Part shown: positions 1 to 44,829 of the stretch, piece after piece
Numbering within the stretch: position 1 is the first letter of the stretch
How the letters are laid out: the number at the start of each line of letters is the position of its first letter
Assembly: GCA_016198275.1 (NCBI GenBank)
Contig: JACQIX010000023.1
Location: 1-44,829 of the forward strand
DNA: 44,829 nucleotides
From: Candidatus Daviesbacteria bacterium
Lineage (GTDB): Bacteria > Patescibacteriota > Microgenomatia > Daviesbacterales > UBA10151
Reading direction: 5' to 3'
Position numbers and translations under genes: made by a program
Notes under the pieces: generated by a model
Seen by the model: only the letters and a program-made list of their open reading frames with translations
Told to the model about the DNA's origin: nothing
Databases searched by the model: none

Positions 1-187
1 GGCAGAGATAGATCTTGATCTTTTGCCCAAAACCTTAAGAAGTCACACGTGTTTGTTCTGCCTTTGTCATATGCTTTGTTGTACTGGTATGACCAGGGAT
101 GAAAGAATTTGGGTTTCATCGGTTCTTAATCACCTCCTCTGGCGTATTATTCTACCTTAGAAGTGTTACCGATGTATCTCAGCCTAC

Positions 188-1444
188 TCAGATGCTTACA
201 GGAACTGTCGGTTGTGTTGATTTTTCTGCTCTGGCTTGCCATTGTCCTCCTCCAAGTTCTCCCCCCGGTTGATTCCCTCCACTTCCTGAACCTCTTTGAC
301 ACGTCCCTTTGTTATACCCACACTTTGCATTATTCGGTTGGTTAAAGTCACAACTCTCTCCATTTCCACATTGAGCATTTGATGTACAACAATCATCTAT
401 CGATGCTGCAGTTTGTAGTGGTACACAACTATTCCAAAAGTAATTGTTATACCCTTGTGTTGTTCCACTACACCGACTGTCATACTCATACTGTTTGACT
501 CCATTCTCATCTTTTACCTCCTGCATTGTTCCTGATGAAAATCCTGTACATGTTTTTATTACTTTTCCTTCTGCATTTCGTTGTTCCCCTTCTCCTTTTG
601 CATTCACTCCCGCACACCCTGGTTGTCCTGCTACTGCTGGGTTCAAGGTTGGACCGGTTGTTCCGCCACCTGAACTACCTCCTGATACACATCCAGCTTC
701 TCCTTCCTGACAGGTGTAGCAGACCTCATAACTCTTCCCTGTTACAGTATCTTTCTTCCCGGCACACGCAGGACAATAATAATTTTTATACCCTGTTGAG
801 GGATTCAGACTATCATCAAACGATCCATTACAGCTTCCTCCTCCGAATGCTGCCCGACTATTATCCCCACAACAATACCCTGTTCCTCCTGAATCAAGTG
901 ATGGTGACTGAAAAGTCTTTTGCGTACATTCACTAAAGTAATACGGATACCGGTCTGTTGCTGGATTTCCACAACTCGTATTTGATGAATCATAGCTTAT
1001 CTCTACACATTCAAGGATCAACTTATTATTCGAGTTATACCGCTTACCATCCGCATCTGCACAATGAGAAGGATCATCATAATACGCATGAGCCTGCGGG
1101 ATTATCTTGGTTGCAAAAGAAGACTCTGAGGGAACTTGCGCGGTATTCCAATTAGGAAAATTAATCTGAAGTTCAACAAGCGGTGAATTAACTGTTCCTA
1201 TTTTTCCATCCAAAGTATCAGACAGTGGTCCAACATCGGATTGTATAGCAGGATCATACACTCGAATTCTTCCTGACGCTTCCTCTGCTCGAGACCTGAT
1301 ATTATGCTGATATTTTAAAGCAGTCAGGGTTATTGGAATTGCCAGCAGTATAAAGATGGTGACAAGAAGGGAAATTCTCTGCCTTGGACTAAAAGAGGAA
1401 AATTTTTCCTGAAGGGTTTGAAGTAATAAATATATCCTTTTCAT
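188..1444 (-). CDS. Cys-rich membrane-anchored/secreted hypothetical protein
   Basis: 418 aa ORF; one N-terminal TM segment (ISLLVTIFILLAIPITLTAL), then a Gly/Ser/Cys-rich extracellular-type region with about 22 Cys including CPAC and CYTC pairs. Confidence 0.75.
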   Translation of the reverse strand: MKRIYLLLQTLQEKFSSFSPRQRISLLVTIFILLAIPITLTALKYQHNIRSRAEEASGRIRVYDPAIQSDVGPLSDTLDGKIGTVNSPLVELQINFPNWNTAQVPSESSFATKIIPQAHAYYDDPSHCADADGKRYNSNNKLILECVEISYDSSNTSCGNPATDRYPYYFSECTQKTFQSPSLDSGGTGYCCGDNSRAAFGGGSCNGSFDDSLNPSTGYKNYYCPACAGKKDTVTGKSYEVCYTCQEGEAGCVSGGSSGGGTTGPTLNPAVAGQPGCAGVNAKGEGEQRNAEGKVIKTCTGFSSGTMQEVKDENGVKQYEYDSRCSGTTQGYNNYFWNSCVPLQTAASIDDCCTSNAQCGNGESCDFNQPNNAKCGYNKGTCQRGSGSGGNQPGGELGGGQWQARAEKSTQPTVPVSI

Positions 1445-1541
1445 AAAGGGTTACTTTCCTTTAATCATACTCCATTTTTGACTTGCTTTGCCATGGACTG
1501 ATTGGGTACATGGTTTTGCCCGCAGTGTATAATAAATTCTT

Positions 1542-2345
1542 ATGAAAAAAGTTCTAGTTTGGATTTTGGTCTTTATTAGTATAGTTGCTATCCTGCTTCG
1601 TTTTAGCCCAAAATTGGGGGAGGTTTTCTTAGGCTTTAAACCAACCAGTGGAATTTCTATTTTATCAGAACCCAGCGGGGCCATGGTTTTTTTAGACAAT
1701 AAAGAGGTTGGTAAAACTCCATATGAGGATAAAAACTTATTAGTTAAAGACTATACTGTCAGGTTGGAAAAAGATCAGGCGTCCTGGCAGGGAAAAATTA
1801 AACTTATTAGCGGCACAGCGGTTATTGTAGAGAGGGATCTGGCTACGGATTCGGCATCATCCGCAGGTGAGATATTAACCTTGGAGAAGGGTCAAGGTAT
1901 CACTGTTATTTCAAATCCGGCAGATTCGGATGTGGAAATTGATGCTAGATCATACGGTAAAACCCCCCAAACTTTCAATATTCCTTCTGGTGATCATACT
2001 ATTGTAGTTACTCACCCGAATTATCTGAGCAGAAGCATTAAAGCTGTTTTACCTGATAATTTTAATTTAACAATCATAGTTGATTTAGCCTTGTCAGAGG
2101 TTGATCTGTCAATTATTTCCACACCTGTCATTACCCAAACTCCTCAAGCGATAGTTAAAAATACCCCCACAGGATTTTTAAGAGTTAGGGATAAGCCATC
2201 TTTATTAGGCAAGGAAGTTGCTCAAGTAAAACCTGCTGATCAGTTAGTTCTTTTGGAAGAAGCAGGTGATTGGTATAGGGTTAGATTACCCAATGGGGTA
2301 GAAGGTTATGTTTCTTCTAGTTATGTAGAGAAAAAAACCGATTAA
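1542..2345 (+). CDS. PEGA-domain and SH3-like domain protein
   Basis: Two PEGA-like repeats (SEPSGAMVFLDNKEVGKTPYE; SNPADSDVEIDARSYGKTPQTF) and a C-terminal bacterial SH3 signature (GFLRVRDKPSLLGKEVAQV...GDWYRVRLPNGVEGYVSSSYV). Confidence 0.85.
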   Translation: MKKVLVWILVFISIVAILLRFSPKLGEVFLGFKPTSGISILSEPSGAMVFLDNKEVGKTPYEDKNLLVKDYTVRLEKDQASWQGKIKLISGTAVIVERDLATDSASSAGEILTLEKGQGITVISNPADSDVEIDARSYGKTPQTFNIPSGDHTIVVTHPNYLSRSIKAVLPDNFNLTIIVDLALSEVDLSIISTPVITQTPQAIVKNTPTGFLRVRDKPSLLGKEVAQVKPADQLVLLEEAGDWYRVRLPNGVEGYVSSSYVEKKTD

Positions 2346-3274
2346 ACCCCCAAATAATAGATTATTCCTACCACCATTAGAAGCCAGACTAAGATGGTTA
2401 TAAGTAGCGGTCTGTCAGTTAAAATGACTCTTTCCGGAGATTCGCCTTCTTTTTTCTCGTAAATAATGTAAAGGTATCTCATGACTGCATAAATTACCAG
2501 CGGTACAGTAGCCATTAAATATTTTGCCTCAGAAAAGGGGAGCTCAAACCCGCCAAAAAAGGAAGAAACCGCAGGCCTTGCTTGAATCGGTGGTTGTAAA
2601 AAAGCAAAAAAGGCATACGTTAACCAAGTAGAATTGGCAAACATAGTAGTTAAAGAATCCAATAAACTCTCAGGATAATGCAATAAGGTTTCCCGATGAC
2701 GAAAGGCTTGAGACTCCAGCAAAGTTCGCTCAGACCGTCTTTTTCCAATTGCCAAAAAAAGAGCAAATGAGGTTACAGATAAAAGAAACCAGACATTCAA
2801 ATGAGCGTCAATTGCCCAAATGCCTGCATAAACTCTTAAAACAAATCCGGCCGCGATTACCAAAACATCAATTAATATGACCGCTTTTAAGTAAGCGGAA
2901 TAAAAAAGTTGCAATATTAGATAGGTCACAGCGGCAAAGAAAAAAGGGGGAGACAGTTTATACGCCATAGGTAGAAATATGGCAATTGCCAAAAGTGCCA
3001 ATGCAATAGCTACTTCTTTAGGGATCAAACCGGAAGCAATCGACCGCTTTTTTTTAAACGGGTGGAGTTTATCGCGACTAATATCAAAAACATCATTTAG
3101 CAAATAAGTGGCTGCTGAGAATATGCAAAATAATAGAAAAGCTGCAAAGGTTTTAGTTTGACTTAAGGGTTCTAAAGCTGTGCCGGAGAAGATTAAACCG
3201 GCAAAGATTGCGAAATTTTTTATCCATTGTCTGGGTCGAGACGCTTTAAGTAACGCCCAAAAAAATTTAACCAT
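2342..3274 (-). CDS. UbiA-family prenyltransferase, decaprenyl-phosphate phosphoribosyltransferase-like
   Basis: SRPRQWIKNFAIFAGLIFSG, NDVFDISRDKLHPFKKKRSIASG motifs; polytopic membrane protein. Confidence 0.85.
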   Translation of the reverse strand: MVKFFWALLKASRPRQWIKNFAIFAGLIFSGTALEPLSQTKTFAAFLLFCIFSAATYLLNDVFDISRDKLHPFKKKRSIASGLIPKEVAIALALLAIAIFLPMAYKLSPPFFFAAVTYLILQLFYSAYLKAVILIDVLVIAAGFVLRVYAGIWAIDAHLNVWFLLSVTSFALFLAIGKRRSERTLLESQAFRHRETLLHYPESLLDSLTTMFANSTWLTYAFFAFLQPPIQARPAVSSFFGGFELPFSEAKYLMATVPLVIYAVMRYLYIIYEKKEGESPERVILTDRPLLITILVWLLMVVGIIYYLGV

Positions 3275-4278
3275 ACAATGCCGCCTAAAATAGCTGCTCC
3301 TACCAGTATTAGTGTAAAGATTTTGCCGCTGGAGGATAAGCTCAGGGCTGCTGCCCCCAATGTAACAGATCCCAAAATGTAAAACAAGGAGATTTGCTGA
3401 TGTGATAACCCAATAGTTAGTAACTGATGATGCAAGTGTCCGCTATCTCCCCAGACAGGTGATTTACCCTCGAAAACTCTCCTTAAAAAAGTGTAGCCAA
3501 AATCAGTAGCAGGAATCAGCAAGACTAAGATAGCGGTAGCCAGTTTTGCTCCGGAGAGGATTGCCAAAACAGCGATCATGAATCCTAAAATGGTGGAGCC
3601 GGAAAATCCCGGAAAAATTCTGGCCGGGTACCAATTGAATATTAACAAACCAAAAGAAGATCCGGCTGTAATAAATGCCACTCTGGCCAAATTTATTTGA
3701 GTTAAGTCTGAGGTGGAATTTAGCTTCAAAGAAAGCAAACCTAAAACAAGGGCAGCCACAGTAGTAATTCCCGGCATTTGACCGTCTACTCCTTTTGACC
3801 AATTAACCATATTCATTACCCAAACTATCCAAATTACAGCCAGGAGTTGAGCCAATAAAATAATTTGCAGATTTTGGTCAAGGTGGATGATTCCGCCTAA
3901 AGGGTTAGTGATAAATTTAATATTGATCCCGCTTAAAACAGCAACCAAAGCTGCAATAAACTGGCTAATCAGACGAAAATAAGGAGACAGATTTTGATAT
4001 TTATCATCCAAAAGACCTACCACCAGCAAGATTAGTAGCCCAATTAAAATGCCAAGGGTTGGACTATCAAAAGGAGTAAAGATTAGCAAAGTTAAGATGA
4101 TGCCTGCAAAGATGGCCAGACCTCCTGCTCTGGGCACGGTCCTTTTTTGGGTATGAGCTGGATGCGCTCTTTTCTTAGGGTTATCCAATAAATTAAATTT
4201 TTTGGCAAAAATAATAGTCAGAGGAATTGAGATAGTGGTTATCAAAAATGAGGTGACGGTTGGTATCAAAAACAGCAT
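3220..4278 (-). CDS. Glycosyltransferase family 4 (MraY/WecA-like UDP-sugar:undecaprenyl-phosphate transferase)
   Basis: GLLDDKYQNLSPYFRL, NMVNWSKGVDGQMPGI, GDSGHLHHQLL motifs; multiple TM helices. Confidence 0.88.
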   Translation of the reverse strand: MLFLIPTVTSFLITTISIPLTIIFAKKFNLLDNPKKRAHPAHTQKRTVPRAGGLAIFAGIILTLLIFTPFDSPTLGILIGLLILLVVGLLDDKYQNLSPYFRLISQFIAALVAVLSGINIKFITNPLGGIIHLDQNLQIILLAQLLAVIWIVWVMNMVNWSKGVDGQMPGITTVAALVLGLLSLKLNSTSDLTQINLARVAFITAGSSFGLLIFNWYPARIFPGFSGSTILGFMIAVLAILSGAKLATAILVLLIPATDFGYTFLRRVFEGKSPVWGDSGHLHHQLLTIGLSHQQISLFYILGSVTLGAAALSLSSSGKIFTLILVGAAILGGIVWLNFFGRYLKRLDPDNG

Positions 4279-4289
4279 ATTAGATTTTC

Positions 4290-4616
4290 CTAAATAAATA
4301 TCAAAACAATTTTTATTAATGTTGTAGTTAATATTATACTAACTATTATTGAGGCTAAAGACAGTGCCTTTTTAAAAAATGATTGCTTCTCATGCAGTTG
4401 CCAGGAAATGGTTAGATTTAAAAGCGCAGTTAAGGCAATGCTGGCAGGCAAGATTAACAATTGCTGCTTTGTAGCCAGTTGTTTCTCTCCCCAAGGCAGA
4501 GAATAAAAAAGAGGTAAATTAGGTGGTAAAAATTTTTGCAAAAAAAAGATAGTTGCGCTTATTAATGCTGCTATTGTTAACGAGGTAAAATCACTCAAAA
4601 AATATTTTTTAAACAT
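4290..4616 (-). CDS. Small polytopic membrane protein, hypothetical
   Basis: 108 aa ORF with hydrophobic segments, co-directional with flanking envelope genes. Confidence 0.6.
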   Translation of the reverse strand: MFKKYFLSDFTSLTIAALISATIFFLQKFLPPNLPLFYSLPWGEKQLATKQQLLILPASIALTALLNLTISWQLHEKQSFFKKALSLASIIVSIILTTTLIKIVLIFI

Positions 4617-4619
4617 ATT

Positions 4620-6392
4620 TTAGGCTTTCTTGGGCAATCTTGTCTTATTTGTTACCCGAAATTCCAATCTTCTGCCAAACATTAAAGAAGTTTGAGCGTC
4701 AATTGCCGGCAAAGAAGAAATGGTAATTAAGATAAGCGGTACCAGCAGCCATTGAATATATGACCAGGCTATTTTAAAAAATGACCAACTAGCCGGTCTT
4801 TTGGGGACAAGTTTCTCATGGACAAAAATGGTGGCGAAAAGCCCGAAAAAGGCAGTGGTTAATATCCAGGAAGAAACGATCGGTAAGTTTACCGACAGAA
4901 CCGAAAGTCTAAATTGAGGGTTAACCAGGGGAATAAGTAATGAGCCGAAGGTTACAAAAATAGCCAAAAAACCCCATTTTAAATCACCCCAGATTTTAAA
5001 AAGCACTCTATCGGTCTTATCCCAAAAATCCATTTCTTTAGTAAAATATTGTTTAACAATAAAGGGGATATGTTCTACCCCATAAGCCCATCTTTTGATT
5101 TGGAAATATTGATTTTGGAAAGTTTTAAATAGGGTGATGTCTTGAACAGCATCTCCGGAGATGGGCAGGAAATGAGGGATTACCCTATAATCCCCATTAA
5201 AGTGGAAGTAAGCTTTCCAATAAAATCCCGAGTCGTCGTTAACCTTATCCGGTATCCAAAGGCCAATATCAATTAAAGCTTTAAGTGAAATTGACATAGA
5301 GGAATAGTTCATGTATTTATCAGAACCGACCATTTCTGATAATTGCCAAAAACTGGTGCCGGTTGCCATCAGCCTCATCGGAGTTGGGGTCTGCCAATAA
5401 TTATTATGGTATAAAAATACTCCGGTGAAAGTTCTTTTATCACGCTCATTTTGGGGCAGGGATAAGTATTTATGCAAAGCTCCTGCTAAAAACTCACGAT
5501 GTATGACAAAATCAGCATCCAGAGTGGTAACAAAAACATCCTCAGCTGCTATTTTACGCTTTGTTAGTTGTGGTAATAGGTGTTTAACCATCCAATTTTT
5601 GTTAGATCCTTGGCCGGCAACTTCTCCTGCTAACCCGTAAGGATGAATGGTGGTAAAAACAGTAATCTTTTTGCCAATCTTTTCAAGATATTTTTTCGTT
5701 TCTTGAATTTTTTGCTCTGCATCTCTTTCTTCAAATCCAACAGCTAACAAGATTTTTTCTTTGGGATAATTAGAGTTCAATATTGCATCAAAGGTAGGAG
5801 TCAAAATATACAAAGCCTCTTTATAAGTAGGAATGAGTATTAAATGGTAATACCTCCCCCAATCTCTGGGAAAATCTTTTTGCAGATTCCCAAGCCAATT
5901 TTGCTTGCTTGCTTGAACCATTTTTCGCTGGCCAATCAGTATTAATATTCCAATCCGCAAAGCTGTAAGCAGCCAGTAAACATCGGCAATTAAAATAAGA
6001 TATGCTACAGCATAAGGTAGCGTAAAAGATAGCCAGATAGGAGAAGTCAGGGCAATCCAGGTTAGGGCCCCTGGCAGAATTTCCAAAAATCTTTCAAAAA
6101 ATCCAGCATGTTTTGCCACAAATTCCCGCTCCATTCTTTTAGATAAAATGAAATGTTGAGATAAGAGATGATGTAGTATTAAGCCCAGTCCCGCTCCAAT
6201 TAAGAAAAACGAAAGCAGAATATTTACTCCACCACGCAGAATTGATTGACCCCAAAAGCCAATTAGCAATCCTAAGATGGCTAAAATTATGCCTAAAAAA
6301 GAGTAGCGGACTTTTTTAAATAAACGGTGCAATATTTCCGATAAATAAAAAAAAGACAAAAATCCAATAAAGAGAAACAACAAAATACGCAT
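4620..6392 (-). CDS. Membrane glycosyltransferase family 2-like protein
   Basis: 590 aa; TM segments flank a GT2-like domain (LILIPTYKEALYILTPTFDAIL, TTLDADFVIHREFL, QIKRWAYGVEH). Confidence 0.85.
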   Translation of the reverse strand: MRILLFLFIGFLSFFYLSEILHRLFKKVRYSFLGIILAILGLLIGFWGQSILRGGVNILLSFFLIGAGLGLILHHLLSQHFILSKRMEREFVAKHAGFFERFLEILPGALTWIALTSPIWLSFTLPYAVAYLILIADVYWLLTALRIGILILIGQRKMVQASKQNWLGNLQKDFPRDWGRYYHLILIPTYKEALYILTPTFDAILNSNYPKEKILLAVGFEERDAEQKIQETKKYLEKIGKKITVFTTIHPYGLAGEVAGQGSNKNWMVKHLLPQLTKRKIAAEDVFVTTLDADFVIHREFLAGALHKYLSLPQNERDKRTFTGVFLYHNNYWQTPTPMRLMATGTSFWQLSEMVGSDKYMNYSSMSISLKALIDIGLWIPDKVNDDSGFYWKAYFHFNGDYRVIPHFLPISGDAVQDITLFKTFQNQYFQIKRWAYGVEHIPFIVKQYFTKEMDFWDKTDRVLFKIWGDLKWGFLAIFVTFGSLLIPLVNPQFRLSVLSVNLPIVSSWILTTAFFGLFATIFVHEKLVPKRPASWSFFKIAWSYIQWLLVPLILITISSLPAIDAQTSLMFGRRLEFRVTNKTRLPKKA

Positions 6393-6434
6393 GGGCAGTA
6401 GTAAGTGTACTTTTTTTAGCCTCAGAAAGCAAAT

Positions 6435-7277
6435 CTAAGTTAGTTTCAAAAGAGTTTTAACATTTTCTGTAGTTTGATTTGCTACTTTTTCTAAAGTTAC
6501 GTGTTTTAACTCTGCTATCAGCTGGGCTATTTCTAAAACATTAGCAGGTTCATTTCTTTGACCTCTTTTGCTTTGAGGAGCTAAAAACGGGCAGTCTGTT
6601 TCTAAACAAATCCGCTCTAAAGGTAGTGCTTTGACAGCCTCTCTTAGGTATTCATTTTTAGGATAGGTAATATTGGCTGCAAAAGAAACTAAAAAATTGG
6701 TAGTAGGTAGTAAGTAGTTAGTAGTATGGGGTAGGCCGGAATAACAATGTAGGATTGCAGGGTGGTTACCAATTAGCTGCAAAACTTCATTCCAGGCCTC
6801 ACAATTTTGCGGATCTTGGGATCTGTCATCACGGCAATGTACAAGTAGAGGCAGATTTATTTTTTTGGCCAAGTTAATTTGAGCTTGAAATAATTTTTTT
6901 TGTAAATTCTTAATTTGAGTAATAGAAAGAGTAGGAGTAAATTTTGGATCAAATAGATAATCTAAGCCACATTCTCCAACAGCCACGACCTTTGTACGGT
7001 TGCTTTTATATATTTGTTCTAAATTGTCAATGTCTTTTTGCAGGGAGTACTTAACTGATTCATGGGGATGGATACCTATTGTGGAATAGGCTGTTAAACC
7101 AGAAATATTGGCCAGTTTATCTTGCACTTGTTGAAGGGCTTTTTTTGATAATTTAACATCAACACCAACATTGATGATGGTAGTAACTCCTGCATCAATA
7201 GATCGTTGAATAACTGCGTTTAGATCACTCTCGAATAAGTCCCAGTACAAGTGTGCGTGTGTGTCTATTAAATTCAT
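6435..7277 (-). CDS. tatD: TatD-family metal-dependent hydrolase
   Basis: LIDTHAHLYWDLF start, VAVGECGLDYLFD, LPLLVHCRDD, LETDCPFLAP motifs. Confidence 0.92.
   Translation of the reverse strand: MNLIDTHAHLYWDLFESDLNAVIQRSIDAGVTTIINVGVDVKLSKKALQQVQDKLANISGLTAYSTIGIHPHESVKYSLQKDIDNLEQIYKSNRTKVVAVGECGLDYLFDPKFTPTLSITQIKNLQKKLFQAQINLAKKINLPLLVHCRDDRSQDPQNCEAWNEVLQLIGNHPAILHCYSGLPHTTNYLLPTTNFLVSFAANITYPKNEYLREAVKALPLERICLETDCPFLAPQSKRGQRNEPANVLEIAQLIAELKHVTLEKVANQTTENVKTLLKLT
6701..6728 (-). repeat. Heptanucleotide tandem repeat inside tatD
   Basis: TAGTAGG TAGTAAG TAGTTAG TAGTATG (4 x 7 nt, + strand). Confidence 0.9.
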
Positions 7278-8683
7278 ATACGGGGAAATAGAGGCGGTTG
7301 GGATTTAATTTGTCCGGAAAATTGCTTTAATATTTTTTCAGCAGTTTGGGGTAAAAATGGCTGCAAATTAAAAGTAATATGCTGGATTTTTTTAACTAAA
7401 TCCTCTAGAACTTGAGTCAATTTCTCCCCTGTCAATTCCCATGGTTTTTCCTCATTGATTTTTTTATCAGCTACTGTGATTTCTTCCCAAATATGATTTA
7501 ATGCTTCGTTAAATTTATAGTCTTCAAGAAACTTAGTCATCATAGGGTCAAATTCATTTACAGCATTAGATGTATTAATATTATTTTGTTCGCAAAGTTT
7601 GGCCACTCTGGCCACCAAATTTCCCAAACCATTTGCTAAATCTGCATTATAAGCAATCTTAAGTTTCTCTTCAGAAATATCGCTGTCACTGATAGTGGTC
7701 GTATAGCGCAGCAGATAGTATCTAACAGTATCGGTGCTGTATTTTGTAACCCAATCAGTAGGGCGGATAATATTCCCGATAGACTTGCTAATTTTTTGGC
7801 CGTTAAGACTTAAGAAACCGTTAACTAGAATTGTCTTTGGTAACTCAATCCCGGCCGATTTCAGCATTGCTGGCCAAAGTAGAGCATGCCATCTTAAATT
7901 ATCCTTACCTAGTATATGGATGTCTGCTGGCCAGAATTTTTTAAATTTCTTCGGGTCTTCTAAAAATCCAACTCCTGTTAAATAATTTGTTAAAGCATCA
8001 AACCAGACATATTCAAAATGGCCGGAATGATTGGGAACAGGGATACCCCATGTAAATGAGGTACGGGAAATAGGTATATCTTGGATACCAGTTTTAGCAA
8101 AAGCTAAGATTTCTTGACGGCGGTTTTGGGGAAAAACAAAATATGGGTTTTTTTCAATGTGATCAATTAAAAATATCTGATATTTGCTCCATTTAAAAAA
8201 GAAATTTTTTTCAGTAATAAGTTTAATCTCTAAGGTAGGGTGAAATGGGCATTTGCCGCCGATTAAATCCTGTTCAGTATAATAAGCTTCACAACCTGGG
8301 CAATAAAGGCCTCTAAAATCCCCTAAGTAAATATCACCACTTTTTTCGACTCTTTTCCAAATCTCTTGGGCTACTTTTTGATGATCTGAATCCGTAGTGC
8401 GGATGAATCTGTCATAAGAAATATTTAAAGCATCTTGTTGTTTCTGGTCGGATTTGGCGATTTTATCGACAAACTCTTTTGCTGAAACTCCGGCTTCTAT
8501 GGCTGCTTTTTCAACCTTTTGGCCGTATTCATCAGTACCTGTTAAAAAGAAAACATTTTCTTTGCCTAGCTTAGCTCTATTGTAACGAGCTAGAACATCG
8601 GCCAGAATTTTTTGAAAGGCATGACCAACATGAATTGTATCATTGGTATAATCGATGGCAGTAGTTATGTAAAATTTGTTCAT
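7274..8683 (-). CDS. metG: Methionyl-tRNA synthetase
   Basis: DYTNDTIHVGHAFQKILADVLARY, zinc-knuckle CPGCEAYYTEQD, KISKS signature. Confidence 0.95.
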   Translation of the reverse strand: MNKFYITTAIDYTNDTIHVGHAFQKILADVLARYNRAKLGKENVFFLTGTDEYGQKVEKAAIEAGVSAKEFVDKIAKSDQKQQDALNISYDRFIRTTDSDHQKVAQEIWKRVEKSGDIYLGDFRGLYCPGCEAYYTEQDLIGGKCPFHPTLEIKLITEKNFFFKWSKYQIFLIDHIEKNPYFVFPQNRRQEILAFAKTGIQDIPISRTSFTWGIPVPNHSGHFEYVWFDALTNYLTGVGFLEDPKKFKKFWPADIHILGKDNLRWHALLWPAMLKSAGIELPKTILVNGFLSLNGQKISKSIGNIIRPTDWVTKYSTDTVRYYLLRYTTTISDSDISEEKLKIAYNADLANGLGNLVARVAKLCEQNNINTSNAVNEFDPMMTKFLEDYKFNEALNHIWEEITVADKKINEEKPWELTGEKLTQVLEDLVKKIQHITFNLQPFLPQTAEKILKQFSGQIKSQPPLFPRI

Positions 8684-8685
8684 AG

Positions 8686-9078
8686 TTACTTTTGTAATTT
8701 TGTCAGTTTAGGGATTTTTCCCCGATTAGTCAAATTCTTGAATACTGAGCCAGTCGAAGTATTTCTCCTTTTGCTTTTTCTAAAATAGCTGATTAAGAGA
8801 GTAACTGAAGTGATTATTAAACTTATCGTGACTATGTTTAAGGAATTTAATGCCTGCAATATTAGTGTAAAGATTAATGCTAAAGCAATGATTCCTGCAA
8901 GAAATAAATTTTTTAAAAAAAATTTTAGGGTTAAAGTGATTGCTAACAACAAAGGAATAAAAAAGAATAGAATTTGGGTTAAACTAGCCTGGGTGATCGT
9001 TTGGGGATAAGGGACCTGGAAAATTATCACTGCGAAACTGATCCAAAAAATCAAAGCTAAAATAGTTTGATATTTCAT
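8686..9078 (-). CDS. Small membrane protein, hypothetical
   Basis: 130 aa ORF with several TM segments. Confidence 0.55.
   Translation of the reverse strand: MKYQTILALIFWISFAVIIFQVPYPQTITQASLTQILFFFIPLLLAITLTLKFFLKNLFLAGIIALALIFTLILQALNSLNIVTISLIITSVTLLISYFRKSKRRNTSTGSVFKNLTNRGKIPKLTKLQK
8741..8763 (-). repeat. Inverted-repeat element inside small membrane protein gene
   Basis: Minus strand AATACTTCGACTGGCTCAGTATT with AATACT/AGTATT arms; encodes NTSTGSVF. Confidence 0.7.
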
Positions 9079-9101
9079 CTTCCTTAATATTACTTAATTT
9101 T

Positions 9102-11327
9102 TTACTCTCCTACCATCTCAAAAGTGGAACCAGTAGAATTTTTGGAAACCTCAATTCTTACTGGGAATTCATCTTTCAGCTCTTCAATATGAGTCACAAT
9201 CAATATTTTTTCAAAATCGTCTTTGATTGCATCAATAGATTCAATAAGTCTGGCTCGGCCCGGTGCATCCTGAGATCCGAATCCTTCATCTATCACCAAA
9301 AATTGTAATTTGGCGCCGGCCCGCTGGGTTAATAATTTTGATATAGCCAACCTGATAGCAAAATTTACCCTGAACTCCTCACCTCCTGAAAAAAGTTCAT
9401 AAGGCCGTTTGCCCATTTCATCAGAAATATTAATATCTAAAGTTTCCACAATTCCTTTTTCTCCTGACTCCAGTTTGGTTTTGGTTTCCCTTTGGGTTTG
9501 CAGACTGACTTTCATTCTACCTTCTGTCAAATTATCCAATAACTTGTTTGCTTCGTCCTCAATCTCGGGAATTGCTGTTTCAATAATCATGGCCTGTATC
9601 CCTTTTTTGCCAAAAGCCAAAGCTAACTGTTCAAAAATTTGCTTTTCTTTTTGCAGTTTACTTTTTTGCTGATGTTTTTGAGAAGCTAGTTGTTCCAACT
9701 GTTTAGTCCGGGATACCAATTGTTTTGCTTCACCAAACTGCCTCTCAAGCTCCAAAGCTTTTTGAGACAGTTCAATTCTAATAGTTTCCTGGGCAATTAA
9801 TCTTTTTTGAACCTCTTTTAATTTATTTTCAAATATCAGCAGTTGCTCCAACTCTTTTTGTCCGCTGGTTAAATGTTTAACCTTAATATCATAAATTTTC
9901 TTTAAATCCAAAATAGCCTCCTGGTGCGTTTTTACCCCAGTCTCTGCCTGAGCAAGTTTGATGAATAAATTTTGATAGTTATCTAATTGCAAGATTTGAT
10001 CCCTAATTTTTGTCCAATGTTTTGTTTGTTCCTCCAATATCTTAACTTCTTTTTCTAAATAATTAACTTTAGATTCCTCTGGTAACACTACAGACTGGTA
10101 TTTTTGCAACTTCTCCTTTAATTTAAGTATTTGAACTTCGTTTTTATTAATGGAATCTTTATTTTTTAGTAAAATTTGTTCGTTCTTATCTTTTCCAATC
10201 ATCTGGCCGCAAGTGGGACAAGTCTGTTGGTTGAGATTTAGATGATTGATCTGAGTTTGTATTTGTTCATTTTCAGTCTCCAGTTTTTTTAATTCAATCT
10301 CGATAACCTTTATGGCAATTTGTCTTTTTTCTTCCCTACTGATCAAAATTTTTTGAACTGCAGCTAGTTCGTCTTTAACCTTAATAAGTTGCGACCTTTT
10401 TGTTTCTAAATTACTTTTTTCTTGCTGTAATTTTTGCAGTTTTTGATAATTTTCTTCAATAGTGATTTTTTGCTTTAAAATATCCTCAAACTCCCCCTTT
10501 GCTTTTTCATTAAGAGAGATTAGCAATTTAAAGTCTGTTAAATCTTTTTCAATTTTTTCAATTTGAATCTTTTTTTCTTCAAAAGATTTGATGGCAGAAA
10601 TGATTGTTTGATGTTTAAATTGGATTTTTTTAATTAGTTCTTCGCATTCTTGAAGATCCGCTTTCACTTTTTTAGCTTCTTGCTCAGCAACAGATAATTT
10701 TTTTTCCCTGTCCTCTTTTTGTGAAAGTTCTGCCTCAATTTCCAAAAGCTGATAATCTAGGAGAGATAAATTAGTTTGCGCATCCTTGGCTTTTTCTTTA
10801 GCCTTTTCTTCCAGAAGGTCATAATGATCCAATCTTAAGATTTCTGTTAAAATTCTTTTGCGTTCAGTTGGGCCTTTAGTGGTAAATTCATCTGCGTGTC
10901 CTTGTCTAAGATAAGAAGAGCTGGTAAAAGTTTCAAAAGTTAAATGCAAGGTTTGGATAATTTTTTCTTGGGTAGCTTTGATAGTGCCTTCAGTTAAGTT
11001 ATGAAGTGGTGAACCACTCCAAAATTCTAAGGCTGTGGAACCGCCGCCTTTTTTGCTACGCCTTCTTTTAACTGTATAAAGATGGCCGTCAAGCTCAAAA
11101 GAGAATTCAACCTGCATATTATCAGCTCCCATGTGAATTAAGACGTCAGATGACTCACCTGACCGGGAATTTCCCCAAATACACCAGGTGATAGCATCTA
11201 AAAGTGATGATTTGCCAGCCCCATTCAGCCCGGAAATTGCAGCTAGCTTAAATTTGGTAAAATCCAATTCCGGCGGATTTTCACTAAAACTGGTAAAATT
11301 TGAAAGCTTAAGATTTACCGGTACCAT
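9102..11327 (-). CDS. sbcC: SbcC/Rad50-type ATPase
   Basis: Walker A GLNGAGKSSLLDAI, coiled coils, zinc hook CPTCGQ, C-terminal LFSGGEEFRVNFAIRLAIS and Walker B LVIDEGFGSQD. Confidence 0.93.
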   Translation of the reverse strand: MVPVNLKLSNFTSFSENPPELDFTKFKLAAISGLNGAGKSSLLDAITWCIWGNSRSGESSDVLIHMGADNMQVEFSFELDGHLYTVKRRRSKKGGGSTALEFWSGSPLHNLTEGTIKATQEKIIQTLHLTFETFTSSSYLRQGHADEFTTKGPTERKRILTEILRLDHYDLLEEKAKEKAKDAQTNLSLLDYQLLEIEAELSQKEDREKKLSVAEQEAKKVKADLQECEELIKKIQFKHQTIISAIKSFEEKKIQIEKIEKDLTDFKLLISLNEKAKGEFEDILKQKITIEENYQKLQKLQQEKSNLETKRSQLIKVKDELAAVQKILISREEKRQIAIKVIEIELKKLETENEQIQTQINHLNLNQQTCPTCGQMIGKDKNEQILLKNKDSINKNEVQILKLKEKLQKYQSVVLPEESKVNYLEKEVKILEEQTKHWTKIRDQILQLDNYQNLFIKLAQAETGVKTHQEAILDLKKIYDIKVKHLTSGQKELEQLLIFENKLKEVQKRLIAQETIRIELSQKALELERQFGEAKQLVSRTKQLEQLASQKHQQKSKLQKEKQIFEQLALAFGKKGIQAMIIETAIPEIEDEANKLLDNLTEGRMKVSLQTQRETKTKLESGEKGIVETLDINISDEMGKRPYELFSGGEEFRVNFAIRLAISKLLTQRAGAKLQFLVIDEGFGSQDAPGRARLIESIDAIKDDFEKILIVTHIEELKDEFPVRIEVSKNSTGSTFEMVGE

Positions 11328-11356
11328 ATATCATAAGAAAAAAATTATAAGGCTCA

Positions 11357-11764
11357 TTAGGATTTTGATAAATATTTCCTTAAGGCTTCAACAATTTTTT
11401 TGGTAGGTTTAATAGGAGAATTTAGTACTTCTTCTATAATCATCCATTCTAACCTATTTCCGCTATCCAGTATTTTTTCAGGTAGCTCTCCTTGCCATTT
11501 GGTAATAAGAAAGGGGACTATAATTTGATTATTAAGTCCTAATATTTGCTCCTCTTTAGGCAAGACTATAAATTCCAAAGGAATTACTCCTAATTCCTCA
11601 AAAACTTCCCTTTTTAGCGCCTGCTCTATTGTTTCAAAATCTTCAACGCCTCCGCCGGGAATTAATGTCTGCCATTCTGAATAGTTTTCCAGTAACCTTT
11701 TTTCGGTTAGTATTTTTTCTCCATCCGTAAATACACAGATCACAACCTTGGCTCGTTTTTTCAT
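11357..11764 (-). CDS. NUDIX hydrolase
   Basis: Nudix box-like GGGVEDFETIEQALKREVFEELGV. Confidence 0.85.
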   Translation of the reverse strand: MKKRAKVVICVFTDGEKILTEKRLLENYSEWQTLIPGGGVEDFETIEQALKREVFEELGVIPLEFIVLPKEEQILGLNNQIIVPFLITKWQGELPEKILDSGNRLEWMIIEEVLNSPIKPTKKIVEALRKYLSKS

Positions 11765-11767
11765 GAT

Positions 11768-12982
11768 TTAATTTTCAAAAAGTTGAGCGGCATATTTTTC
11801 CAATTCTTGCTGTCTTTGCGGGGGATATTTTTTAAATTGAAAATATTTTCTTAAAGCATCAGTTGGGGTGAGAGTTTCCACCTGCTCTTTCCCATAAAAT
11901 CTGACTCTTTCTATTCTTTCGACATTTTTGGAAATTCCGGCAATAAAATTGGCTGAAGATAAGGCTTTTTTAATTTTATCCATCTGGATTTCTTTTTCGC
12001 AATCCCTGGGGATGTTGATAATAACTCTGACTATTTTGTCTTCGATCTGATGATTTTTTATTTCAGCCAGGATAGTTTGGGTAGGATCCGGGTCATTTCC
12101 TTTTAAATCAACAGTGATTGTTAGAAACTGGCGGGCATTAGTGGTCAGAAATTGAAAAGTTACTTCATAGTTGTTGTGCATGTGCGAGAGATTTTTCGTT
12201 TCACTCAGAGTGACAATTATAATTCCTTTTTCTTCTTTTTCTTCTCCAAAATCTATTCTTTGAGGGGAGCCGGAATAAACAATCAGCGGGTTTTTCCCTA
12301 AAACCTGATGTTTATGAATATGTCCTAAAGCCACATAACTAAGTTTCTTATCTTGCAGTAAAGGTAAGGGGATGGTTACATCATTGGCAATCGCCAACCC
12401 TTTTTCCGACCCATAAGCAGCTCCCTCCACTTCGGTATGTGATAAAAGGATGGCAGGGGAGTTGGTAGTGATTTGATCATACAACAGTTTTAATTTTTCA
12501 GCAATAGTTTTATAGTCATTTTTATGCAGCCAGGGCAAAGTGACAATTTGTAAAATTCCTGATTTGGTGGGGATGTTTAAAAGCTCAGGTTTTCTGGATA
12601 CCCAGACATTGTCTATTTCCAAGGCCGAATAAATATCCAAAGTATTGGCTTTACCTTCGGCATTGGGAGTATCATGATTTCCCACAACCAAAACTACTGG
12701 TATTTTTTTAGCCAAGCGTCTGATTCTTTCACCAAAGCCTCTTTGCTGGGTGGGATTTGGATCACGGGTTTTATAGGCATCTCCGGCAAAAACTACGGCG
12801 TCAACCTCTTCCTCAAAAGCCTTTTCTAAAATAAAATCAAAAGTTTTAAAAAAATCCAAAAGACGGGTGGAAAGCCCGGTTTTCGGATCCAATTTGGTAT
12901 AATTTTCCATGCCGATATGTAAGTCTGAGAAGTGGAGAAGTTTCATTGGAGAAATTATATCTGAGCAACAACCATTTGACAA
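11768..12982 (-). CDS. sbcD: SbcD/Mre11-type exonuclease
   Basis: LLHFSDLHIGM, FAGDAYKTRDPNP, VVGNHDTPN, ALGHIHKHQV motifs; start may be the internal MKLLHFSDLH. Confidence 0.93.
   Translation of the reverse strand: MSNGCCSDIISPMKLLHFSDLHIGMENYTKLDPKTGLSTRLLDFFKTFDFILEKAFEEEVDAVVFAGDAYKTRDPNPTQQRGFGERIRRLAKKIPVVLVVGNHDTPNAEGKANTLDIYSALEIDNVWVSRKPELLNIPTKSGILQIVTLPWLHKNDYKTIAEKLKLLYDQITTNSPAILLSHTEVEGAAYGSEKGLAIANDVTIPLPLLQDKKLSYVALGHIHKHQVLGKNPLIVYSGSPQRIDFGEEKEEKGIIIVTLSETKNLSHMHNNYEVTFQFLTTNARQFLTITVDLKGNDPDPTQTILAEIKNHQIEDKIVRVIINIPRDCEKEIQMDKIKKALSSANFIAGISKNVERIERVRFYGKEQVETLTPTDALRKYFQFKKYPPQRQQELEKYAAQLFEN
12188..12214 (-). repeat. Dispersed repeat inside sbcD
   Basis: Minus strand GTCACTCTGAGTGAAACGAAAAATCTC; 21/27 identical to 37858-37884. 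Confidence 0.85.
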
Positions 12983-13042
12983 ATAAGCGAAAATTTGATA
13001 AATTTTTAAAAATTTATCATCAGATTTAAAAAAAGGACAATC

Positions 13043-13324
13043 ATGGCTGAAAAATTTCTCGATAAATTTGGAGAAGATAGAGAAGGTTTTTATAACCTAG
13101 CTCAAAACACATTAACCGGTGAAAAATTCAGGCCCTTTGATTTTGACAGCAGAGAAGAGAAAGATAAACTGGTGGTGGAGAGTAGAAAGACAGTGGCAAT
13201 GAGAACAGGTGAAATTCCCTGTCCGATACCTGATCCCAGAAGGGAAGGTAAACATTTAGGACCAAGAAAACCTCGTGAAGGTCATCACAAAGATCCAGAT
13301 ACCGGAAGAAGAGCCCCATTTTAA
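13043..13324 (+). CDS. Small charged hypothetical protein
   Basis: 93 aa ORF with plausible upstream spacing; no recognised domain. Confidence 0.5.
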   Translation: MAEKFLDKFGEDREGFYNLAQNTLTGEKFRPFDFDSREEKDKLVVESRKTVAMRTGEIPCPIPDPRREGKHLGPRKPREGHHKDPDTGRRAPF

Positions 13325-13343
13325 AATTGCCACGACTGGTACA

Positions 13344-14468
13344 ATGGGTGTCATGTTTAACCTTAGACTCCAAAAACTTCGGGAAAAATTAAAAAAGGCA
13401 AACTTGGGGGCAGTATTAATTGCTGATGTTGCCAATATTACTTATTTAACAGGCTATGAGAATTTTTCTCTCTACGAAAGAGAAGCTTATTTGCTAGTTG
13501 GTGGTAATTTCCAATATATTATCACTGACGGTAGGTATTCTGAGGTTATAAAAAAACAAGTCCCCCACTTTAAGCTTTTCGAAAGGAGTCACCAAAACCC
13601 GACTGAAAAATTATTTCAGGATTTAAAAAAGCAAATTAAAATTTTGGGCATTGAAGAAAATGAACTAACAGTTTTAGAGTACAAATCATTGACTAAACAC
13701 TTTCAAAAAACCAAACATTTTGATACTGATAAATTAAGAAATATCAAGACTGATCAAGAAATCAAAAAAATAGCCAAAGCCTGTAAGTTGGGAGATTTAG
13801 CCTTTAAATACATTTTAAAAAAAATTAAATTTGGGATCACTGAGGAAGAAATTGCCAATGAATTGGAAAAATTTATTAAACAAGAAGGGGCTCAACTTTC
13901 ATTTCCTCCAATTGTAGCTTTTGGTAAAAATTCATCTATCCCTCATCATCAGACGGGAAACACCAAAATAGGTCCTTCGACTCGCTTCGCTCGCTCAGGA
14001 CGAGAAGGACTAATCATACTTCTCGATTTCGGCGTGAAATTTGAAAATTATTGTTCTGATATGACCAGAACGACTTTCTTTGGTTCTCCTTCAATTAAAC
14101 AAAGAGAAATTTATCAGACAGTTTTGGTAGCCCAACATGAAGCTATAAAGTTTTTAAATAACCAAATAAAATTTGGCAAAAAAATCACAGGTGCAATGGT
14201 AGATAAAATAGCCAGAAATTATATTATCGAAAAAGGTTACTCCTCCATCCCGCATTCTTTGGGCCATGGTATAGGGTTAAAAGTTCATGAGCACCCTTCC
14301 GTCTCGCCTAAAAGCAAAGATGAATTAATAGAAGGGATGGTTTTTTCTATAGAACCTGGAATATATATACCTGATTTAGGTGGAGTAAGGATAGAGGATT
14401 TATTTGTTTTGGAAAAAACAGGTTTGAGACAATTGACTACTTCCGCAAAAGAGATAATTCAGTTATAA
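13344..14468 (+). CDS. Xaa-Pro aminopeptidase (M24 family)
   Basis: Creatinase-type N-domain and M24 motifs (LDFGVKFENYCSDMTRT, HSLGHGIGLKVHEHP, GMVFSIEPGIY); the track ORF starts at 13275 but the Met at 13344 is a more likely start. Confidence 0.9.
   Translation: MGVMFNLRLQKLREKLKKANLGAVLIADVANITYLTGYENFSLYEREAYLLVGGNFQYIITDGRYSEVIKKQVPHFKLFERSHQNPTEKLFQDLKKQIKILGIEENELTVLEYKSLTKHFQKTKHFDTDKLRNIKTDQEIKKIAKACKLGDLAFKYILKKIKFGITEEEIANELEKFIKQEGAQLSFPPIVAFGKNSSIPHHQTGNTKIGPSTRFARSGREGLIILLDFGVKFENYCSDMTRTTFFGSPSIKQREIYQTVLVAQHEAIKFLNNQIKFGKKITGAMVDKIARNYIIEKGYSSIPHSLGHGIGLKVHEHPSVSPKSKDELIEGMVFSIEPGIYIPDLGGVRIEDLFVLEKTGLRQLTTSAKEIIQL
13972..14010 (+). repeat. Inverted-repeat element inside Xaa-Pro aminopeptidase gene
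   Basis: gtccttcgactcgcttcgctcgctcaggacgagaaggac; 28-nt core matches 24/28 to 40571-40598 reversed. Confidence 0.9.
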
Positions 14469-14481
14469 TAACTGTTACATT

Positions 14482-15099
14482 ATGGATAAGTGGAACCAAC
14501 TGGCAAGTAAGGAAAGCATAGATAAAACAATTAAGGCTTTAAAGGTTAGCGGTATTGATGCCAGGTTTGTAAAAAATAGCCAACAGGTAAAAAAAGCAGT
14601 CCTTGAAATTTTGCCGGAAGGCAGCGAAGTGATGACAATGAGTTCTAAGACATTAGATACCATCGGTTTATCTGAAGAAATTAATAAACAGGATGGCAAA
14701 TTTAAGCCGGTTAGGGATAAGCTTTATGCTATGAACCAGCAAACTCAAGCTCAGGAAATGAATAAACTGGGAGCAGCACCCCAGTATGCTTTGGGAAGTG
14801 TGCATGCAGTCACTGAAGATGGTCATGTTTTGATTGCGTCTAACACAGGTAGCCAGTTGCCGGCTTATGCTTATGCAGCGCTGCACGTGATCTGGGTGGT
14901 TGGGGCGCAAAAAATTGTCAAAAATGTTTCGGAGGGGATGAAGAGAATTTATGAATATGTTTTACCTTTGGAATCCGAGAGGGCGAAAAAAGCATATGGT
15001 GTGCCGGGCAGCAATGTCAGTAAACTTTTAATTGTCAGCAAAGAAATAAACCCAGGCAGGATTAGCTTAATTTTAGTAAATGAAAAATTAGGTTTTTAA
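14482..15099 (+). CDS. LUD-domain (LutC/YkgG-like) protein
   Basis: Conserved LUD-like pattern: ASKESIDKTIKALKVSGIDARFVKNSQQVKKAVLEILPEGSEVMTMSSKTLDTIGL...GSVHAVTEDGHVLIASNTGSQLP. Confidence 0.85.
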   Translation: MDKWNQLASKESIDKTIKALKVSGIDARFVKNSQQVKKAVLEILPEGSEVMTMSSKTLDTIGLSEEINKQDGKFKPVRDKLYAMNQQTQAQEMNKLGAAPQYALGSVHAVTEDGHVLIASNTGSQLPAYAYAALHVIWVVGAQKIVKNVSEGMKRIYEYVLPLESERAKKAYGVPGSNVSKLLIVSKEINPGRISLILVNEKLGF

Positions 15100-15653
15100 A
15101 CACGGTACAGCCAAAAAATTCCAGCCCCTTTAATATTCTTCGAGAAATCAATTTCTTTTGAAAGGTCTATTTTTCTATAAGGTTTCCAGTTTGGGAAATG
15201 ATAAGTTTGGGTGATTACAGTGGACCCCTTTTTTAATTCTTTTTTTAATTTCTCCTCTAATTTTTTAACCCCTTTTGGTAAAAGGTAAATATAAATTATA
15301 TCAGCCTTAGCATAAGACCTATTAAAAATATTATTATGATAGAAATTTATACTTCCACCCTTGGGGTGGAAAGCTAAAGTTTTAGATTTATATTTTGCAT
15401 ATAGTATTCTTAAAAATGATTGTTCGACACCATAAGTTTCAGCCCCCATCTTTGCAGCCTCTATTACTACTCTACCGTCTCCGGATCCTAATTCATAAAA
15501 CTTCCCCCCCTTTTTAACTCCTGCCAGTTTTAAGATTTTTTTAATGTTTTCCATTTTGGTGGGAACAAAAGGAGCATCAGAACCAGCAAACCAGGATAAT
15601 CCGATTAGGCAACCTATTAATATACCTCCGGAGATAATGAGAGTTAGATCCAT
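15096..15653 (-). CDS. SAM-dependent methyltransferase-like protein with N-terminal TM
   Basis: KKGGKFYELGSGDGRVVIEAAKMGAETYGVE motif I. Confidence 0.85.
   Translation of the reverse strand: MDLTLIISGGILIGCLIGLSWFAGSDAPFVPTKMENIKKILKLAGVKKGGKFYELGSGDGRVVIEAAKMGAETYGVEQSFLRILYAKYKSKTLAFHPKGGSINFYHNNIFNRSYAKADIIYIYLLPKGVKKLEEKLKKELKKGSTVITQTYHFPNWKPYRKIDLSKEIDFSKNIKGAGIFWLYRV
15353..15371 (-). repeat. Palindromic element inside methyltransferase gene, encoding FHPKGG
   Basis: Minus strand TTCCACCCCAAGGGTGGAA identical to 34165-34183. Confidence 0.95.
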
Positions 15654-15729
15654 TTAGGCAATTCCATATAATTTTCCAGACGGACCTTATAGTCTATCTT
15701 TTAGTAAAAATCTCATCGATTATAACCTC

Positions 15730-15821
15730 TTGTAAGATTTCAGTCAAAATTGAGAATAATTTTGCAATGTTTTGAAGCTAGAACATTGCAAAATAGTGCA
15801 TAATAATATTTAAATCTTACA
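15730..15821. repeat. Nested inverted-repeat intergenic element
   Basis: Outer arms TGTAAGATTT (15731-15740)/AAATCTTACA (15812-15821); inner arms ATTTTGCAATGTT (15759-15771)/AACATTGCAAAAT (15782-15794). Confidence 0.88.
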
Positions 15822-15825
15822 CAAT

Positions 15826-16851
15826 CTACTTATTTAGCAGTTTTAGTAGATAAATTTTTACAAGAGTCAACTTATCGATAGCTGTAAACAAGATATAAAT
15901 TGGCCAGTCAAAAACAAGATCATATGTTCCAATATATTCCACCAATTGGCCACCATACCCTTGCTTAAACCGATGGAAACCATACCAGGGATTTTTGGTA
16001 TTAGCATTTGGTCCCAAAGCTCCCCACATATCAAATCTTTTAAGGTTTAATTTTTTCCCTAATTTGATTGCTTCCCAGGCCACCAAATTATTGGCCATAA
16101 CCTGCTGGTAAGCTTTAGAAGAGCCACCGTATGGATAATAGAGTGTATCTTTAAAATTCAAAAGCAGCCAGGCAGTGGTCGGATGTCGGATATCAGATCC
16201 CGAAGGTCGGTAAAACGCAATTAATAATCTGGCCATATTATTAGCTTTCAATATTTCCCAGACTTTTCGATGATATTGCTCGTTATGACCATAATAGCCT
16301 TGGCGTACGCATGTCTCAAAGTAGAGTTTTGAATAAATCTTAAAAGCTTCATCATCTACTCTTTCTTCCACCTTTACCCCATGTTTTTGGGCCACTTTAA
16401 TGTTATATCTGGTTTTGGGATGCATATCTTTTAGGAGTTGGTCTTCGGATTTAGTCAGGTCTAAAATGAAATTGTATCTGGTAAAAAGAGACTTAGGGGA
16501 TTTCTTGAACAAATTGTATATTTGATATTTGATATTTGAAATTTCTATATCTGGTTCTACCTTAATAAAAGCACAATTATAATCCTTGCTGATTTTTGTT
16601 AAATCCTCTGCCAACTCTTTATCAGGAAATGGACCTTTGGGTAAGTAACCGACATATTTTTTGGTAAAAGGAATTTGGTGTAAGGTTAATTGAAAAACCT
16701 TAGATAATTTATTATTTTGATAAGTACCAAATCTTAAAAGTTTGGTGCCAACAGCTTTTCTAAACTGTCCCCACTCCCAAGACTGCATTATATGATTTAC
16801 TAATTTTTTGTATTGAGCTTTTTGTTTCTCTGTAATTAATTGTAAATTCAT
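15826..16851 (-). CDS. FemAB-family peptidoglycan bridge aminoacyltransferase
   Basis: SWEWGQFRKAVGTK, GYLPKGPFPD, HPKTRYNIKVAQKHGVKVEE, YPYGGSSKAYQQVMANNLVAWEAIKLGKKLNLKRFDMWG. Confidence 0.9.
   Translation of the reverse strand: MNLQLITEKQKAQYKKLVNHIMQSWEWGQFRKAVGTKLLRFGTYQNNKLSKVFQLTLHQIPFTKKYVGYLPKGPFPDKELAEDLTKISKDYNCAFIKVEPDIEISNIKYQIYNLFKKSPKSLFTRYNFILDLTKSEDQLLKDMHPKTRYNIKVAQKHGVKVEERVDDEAFKIYSKLYFETCVRQGYYGHNEQYHRKVWEILKANNMARLLIAFYRPSGSDIRHPTTAWLLLNFKDTLYYPYGGSSKAYQQVMANNLVAWEAIKLGKKLNLKRFDMWGALGPNANTKNPWYGFHRFKQGYGGQLVEYIGTYDLVFDWPIYILFTAIDKLTLVKIYLLKLLNK
16178..16198 (-). repeat. Second heptanucleotide repeat inside femAB
   Basis: GTCGGAT GTCGGAT ATCAGAT (+ strand). Confidence 0.7.
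16519..16539 (-). repeat. Heptanucleotide tandem repeat inside femAB
   Basis: TATTTGA x3 perfect (+ strand). Confidence 0.88.
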
Positions 16852-16938
16852 GAAGCCATTATACAGTATAAATTACATATTGGATCTTGTGGTAGCCTGA
16901 TTAAATTAGCTCAAAGAGATTGGTAGAAAGATCCAAAA

Positions 16939-17598
16939 CTAAAAAATTTGAGTTTTAGCTTTTTGGCGAAGGTCTTGGAATTTTTGGGAGAAGATTTGAG
17001 ACAGCTTTTGCTGTTTTAGGGTATCCACAGCCTCTGTTTGTTGAGAGGCAGAATCACTTGCTCTCATTTGGTCTTTATTAGCCTCGATAAATTTTGTCAC
17101 ATCTTCGGCTGAAACTGTTGCCTCTTTTTCATAAAGTTTGGTGATTGCCAGCTGGATTAATATCTGATCTTTTAAAATGGCTCGATTTTGTCCTTGTTGA
17201 GTCAGTAAACCATCCAGCGAAGTTTTACCACCGACATTTTTTTCCAGTTCGGCAATTTTTGCCTCTATTTCTGCTTGGTCGGGGATGGCGTTTCCTTTTC
17301 TGGCTTCTTCTAAAATAATTTTTTCATTAATCAGTTGATTTAAAATTTGAGTCCGGAACTGTTGATTAAGTTTGGATTGCAGCTCCAAATTTGTAATCGG
17401 TGTACCATTAACAATGGCTGCAACAAACCAGCTTTTTTTGTATATCCCAAGTATCAATAAAGCGGTAATTGCAGCTACTGCGTAAAATTTTTTAGAGGAT
17501 TTAAAATTAATAATACCTTGGGATAAATTATTTAGAAAATTATTTAATTTCCCACCAGGGATTATATTTGCATCTTCACTTTTAACTTTTTTTGCCAT
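16939..17598 (-). CDS. SurA_N-type periplasmic/extracytoplasmic chaperone-like protein
   Basis: TM helix followed by VAAIVNGTPITNLELQSKLNQQFRTQILNQLINEKIILEEARKG; track ORF extends to 17634 but MAKKVKSED is the likely start. Confidence 0.8.
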   Translation of the reverse strand: MAKKVKSEDANIIPGGKLNNFLNNLSQGIINFKSSKKFYAVAAITALLILGIYKKSWFVAAIVNGTPITNLELQSKLNQQFRTQILNQLINEKIILEEARKGNAIPDQAEIEAKIAELEKNVGGKTSLDGLLTQQGQNRAILKDQILIQLAITKLYEKEATVSAEDVTKFIEANKDQMRASDSASQQTEAVDTLKQQKLSQIFSQKFQDLRQKAKTQIF

Positions 17599-17672
17599 TG
17601 GCCGATCATAACAGAATGAATTGTATTTTGACAAGAGTTAAACTATGATTAGTTAATAATTACAAGAAAATT

Positions 17673-18593
17673 ATGCAAAAGGGTACTGCCGCTCTTTTTT
17701 TATTAATTGTAGGCTGTATAATCTTTGCAGCAATTGCTGCTTTCTACTTTTCTGGTTTGGTAAAACCACTTGTTCTGCCGGTTTCTTTCAGAACTCTAAT
17801 CCCACCTTCAAATGAACAAGTTCTTTCCTCCGGAAATGAACAAGTTCTTTCCTCCGGAAATGAAACCTTGCTTCCAACTTCAGATCCTAAGTTCCTTATT
17901 TTCAGCAGTAAAAATTTAGGGTTGGAATTTCAATATCCAATTAAAGGTTATAAAACCTTGGAGGATTCTGAAGAGGAATTTAATAAAAGAGGCAATGGGA
18001 ATTTCAGGAAAAATTTTACCGGCTACGTTGGATATGAACCAGGGAAATTTTTAGCAGCAGTAGTGCTTTTGGATACTACCAACTCTTATGAAAGCAACCC
18101 TTTGACTGTTTGGGTTTTTGATAATCCTGACAGTTTAACTTTAGATGATTGGTTTGGTAAGTATTGGTACTATCCTTTCCTTTGGGGGGTTTTTGATAAA
18201 ACCTCAAAAGGTCATGTGACACCTGATACAGAAGTTACAATCAGCGGTAAATTGTCAAAAGCTAAAGTTGTGTCTTACCAGCCGGGAGAGCCGAAATATG
18301 TTTATGCTTATCAAGATAAAAGAATGTATTTATTTAGAGTGGTTGGTAATGAGGGAGAAAATATTTTATCTTCTGTTAAATTATTTGCAGAAAACGGAAA
18401 CGAACAAAATTGTAAAGTAAGCGGATGTAGCGGACAACTTTGTATTGAGGAAGGGCAAGATGATGTTAGCACATGTGAATTTAGAGAGGACTATGCTTGT
18501 TATAAAGGCGTTAAGTGTGAAAAACAGGCAGATGGTAAATGCGGCTGGATCCAAACAGATGAGTTAACAAAATGCTTGCAAGAAAAAAAATGA
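17673..18593 (+). CDS. Membrane-anchored PsbP-like protein with C-terminal eight-cysteine cluster (array paralogue 1)
   Basis: N-terminal MQKGTAALFLLIVG leader, LGLEFQYP motif, C-terminal NCKVSGCSGQLC...TCEFREDYACYKGVKCEKQADGKCGW...KCL (8 Cys). Confidence 0.78.
   Translation: MQKGTAALFLLIVGCIIFAAIAAFYFSGLVKPLVLPVSFRTLIPPSNEQVLSSGNEQVLSSGNETLLPTSDPKFLIFSSKNLGLEFQYPIKGYKTLEDSEEEFNKRGNGNFRKNFTGYVGYEPGKFLAAVVLLDTTNSYESNPLTVWVFDNPDSLTLDDWFGKYWYYPFLWGVFDKTSKGHVTPDTEVTISGKLSKAKVVSYQPGEPKYVYAYQDKRMYLFRVVGNEGENILSSVKLFAENGNEQNCKVSGCSGQLCIEEGQDDVSTCEFREDYACYKGVKCEKQADGKCGWIQTDELTKCLQEKK
17810..17864 (+). repeat. 24-bp tandem repeat (2 copies plus partial) encoding NEQVLSSG
   Basis: aaatgaacaagttctttcctccgg at 17810-17833 and 17834-17857, then partial aaatgaa. 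Confidence 0.95.
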
Positions 18594-18611
18594 CCAGGCA
18601 AAATTAATTTT

Positions 18612-19373
18612 ATGCAAAAAGGGTTTGTGCCGCTAGTATTTATTCTAATCATTAGTGTTTTATCGGTAGGGATTGTTGGTGGGGTTTGGTATTACAAATC
18701 TTTAACAAATATTGATCTAACTCATCCTCCTGAAGTTAAAAGGCAAAATAATGATTCTGTTGTAGTAAATGAAACTGATAATTGGAAGGTGTATAAAAGT
18801 CAGGAATATAATTTTGAGATAAAATATCCACCGACGGTGAATATTAAAGAGGAAGAGATTGTAGATCCTGGACAAATTTATAATAAATCGCATGTGTATT
18901 TTGAAATTGATGGAGGAAGGCTCGAGATTTATGGGGTATGTGGGAGAGGAATTCAGCCGATTAAAAATAAAGAAATAACAATCGCAGATCAAAAGACGAT
19001 TAAGTTTTATGAAACAGAAGATAAAGGGGCAATAAAAGCTATTAATAGACCGAATTCTGATGAGTCGATTTGTTTTGGTTTTACTTTGCCGAGTAATCCA
19101 AAAAAGACAGAAGAGGTAGATAAACTATTTGATCAAATGCTTTCGACTTTTAAGTTTTTAGAGGGAAAAACGGTGTCTTGGGAAGAGGCGGTTAGGATAC
19201 TAAACAGCGGACAGGTAACCGGAACATTTCAGACACATGCACTAGATGTCATTTTATATCTAAAAGATGGTAGTGAGACAAAGACAAAGGAACCAAGAAT
19301 TGATGAAATACATCGGGAGATAGAAAAGTGTAGCGTCTGTAAAAAAGGTGAATTTATGATATCTACAGAGTAG
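18612..19373 (+). CDS. Membrane-anchored hypothetical protein (array paralogue 2)
   Basis: MQKGFVPLVFILIISVLSVGIVGG leader; DNWKVYKSQEYNFEIKYPP motif; C-terminal EKCSVCKKGEF. Confidence 0.78.
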   Translation: MQKGFVPLVFILIISVLSVGIVGGVWYYKSLTNIDLTHPPEVKRQNNDSVVVNETDNWKVYKSQEYNFEIKYPPTVNIKEEEIVDPGQIYNKSHVYFEIDGGRLEIYGVCGRGIQPIKNKEITIADQKTIKFYETEDKGAIKAINRPNSDESICFGFTLPSNPKKTEEVDKLFDQMLSTFKFLEGKTVSWEEAVRILNSGQVTGTFQTHALDVILYLKDGSETKTKEPRIDEIHREIEKCSVCKKGEFMISTE

Positions 19374-19430
19374 TTATAATAGATAAATATCTACAAATCT
19401 TGCCGACCAGCCGGCGGTGTAGGTGTCATG
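19374..19430 (-). pseudogene. Vestigial 3' end of a 3D-domain protein gene (tail copy A)
   Basis: Minus strand reads HDTYTAGWSARFVDIYLL*; matches C-terminus TAGWSARFIDIYLIN* of intact CDS 22440..23138. Confidence 0.75.
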
Positions 19431-19443
19431 ATATGATTGGTTT

Positions 19444-19713
19444 GTGAAGATTGTGTTTACAAAGCATGTTCTAGAAGATTCAATTCCTAGGTTTGGAAAA
19501 TTAGGTTGGGTGATAACTAAATCTAAAATTAAACAAACTTTAAAAGATCCTAAATGGAAAGGATTTACCAGATTTGGCCAACCAACAGCCATGAGTTTAA
19601 TGGATGAGGGACATATTCTACGAGTCGTTTTTGAAGTAGAAGATGATATAATTAGAGTAATTACGGCGCATATTGCTAGAAGGGGAACTTATGAAAGCAC
19701 TAAAGAGAATTAA
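19444..19713 (+). CDS. DUF4258-like small protein, putative toxin-type partner
   Basis: 89 aa, FTKHVLEDSIPRFGKLGWVITKSKIKQTLKDPKW...HILRVVFEVEDDIIRVITAHIARR; overlaps the downstream DUF2283-like ORF. Confidence 0.72.
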   Translation: MKIVFTKHVLEDSIPRFGKLGWVITKSKIKQTLKDPKWKGFTRFGQPTAMSLMDEGHILRVVFEVEDDIIRVITAHIARRGTYESTKEN

Positions 19714-19951
19714 TTATAGTGAGGATGTGGATATTTTAACAATCCAGCTAGGTGACAAGAAGGTTGATGATTCATACGAGACCGATAATATGATAGTATC
19801 TGTGGCTAAGGATGGGGAGCCGGTGTTACTGGAGATTTTTAACGGTAGTAGGTTTTTAAAAGATTTAGGTAAGGTTATCCCTCAAAAGCTTCAAAGAGAA
19901 GTTTGGAAAAGCGCCAAATCGTCAATTTCAGTTTCTCATAAAATTAAGTAA
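19691..19951 (+). CDS. DUF2283-like small protein, putative antitoxin-type partner
   Basis: MKALKRINYSEDVDILTIQLGDKKVDDSYETDNMIVSVAKDGEPVLLEIFNGSRFL; internal ATG at 19691 preferred over track start 19673. Confidence 0.75.
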   Translation: MKALKRINYSEDVDILTIQLGDKKVDDSYETDNMIVSVAKDGEPVLLEIFNGSRFLKDLGKVIPQKLQREVWKSAKSSISVSHKIK

Positions 19952-19992
19952 CTCCATTTCTTCTGTATATATTTTCTGATACTATAAATTTA

Positions 19993-21006
19993 ATGCAAAA
20001 AGGATTTGCCTCCCTAGTGTTTATTCTAATCATTAGTGTTTTATCGGTAGGGATTGTGGGTGGAGCATGGTTTTATAAAAATAAATATTTAGAAAAGTTA
20101 CAGCCGGAGGATAAGTCTGACATTATTGCAAGTATTCCTAATACATCCATTCCGGTAACTAGCTTGGAAAATATTGCCGATTGGAAGGTGTACAAGGATG
20201 AAATTTTTTCCCTTCAATATCCGCCTGATTGGGAACTAAAAGAGAATAAGGATGAAGTATTTCGGGAAGTTTATAATCCGAAAACTATTATCAGCGTTGG
20301 AAGTAATGGTTATGTTACAGCTATAGAGATGTTACCTTTTTCTGTTGAGCCTGATTTGAGAACAACGGATGGAGCCTCCCCTGTAGATATAATAGGTTTA
20401 CATTTATCATTTATAGATTTTACTAAAGCTAAAAAGGTTGATTTAAGCGGTAGATTAATTGACGCTTTATTTTATGATGACGGTTGGAATGTAATTTTTT
20501 CTGATGGAAAAAATCTTGTGATCTTTGGGCCACTGGTAGATGATCTCTCTGACGGTAGCCAAATTGAGAATAAGATTTTATCGACTCTTAAATTTACGAA
20601 GATATATAAAGGGCCTTTAGAGACAAAATATAGAGGACGGTCTACATCCTTTCACATCCCGAGGGGTTATACAGGATCAATTACTAATAATAAAATTGGA
20701 TCAGCTATTGAAGAGGAAGGTCATTTTAAAAATGAAAGTGAAAATATAGAGGTTTTTTATCAAGTTACAAGTTCACCGCTACCCTTAAAGTCTGACAGTT
20801 CTGCGAAACGCATATTAATTGATAACGAGTCAGGATTAAGAAGAGTTATATTAGCAGGTGTAGGTGCAGACATCTATCAACCACAAATAGAAGTAAATTA
20901 TCATAATAAGGGATATGTGATATATGTATCTACTGTTTGGAATGAAGTCCAAAATAAAAAAGCTGATGTGGTACTTGATGAAATTATTAGAACGTTTAGT
21001 TTTTGA
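19993..21006 (+). CDS. Membrane-anchored PsbP-like hypothetical protein (array paralogue 3)
   Basis: MQKGFASLVFILIISVLSVGIVGG leader; ADWKVYKDEIFSLQYPPDWELKEN; KILSTLKF. Confidence 0.78.
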   Translation: MQKGFASLVFILIISVLSVGIVGGAWFYKNKYLEKLQPEDKSDIIASIPNTSIPVTSLENIADWKVYKDEIFSLQYPPDWELKENKDEVFREVYNPKTIISVGSNGYVTAIEMLPFSVEPDLRTTDGASPVDIIGLHLSFIDFTKAKKVDLSGRLIDALFYDDGWNVIFSDGKNLVIFGPLVDDLSDGSQIENKILSTLKFTKIYKGPLETKYRGRSTSFHIPRGYTGSITNNKIGSAIEEEGHFKNESENIEVFYQVTSSPLPLKSDSSAKRILIDNESGLRRVILAGVGADIYQPQIEVNYHNKGYVIYVSTVWNEVQNKKADVVLDEIIRTFSF

Positions 21007-21016
21007 GTTTTATAAT

Positions 21017-21751
21017 ATGCAAAAAGGGTTTATTAGTCCGATATTAATGTTATCAATAGTTGGGGTTTTGTTTTTGGCGATTTCTTTGGGGTATTACTTG
21101 GGTAAAGGAGGTATTGATCAACCATTAGGAGGCGAGCTAAAAGATAGCCGCGAAATTAATAGTATTGATAAAGATGAACCAGAAAGTACTATTACTTCTC
21201 CCGCGCCTTTAAATAATCAACCAACAGTTAATAAACCAGAGGCAAGCAAAGTGAAAAGTGAAAAGATTTTATATAATGCAATGCCGACTTGGCAGACATA
21301 TACCGATACCGAGGCGAAATTTCTAATCCAATATCCGGAAAATTTTAGTATACCTATATCGGGTAAAGGAAAAGCAGTTGATTTTAGAATAAAAGATCCA
21401 GAAAGTATTTTTTGTATACCAGGCTTTGAAGCCGGGGGATGTTTAAGTGGTTATATTGTGTTGATTAATGATTATGATGGTAGTTCAAGAAGGGAGTGGT
21501 TTAAGAAAAAGAATCCGGGTGTGATTAGTCGACATGAGATAAAAGAATTTGAAATTAGCGGAGCGGGCTCGTTGTTGATTTTTAATCAGGAGTTTGGTGA
21601 TCCTTTGGGAGCGGTAGCGTTAATCCCAAGAGGTAATAAGATGTTTGTAATTTACTTTTACTTTTCCTCCGAAAAAGGAAATGGTAATGATGTGATAGAT
21701 GATAGGTTAAGTCATCTTAAAAATATACTCTCCACTTTCAAATTTTTATGA
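21017..21751 (+). CDS. Membrane-anchored PsbP-like hypothetical protein (array paralogue 4)
   Basis: Internal start MQKGFISPILMLSIVGVLFLAISLG within track ORF 20924..21751; PTWQTYTDTEAKFLIQYPENF; C-terminal NILSTFKFL. Confidence 0.77.
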   Translation: MQKGFISPILMLSIVGVLFLAISLGYYLGKGGIDQPLGGELKDSREINSIDKDEPESTITSPAPLNNQPTVNKPEASKVKSEKILYNAMPTWQTYTDTEAKFLIQYPENFSIPISGKGKAVDFRIKDPESIFCIPGFEAGGCLSGYIVLINDYDGSSRREWFKKKNPGVISRHEIKEFEISGAGSLLIFNQEFGDPLGAVALIPRGNKMFVIYFYFSSEKGNGNDVIDDRLSHLKNILSTFKFL

Positions 21752-22380
21752 AGCAAAAAGGGTTTGTACCTTTAGTTTTTATTTTAATTATTGGAGTTTT
21801 ATCAGTGGCAATTGTTGGGGGAAACTTTTATATCAGAAGTACTTCCAAAGACAAATCCTGGACTTATAAGCAGTCATCTTCCATTAATTCACCCAAAGAG
21901 ACAACAATTAATGAATCGTATACTCCAGAGTTAAAGAAAAAGATAGGGACTTCTACAAAGACAATTGATGGTTGGAAAATTTATAAGAATCCCTCTCTAG
22001 GTGTAGAATTTCAATACCCTTTAGATGGATATATCGAAGGGGAGAACAGTTCTAGCGTTGTTTTAAGACTTCCATATAGACCCAAAGGACAGGTATTAGA
22101 TATACAGATATGGTTTATAAAAAATAATATTGTTTACTACCCTAGTTACCAAAAATATGGTGAATGTAACGAGAATGACGAGTACTATCAGATGTACAAG
22201 ATTTATAAGGAGTTTTGTTGGGAAAAAATAGTAATTGACGGAGTAGATGTGGAATCTTTAGTGGGTGAGTATTTTTATTATATTCCAAGCTTGAAGTTGG
22301 AGATAAAACCTGATTCTAATATTTATCGGAGAAAAGAGGACCTTGAAAAGATAATAAATTCGGTTACTTTTTTAAAGTAG
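21748..22380 (+). CDS. Membrane-anchored hypothetical protein (array paralogue 5)
   Basis: MKQKGFVPLVFILIIGVLSVAIVGG leader; DGWKIYKNPSLGVEFQYPLDGY; overlaps the previous stop (ATGA). Confidence 0.77.
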   Translation: MKQKGFVPLVFILIIGVLSVAIVGGNFYIRSTSKDKSWTYKQSSSINSPKETTINESYTPELKKKIGTSTKTIDGWKIYKNPSLGVEFQYPLDGYIEGENSSSVVLRLPYRPKGQVLDIQIWFIKNNIVYYPSYQKYGECNENDEYYQMYKIYKEFCWEKIVIDGVDVESLVGEYFYYIPSLKLEIKPDSNIYRRKEDLEKIINSVTFLK

Positions 22381-22410
22381 ATAGATATCTACGAATTTTG
22401 TACTCCAACC
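22372..22410 (-). pseudogene. Vestigial 3' end of a 3D-domain protein gene (tail copy B)
   Basis: Minus strand reads GWSTKFVDIYLL*; same tail as copy A and the intact gene. Confidence 0.7.
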
Positions 22411-22439
22411 CTTCGGCAGGCTCAGGACTTTCGTGCACG

Positions 22440-23138
22440 CTAGTTTATTAAATAAATGTCAATGAAGCGTGCACTCCAGCCCGCAGTTCTGGCGTCATCA
22501 AAGCCGAGGTCGATGATGTTGCCTTTGATAGCCCCGCCTGTATCCCCGGCAACTGCCATGCCATAACCTGGGATATAGATTTTGGAGCTAAGTTTAATTA
22601 CCGAAGGGTCAACAGCAATAACGCCTTTTCCTGCTTTCATGCCAGTGGCAGTCCATTCATTGCATCCAGGGCATCTTGAATCATAATGAGTAGCATAGAC
22701 CCGCATTTTTTTCCAATACTGTATTGATCCGCCCGGAGTATCCAAATTTTTCCATACAATTTTTGTCCCCCGCAAAATCTTTTTATCTTTTGGCTGGATA
22801 GTTTCCAAGGAGACAATTTCCCTGGCGTATTCTTCATCATCATTAGAATATATAATTTTGATGATTTTTACTTTTTTGCCATCCTCTCCTTCGTCTAGGA
22901 TTTTTTCCTCACCGGCCTCTGTTTCGGGATCATCTTCAAAAATGGTTTTTTTAGGCAAAACCTCTGTTTCTTCCTGCAATTTTTCAGTGAAAGAGGACTG
23001 AGTAGTAATTGATTGGTTGATAGGCAGGGTTTGAGTTGGAGAAGGGGTAGATTCTCCTAAAACTGATGGTGGTTGGAGGATGCTTTTGGCAAAAGCTGTG
23101 AGAATAATTATTAATATAATTCCGAGATAACGCTCCAT
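22440..23138 (-). CDS. G5/3D-domain cell-wall-associated protein (YabE/Rpf-like architecture)
   Basis: N-terminal TM, G5-like segment (REIVSLETIQPKDKKILRGTKI), 3D-like domain (MRVYATHYDSRCPGCNEWTATGMKAGKGVIAVDPSVIKLSSKIYIPGYGMAVAGDTGGAIKGNIIDLGF). Confidence 0.85.
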   Translation of the reverse strand: MERYLGIILIIILTAFAKSILQPPSVLGESTPSPTQTLPINQSITTQSSFTEKLQEETEVLPKKTIFEDDPETEAGEEKILDEGEDGKKVKIIKIIYSNDDEEYAREIVSLETIQPKDKKILRGTKIVWKNLDTPGGSIQYWKKMRVYATHYDSRCPGCNEWTATGMKAGKGVIAVDPSVIKLSSKIYIPGYGMAVAGDTGGAIKGNIIDLGFDDARTAGWSARFIDIYLIN

Positions 23139-23151
23139 AATTTTAAATTAT

Positions 23152-25047
23152 TTAGGCATTTAGCCAATCCTCAGCATCATGTATACTAACATCATCATCA
23201 AAACTATCAGCGTCTTTAAAATTAGTATTACTTAGGATAAGCGCTTGTGGGATATCAGACAAAAAGCGTGAGATTAAATTATTGGATCTGGTACCAAAAT
23301 ACAATCTTTGTCTGGTATAAGTTAGAAAAAGTTTATTTTTGGCCCTGGTGATTCCCACATACATCAGTCTTCTTTCTTCTTCCAACTCATTAATATCCAG
23401 CATGCTTCTGGAGTGAGGGAACAAGCCTTCCTCCATACCCACTATGAAAACTGTGGAAAATTCCAGTCCCTTGGCACTATGCAGAGTCATTAAAGTGACA
23501 GTCTCTTGTTGGTTACTTGTAGCCTGCTTTTGGTTGGGGATATAACCGTTTTCTACTAAAGCCACATTTTCCAAAAAGCCTATTAAATTGGGAAATTCCT
23601 CAGCTACAGACCTTAATTCCTTAACATTTTCTATCTTGCCTTTACCCTCATCTGTCCCGTTGTCTAAGTACGCAAGATAGCCGGTTTTTTGTAGTATCAG
23701 ATCCAGTAACCCCAAAGTGGGATACTGATCTAAATTAGCAGAAATTTCTTGGTAAACTTGTTTAAGTTTCCCTAATCTGCCTTTGCCAATTTTTTCAGCT
23801 CTTTTTAAAGAGACAGAATCTGTCGGATTTTGCAATAATCTCAAATAAGATAGGACATCTTTAATTTCTTTTCTTTCATAAAAACTTACCCCTCCGACTA
23901 ACCTATAAGGCAGACCACTTTTTAAAAATTGCTCTTCTAAGGCACGGGATTGGGCATTAGTCCGATAAAGAATAGCAAAATCAGAAAGACGGCCAGCTAT
24001 TTTTGAAATTATAACCTTAATCTGATCAATTATAAAAAGAGCTTCTTCTGTTTCATTTCTTAGTTGCACCACTTCTATTTTTTCCCCTGTGTCTTGATCT
24101 GTCCAGAGTTTCAAGATGGGGTGGGAGCGGTTTTTGGAAATAACTGCATGCGCTGCATCCAAGATATTTTGGGTTGATCGGTAGTTTTGCTCCAGGTTAA
24201 AAATTTTAACATTGGGATAATCTTTCTCAAAATTGACAATGTTTCTAAAATCAGCTCCCCTGAATGAGTAGATACTCTGCGAAGCGTCTCCCACCACACA
24301 AATATTTTTATGCCTGTTGGACAAATATTTAGAAATTAAATACTGGGCAGGGTTGGTATCTTGATATTCATCAATTAAAATATATTTAAATTGAATTTGA
24401 TAATGGGTTAAAATAGAGGTTTCAGTTTGAAAAAGCTGAATGGTTTTTAAAAGCAGGTCATCAAAGTCCAAAGCACTATTTTTATCTAAAATTTTTTGAT
24501 ATTCCAAATAAATTTTAGCCACAGTTTCTTGGTAGTAGCCTCTGGCATATTTTGGGTATTCCAAGGAAGAAATTAACTCATTTTTAGCAGAAGAGATGGT
24601 GGCCCTAACACCATAGGGGGATGTTTTTTGGGTGGGGATATTCAAATTTCCCATAGCTTCTTTAATAGCATCCAAAGCATCTGATTCATTATAAATGGCA
24701 AAGCCAGGGGGAAGCCCCAAAACTTTGCCCTCTTTTCTTAAAATTTTGGCGCAAAAGGAGTGAAAAGTACCCATGATAGGAATAGTTGGTAGTTCGTAGT
24801 TGGTAGTTCGTAGTAAGTTTTTAATTCTTTCAATCATCTCATGGCTGGCTTTATTGGTAAAGGTTAAACAAAGGATATTTTCTGGGGGAATTTTTTTCTC
24901 AGAAATTAAGTATGCTACCCGGTATGTTAAAACTCTGGTCTTACCGGAACCTGCTCCGGCTAAAATTAAAATCGGGCCTTCGGTTACTTGGACAGCTTTT
25001 TGTTGGATAGGGTTTAGATCATCTAGAAGGCTGGAAGTATCGGACAT
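23152..25047 (-). CDS. UvrD/PcrA/Rep-family superfamily 1 DNA helicase
   Basis: LNPIQQKAVQVTEGPILILAGAGSGKTRVLTYRVAYLI, DEYQDTNPAQY, GDASQSIYSFRGAD, TLHSAKGLEFSTVFIVGMEEGLFPH; start set to MSDTSSLLDDLNP rather than track 25188. Confidence 0.93.
   Translation of the reverse strand: MSDTSSLLDDLNPIQQKAVQVTEGPILILAGAGSGKTRVLTYRVAYLISEKKIPPENILCLTFTNKASHEMIERIKNLLRTTNYELPTIPIMGTFHSFCAKILRKEGKVLGLPPGFAIYNESDALDAIKEAMGNLNIPTQKTSPYGVRATISSAKNELISSLEYPKYARGYYQETVAKIYLEYQKILDKNSALDFDDLLLKTIQLFQTETSILTHYQIQFKYILIDEYQDTNPAQYLISKYLSNRHKNICVVGDASQSIYSFRGADFRNIVNFEKDYPNVKIFNLEQNYRSTQNILDAAHAVISKNRSHPILKLWTDQDTGEKIEVVQLRNETEEALFIIDQIKVIISKIAGRLSDFAILYRTNAQSRALEEQFLKSGLPYRLVGGVSFYERKEIKDVLSYLRLLQNPTDSVSLKRAEKIGKGRLGKLKQVYQEISANLDQYPTLGLLDLILQKTGYLAYLDNGTDEGKGKIENVKELRSVAEEFPNLIGFLENVALVENGYIPNQKQATSNQQETVTLMTLHSAKGLEFSTVFIVGMEEGLFPHSRSMLDINELEEERRLMYVGITRAKNKLFLTYTRQRLYFGTRSNNLISRFLSDIPQALILSNTNFKDADSFDDDVSIHDAEDWLNA
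24783..24817 (-). repeat. Heptanucleotide tandem repeat inside uvrD-like gene
   Basis: TAGTTGG TAGTTCG TAGTTGG TAGTTCG TAGTAAG (5 x 7 nt, + strand). Confidence 0.92.
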
Positions 25048-25158
25048 GGTGGATAGTTTAGCATTAAAGAGTTTAATTGACAAAAACTTTATTGTTTCAT
25101 AAAATACCCAGCAGCTTGCTGAATGGTAACCAAACGAAACAAGAACTTTCGCTTGCGA

Positions 25159-25182
25159 TACCTCGCATCTTGATGCGAGGTA
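25159..25182. repeat. Near-perfect palindrome in divergent uvrD/trx intergenic region
   Basis: TACCTCGCATC-TT-GATGCGAGGTA, 11-bp arms. Confidence 0.9.
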
Positions 25183-25232
25183 GTTCATTACTACTTCTCA
25201 AAAAAATTATTTAGTGGTATTATCTTTCTACT

Positions 25233-25493
25233 ATGTCAGTGAAACTATTAGACTTCTGGGCGGTTTGGTGCGCTCCATGCAGAATTATGAATCCGATTAT
25301 TGAAGAGCTGGAAAAAGAATTAGCCGGTAAAATAGAGGTTGTGAAGATAAATGTGGATGAAAAACCGGAAGAGGCTTCCAAATATGGGGTAATGAGCATT
25401 CCTACTTATGTAATTGAAAAAGACGGTAAGGAAGTTGACAGAAAAATCGGCGTTACAGCTAAGGCTGACTTGCTAAAATTACTCCAAAGTTGA
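25233..25493 (+). CDS. Thioredoxin
   Basis: LLDFWAVWCAPCRIMNPIIEEL with WCAPC active site. Confidence 0.93.
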   Translation: MSVKLLDFWAVWCAPCRIMNPIIEELEKELAGKIEVVKINVDEKPEEASKYGVMSIPTYVIEKDGKEVDRKIGVTAKADLLKLLQS

Positions 25494-25789
25494 ATTTCAA
25501 AGATAGAGTGATTCAAATTATCGGAAAAATTCCTTATGGTCGGGTGACCACTTATGGGACTGTGGCAACCTTGGCCAATGTTCCCAGGGGAGCAAGATTA
25601 GTAGGAGGGGTGCTTCATTTTAATATTGAAGTTGCACCATGGCACAGAGTGATTAACAGGCATGGTTTTATCTCTACCAAATGTTTGGATCACCCCAAAG
25701 CTTTACAAAAAGCCCTTTTGGAACAAGAGGGAATAGAAGTATCAGATGATTTCATGGTAAACTTGGATAAATATGGGTGGTATGGATAA
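25490..25789 (+). CDS. Alkyltransferase-like (ATL) protein, MGMT DNA-binding domain without catalytic Cys
   Basis: IPYGRVTTYGTVATLANVPRGARLVGGVLHFN...PWHRVINRHG; PWHR replaces PCHR; TTG start overlaps the trx stop. Confidence 0.88.
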   Translation: MNFKDRVIQIIGKIPYGRVTTYGTVATLANVPRGARLVGGVLHFNIEVAPWHRVINRHGFISTKCLDHPKALQKALLEQEGIEVSDDFMVNLDKYGWYG

Positions 25790-26477
25790 AAATATTTGGG
25801 TGATAGCAAATTGGAAAAGTAACAAAACTATAGCAGAGGCATTAGATTGGGTGTCCAAAGTGGGATCATATATTCCTAAAAAGGAAAACTTTAAGGTAGT
25901 AGTTTGTCCCACCTATAGTTGTATATCAGAAGTTAAAAAAGCCATCAAAGTAGGCAATTTTCCTCTACTGGTGGGAGCACAAGATTTATCACCGTTTAAA
26001 GCGGGAGCTTATACAGGTGAAGAATCAGCTGTTTTATTAAAAGACTTGATCGAGTTTTCTATATTAGGTCACTCGGAAAGACGGAAAAATTTTGGCGAGA
26101 CCGATGAAATGGTAGCCCAGAAAGTTCAACAGGCGTTAGCAAATAATATTATTGCGTTGGTATGCGTTCAAGGAGAGGAAACTTTAATACCAGAGCAGTG
26201 TAGCCTAATAGCTTATGAGCCAATTTGGGCAATCAGTACTGGTTTGACCAATACTCCGGGAGCAGGTAAAGCTGACAATCCGGAAAATGCAGAAATTGTG
26301 GCCAAATTTTTTAAGCAAAAATATGGAAATAATCTGGAAGTGATTTATGGTGGTAGTGTCAGCTCCGCAAATGCCAAGGGTTTTGTAAGTCAACCAAACA
26401 TTAATGGTATCTTAATCGGTAATGCTTCTTTAGACCCCGGGGAATTTATCGCAATCTGCAAGTCATGTTTGGAGTAA
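25782..26477 (+). CDS. tpiA: Triosephosphate isomerase
   Basis: VIANWKSNKTIAEAL, SILGHSERR, IAYEPIWAISTG, VIYGGSV motifs; track start 25773, Met at 25782 also plausible. Confidence 0.92.
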   Translation: MDKNIWVIANWKSNKTIAEALDWVSKVGSYIPKKENFKVVVCPTYSCISEVKKAIKVGNFPLLVGAQDLSPFKAGAYTGEESAVLLKDLIEFSILGHSERRKNFGETDEMVAQKVQQALANNIIALVCVQGEETLIPEQCSLIAYEPIWAISTGLTNTPGAGKADNPENAEIVAKFFKQKYGNNLEVIYGGSVSSANAKGFVSQPNINGILIGNASLDPGEFIAICKSCLE

Positions 26478-26484
26478 AGAATAA

Positions 26485-27729
26485 GTGGAACAATTAAGAC
26501 GTCTTGATTTAGGCAAAGATAAAAAAAATCAATCACTGAAGACCAGAAAAGTTAAAAAGACTATCAAAGGATTAGCACCTTTTGTTGTAATAATCGTTGT
26601 TTTAACTTCGTTGGCTATTTTTTTGACCACTTTATCCGGTTCAAATTCTTACGTTAGTTATATTTTCTCCGGCACTGGTTTAAAATCAACAGATAATCGG
26701 GTTAATGTACTGCTTTTAGGCATTGCCGGCGGATTACATGATGGAGCAAATTTAACAGATACAATCATGGTTGCTTCATATAATCTGAAAACCAATCAGC
26801 TTTTTCTTTTTTCCATTCCTAGAGATCTTTGGTTACCCTCCTTAAAAAGTAAAGCCAATGCTGTTTATGAAATTGGTTCTTCTCAAAATAATGGCTTAGG
26901 ACTGTCTAAAACTGTGATGGGTAATATTTTGGGCATACCGGTTCATTATGCCTTAAGAGTTGATTTTAGGGGTTTTGTAAAAGCTTTAGATGTAATAGAC
27001 GGGATAGATGTTTTGGTGGAAAAATCCTTTGACGATTACCAATATCCAATCCAGGGTAAGGAAGGTGACTTATGCGGTTTTGAGGAAAAAGAGATTGATT
27101 TTGATCAAGATCAGGCCAAGAAGCTTAACATTGAGCCGGGTAAAAGAAAAGTACTGATTGCACCTGATGGGAACATTGCCACTGATTCTGCCGAAGAAGA
27201 CAAAGGCATTAAATATTTTAGCTGCAGGTATGAACATATTAGTTTTGATGGTGGTAAAACCCATATGAGCGGAGAGATAGCTTTGGCCTTTGTCCGTTCG
27301 CGTCACGGAACCAATGGTGAAGGGTCGGATTTTGCCCGTTCAAAAAGACAACAAAAGGTTTTGGAGGCAGTCAGAAACAAAATATTATCTTTAAAAACCT
27401 TGGCAAACCCGCAAAGGATAGGGGATTTAGTGAAAACCTTTGGTAAAAGTATTGATACTGATATTGCTGTCAAAGATGCGCTTGAGTTTTATAAGTTGTC
27501 CGGCAAGTTAGATAAAGCTTATAATTTTGTGATAGATGATTCTTTGAAAAAAGGTCTGCCGGACGGGAGAACTTCTTTGCTGATTCGACCTCGATCTGCA
27601 GATTATGGAGGAGCTTATGTTTTAGTATCTCAAGATGATGACTTTTCTATTATTCATGGATATGTTAGGAAAATACTGACAGGGGAGGTAAAATTGGATG
27701 AAGCCACTGCTGCTGCACGGCCCCGCTAA
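26485..27729 (+). CDS. LytR-CpsA-Psr (LCP) family protein
   Basis: NVLLLGIAGGLHDGANLTDTIMVASYNLKTNQLFLFSIPRDLWL; SHGT-type FVRSRHGTNGEGSDFARSKRQQKVLEAV. Confidence 0.9.
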   Translation: MEQLRRLDLGKDKKNQSLKTRKVKKTIKGLAPFVVIIVVLTSLAIFLTTLSGSNSYVSYIFSGTGLKSTDNRVNVLLLGIAGGLHDGANLTDTIMVASYNLKTNQLFLFSIPRDLWLPSLKSKANAVYEIGSSQNNGLGLSKTVMGNILGIPVHYALRVDFRGFVKALDVIDGIDVLVEKSFDDYQYPIQGKEGDLCGFEEKEIDFDQDQAKKLNIEPGKRKVLIAPDGNIATDSAEEDKGIKYFSCRYEHISFDGGKTHMSGEIALAFVRSRHGTNGEGSDFARSKRQQKVLEAVRNKILSLKTLANPQRIGDLVKTFGKSIDTDIAVKDALEFYKLSGKLDKAYNFVIDDSLKKGLPDGRTSLLIRPRSADYGGAYVLVSQDDDFSIIHGYVRKILTGEVKLDEATAAARPR

Positions 27730-28360
27730 AATTTCTTCTAGAAAGAAGCTAATAGAGTTAAAGCAAAAATTTGATACAAATAATGTGGTGGTTTTTGAGG
27801 AAGGATTTGATTTACAAGCAGTACTGGGTACCATGGCAACACCTTCTCTTCTGTCTCAGAAGCAATTGATTATCTTGGAAAATCCTTCAGAAGATTTATC
27901 TAACTTTCCACTATCAACTTTTCATGATCAACTAGTTTTATGGTTTGATCATTCAGTCAATGAGAAAAGACCAATAATAGAATGGTTTAAAAAAAATGGC
28001 CAGATCCTCTTTTTCCCAGAAAATAAAGAAGTGTCTGTATTTCCCTTTTTAGATTCTTTGGCTGCAGGTGATAAAAAAGCCTACCTTATGGCACAAAAAT
28101 TAAAGGATGAAGGTTTTGATATTTTTTATTTTATTATCATGACCTTTTACTTACTGAGAAATTTAGTAGTCACTCCCAAAAATGCTCCACAGTTTGTCGC
28201 TGGTAAACTGCAAAGACAAAGACAAAAATTCCCTCTTGAGAGAATAAAAAGACTTTATCATGATGTTTTATGGTTAGATTTTAAGATTAAATCAGGATTA
28301 CTGGAAAAAGAGCAGGCAGAATTTTTACTAATTAACAAATTCATACAAAATGAGCCTTAA
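27698..28360 (+). CDS. holA: DNA polymerase III delta subunit-like protein
   Basis: MKPLLLHGPAKISSRKKLIELKQKF...FDLQAVLGTMATPSLLSQKQLIILENP; size and pattern resemble HolA N-terminal region. Confidence 0.65.
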   Translation: MKPLLLHGPAKISSRKKLIELKQKFDTNNVVVFEEGFDLQAVLGTMATPSLLSQKQLIILENPSEDLSNFPLSTFHDQLVLWFDHSVNEKRPIIEWFKKNGQILFFPENKEVSVFPFLDSLAAGDKKAYLMAQKLKDEGFDIFYFIIMTFYLLRNLVVTPKNAPQFVAGKLQRQRQKFPLERIKRLYHDVLWLDFKIKSGLLEKEQAEFLLINKFIQNEP

Positions 28361-28422
28361 AAGTTACAGTATTTGTTACTAAAAAAGTTGACATTTATCT
28401 GTATTTATGACAGTATCATTAT

Positions 28423-28691
28423 ATGAATATTAACCCCGCTAGCATTATTCCTATTACTAAAGCCCGTGGTAAATTGGGTGATTTGGCAGAAACAGTAAGA
28501 GGAGAAAGTTATGTTTTTAACAAAAGGAGGTAATCCCAAAGCTGCTTTGGTGGATATCACCTATTTGACAAAACTGCAAAAGATAGTTCGCGGTATCTAT
28601 CAAAACTTTTATTGATCCCCGCCTCTTAAAATATACTAGGGAGTTTAGTGACCAAGAAATTGAAGACTGGTTAAGAGAAGATGCTCTCTAG
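28423..28691 (+). pseudogene. Frameshifted Phd/YefM-like antitoxin
   Basis: MNINPASIIPITKARGKLGDLAETVRGESYVF continues in another frame as LTKGGNPKAALVDITYLTKLQK, and then in a third as FIDPRLLKYTREFSDQEIEDWLREDAL*, ending at the toxin ATG. Confidence 0.75.
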
Positions 28692-29105
28692 ATGAAAACA
28701 GTGTTTGTTGACTCAAGCGTACTTCTCTCTGCTGTTAATTCTCCGATAGGTGGCTCTACTAAACTTTTTACTTTAACCAAAATTTCATTGATAACTTCAA
28801 GAGTAATTTTAACTGAAACCGAAAGAAATATTCGAGCCAAACTTGAAAGTTACCATCTGGAAAGATTCTTTAAGCTTGTTGGTAAGATGACAATTGCTGA
28901 TCATTTGTCAAAGGAGCAGTTAATTAAAAAAGCTAAAAAGATAATAGCAGAAAAAGATGCGGTAATTTTAGCAGAAGCAAAAGAGGCAGCAGTTGATTTT
29001 TTAATCACTCTTGATAAAAAGCATTTTTTAACTGATCAAGTAAGTAATTTTTTAAAACCCAAAAAGGTTTTAATCCCCAAAATGTTACTAAACAAGGATT
29101 ATTAA
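28692..29105 (+). CDS. PIN-domain toxin-like protein
   Basis: MKTVFVDSSVLLSAVNSPIGGSTKLF...ITSRVILTETERN...KDAVILAEAKEAAVDFLITLDKKHF. Confidence 0.82.
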   Translation: MKTVFVDSSVLLSAVNSPIGGSTKLFTLTKISLITSRVILTETERNIRAKLESYHLERFFKLVGKMTIADHLSKEQLIKKAKKIIAEKDAVILAEAKEAAVDFLITLDKKHFLTDQVSNFLKPKKVLIPKMLLNKDY

Positions 29106-29143
29106 AAAACTAAACATAATTTGAGGTTTTTTTAAGTCCGAAT

Positions 29144-30082
29144 TCATTGTGAACCTAAACTTTTCAGTTTTTGGGACATTAAATTTAGGTCTTTTTGGTT
29201 AACTTCCCCATCTTCATTTAAGTCCGCTTTTTGATTTTTAGGATTTTTGCCCAGGTTTTGTAAAATAATGGAATTATCGGCAGCATTAATTTTTCCATCG
29301 CCGTTTAAGTCATAAATAGTTAGGTCATTTTTGATAAAACTGGATGAAGGAGTTTCCTCTTCAGCAGTCAGGTCAATATTTTGGCCTATCTTGAAAGGAG
29401 GAAGAGGTTTGGAAGATAGTTTTAATTTAAAAAGAAGAGTAGCTTCTCCTTTACTGGAAACAATAGTCAGTTTGGCAACTAATCCTTCTGTCAATGGGTA
29501 GATACCAGATAAATCTTCTTTTCTGATTTGTGATAAAGGGATTAAGAAATTACCAGAAGAAATTTTGGCAGATTGGGTGACAGCTGACGGGATAGATAAA
29601 TAGGCAATACCGTCACCTAAAGGTGTGTCTCCATCTAATACTGAACCGATGATCGGGTTAAATCCTGCTTTGTCCTGGATAGGAGAAGCAGTGGTAAAAT
29701 TAAAAGTAGCTGAGGGTATTTTTCCGGAAATGATTTTAAATTGGTAGGTGGTTTTAGGAAGGAGGTTTTTAATGCTGATATAGTGAGTTGAACGAGGTTT
29801 TGGCGTATTTGTATCTCTATCGTCTAAAGCTGTTTGTTCGGTGGGGTTATTTTGACCAAAGGTGATAAAAGATAATGCCTCAGTGTTAGTTTGAAAAGAG
29901 ATTACCAGCCAATCATCGCTGATGTTGGTAAAAGCTATATTTTGAGGAGTGAAGTCTGGGGCGGCTTTAGAAAGAAATGCCTGCTCCCGCAAAACTATAT
30001 AAACACCAGTAGCAATGCCGACAAAAATTATCCCCAGTCCTAATAAAGTTGGTATTTTAAATTTGTTGAAAAAATCTTTCAT
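29144..30082 (-). CDS. Membrane-anchored fibronectin-III-like protein with dockerin type I domain
   Basis: FN3-like segment (ISIKNLLPKTTYQFKIISG) and two dockerin-type Ca-binding loops DLNGDGKINAADNSIILQNLG / DLNEDGEVNQKDLNLMSQKL. Confidence 0.85.
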   Translation of the reverse strand: MKDFFNKFKIPTLLGLGIIFVGIATGVYIVLREQAFLSKAAPDFTPQNIAFTNISDDWLVISFQTNTEALSFITFGQNNPTEQTALDDRDTNTPKPRSTHYISIKNLLPKTTYQFKIISGKIPSATFNFTTASPIQDKAGFNPIIGSVLDGDTPLGDGIAYLSIPSAVTQSAKISSGNFLIPLSQIRKEDLSGIYPLTEGLVAKLTIVSSKGEATLLFKLKLSSKPLPPFKIGQNIDLTAEEETPSSSFIKNDLTIYDLNGDGKINAADNSIILQNLGKNPKNQKADLNEDGEVNQKDLNLMSQKLKSLGSQ

Positions 30083-30255
30083 GGCTGGGACTCAACTTCT
30101 TGAGTATTAAAATCGGGGCTGATTGGTTCGATTACTTCTTGTAGTTTGGTAGGTATCTCTACTTGTGAGCGGGCATGCAGTATATCAAATATCACCCAAG
30201 CGCAAATTGTGATAAAAGTAAAGATAGCGGCAATCAACCATTCTTTTTTCGTCAT
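30079..30255 (-). CDS. 58-aa single-TM protein, hypothetical
   Basis: Not in the ORF track; minus strand reads MTKKEWLIAAIFTFITICAWVIFDILHARSQVEIPTKLQEVIEPISPDFNTQEVESQP*; coupled by ATGA overlaps to both neighbours. Confidence 0.7.
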   Translation of the reverse strand: MTKKEWLIAAIFTFITICAWVIFDILHARSQVEIPTKLQEVIEPISPDFNTQEVESQP

Positions 30256-30857
30256 TTAAGAAAGTAGGCCTTTCCGGATAAGGACATAATTAATCCTGAA
30301 CCCTCGCTTGCTTTAGACAAAGATAAGTTGTCTACGGAAATTAACCTACTACTTGTTTTCAACTCCTGCAAGAGGGCAAATAATTTTTGATAAGTACCCT
30401 CCACATTGAAAGTAAAAGAGATTTCTGAAAGACTGCCAACCTTGGCTTCATTTTTAATGTCTATGGTCAATGGTTGGATTTGCAGTGCTGAGATGGAGGC
30501 TTCGTGTATTTTGGCTGTTTGTTCCAATGTTTGGGTTACTGATTGTAAACTGACTGTATCGGGAATGGCCTCAGATATTCTATCCTTAATATCTTGATCC
30601 AAATTCTCGTAATTTTTTTTACCTTGCGATAGGTTGTTTGCTTTTTGGGTAACTTTTTGCAACACTTCATTTGAATCAGCTAATTTTTTTTGCAATACCA
30701 GAATTGTTTCAACAGTGGGTTTGATTGCAAAAATGATAAAGATGGCAGTTACTAGCAGGGTGAATATGGTTGGTCCATAATTTCTGACAATAGGAAGACG
30801 GGTAACTGGTTTAACATAGCTAAAATAACTTGAATATAAAAAAGAATTTTTTTTCAT
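30252..30857 (-). CDS. pilO: PilO-like type IV pilus assembly protein
   Basis: 201 aa; TM followed by coiled-coil and ferredoxin-like pattern; adjacent to PilN-like gene. Confidence 0.72.
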   Translation of the reverse strand: MKKNSFLYSSYFSYVKPVTRLPIVRNYGPTIFTLLVTAIFIIFAIKPTVETILVLQKKLADSNEVLQKVTQKANNLSQGKKNYENLDQDIKDRISEAIPDTVSLQSVTQTLEQTAKIHEASISALQIQPLTIDIKNEAKVGSLSEISFTFNVEGTYQKLFALLQELKTSSRLISVDNLSLSKASEGSGLIMSLSGKAYFLK

Positions 30858-31441
30858 AAACTCTTTTCTCCCCCTGCTGCAAGATTAGTGGTAGCAGTAA
30901 CTGTAAAAGTAATATTGCCTTTTTCCAGTCCGACGCTGGCCAGGTTAATCTCGGAAAAGGTTTGGTCGCTTTTTAATCCTTGGATAAAGCTGGTTAAATC
31001 CGTGTTAGTTTGGGATTGAGCGTTGATTTGAACAGAAGCCTTACTAATATTTTTTAAGACATTCAGAGTAGTAATTTTGACTCCTGTCGGTGTTTGGTCG
31101 GCAATTTTTTTTAAAATTGTGGAATAGTCCACAGAATCGGTTTTAATACTACTAATGTTTGCCAGTTTAAGTTGAGTTTGTCTGATTAAAATTTCATCAA
31201 GTTTTAAGCTTTCAATGTAAGGGATTTGTTGTTCAATTGCTTCTTTTGTGGAGGCTAAATCCGCATCCAGTTTAAAGCGGGTGCCAAAAGCAATTAAAAC
31301 TATTGCCTCTACAAAAATAAAAATATAACGGCCTGTGGACAATAGCCAGCGGATCAGTTTGACAGCCAGTTTTTCCGGATTGCTTTGAGGTTTTAAAAGA
31401 TCCAAATTAATTACCATCTTTGGATTGCTATTTTTTGGCAT
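30854..31441 (-). CDS. pilN: PilN-like type IV pilus assembly protein
   Basis: INLDLLKPQSN N-terminus, single TM, periplasmic region resembling PilN; overlaps pilO. Confidence 0.72.
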   Translation of the reverse strand: MPKNSNPKMVINLDLLKPQSNPEKLAVKLIRWLLSTGRYIFIFVEAIVLIAFGTRFKLDADLASTKEAIEQQIPYIESLKLDEILIRQTQLKLANISSIKTDSVDYSTILKKIADQTPTGVKITTLNVLKNISKASVQINAQSQTNTDLTSFIQGLKSDQTFSEINLASVGLEKGNITFTVTATTNLAAGGEKSL

Positions 31442-31546
31442 GAGGTAATTATAAGGATCTGCTTCGCACTTCGCAATGGAATATTTTACTTGTGCTCGCA
31501 GAACCTGTTCTTTCTTTAAAGAAGAATTATACTAGGATCTAGGGAT

Positions 31547-31873
31547 TTAGGGTATAGGGGTTAGTTGACGATCCCCCTTTACACCTTTGGATAATCTGGA
31601 TTTAAGTCTTGCTGCTTTACTTTCACTTGTGAAAGAAGGATACGACATCAACTTTGCCAATCTTGACTTAAGTCTAGCAGACTTATTGGGATGAATGAGG
31701 TGGACTTTGGCAGCTTTGTCCAAAGCAGAATAAGCAGCTTGTAAACTTTCGGAAGTTTGTAAAACTCTGGCTTTTTTAATTAAAGACTTCAAGGTTGTCT
31801 CTCTTTTTTTATTACGAGCTGTTCTGACCTTATCTTTGCGTACTTTTTTAATAGCTGATTTAATGACTGGCAT
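31547..31873 (-). CDS. rpsT: 30S ribosomal protein bS20 with C-terminal extension
   Basis: MPVIKSAIKKVRKDKVRTARNKKRETTLKSLIKKAR...AYSALDKAAKVHLIHPNKSARLKSRLAKL. Confidence 0.9.
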   Translation of the reverse strand: MPVIKSAIKKVRKDKVRTARNKKRETTLKSLIKKARVLQTSESLQAAYSALDKAAKVHLIHPNKSARLKSRLAKLMSYPSFTSESKAARLKSRLSKGVKGDRQLTPIP

Positions 31874-31941
31874 ACTTTGGGGAATAGTATCACAAGCTAC
31901 TATTACAACGCAAGGTTATCTATTATAATTATCACCAAAAC

Positions 31942-33576
31942 ATGGTTAAAAATCTTTTCTCTCTTTTGTATTCCAGGCAGACTTCAATTTTGTCAGCAGC
32001 AACGGTAATTGCCACTACCTTAATGTTTTCTAAAATACTGGGTTTGATTCGTGATCGGCTACTAGCCCATGTTTTCTCACCAGATAAGATAGATATTTTT
32101 TGGGCTGCTTTTAGATTACCGGATCTAATCTTTCAGATAGTAATTTTGGGAGCTTTATCGGTAGCTTTTATCCCTGTTTTCACCGAACATTTTGAGAATA
32201 AAGGAAAAGAAGATGCGTTTGAAATGGCAGGGGCTGTACTTAATGTATTTTTGACAATATTTATTTTAGCCACAATTTTAATTTTTATTTTGGCTCAACC
32301 AATCATCTCATACATAATCGCGCCCGGCTTTAGCCCGGAAAGACAAATGCAGGTTGTAGTGTTGACCAGGGTTATTCTTTTTGGCCAAATTATCTTAGTC
32401 CTGGGTTCTTTTTTCATCGGCATTTTGCAATCTTTCCAAAGATTTATTATCCCTGCGCTTGCCCCGCTCTTTTATAACCTAGGTATTATTTTAGGAATTG
32501 TATTTCTATCTAAATCGTTCGGCATTATGGGGCCGGCTTTGGGGGTAGTTTTGGGGGCAATTCTTCATGCATCTGTTCAACTGCCTTTGGTTTGGGCAAT
32601 GGGGTTTAGGTTTAATATGTCTTTGACATTTTTTCATCCGGGAGTTAAAGAAATATCGAAACTGATGAGTGTTAGAACTTTGGGACTGGCTGCTGAACAG
32701 ATTAATGAAACAGTTGGTTTAGCTTTGGCATCATTGGCTTCGATTGGGTCTGTGACTTATTTGACTTTTGCCCAACACTTGCAGGTTGTGCCTATCGGAC
32801 TTTTTGGAGCGACTTTGGCTCAGGCTGCTCTGCCTGTACTTTCGTCCGAAAGAGCCCGTGGCAGGATCGAGGAATTTAAAATAACAATATTGACTACCTT
32901 ACACCAAATTCTTTTTTTAACACTGCCAGCAACAGCAATTTTAATTGTCATCAGAATACCTGTAGTCAGATTAGTTTTTGGCGCTTCCCAATTTAACTGG
33001 GAAGCCACTGTTTTAACCGGTGCAACAGTGGCTCTTTTGGCAGTGGGATTATCTGCTCAAGCTATCTCTCTTCTTTTAGTCAGAGGTTTTTATGCCCTCA
33101 AAGATACTAAAACACCAGTGGCTGTTTCCTTAGTTGTGGTGATGTTAAATATTATACTGAGTTTATATTTTATTGTTAGTCTAAAACTTGATGTTTGGGC
33201 AATAGGAGCTGCTAATTCTATTGCCTCAATTCTGTCAGCAATTTTGCTTTTCTTAACCCTTCATTTTAAGATCGGTAAATTTAACTTAAAAATTGTGATA
33301 GCCCCTCTTCTTAAGATGTTGATGGCTACCGTGATTATGGGTATGGCGCTGTATATCCCAATAAAACTTTTGGATCAGGTTATTTTTGATACTACCAAAA
33401 CTATTAATCTTATAGTGCTGACAGGGGTATCCTCAATTTTTGCTTTATCCATATATGTGACAGTAGTTTGGTTTTTGAAAGTTAGAGAGTTGGATACTTA
33501 CGTTGAGCTTTTGAGGAAATTGAGTAAATTTCAGACAAAACTTAAGTCTAAAGAGGTTTTACCCGAGATTGTTTAA
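31942..33576 (+). CDS. murJ: Lipid II flippase MurJ/MviN
   Basis: SAATVIATTLMFSKILGLIRDRLLAHVFSPDKIDIFWAAFRLPDLIF; 14-TM-like MviN pattern. Confidence 0.92.
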   Translation: MVKNLFSLLYSRQTSILSAATVIATTLMFSKILGLIRDRLLAHVFSPDKIDIFWAAFRLPDLIFQIVILGALSVAFIPVFTEHFENKGKEDAFEMAGAVLNVFLTIFILATILIFILAQPIISYIIAPGFSPERQMQVVVLTRVILFGQIILVLGSFFIGILQSFQRFIIPALAPLFYNLGIILGIVFLSKSFGIMGPALGVVLGAILHASVQLPLVWAMGFRFNMSLTFFHPGVKEISKLMSVRTLGLAAEQINETVGLALASLASIGSVTYLTFAQHLQVVPIGLFGATLAQAALPVLSSERARGRIEEFKITILTTLHQILFLTLPATAILIVIRIPVVRLVFGASQFNWEATVLTGATVALLAVGLSAQAISLLLVRGFYALKDTKTPVAVSLVVVMLNIILSLYFIVSLKLDVWAIGAANSIASILSAILLFLTLHFKIGKFNLKIVIAPLLKMLMATVIMGMALYIPIKLLDQVIFDTTKTINLIVLTGVSSIFALSIYVTVVWFLKVRELDTYVELLRKLSKFQTKLKSKEVLPEIV

Positions 33577-33600
33577 TCAGGAATTGGTACAATAGCTTCC

Positions 33601-35391
33601 GTGAATATTAGAAATTTTTCAATTATTGCCCATATTGATCATGGCAAGTCTACTTTAGCTGATAGGCTTTTGGAAATTTGTCAGACAGTACCGAAAGACA
33701 AGATGAAACCGCAGCTATTGGATTCCTTGGCTCTTGAGAGAGAACGCGGCATTACAATTAAGCTAGCACCTGTGCGTTTGCAGTACACTTTTAACTTTAA
33801 ACTTTACACTTTGAACTTAATTGATACTCCCGGTCATGTTGATTTTTCTTATGAGGTTTCCAGGTCTTTGGCAGCAGTTGAAGGAGTAGTATTATTGGTT
33901 GATGCTACCCAAGGCATTCAGGCTCAAACTTTGGCACACGGATTAGCAGCTTTAGAACAAAATTTAACCTTAATCCCCGTTATTAACAAAATTGATCTGC
34001 CAAATGCTGATATAGAAAATACAAAAAAAACAATCGGTGAAACTTTTGGTTTTTCGCAGCAGGAGATTATTTTAGTCTCTGCAAAAACCGGAGAAGGGAT
34101 GGAAAAACTTTTGCAAGCCATAATTGAGCGTATCCCCTTTCCAAAATCCGCAGGTGTCAACGTATTCCACCCCAAGGGTGGAAGTAAATTTAGGGCTTTG
34201 ATATTTGATTCGTTTTATGATTCATTTAAGGGAGTAGTGGCTCAGGTGCGGGTATTTGAGGGTAGTACCCCAAAAAACCAGTCCCAAATTAACTTCTTGG
34301 GAAGCAAAGCTGCTGGTCATATCCTGGAGGTTGGTTATTTTACCCCCCAGCTTACTCCGACTGAGAGTCTGACTGTCGGGGAAATAGGCTATATAGCAAC
34401 CGGGTTAAAACAACCGGATAAAGTGAAGGTAGGTGACACAATTGCTTTGGATTTTAATACAGAACCCTTGCCAGGTTATAAGGAGGTAAAGCCAATGGTG
34501 TATGTTGGTCTTTATCCAATTAACCAGGATGAATTTCATGATATTAATAAAGCTTTAGATAGATTTAGATTAACTGATCCTGCTTTTACTTATGAGCTGG
34601 AATATTCCCAAGCTTTAGGGGCTGGGTTTAGATGCGGTTTTTTAGGCTTGCTTCATGCGGAGGTGGTACAGGAAAGGTTATCTAATGAATTTGGTGCAGA
34701 TCTTTTGGCTACTGCTCCATCAGTTGAGTATCTGGTAGGCGATCAAGTGATCATTAACCCTTCAGAATTAGATCCTCAATTGCTTGCCTCCTCAGGACGA
34801 CTACAAGAACCGTGGGTAAAATTGAAGATATTTGTACCAAAAGAATATATTGGCAGCGTAATGGAATTAACGGCGGAGAAAAGAGGTCGATTTTTAAATA
34901 TGCAGCATTTTGGTCCTCAGATTGAACTTTCTTACCAGATGCCGCTTTCTGAGCTAATAACCCAATTTTATGATATGTTAAAATCAGTTACTTCCGGTTT
35001 TGCTTCATTGGACTGGGAATTTTTGGAGTTTAGAGAGGTGGAGGGGGTAAAAGTGGATATTTTGGTGGCCGGTGAAAAAGTTGATGCGCTATCACAGATT
35101 GTGGTCAGACAAAAAGCTCAAACCTTTGGCAGAAAGATGGTGGAAAAGTTAAAAGAAGTTTTACCAAGACAAAATTTTGAGATAGCAATTCAGGCTGCAA
35201 TTGGAGGAACTATTATTGCCAGGGAAACAATTTCTCCGTTCAGAAAAGATGTGACAGCCAAATTATATGGTGGAGACAGGACCAGAAAAGATAAACTTTT
35301 GGAAAAACAAAAAAAGGGTAAAAAAAAGATGAAAATGGTAGGTAGAGTTGAAATCCCCCAGGAGGCATTTTTGTCGATCTTAAAATCTTAA
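33601..35391 (+). CDS. lepA: Translation elongation factor 4
   Basis: NIRNFSIIAHIDHGKSTLADRLLE, ERERGITIK, LIDTPGHVDFSYEVSRSL, C-terminal GGDRTRKDKLLEKQKKGKKKMK; GTG start. Confidence 0.96.
   Translation: MNIRNFSIIAHIDHGKSTLADRLLEICQTVPKDKMKPQLLDSLALERERGITIKLAPVRLQYTFNFKLYTLNLIDTPGHVDFSYEVSRSLAAVEGVVLLVDATQGIQAQTLAHGLAALEQNLTLIPVINKIDLPNADIENTKKTIGETFGFSQQEIILVSAKTGEGMEKLLQAIIERIPFPKSAGVNVFHPKGGSKFRALIFDSFYDSFKGVVAQVRVFEGSTPKNQSQINFLGSKAAGHILEVGYFTPQLTPTESLTVGEIGYIATGLKQPDKVKVGDTIALDFNTEPLPGYKEVKPMVYVGLYPINQDEFHDINKALDRFRLTDPAFTYELEYSQALGAGFRCGFLGLLHAEVVQERLSNEFGADLLATAPSVEYLVGDQVIINPSELDPQLLASSGRLQEPWVKLKIFVPKEYIGSVMELTAEKRGRFLNMQHFGPQIELSYQMPLSELITQFYDMLKSVTSGFASLDWEFLEFREVEGVKVDILVAGEKVDALSQIVVRQKAQTFGRKMVEKLKEVLPRQNFEIAIQAAIGGTIIARETISPFRKDVTAKLYGGDRTRKDKLLEKQKKGKKKMKMVGRVEIPQEAFLSILKS
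33787..33814 (+). repeat. Heptanucleotide tandem repeat inside lepA
   Basis: ACTTTTA ACTTTAA ACTTTAC ACTTTGA. Confidence 0.85.
34165..34183 (+). repeat. Palindromic element inside lepA, encoding FHPKGG
   Basis: TTCCACCC-CAA-GGGTGGAA; same 19-mer in reverse orientation at 15353-15371. Confidence 0.95.
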
Positions 35392-35502
35392 TAATAAGAT
35401 ATTACGAGATCAATATTTACAAATCTATGTTTCTTGTTTTTATAGGAAATACTTGTTATAAATCTGATATATGAATGTTGTGGGGTATGTTATCTAAGAA
35501 AT

Positions 35503-36147
35503 ATGTCAGCAAAACAAGAGATTGTTATTCCTAAAGGTAATGATTGGCAATTTTCGGACAGAAACAGAATAGCCGCACCAAGATTTGGATTAAGAGAAAT
35601 TACCGCTCCGTCAGTGTTAGTGAGAGATTTAAGCAAAGACATTAGGGATAATTGTATGTCTCGGGGTTGGGTTTTTACATCATTGGTGACAATGGATGGT
35701 TCTTATTTGTTATTTGTATATATTAATGCAGGACAACCGTCTACACTTGATTCTATCCCCGAACCAGAGGCTATCCTGTCTAAAAGAATGCTGGGTGAAT
35801 ATCTAATACCTGGTAATAATTGGGCAATTGATTCGAAGCTACTTAATAGAAATTTAGGTAGAGCTAATAGGGTAGCTACTCAGGGAGAGCTAATGTATAA
35901 CGAATGGTCTCCAGATGGGTTTGCTCGAATTTACTACCAAACAGGTGTAGCTTTGGCTTTAGTTAGGAGTAGAACTTTGGAGGATGAAGAAAAAAGATTA
36001 ACAAGAAAAGGACAAGCAGTAGTTGCTGATGCAAATGCAAGAATTCGAGTAATTCAAGAAGAAGCAACAAAAAAAATAAAAATTATTGAACAAGCTTTAC
36101 GTGAAGTAACAGACTTAAAAATGACAGACCCACTCTCTTTAATTTAA
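35503..36147 (+). CDS. Hypothetical protein
   Basis: 214 aa ORF, no recognised domain; charged C-terminal helix. Confidence 0.65.
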   Translation: MSAKQEIVIPKGNDWQFSDRNRIAAPRFGLREITAPSVLVRDLSKDIRDNCMSRGWVFTSLVTMDGSYLLFVYINAGQPSTLDSIPEPEAILSKRMLGEYLIPGNNWAIDSKLLNRNLGRANRVATQGELMYNEWSPDGFARIYYQTGVALALVRSRTLEDEEKRLTRKGQAVVADANARIRVIQEEATKKIKIIEQALREVTDLKMTDPLSLI

Positions 36148-36247
36148 GAATAACCAACATAAGAAAAATTTTTCTCAAATAGACCACTTGATTAAAAGTT
36201 TAATTTATGACTACACTGGAAGTAGCAAAAGGAAGGGGGTGAGATTT

Positions 36248-36457
36248 ATGAAAATGCTTCATATGGCTGCCTTTACCCTTTTAGTGGTTGGTGGTCTTAA
36301 TTGGGGTCTTTGGGCCTTGTTTAATTTTAATCTTGTCAACACCATATTGGGTGCTTGGCCAGTAGTAGAAAAGTTAGTGTATATTTTGGTTGGGGCGTCA
36401 GCTGTCTATATTGCAGCTACACACATGAACGACTGCAAAATTTGTTCTAAGTCGTAG
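36248..36457 (+). CDS. DUF378-like small membrane protein
   Basis: MKMLHMAAFTLLVVGGLNWGLWALFNFNLVNTILG; RBS ggaaggggg upstream of ATG 36248 (track start 36188). Confidence 0.85.
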   Translation: MKMLHMAAFTLLVVGGLNWGLWALFNFNLVNTILGAWPVVEKLVYILVGASAVYIAATHMNDCKICSKS

Positions 36458-36466
36458 GTAATTATT

Positions 36467-36510
36467 TCCTAAAAAATTTTAGGAATCTATCCCCCTCCAT
36501 CTGGAGGGGG
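36467..36510 (+). terminator. Two adjacent hairpins, probable terminator region
   Basis: TTCCTAAAA-AA-TTTTAGGAA (36467-36486) and CCCCCTCCA-TC-TGGAGGGGG (36491-36510) followed by ATTTT. Confidence 0.65.
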
Positions 36511-36531
36511 ATTTTGATAGAATACAAATTA

Positions 36532-37506
36532 ATGAAGATTGTAAAACCAGCTAAGCTAAATTCAGGAGATACCGTTGGAATAGTGGCCCCCTCTTTGCCA
36601 GTTCTGTCTTCTTTTAAGAAAAATTATGAAAAAGGGAAAAAGGTGATTGAAGATTTAGGATTTAAGATTAAAGAAGGAAAAACAATTGGAAAGACAAGAT
36701 GGTGGGCAGCAGGAACCCCCCAAGAAGTGGCAACAGATATCAATTCAATGTTTGCTGATAAAAATGTTAAGGCAATTATGGCTCAAACAGGTGGTTATTC
36801 CGCCTCTTTAGTTTTGGAGTATCTCAACTATGAACTGATAACTAATAACCCCAAACCATTTATAGGTATGTCTGATGTGACAAATTTTCATTTGGCATTT
36901 TTGACCAAGTGTCAGCTGGTAGGATTTCATATGGATGATGTCACCTTCGGGTTTGGACACTCCTGGGCTCAAGGAGAAGATTTGTTGGCTGAATTTCAAA
37001 AGCAAATGTTTTTAAAATTCTTAACCCTGCCTGAACCTGCAGGAGTGATAGGTGCTTTAACTGAATGGGAAGGATGGAGAGAAGGCAGTGCCCAAGGCCA
37101 TTTAATAGGCGGGAATTTACATTTATTAGCTAATTTAATTGGTACAGAATATTTTCCTGCTAAAGATACATTTGATGGGGCCATACTTTTTTGGGAAGAG
37201 GTGGGAGAGCCTCTACACAATATTGCTAGATTTTTAACTCATTTAAAGTATGCGGGGGCTTTAGAGAAAATTTCCGGCATGTTAATTGGAAAAATTACTT
37301 ATATTAAGCCTTCCAGAGAAAAAGAAGTTATTGCACCTACTGTTTCCGAGATGGTTATGGATTTATTAAAAAATTACAAATTTCCCATCATGGCCAATTC
37401 AGACTTCGGCCATTTCACAGTCAATACCCCCATGCCACTTGGTATTAAAGTTTCCTTTGATACTTCCAAAAAGCAGTTAAACTTTTTAGAATCTGCTGTT
37501 ATATAA
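36532..37506 (+). CDS. S66-family LD-carboxypeptidase-like protein
   Basis: KPAKLNSGDTVGIVAPSLP, IMAQTGGYSASLVLEYLNYE, FIGMSDVTNFHLAF; probable start 36532. Confidence 0.88.
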   Translation: MKIVKPAKLNSGDTVGIVAPSLPVLSSFKKNYEKGKKVIEDLGFKIKEGKTIGKTRWWAAGTPQEVATDINSMFADKNVKAIMAQTGGYSASLVLEYLNYELITNNPKPFIGMSDVTNFHLAFLTKCQLVGFHMDDVTFGFGHSWAQGEDLLAEFQKQMFLKFLTLPEPAGVIGALTEWEGWREGSAQGHLIGGNLHLLANLIGTEYFPAKDTFDGAILFWEEVGEPLHNIARFLTHLKYAGALEKISGMLIGKITYIKPSREKEVIAPTVSEMVMDLLKNYKFPIMANSDFGHFTVNTPMPLGIKVSFDTSKKQLNFLESAVI

Positions 37507-37514
37507 AAACCCTT

Positions 37515-37529
37515 CTACCTCCGAGGTAG
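37515..37529. terminator. Short hairpin between convergent genes
   Basis: CTACCT-CCG-AGGTAG. Confidence 0.5.
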
Positions 37530-37531
37530 GA

Positions 37532-38266
37532 TTAACTTCTAATTATTTGGCAGTTGGGGCATCTTAAGGAGGTATCAGCATAAATTTTAGCTGTTTGGTT
37601 AGATAATTTAAAGACTAACTGTGAATCCTCGTCTATGGTAAAAATATCAGGGCTGTTATCAAAAGATAAGGTGGCTTTGCCTCTGGTAAGCTGGAAAGTT
37701 ATCAAATCTTGATCAGAAAGATAAAGTGGATCAATTTTTTGAGTAGTATTATTAAAAGCTACCCCAAATCCTTTGTCAAATGTTTGGCGGGTGATTGATT
37801 GAAAATAACCTGTTGAGCCAAAAGGAGTGGAAATGACAATGCCATCACCTATAAGAAGAGATCCTTCGTTTCGCTCAACATGACTAACAGGGTGGGTTTT
37901 AAATCTGATGGTGTGAGTTGGGTCAGAATTTCTGATCACAAAATCATTTAAAGCATAAAAGGTTTTATAAAGCAATGTTATTTCGAGTTTTCTGTATTCT
38001 TTTAATTGAAGTTTGTCCTCTCTTAATTTTTTTAACACTAACTCATCAGCGTGATTGAGACATTTTTTACAAAAGTCACTGTTTCTGATAGGAAGTTTAG
38101 GGATGTTGGGATAATGCCTTTCTGCAGATAATAGGGTGCCATCCCCTCCAAAAGTAACCACAATCTGGGGGTTTGAATAAACAATCTCCAATCCTAAATC
38201 TTTGGCTAATTTTTCGATATTTTTAGTATTCTGACCGTTCAGTAAAACTCTCATGATGCAAATCAT
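37532..38266 (-). CDS. NAD kinase
   Basis: VTFGGDGTLLSAERHY, NDFVIRN, LLIGDGIVISTPFGSTGYFQS motifs; internal start MRVLLNGQN possible. Confidence 0.9.
   Translation of the reverse strand: MICIMRVLLNGQNTKNIEKLAKDLGLEIVYSNPQIVVTFGGDGTLLSAERHYPNIPKLPIRNSDFCKKCLNHADELVLKKLREDKLQLKEYRKLEITLLYKTFYALNDFVIRNSDPTHTIRFKTHPVSHVERNEGSLLIGDGIVISTPFGSTGYFQSITRQTFDKGFGVAFNNTTQKIDPLYLSDQDLITFQLTRGKATLSFDNSPDIFTIDEDSQLVFKLSNQTAKIYADTSLRCPNCQIIRS
37858..37884 (-). repeat. Dispersed repeat inside NAD kinase gene
   Basis: Minus strand GTCATGTTGAGCGAAACGAAGGATCTC. Confidence 0.85.
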
Positions 38267-38298
38267 ACTACTTTTTTCGTATACTAGAAAGTTAAACT

Positions 38299-39546
38299 AT
38301 GAAAAATAAGAAAAATAAAATCTCTCCTTTTTTGGCCCTAAAAGTAGCTAATTTTAGAAACTACCTGTTTGGTGCTTTTTTGTCTGAGGTTGGTAGTCAG
38401 ATGCAAGTGGTGGCTGTTGCTTGGCAAGTTTACGAGATGACGCGAAATCCGGCTTCTTTGGGACTAATAGGGCTTGCTAATTTTTTACCGATCATTTTAT
38501 TTTCTTTAATTGGAGGATTAGTGGCTGATAAAGTTGACCGGAGGAAACTGCTGATTACCAGTCAGCTTTGCCAGTTGACTTTGGCATTAATTCTTTTTAC
38601 AGCGACTATAACCCATCTGATAAATCCTTGGATGATTTATTTGATTTTGGTTTTTGTGGCCACTGCTCAGTCTTTTTCCATCCCTGCAAGACAAAGTGTG
38701 ATGCCTTACCTGGTTCCCAGGTCTTTATTTATGAATGCAGTTTCTTTAAATGTCTTACAATTTCAGGGGGCTACCATGATTGGCCCTGCCATAGCCGGAT
38801 TCTTAATTGGAGGTGTGGGAGTATCTGCCGTGTATTTGTTTAATGCCATCTCTTTCCTATTTTTTATCGGGGCGCTGCTATCTTTAAACGTATCTTTGCA
38901 AAAACACGATGCCGATGAAGTAGAATTCAATTTGGCCTCAATAATGGAAGGCGTCAGGTATGTTTTAAAAACCCCCATTCTTTATGCCACCATGATTTTG
39001 GATTTTTCTGCCACTTTTTTTGGCACTGCTACAATATTGATGCCCTTATTTGCCCAGGATGTTTTGCATGTTGGCCCAAAAGGTTTAGGGTTACTATATT
39101 CCGCTCCGGCCATTGGCGGAGTATTGGCAGGGGTTTTATTGGCTGCCTTACATAAAAAAATTGAGCATCAAGGCAGGACCATTATTTATGCTCTGACTGT
39201 TTATGGGATAGCCACAATCGGATTTGGTTTATCCAAAAACTTTCTCCTTTCCATATGCTTTTTAGTTTTAGTCGGGGCAGGAGATATGGTTTCCACAATT
39301 ATCAGAAATACCATCAGGCAGATCATCACCCCCGATAATCTTAGAGGCAGGATGTCATCGGTAATGAGGATATTCTTCCAGGGAGGGCCGCAGTTAGGGG
39401 ATATGGAAGCAGGATTTTTAGCCAAATTAATTGGCGGGCCAGCATCGGTGGTAATAGGAGGAGCTGGGGTTTTGCTGGTTTTGGCCTTACTAACTTTTAG
39501 AAATAAAACCTTAAGGCAGTATCATGGGAAAGATTTGGTTGTTTAA
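38299..39546 (+). CDS. MFS transporter, enterobactin-exporter-like
   Basis: FRNYLFGAFLSEVGSQMQVVAVAWQVYEMTRNPASLGLIGLANFLPIILFSLIGGLVADKVDRRKLL. Confidence 0.9.
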   Translation: MKNKKNKISPFLALKVANFRNYLFGAFLSEVGSQMQVVAVAWQVYEMTRNPASLGLIGLANFLPIILFSLIGGLVADKVDRRKLLITSQLCQLTLALILFTATITHLINPWMIYLILVFVATAQSFSIPARQSVMPYLVPRSLFMNAVSLNVLQFQGATMIGPAIAGFLIGGVGVSAVYLFNAISFLFFIGALLSLNVSLQKHDADEVEFNLASIMEGVRYVLKTPILYATMILDFSATFFGTATILMPLFAQDVLHVGPKGLGLLYSAPAIGGVLAGVLLAALHKKIEHQGRTIIYALTVYGIATIGFGLSKNFLLSICFLVLVGAGDMVSTIIRNTIRQIITPDNLRGRMSSVMRIFFQGGPQLGDMEAGFLAKLIGGPASVVIGGAGVLLVLALLTFRNKTLRQYHGKDLVV

Positions 39547-39572
39547 AGAAATTTAAAAGGGCTTGACAAAAG

Positions 39573-39599
39573 TTAGCACTCATTGTAAGCTACTGCTAG
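39573..39599 (+). promoter_or_regulatory. Degenerate CIRCE element upstream of hrcA
   Basis: TTAGCACTC-N9-TACTGCTAG; left arm is the perfect consensus, right arm 6/9 to GAGTGCTAA; TTGACA at 39563-39568. Confidence 0.7.
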
Positions 39600-39610
39600 T
39601 CTAAAAAAAC

Positions 39611-40339
39611 ATGACAGAATTGACTGATCGACAACAGGCACTTTTAAAAGCAATTGTGGAAGAATATATTGAGTTAGCTGAACCTATTGGTTCTGAGGTG
39701 ATTGAAAAGAAATATAATTTGGGGGTCTCCCCTGCCACTATCAGAATTGAGATGGTCAGGCTGACTGATTTGGGGTATTTAAGGCAGCCTCATACCTCTG
39801 CAGGTAGAACTCCTACTTCTATGGGGCTAAGGTTTTACATTTCTCAGCTGATGAAGGAAAAGCAACTGCCAGTAACAGCAGAGGTTTCTATTAAGGAAAA
39901 GCTGATGGCCAACAGGTTTAAAACCGGGCGTTTGATTAAAGAGGCTGTTTCTGCCTTGGCAAAGCGCTTAGATATGTTAGGACTGGCAATTGATGATGAA
40001 GGTCAATTGTATTATGCAGGGGCTGCCAATATTTTGGATTGGCCTGAGTTTTACGATATTGATGTGACTCGGTTTGTTTTATCGCTTTTTGATGAAAACC
40101 CCAGGTTGAAGGAGATTATTGGTAAAGCTGTAGGATCAGATCCAATACATATTTTGTTTGGTGAAGAGATGGATTTTGAGTATTTACATTCAACAGGCTT
40201 TGTTTTTACCAAGTATGATGTGACTCTGGATAAAACCGGAGTAATCGGAGTAATCGGCCCTGCCAGGATGAATTTTGCTCTGGTTTTGCCTTATGTCAAG
40301 TATGTCAGAAATTTGCTTAATGAAGCAATAAGAATGTAG
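39611..40339 (+). CDS. hrcA: Heat-inducible transcription repressor HrcA
   Basis: LTDRQQALLKAIVEEYIELAEPIGSEVIEKKYNLGVSPATIRIEMVRLTDLGYLRQPHTSAGRTPT; short (242 aa). Confidence 0.92.
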   Translation: MTELTDRQQALLKAIVEEYIELAEPIGSEVIEKKYNLGVSPATIRIEMVRLTDLGYLRQPHTSAGRTPTSMGLRFYISQLMKEKQLPVTAEVSIKEKLMANRFKTGRLIKEAVSALAKRLDMLGLAIDDEGQLYYAGAANILDWPEFYDIDVTRFVLSLFDENPRLKEIIGKAVGSDPIHILFGEEMDFEYLHSTGFVFTKYDVTLDKTGVIGVIGPARMNFALVLPYVKYVRNLLNEAIRM

Positions 40340-40350
40340 TAGCAAGTATT

Positions 40351-40842
40351 ATGGGAAAAAAACAGGAAAAAACAAAAATAGAAGAATTAGAAAGTAAAGT
40401 TAATGATTTGGAGAATCAGCTAAAAAGAGCAGTGGCTGATTATCGGAATTTGGAATCTAGGATTAGTCAGGGTAGGTCTGAGTGGACTAAGTATGTAGGA
40501 GCAGAGATAATCAGAAAAATATTGCCGGCTTTGGACCATTTAGAAACAGTCATAGAATCAGGTCGGCAGGTCTTAAGCGAGCAAAGCGAGTCAAAGGATT
40601 GGTTTAGAGGAGTAGAGTTGGCTGTAAAGGAATTAAATCAGGTTTTAGCGCAGGAAGGTTTGGATCAGATTGCAGCAGACGGACAATTTGATCCAAACCT
40701 TCACGAGGCAGTTGACACAGGGGAGGGGGAAGATAATAAAATATTAAAAGTAGTCAGACGCGGGTATACCTTAGAAGGGAAGGTACTAAGACCAGCCCAG
40801 GTGGTGGTGGGACGATCAAACGAGAAAGGAGAAATTAGCTAA
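40351..40842 (+). CDS. grpE: Nucleotide exchange factor GrpE
   Basis: Coiled coil then [35 protein letters not shown]...[20 protein letters not shown]. Confidence 0.93.
40571..40598 (-). repeat. Repeat element inside grpE, same family as 13973-14000
   Basis: Minus strand TCCTTTGACTCGCTTTGCTCGCTTAAGA; 24/28 identity, all four differences are transitions. Confidence 0.88.
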
Positions 40843-40849
40843 AAAGTAT

Positions 40850-42781
40850 ATGTCAAAAATCGTTGGAATAGATCTTGGAACAACAAATTCATGTGTGGCT
40901 GTAATGGAGGGTGGAAAACCTAAAGTTATCCATTCTGCTGAAGGGGAAAATATTATCCCTTCTGTGGTTAATCCCATTAAAAATATTGTGGGCAGGGTGG
41001 CCAAACGTCAGGCTGTAGTTAATCCTAAAGAAACTATTTTTTCCATTAAAAGGCTGATGGGAAGAAAGTTTGATGATCCTGAGGTAAAAAGAGACAAAGA
41101 ATGGTTGCCTTATACCATCAAATCCGGTAAAAACAACATGGCTGTGGTGGAAGTAGAAGGTCATGAATATACCCCCCAAGAAATTTCTGCCATGATTTTG
41201 CAAAAAATCAAAGCTGATGCTGAAAGTTATTTAGGCGAAAAAGTAACAGATGCTGTTATTACAGTGCCTGCTTACTTTGATGATGCCCAAAGACAAGCTA
41301 CCAAACAAGCCGGGGAAATAGCCGGGTTAAATGTGCAAAGAATTATCAATGAACCAACAGCCGCTGCTTTGGCTTATGGACTGGATAAATCTCATGCTCA
41401 CACCATTGCTGTGTATGATTTAGGTGGTGGAACTTTTGATGTCTCTATTTTAGAGCTGGGTGAGGGAGTGTTTGAAGTCAAAGCCACCAACGGCGATACT
41501 CACTTGGGCGGAGATGATTTTGATAAGATAATTATTGACTTCTTAGCAGAAGAGTTTAAAAAGCAGGAAGGCATTGATCTAAAAGGTGATAGACAAGCAC
41601 TGCAAAGACTGCGGGATGCAGCTGAGAAAGCTAAAATTGAACTTTCCTCCACCCAAGAAGCAACAATTTCCATTCCATTTGTAACAGCGGATTCATCAGG
41701 ACCCAAACATTTGGAGATCAAGTTATCCAGAGCCAAACTGGAAGGTATGGTAAAGCCCTTAATAGATAAATCTTTTGAAGCTGTTAAAGCTTGTTTGAAG
41801 GATGCCAAAATTGAGGCAAAAGGGGTTTCAGAAGTAGTTTTAGTTGGGGGGATGACCCGCATGCCGGCAGTCCAAAAGGCAGTCCATGATTTCTTTGGTA
41901 AAGAACCGCATAAAGGCATTAACCCGGATGAGGTGGTGGCGGTGGGGGCAGCCATACAAGGAGGAGTGCTAGGCGGGGAAGTTAAAGATGTACTGTTGCT
42001 TGATGTTACTCCATTAACTTTGGGTATTGAAACTCTAGGTGGAGTGAGAACACCTCTTATTAACAGAAATACCACTATCCCGTCTTCTAAATCGGAAATT
42101 TTCTCTACCGCTGCTGATAATCAAACCTCTGTGGAGATTAATGTGCTGCAGGGGGAAAGGGAAATGGCAGCAGACAACAAGTCTTTAGGTCGTTTCATTC
42201 TGGATGGTATACCGCCTGCTCCTCGTGGAGTTCCACAAGTGGAGGTGACCTTTGATATTGATGCTAACGGAATTTTAAATGTGTCTGCTAAAGATAAAGC
42301 TACCGGAAAAGAACAAAAAATTACCATTACCGGTTCTACAGGACTTGATAAGGCTGAAGTGGAAAAGATGACTAAAGAGGCAGAAGCCCATGCCGAGGAA
42401 GATAAAAAAAGAAAAGAAGAAATAGAGGTAAGAAATCAAGCAGATACTTTAGTTTATACAACAGAAAAGAGTTTAAAAGAGGCCGGGGATAAAATTTCTG
42501 CAGATATTAGAACCGATGTTGAGCAAAAATTAAGTGACCTTAAAGGAGTTATACAAACGGCAACCGTAGATGATCTTAAACCTAAAATGGAGGCTTTATC
42601 AGAATCATTGCAAAAAATAGGAGCAAGTTTGTACAAAGAGCCGGCAGCTGCTAAAGGAGAAGAAGAGGTAGGACCTGAAGGTAAACCAGGAGGTCAAACT
42701 GAGTCCGCCGGAGGCGGACCTAAAACTGAGGAAGCAGTAGAAGGTGAAGTGGTGGAGGAAGAGAAGAAAAAAGAAGAATAA
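40850..42781 (+). CDS. dnaK: Chaperone DnaK (Hsp70)
   Basis: [58 protein letters not shown]. Confidence 0.98.
42703..42719 (+). repeat. Perfect hairpin repeat in dnaK C-terminal tail
   Basis: GTCCGCC-GGA-GGCGGAC. Confidence 0.85.
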
Positions 42782-42862
42782 CCTCTTCTAGTTACTCCAA
42801 ATATTTACTAATTTTTGTTTAAATCCATTTTCATTCCGCTTGGTCGTGATCGTGATATAAAA

Positions 42863-42889
42863 CTAGCACTTTTGATCTGAGATTGCTAT
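42863..42889 (+). promoter_or_regulatory. Degenerate CIRCE-like inverted repeat overlapping a TATAAT box upstream of dnaJ
   Basis: CTAGCACTT-N9-GATTGCTAT (7/9 in each arm to TTAGCACTC/GAGTGCTAA); TATAAT at 42887-42892. Confidence 0.55.
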
Positions 42890-42899
42890 AATTGTGTAC

Positions 42900-43841
42900 A
42901 TGGCGAAACGTGATTATTATGAAATATTAGGTGTATCTAAATCCGCTTCAGCAGATGAAATCAAATCTGCTTATAGACAACTGGCCAGAAAGCATCATCC
43001 TGATGTGGATAAATCCCCTGGAGCTTCGGAGAAATTTAAAGAGATTGGTGAAGCTTATCAGGTTTTATCAGACCAACAAAAAAAGGGGGCTTATGACCAA
43101 TTTGGCCATGCTGCATTTGATCGATCAGCTGGGTTTGGTGGGCCTTTTGGCGGAGCTCAGGGCCAGCCAGGAGACCAAGGTGGTTGGCAAACTTATTCCT
43201 GGTCATCATCCGGCGGCAATCCCTTCGGCTCCGCTTCTGACGGGTCTAATATCCAGTTTGATTTTGGCGGGTTTGAAGATCCATTTGAATTATTTGAACA
43301 AATTTTTGGCGGAGCAGGCTTTGGAGGTTTTAGCAAAAGAAGACCTACCTATCAGCTAAATTTAACCTTTGATGAAGCAATCAAAGGGATAACTAAAGAA
43401 GTGGAAGTAGAAGAAAGAAATCCTCAGGGAAGGCTTACTCGAAAAAGGATGAAAATTAAAATACCGCCTGGGGTGGATAATGGGACTAAAATGAGATTTG
43501 GAGAAATGGATATTGTTTTTAGGGTGGAAAGAAGTGCGCAGTTTATACGGGAAGGCACAGATATATTTTCTGAAATTACCATCAATATCCCACAACTGGT
43601 TTTAGGAGATGTGTTTGAGGTCCGAACTGTCCAAGGTAAGGTAAAGGTGAAAGTTCCTCCGGGAACCCAGCCTGGTTCTTTAGTTAAACTAAGAGGTAAA
43701 GGTGCTCCCAAGTTAGATGGAGGTCATGGAGACCACTTTGTCAGAGTCAATTTAGAGGTTCCCAAACACCCCTCTAGGCAGGAAAAACAGTTATATGAAG
43801 AATTATATAACTTAAGCAGCAAGAAAAAAGGTTGGTTTTAG
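42900..43841 (+). CDS. DnaJ-family co-chaperone (CbpA-like, no zinc-finger domain)
   Basis: J domain [35 protein letters not shown], Gly-rich linker, C-terminal domain without CxxCxGxG repeats; track start GTG 42894. Confidence 0.92.
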
Positions 43842-44656
43842 GAAGTTTTTTTGGGCAGGATCAGATTTACAAACACCACTGCCAAAGTAAGTATAGAGAC
43901 CATAAAGGGAAAACCTGCAAAGTGCGTCCAGGGTTGAATCAAACCCGCCACCAGTTCCACAATTAAGCCCAATGTGATAGCATGCAGACCTAATTTATAT
44001 GATTGTCCGTATACCAGATTATATTTAAGTATTTTTCCCAACAACCAAATTAGAGAAGAGATTAAAAGTAAATACAGCAGCCTAAAATCGTAAGAGAGAA
44101 AAATCCCCACAAATGCCAAAAATATCAGAATTGGTCCTGCAAACTTAAGATAAGGAGAAAACATTTGATAATATGAATTGATTAGTTCCTTATTAAGCTT
44201 AAAATCCTTAATTTTATTTAAGTTATAGGTATTAGTTTCTATATCATTTTTCTTGTAAACTATAGCATCTTTGGTAACCCAGGTAGAAACTTGATAACTT
44301 TCAAATTGAGCAGCAGAAAAAGGAGTTTTAGTGTCTAAAACCATCAAATCTTTACTTTTGTTTCCTTCGCAAGAGGAAATAAAATAAGGCTCGCTAACAT
44401 TGGTAGATACCTGCCCGTTGCTAATTTTAATTTCCAGATTCTTAGGATAACAATTAATCATAGTTTGGGCAAAACTTTGTATAGCCAGGGGTGCCTCAAT
44501 AAAGACAGGTTTGATTAAAGTAAGTAGATTAATGACTGTTAAAAATAGAATTAATAGCAGAAAGTAACCAAGACTGCTTTTAAATGATTTGGTTAAAATA
44601 GCAGAATAAAATTGGGGGGAATAAATGCTGTCTTGAACAGTTTTGAAAAATTTCAT
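43838..44656 (-). CDS. DUF1189-like membrane protein
   Basis: [45 protein letters not shown]. Confidence 0.7.
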
Positions 44657-44714
44657 ATGTTGTTTAGTTTAGCATACTACTGCTGCCCCGGTATGTTCCC
44701 GTAAATATCCGACA

Positions 44715-44829
44715 CTAACTCCTTTCTAAAGGTGGCTTCATACCTAAGCCAATGTGTGGTCTATGGTAATGATATCTATTTAGGAATTCATCTACAATTA
44801 AGGTGAGCTGGGGTATCTGGTTAGGTTTA
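44715..44829 (-). mobile_element. Partial IS3/IS481-type transposase (integrase core C-terminus), continues beyond window
   Basis: Minus strand reads KPNQIPQLTLIVDEFLNRYHYHRPHIGLGMKPPLERS*; typical FxxxYNxxRPHxxLGxxxP tail. Confidence 0.85.

Follow-up and report, generated by a model that had tools for sequence, protein, structure and literature searches.

Two 27-nt segments of a Candidatus Daviesbacteria genome, one in the NAD kinase gene and the other in sbcD, very probably represent decayed copies of a single short palindromic element of REP-like type, which would be mobilised as a single-stranded DNA hairpin and would survive where it came to lie in frame in protein loops. The window referred to below is the whole stretch of DNA analysed (44,829 nucleotides), which is contig C2 of a 788-kb genome in 41 contigs, all of which were read. 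The two segments and their host genes are as follows.

37532..38266, minus strand: NAD kinase (NADK) gene (244 aa), with PDB sequence matches to NAD kinase 1 (E 3.8e-5)
37858..37884, minus strand: element copy in the NAD kinase gene, sequence GTCATGTTGAGCGAAACGAAGGATCTC, frame +2, peptide SHVERNEGS
11768..12982, minus strand: sbcD, gene for the nuclease subunit of SbcCD, a hairpin nuclease (Metallophos, PF00149, E 7.9e-16)
12188..12214, minus strand: element copy in sbcD, sequence GTCACTCTGAGTGAAACGAAAAATCTC, frame +0, peptide VTLSETKNL

The NAD kinase ORF has no Pfam match at 1e-3, and the PDB matches of the SbcD ORF are to SbcD/Mre11 (E 1.4e-24). The original prediction placed the two segments at these positions in the same orientation, and both do lie on the minus strand; their identity of 21/27 was recomputed and holds, and their reading frames are indeed one base apart, giving VTLSETKNL in SbcD and (S)HVERNEGS in NAD kinase. 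Such a similarity could have arisen by chance between two unrelated coding stretches, and pairs of this quality are common: the window contains 82 direct pairs at 21/27 or better, versus 47 and 40 in Markov shuffles, and a repeat search of the window returned at least 60 families. The pair alone is not evidence, because it lies at the chance level, and it was rejected as such. The loose pattern TGAGYGAANNGAA was likewise not in excess over shuffles in the window.

The reality of the match comes from the family to which the segments belong, not from the pair. An over-representation scan of the genome found CCTGAGCGA and GTCGAAGGA in excess, together with other strings unrelated to the element (GTGTAGGTGTAG, CACCCCAAGGG and TAGTTGGTAGTT), and a scan for two half-sites gave 13 copies at 17/20 or better, versus none in shuffles. 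Against the consensus GTCATCCTGAGYGAAACGAAGGATCTC, which was derived in part from other genome copies after those of the window had been seen, the NADK copy scores 25/27, the top match in the genome, and the SbcD copy 23/27, whereas 20 shuffled genomes never gave a score above 20 of 27; when the loop base is ignored these values become 24/26 and 22/26, versus a maximum of 19 in 20 shuffled genomes. The independence of this consensus is supported by the recurrence of the exact string GTCATCCTGAGYGAARCGAAGGATCTC in other genomes. The concern raised with the original prediction, that random matches at 21/27 might be frequent, is thus borne out for the window, but both copies are still far beyond chance when compared with the consensus; the further concern that additional copies might not exist has no basis, since they were found in the genome, in relatives and in other phyla. 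Chance similarity is refuted by the consensus scores and by the fact that both segments are insertions relative to orthologues, and is very improbable.

Alignment with same-family orthologues, taken from a search of 57 genomes, identifies both segments as in-frame insertions. The NADK insertion, of about 8–9 residues, is lacking in most relatives (IRFKTHPVSHVERNEGSLLIGDG here versus IRFLANDKYFIGDG, IRFQANDGPLLIGDG and others); longer forms occupy the same turn in three relatives (SHPERSGGSRRVEGS, SHPERLRRHVGGVEGS and SHPERAKPFGSEPQGRRRVEGS), and a doublet is found there in one more distant genome. The AlphaFold model of NADK has a mean pLDDT of 89, and its sole segment below 50 consists of residues 128–132 of the insert, in the turn between strands 119–125 and 137–139; this predicted structure supports tolerance of the insert. 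Most SbcD relatives are uninterrupted at the corresponding site (KGICLVEIAKTTNFQF). Elements of the CTGAG type are present at the same valine codon in G009, G016 and G032, and G009 retains an intact form, ACTCTGAGTGAAACGAAGAGT. A few codons further on, the SbcD proteins of G023 (L234) and G015 (L248) carry an in-frame GTCATTGCGAG-type palindrome (SLRATAKQS) and that of G014 (L236) an in-frame GTCATTCCCGCG-type palindrome (VIPAEAGIQ), bringing the palindrome types in this loop to three, at positions a few codons apart; the two other types begin GTCATTGCGAGCGACAGCGAAGCAATC and GTCATTCCCGCGGAAGCGGGAATCC. The sbcD gene of G032 (L247/L252) shifts frame precisely where a truncated element lies (GTCACTCTGAGCGAAGCG then TTAATTT), which suggests a deletion at the hairpin.

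The window contains further copies, two of them of a longer type in conserved genes and two that are possible degenerate copies with half-site scores within the chance range.

13275..14468, plus strand: M24 metallopeptidase (Xaa-Pro type) gene (PF00557, E 1.5e-60; PF01321), host of a copy
13972..14001, minus strand: long-type copy GTCCTGAGCGAGCGAAGCGAGTCGAAGGAC, antisense in the M24 peptidase gene, 20/20 at the half-sites, peptide GPSTRFARSGR
40351..40842, plus strand: grpE gene (PF01025, E 1.5e-37), host of a copy
40570..40599, plus strand: long-type copy GTCTTAAGCGAGCAAAGCGAGTCAAAGGAT in grpE, frame +0, 10-residue peptide, 16/20 at the half-sites
8742..8762, plus strand: possible degenerate copy ATACTGAGCCAGTCGAAGTAT in a 130-aa ORF, 15/20 at the half-sites, within the chance range
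22408..22428, minus strand: possible degenerate intergenic copy GTCCTGAGCCTGCCGAAGGGT between the ORFs 21748-22380 and 22440-23138, 15/20, within the chance range

The M24 copy is common to G004, G014 and G015 and missing from other relatives; the grpE copy is present in G021, in an altered form in G015, and in no other relative. The net gain in GrpE is of four residues only, and part of the old loop was therefore replaced or lost. The insertions shown by orthologues are thus those in NADK, SbcD, GrpE and M24, each of them in frame and lacking in many orthologues. The window also contains three paralogous genes with near-identical signal/transmembrane starts (MQKGFVPLVFILIISVLSVGIVGG; 18603-18698, 19984-20079 and 21742-21837; 72–85% DNA identity).

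Each gene might have received a single ancient insertion that was then inherited and diverged, rather than recurrent insertions into the same loop. The M24 and grpE copies, common to several genera, would fit such a history, a single clade of the insert-bearing NADK rows is not rejected (p 0.068), and this is among the readings favoured for RPE-4/6/7 of Rickettsia (PMC3767692). Against it stand the three distinct palindrome types in SbcD, the rejection of the insert-bearing SbcD rows as a single clade (p-AU 0.0007) and well-supported branches that force at least three changes. A clade of the four CTGAG-type SbcD rows is rejected less strongly (p 0.024), and one of G000 with G009 and G032 alone is not rejected (p 0.21). 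The comparison set holds no closely related strain pair in which a clean empty site could be seen. A single insertion per gene seems a somewhat unlikely but by no means negligible alternative.

Coding status and reading frame were tabulated, as the original prediction had proposed, for a set of 87 confident copies drawn from this genome and from several relatives, mostly element-rich ones. About 31–32 of the 87 lie within ORFs of 150 aa or more, and the element is also found between genes; this split is approximate, because the coding calls are ORF-based. Five of the six frames are used: the internal coding copies number 15 in frame +0, five in frame +2 and one, four and six in the antisense frames, with none in frame +1, which is never used because the element closes it with its own TGA (TCA TCC TGA). 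Most host genes carry Pfam domains, and those confirmed in this way include GHMP kinase, amidase, ATP-grasp/citrate lyase, an EF-Tu-type GTPase, DNA ligase, ArgRS, ATP synthase gamma, MiaA, transketolase, glutamine amidotransferase, UvrA (two copies), UvrD (three copies) and MurB (two genomes). In G023, uvrA (L326) contains two elements and uvrD (L323) three, every one within open frames. The MurB copies lie near residues 138 and 141, in this genome (C24:4732-4755, L055) and in G027 (L347), and this region is likely to be a further hot spot.

A protein-level motif common to the hosts, such as a surface tag or linker peptide, could be sought in the predominance of frame +0 (VTLSETKxL / VILSExK), the commonest among internal coding copies. 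However, the peptides are wholly different according to frame and strand (HPERNEGS, ILRFAQDD, DPSLIAQDD and RSFASLRMT), copies occur in intergenic DNA and the pairing bases covary, making a shared peptide motif scarcely credible. Units with a length divisible by three were not significantly enriched among coding copies (17/21 versus 24/39, p 0.10).

The consensus of the element is TGTC-ATCCTGAGYGAARCGAAGGAT-CTC. One strand can form a hairpin made up of the GTC tag, an ATCCT/AGGAT stem, a GA/GA tandem step, a G-C pair followed by a C-G or T-A pair, a GAA loop and the CTC tail, and there are longer forms with a second GA module. For the consensus, the DNA fold of lowest predicted energy has the same ATCCT/AGGAT stem, with a GA/GA internal loop, two pairs and a GAA loop. 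In the NADK copy this fold has been lost, both the stem (ATGT/GGAT) and the loop-closing pair (C-A) being degenerate. For DNA, the folding energies predicted are modest and not better than those of shuffles (z about -0.5 to 0.3, not significant); covariation is what supports the hairpin. In single-stranded DNA, tandem GA steps with a flanking pyrimidine and purine are unusually stable, as are GAA triloops that have a C-G closing pair. Sheared GA and GAA loops may be undervalued by the energy model, and the stability of these structures would single out the top strand as the one that is recognised.

Among copies chosen only by TGAG.GAA.CGAA, with both closing bases unconstrained, the loop-closing pair is T-A in 15, C-G in 11, C-A in one (NADK) and A-A in one, and the covariation of T/C with A/G has a Fisher p of 9e-7. 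The arms of copies selected on the core only include ATCC/GGAT, ATTC/GAAT, GTCC/GGAC, ATGC/GCAT, ACCC/GGGT and ATGT/ACAT; 10 of 41 distinct non-canonical arm combinations pair fully, versus a mean of 3.4 and a maximum of 9 in shuffles. This covariation could be due in part to two inherited subfamilies. The tag is TGTC in 72/87 copies and CGTC in 2/87 with a search pattern that included GTC; under core-only selection GTC is found in 26/28 copies, and the NADK copy itself has AGTC. The tails of the 87 copies are mostly CTC (37), ATA (20), CTA (13) or CTG (8), and close pairs are inverted with the tags outside in 13/13 cases.

Hairpin covariation suits RNA as well as DNA, and the element might act at the RNA level, as a terminator, mRNA stabiliser or regulatory hairpin, with the copies in genes as by-products; REPs are often close to gene ends and are thought to be transcribed (PMC3733652). 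However, copies in genes occur in both sense and antisense orientation, the consensus has no T-run and no Rfam family matches within the window, so that such a role is unlikely as an explanation.

The element extends well beyond this genome. In 34 genomes of the family, there are about 235 matches to GTCATCCTGAGYGA at one mismatch, versus about nine for a reversed-pattern control. The exact string GTCATCCTGAGYGAARCGAAGGATCTC, which is the consensus with R for loop A, occurs in at least 119 stretches across many phyla, with record labels including Acidobacteria, Bacteroidales, Clostridia, Chloroflexi, Rickettsiales, Nitrospirales, Omnitrophica, Phycisphaerae, Verrucomicrobia, Gemmatimonadetes, one Methanoregulaceae archaeon MAG and others. 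Contamination of single bins is possible, because most of these records are MAGs, but it is unlikely to explain the whole spread, because the string is distributed over so many records. The DNA and peptide strings of the element gave no match in the literature collection searched. The conserved unit is DNA and not a protein motif, as the original prediction maintained, because the copies form a consensus family, the segments are insertions relative to orthologues, five frames are used, the stem bases covary, and copies are found between genes and across phyla. That interpretation is supported; the original account lacked the chance level of the 21/27 pair alone and the kind of element involved.

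Movement or copying of the element would proceed through a hairpin of single-stranded DNA and depend on an enzyme acting in trans, probably a RAYT-like transposase of the HUH/Y1 kind. We infer mobilisation in trans because the anatomy is REP-like and Y1 transposases are common (RAYT-like Y1 transposases are encoded in 50 of 57 genomes), yet elements do not flank the Y1 genes, as is also the case for CGTC REPs. Y1_Tnp genes of this genome include those at C6:11396 and C33:6115, and G023 and G014 are among the element-rich relatives. A RAYT REPtron was rejected, since only one element was found in 102 kb around 32 Y1_Tnp loci, which is about background; this absence of a transposase link concerns the Y1_Tnp class only. 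Element counts show no obvious tracking of Y1_Tnp counts across genomes. Most landings within genes would be lost, and survival would be limited to insertions that keep the frame and fall in flexible surface loops; these would then drift as ordinary coding sequence, as seen in the broken stem of the NADK copy and the decay of one arm in sbcD, and the encoded peptide would be tolerated rather than selected.

A bolder reading, which we hold tentatively and consider doubtful, is that a single 27-nt element that folds as single-stranded DNA, with its TGTC tag, tandem sheared GA and GAA triloop, is moving horizontally between phyla, possibly including an archaeon, by means of a trans-acting single-stranded DNA enzyme, and repeatedly re-enters permissive loops in housekeeping and DNA-repair genes, sbcD included, so that selfish hairpins continually seed new peptide loops in streamlined genomes. 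Protein-coding palindromes, best known in Rickettsia, are also common in small streamlined genomes that would be expected to purge selfish DNA, and several unrelated palindromes enter one loop of one gene. The presence of the exact element in many phyla provides a concrete substrate for seeking the missing enzyme of CGTC-type REPs, a question left by an earlier study (PMC3733652). For annotation, recurrent HPERNEGS, VILSETKNL or FAQDD peptides should be taken as translated repeats rather than motifs.

The element is a variant of known selfish palindromes (REP/RPE), a hairpin with a TGTC tag that is akin to CGTC REPs and to RPE-4/6/7 of Rickettsia. Features that look new are the tandem GA mismatch, the GAA loop, the CTC tail, the patescibacterial-type host and the exact identity of copies across phyla. 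The CGTC-tagged REP superfamily includes neisserial dRS3 and RPE-4/RPE-6 of Rickettsia (Di Nocera et al. 2013, PMC3733652), and its hosts are given as Proteobacteria, Chlorobi, Bacteroidetes, Spirochaetes and Thermotogae, Patescibacteria not being among them (PMC3733652). Like these REPs, the element has an unpaired TGTC/CGTC tag at one end, a stem starting A-T/T-A in most copies, a 3-nt tail and inverted doublets (correspondence to the HH/TT classes is not assigned), copies inside genes, some of them DNA-repair genes, and no associated transposase gene within the Y1_Tnp class examined. Unlike the 8–9 bp stem, 4–5 nt loop and CCA tail of CGTC REPs, it has 5 bp followed by a tandem GA and 2 bp, a loop that is a GAA triloop in its short form and varies in other forms, and a tail that is mostly CTC, ATA or CTA, and it is not filed in any of the four described CGTC families because stem, loop and tail differ. 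The anatomy resembles that of REPs whose mobilisation is ascribed to RAYT enzymes. CGTC REPs are without an associated transposase gene, and SbcCD removes hairpins (PMC3733652); the repeated use of sbcD as a landing site is suggestive in this respect, but may only reflect a tolerant loop. Intragenic REPs, repair-gene hosts, insertion at the same site and in-frame survival are known for CGTC REPs and RPE-4/6/7 (PMC3733652; PMC3767692).

The RPE-4/6/7 elements of Rickettsia and the WPE of Wolbachia (PMC3767692, PMC2229807) have an ATGAC (=GTCAT) motif at the palindrome end, and GTCAT corresponds to the tag and first stem bases of the consensus, retained in the NADK copy and read as GTCAC in the SbcD copy. 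They also share with the element in-frame insertion into conserved genes, solvent-exposed sites and the presence of different element types at one site. Compared by description, the RPE inserts listed differ in being 68–192 bp long, versus 27–36 nt for the unit here, with another core and an unrelated host. GTAG REPs and REPINs with RAYT (TnpA-REP) (PMC2817692, PMC6006769) are likewise short imperfect hairpins with a 5' unpaired tag and inverted doublets, and Y1 transposases are abundant in the genomes studied here, but the GTAG/GGAG foot is replaced by GTC(A) and the element does not flank Y1 genes.
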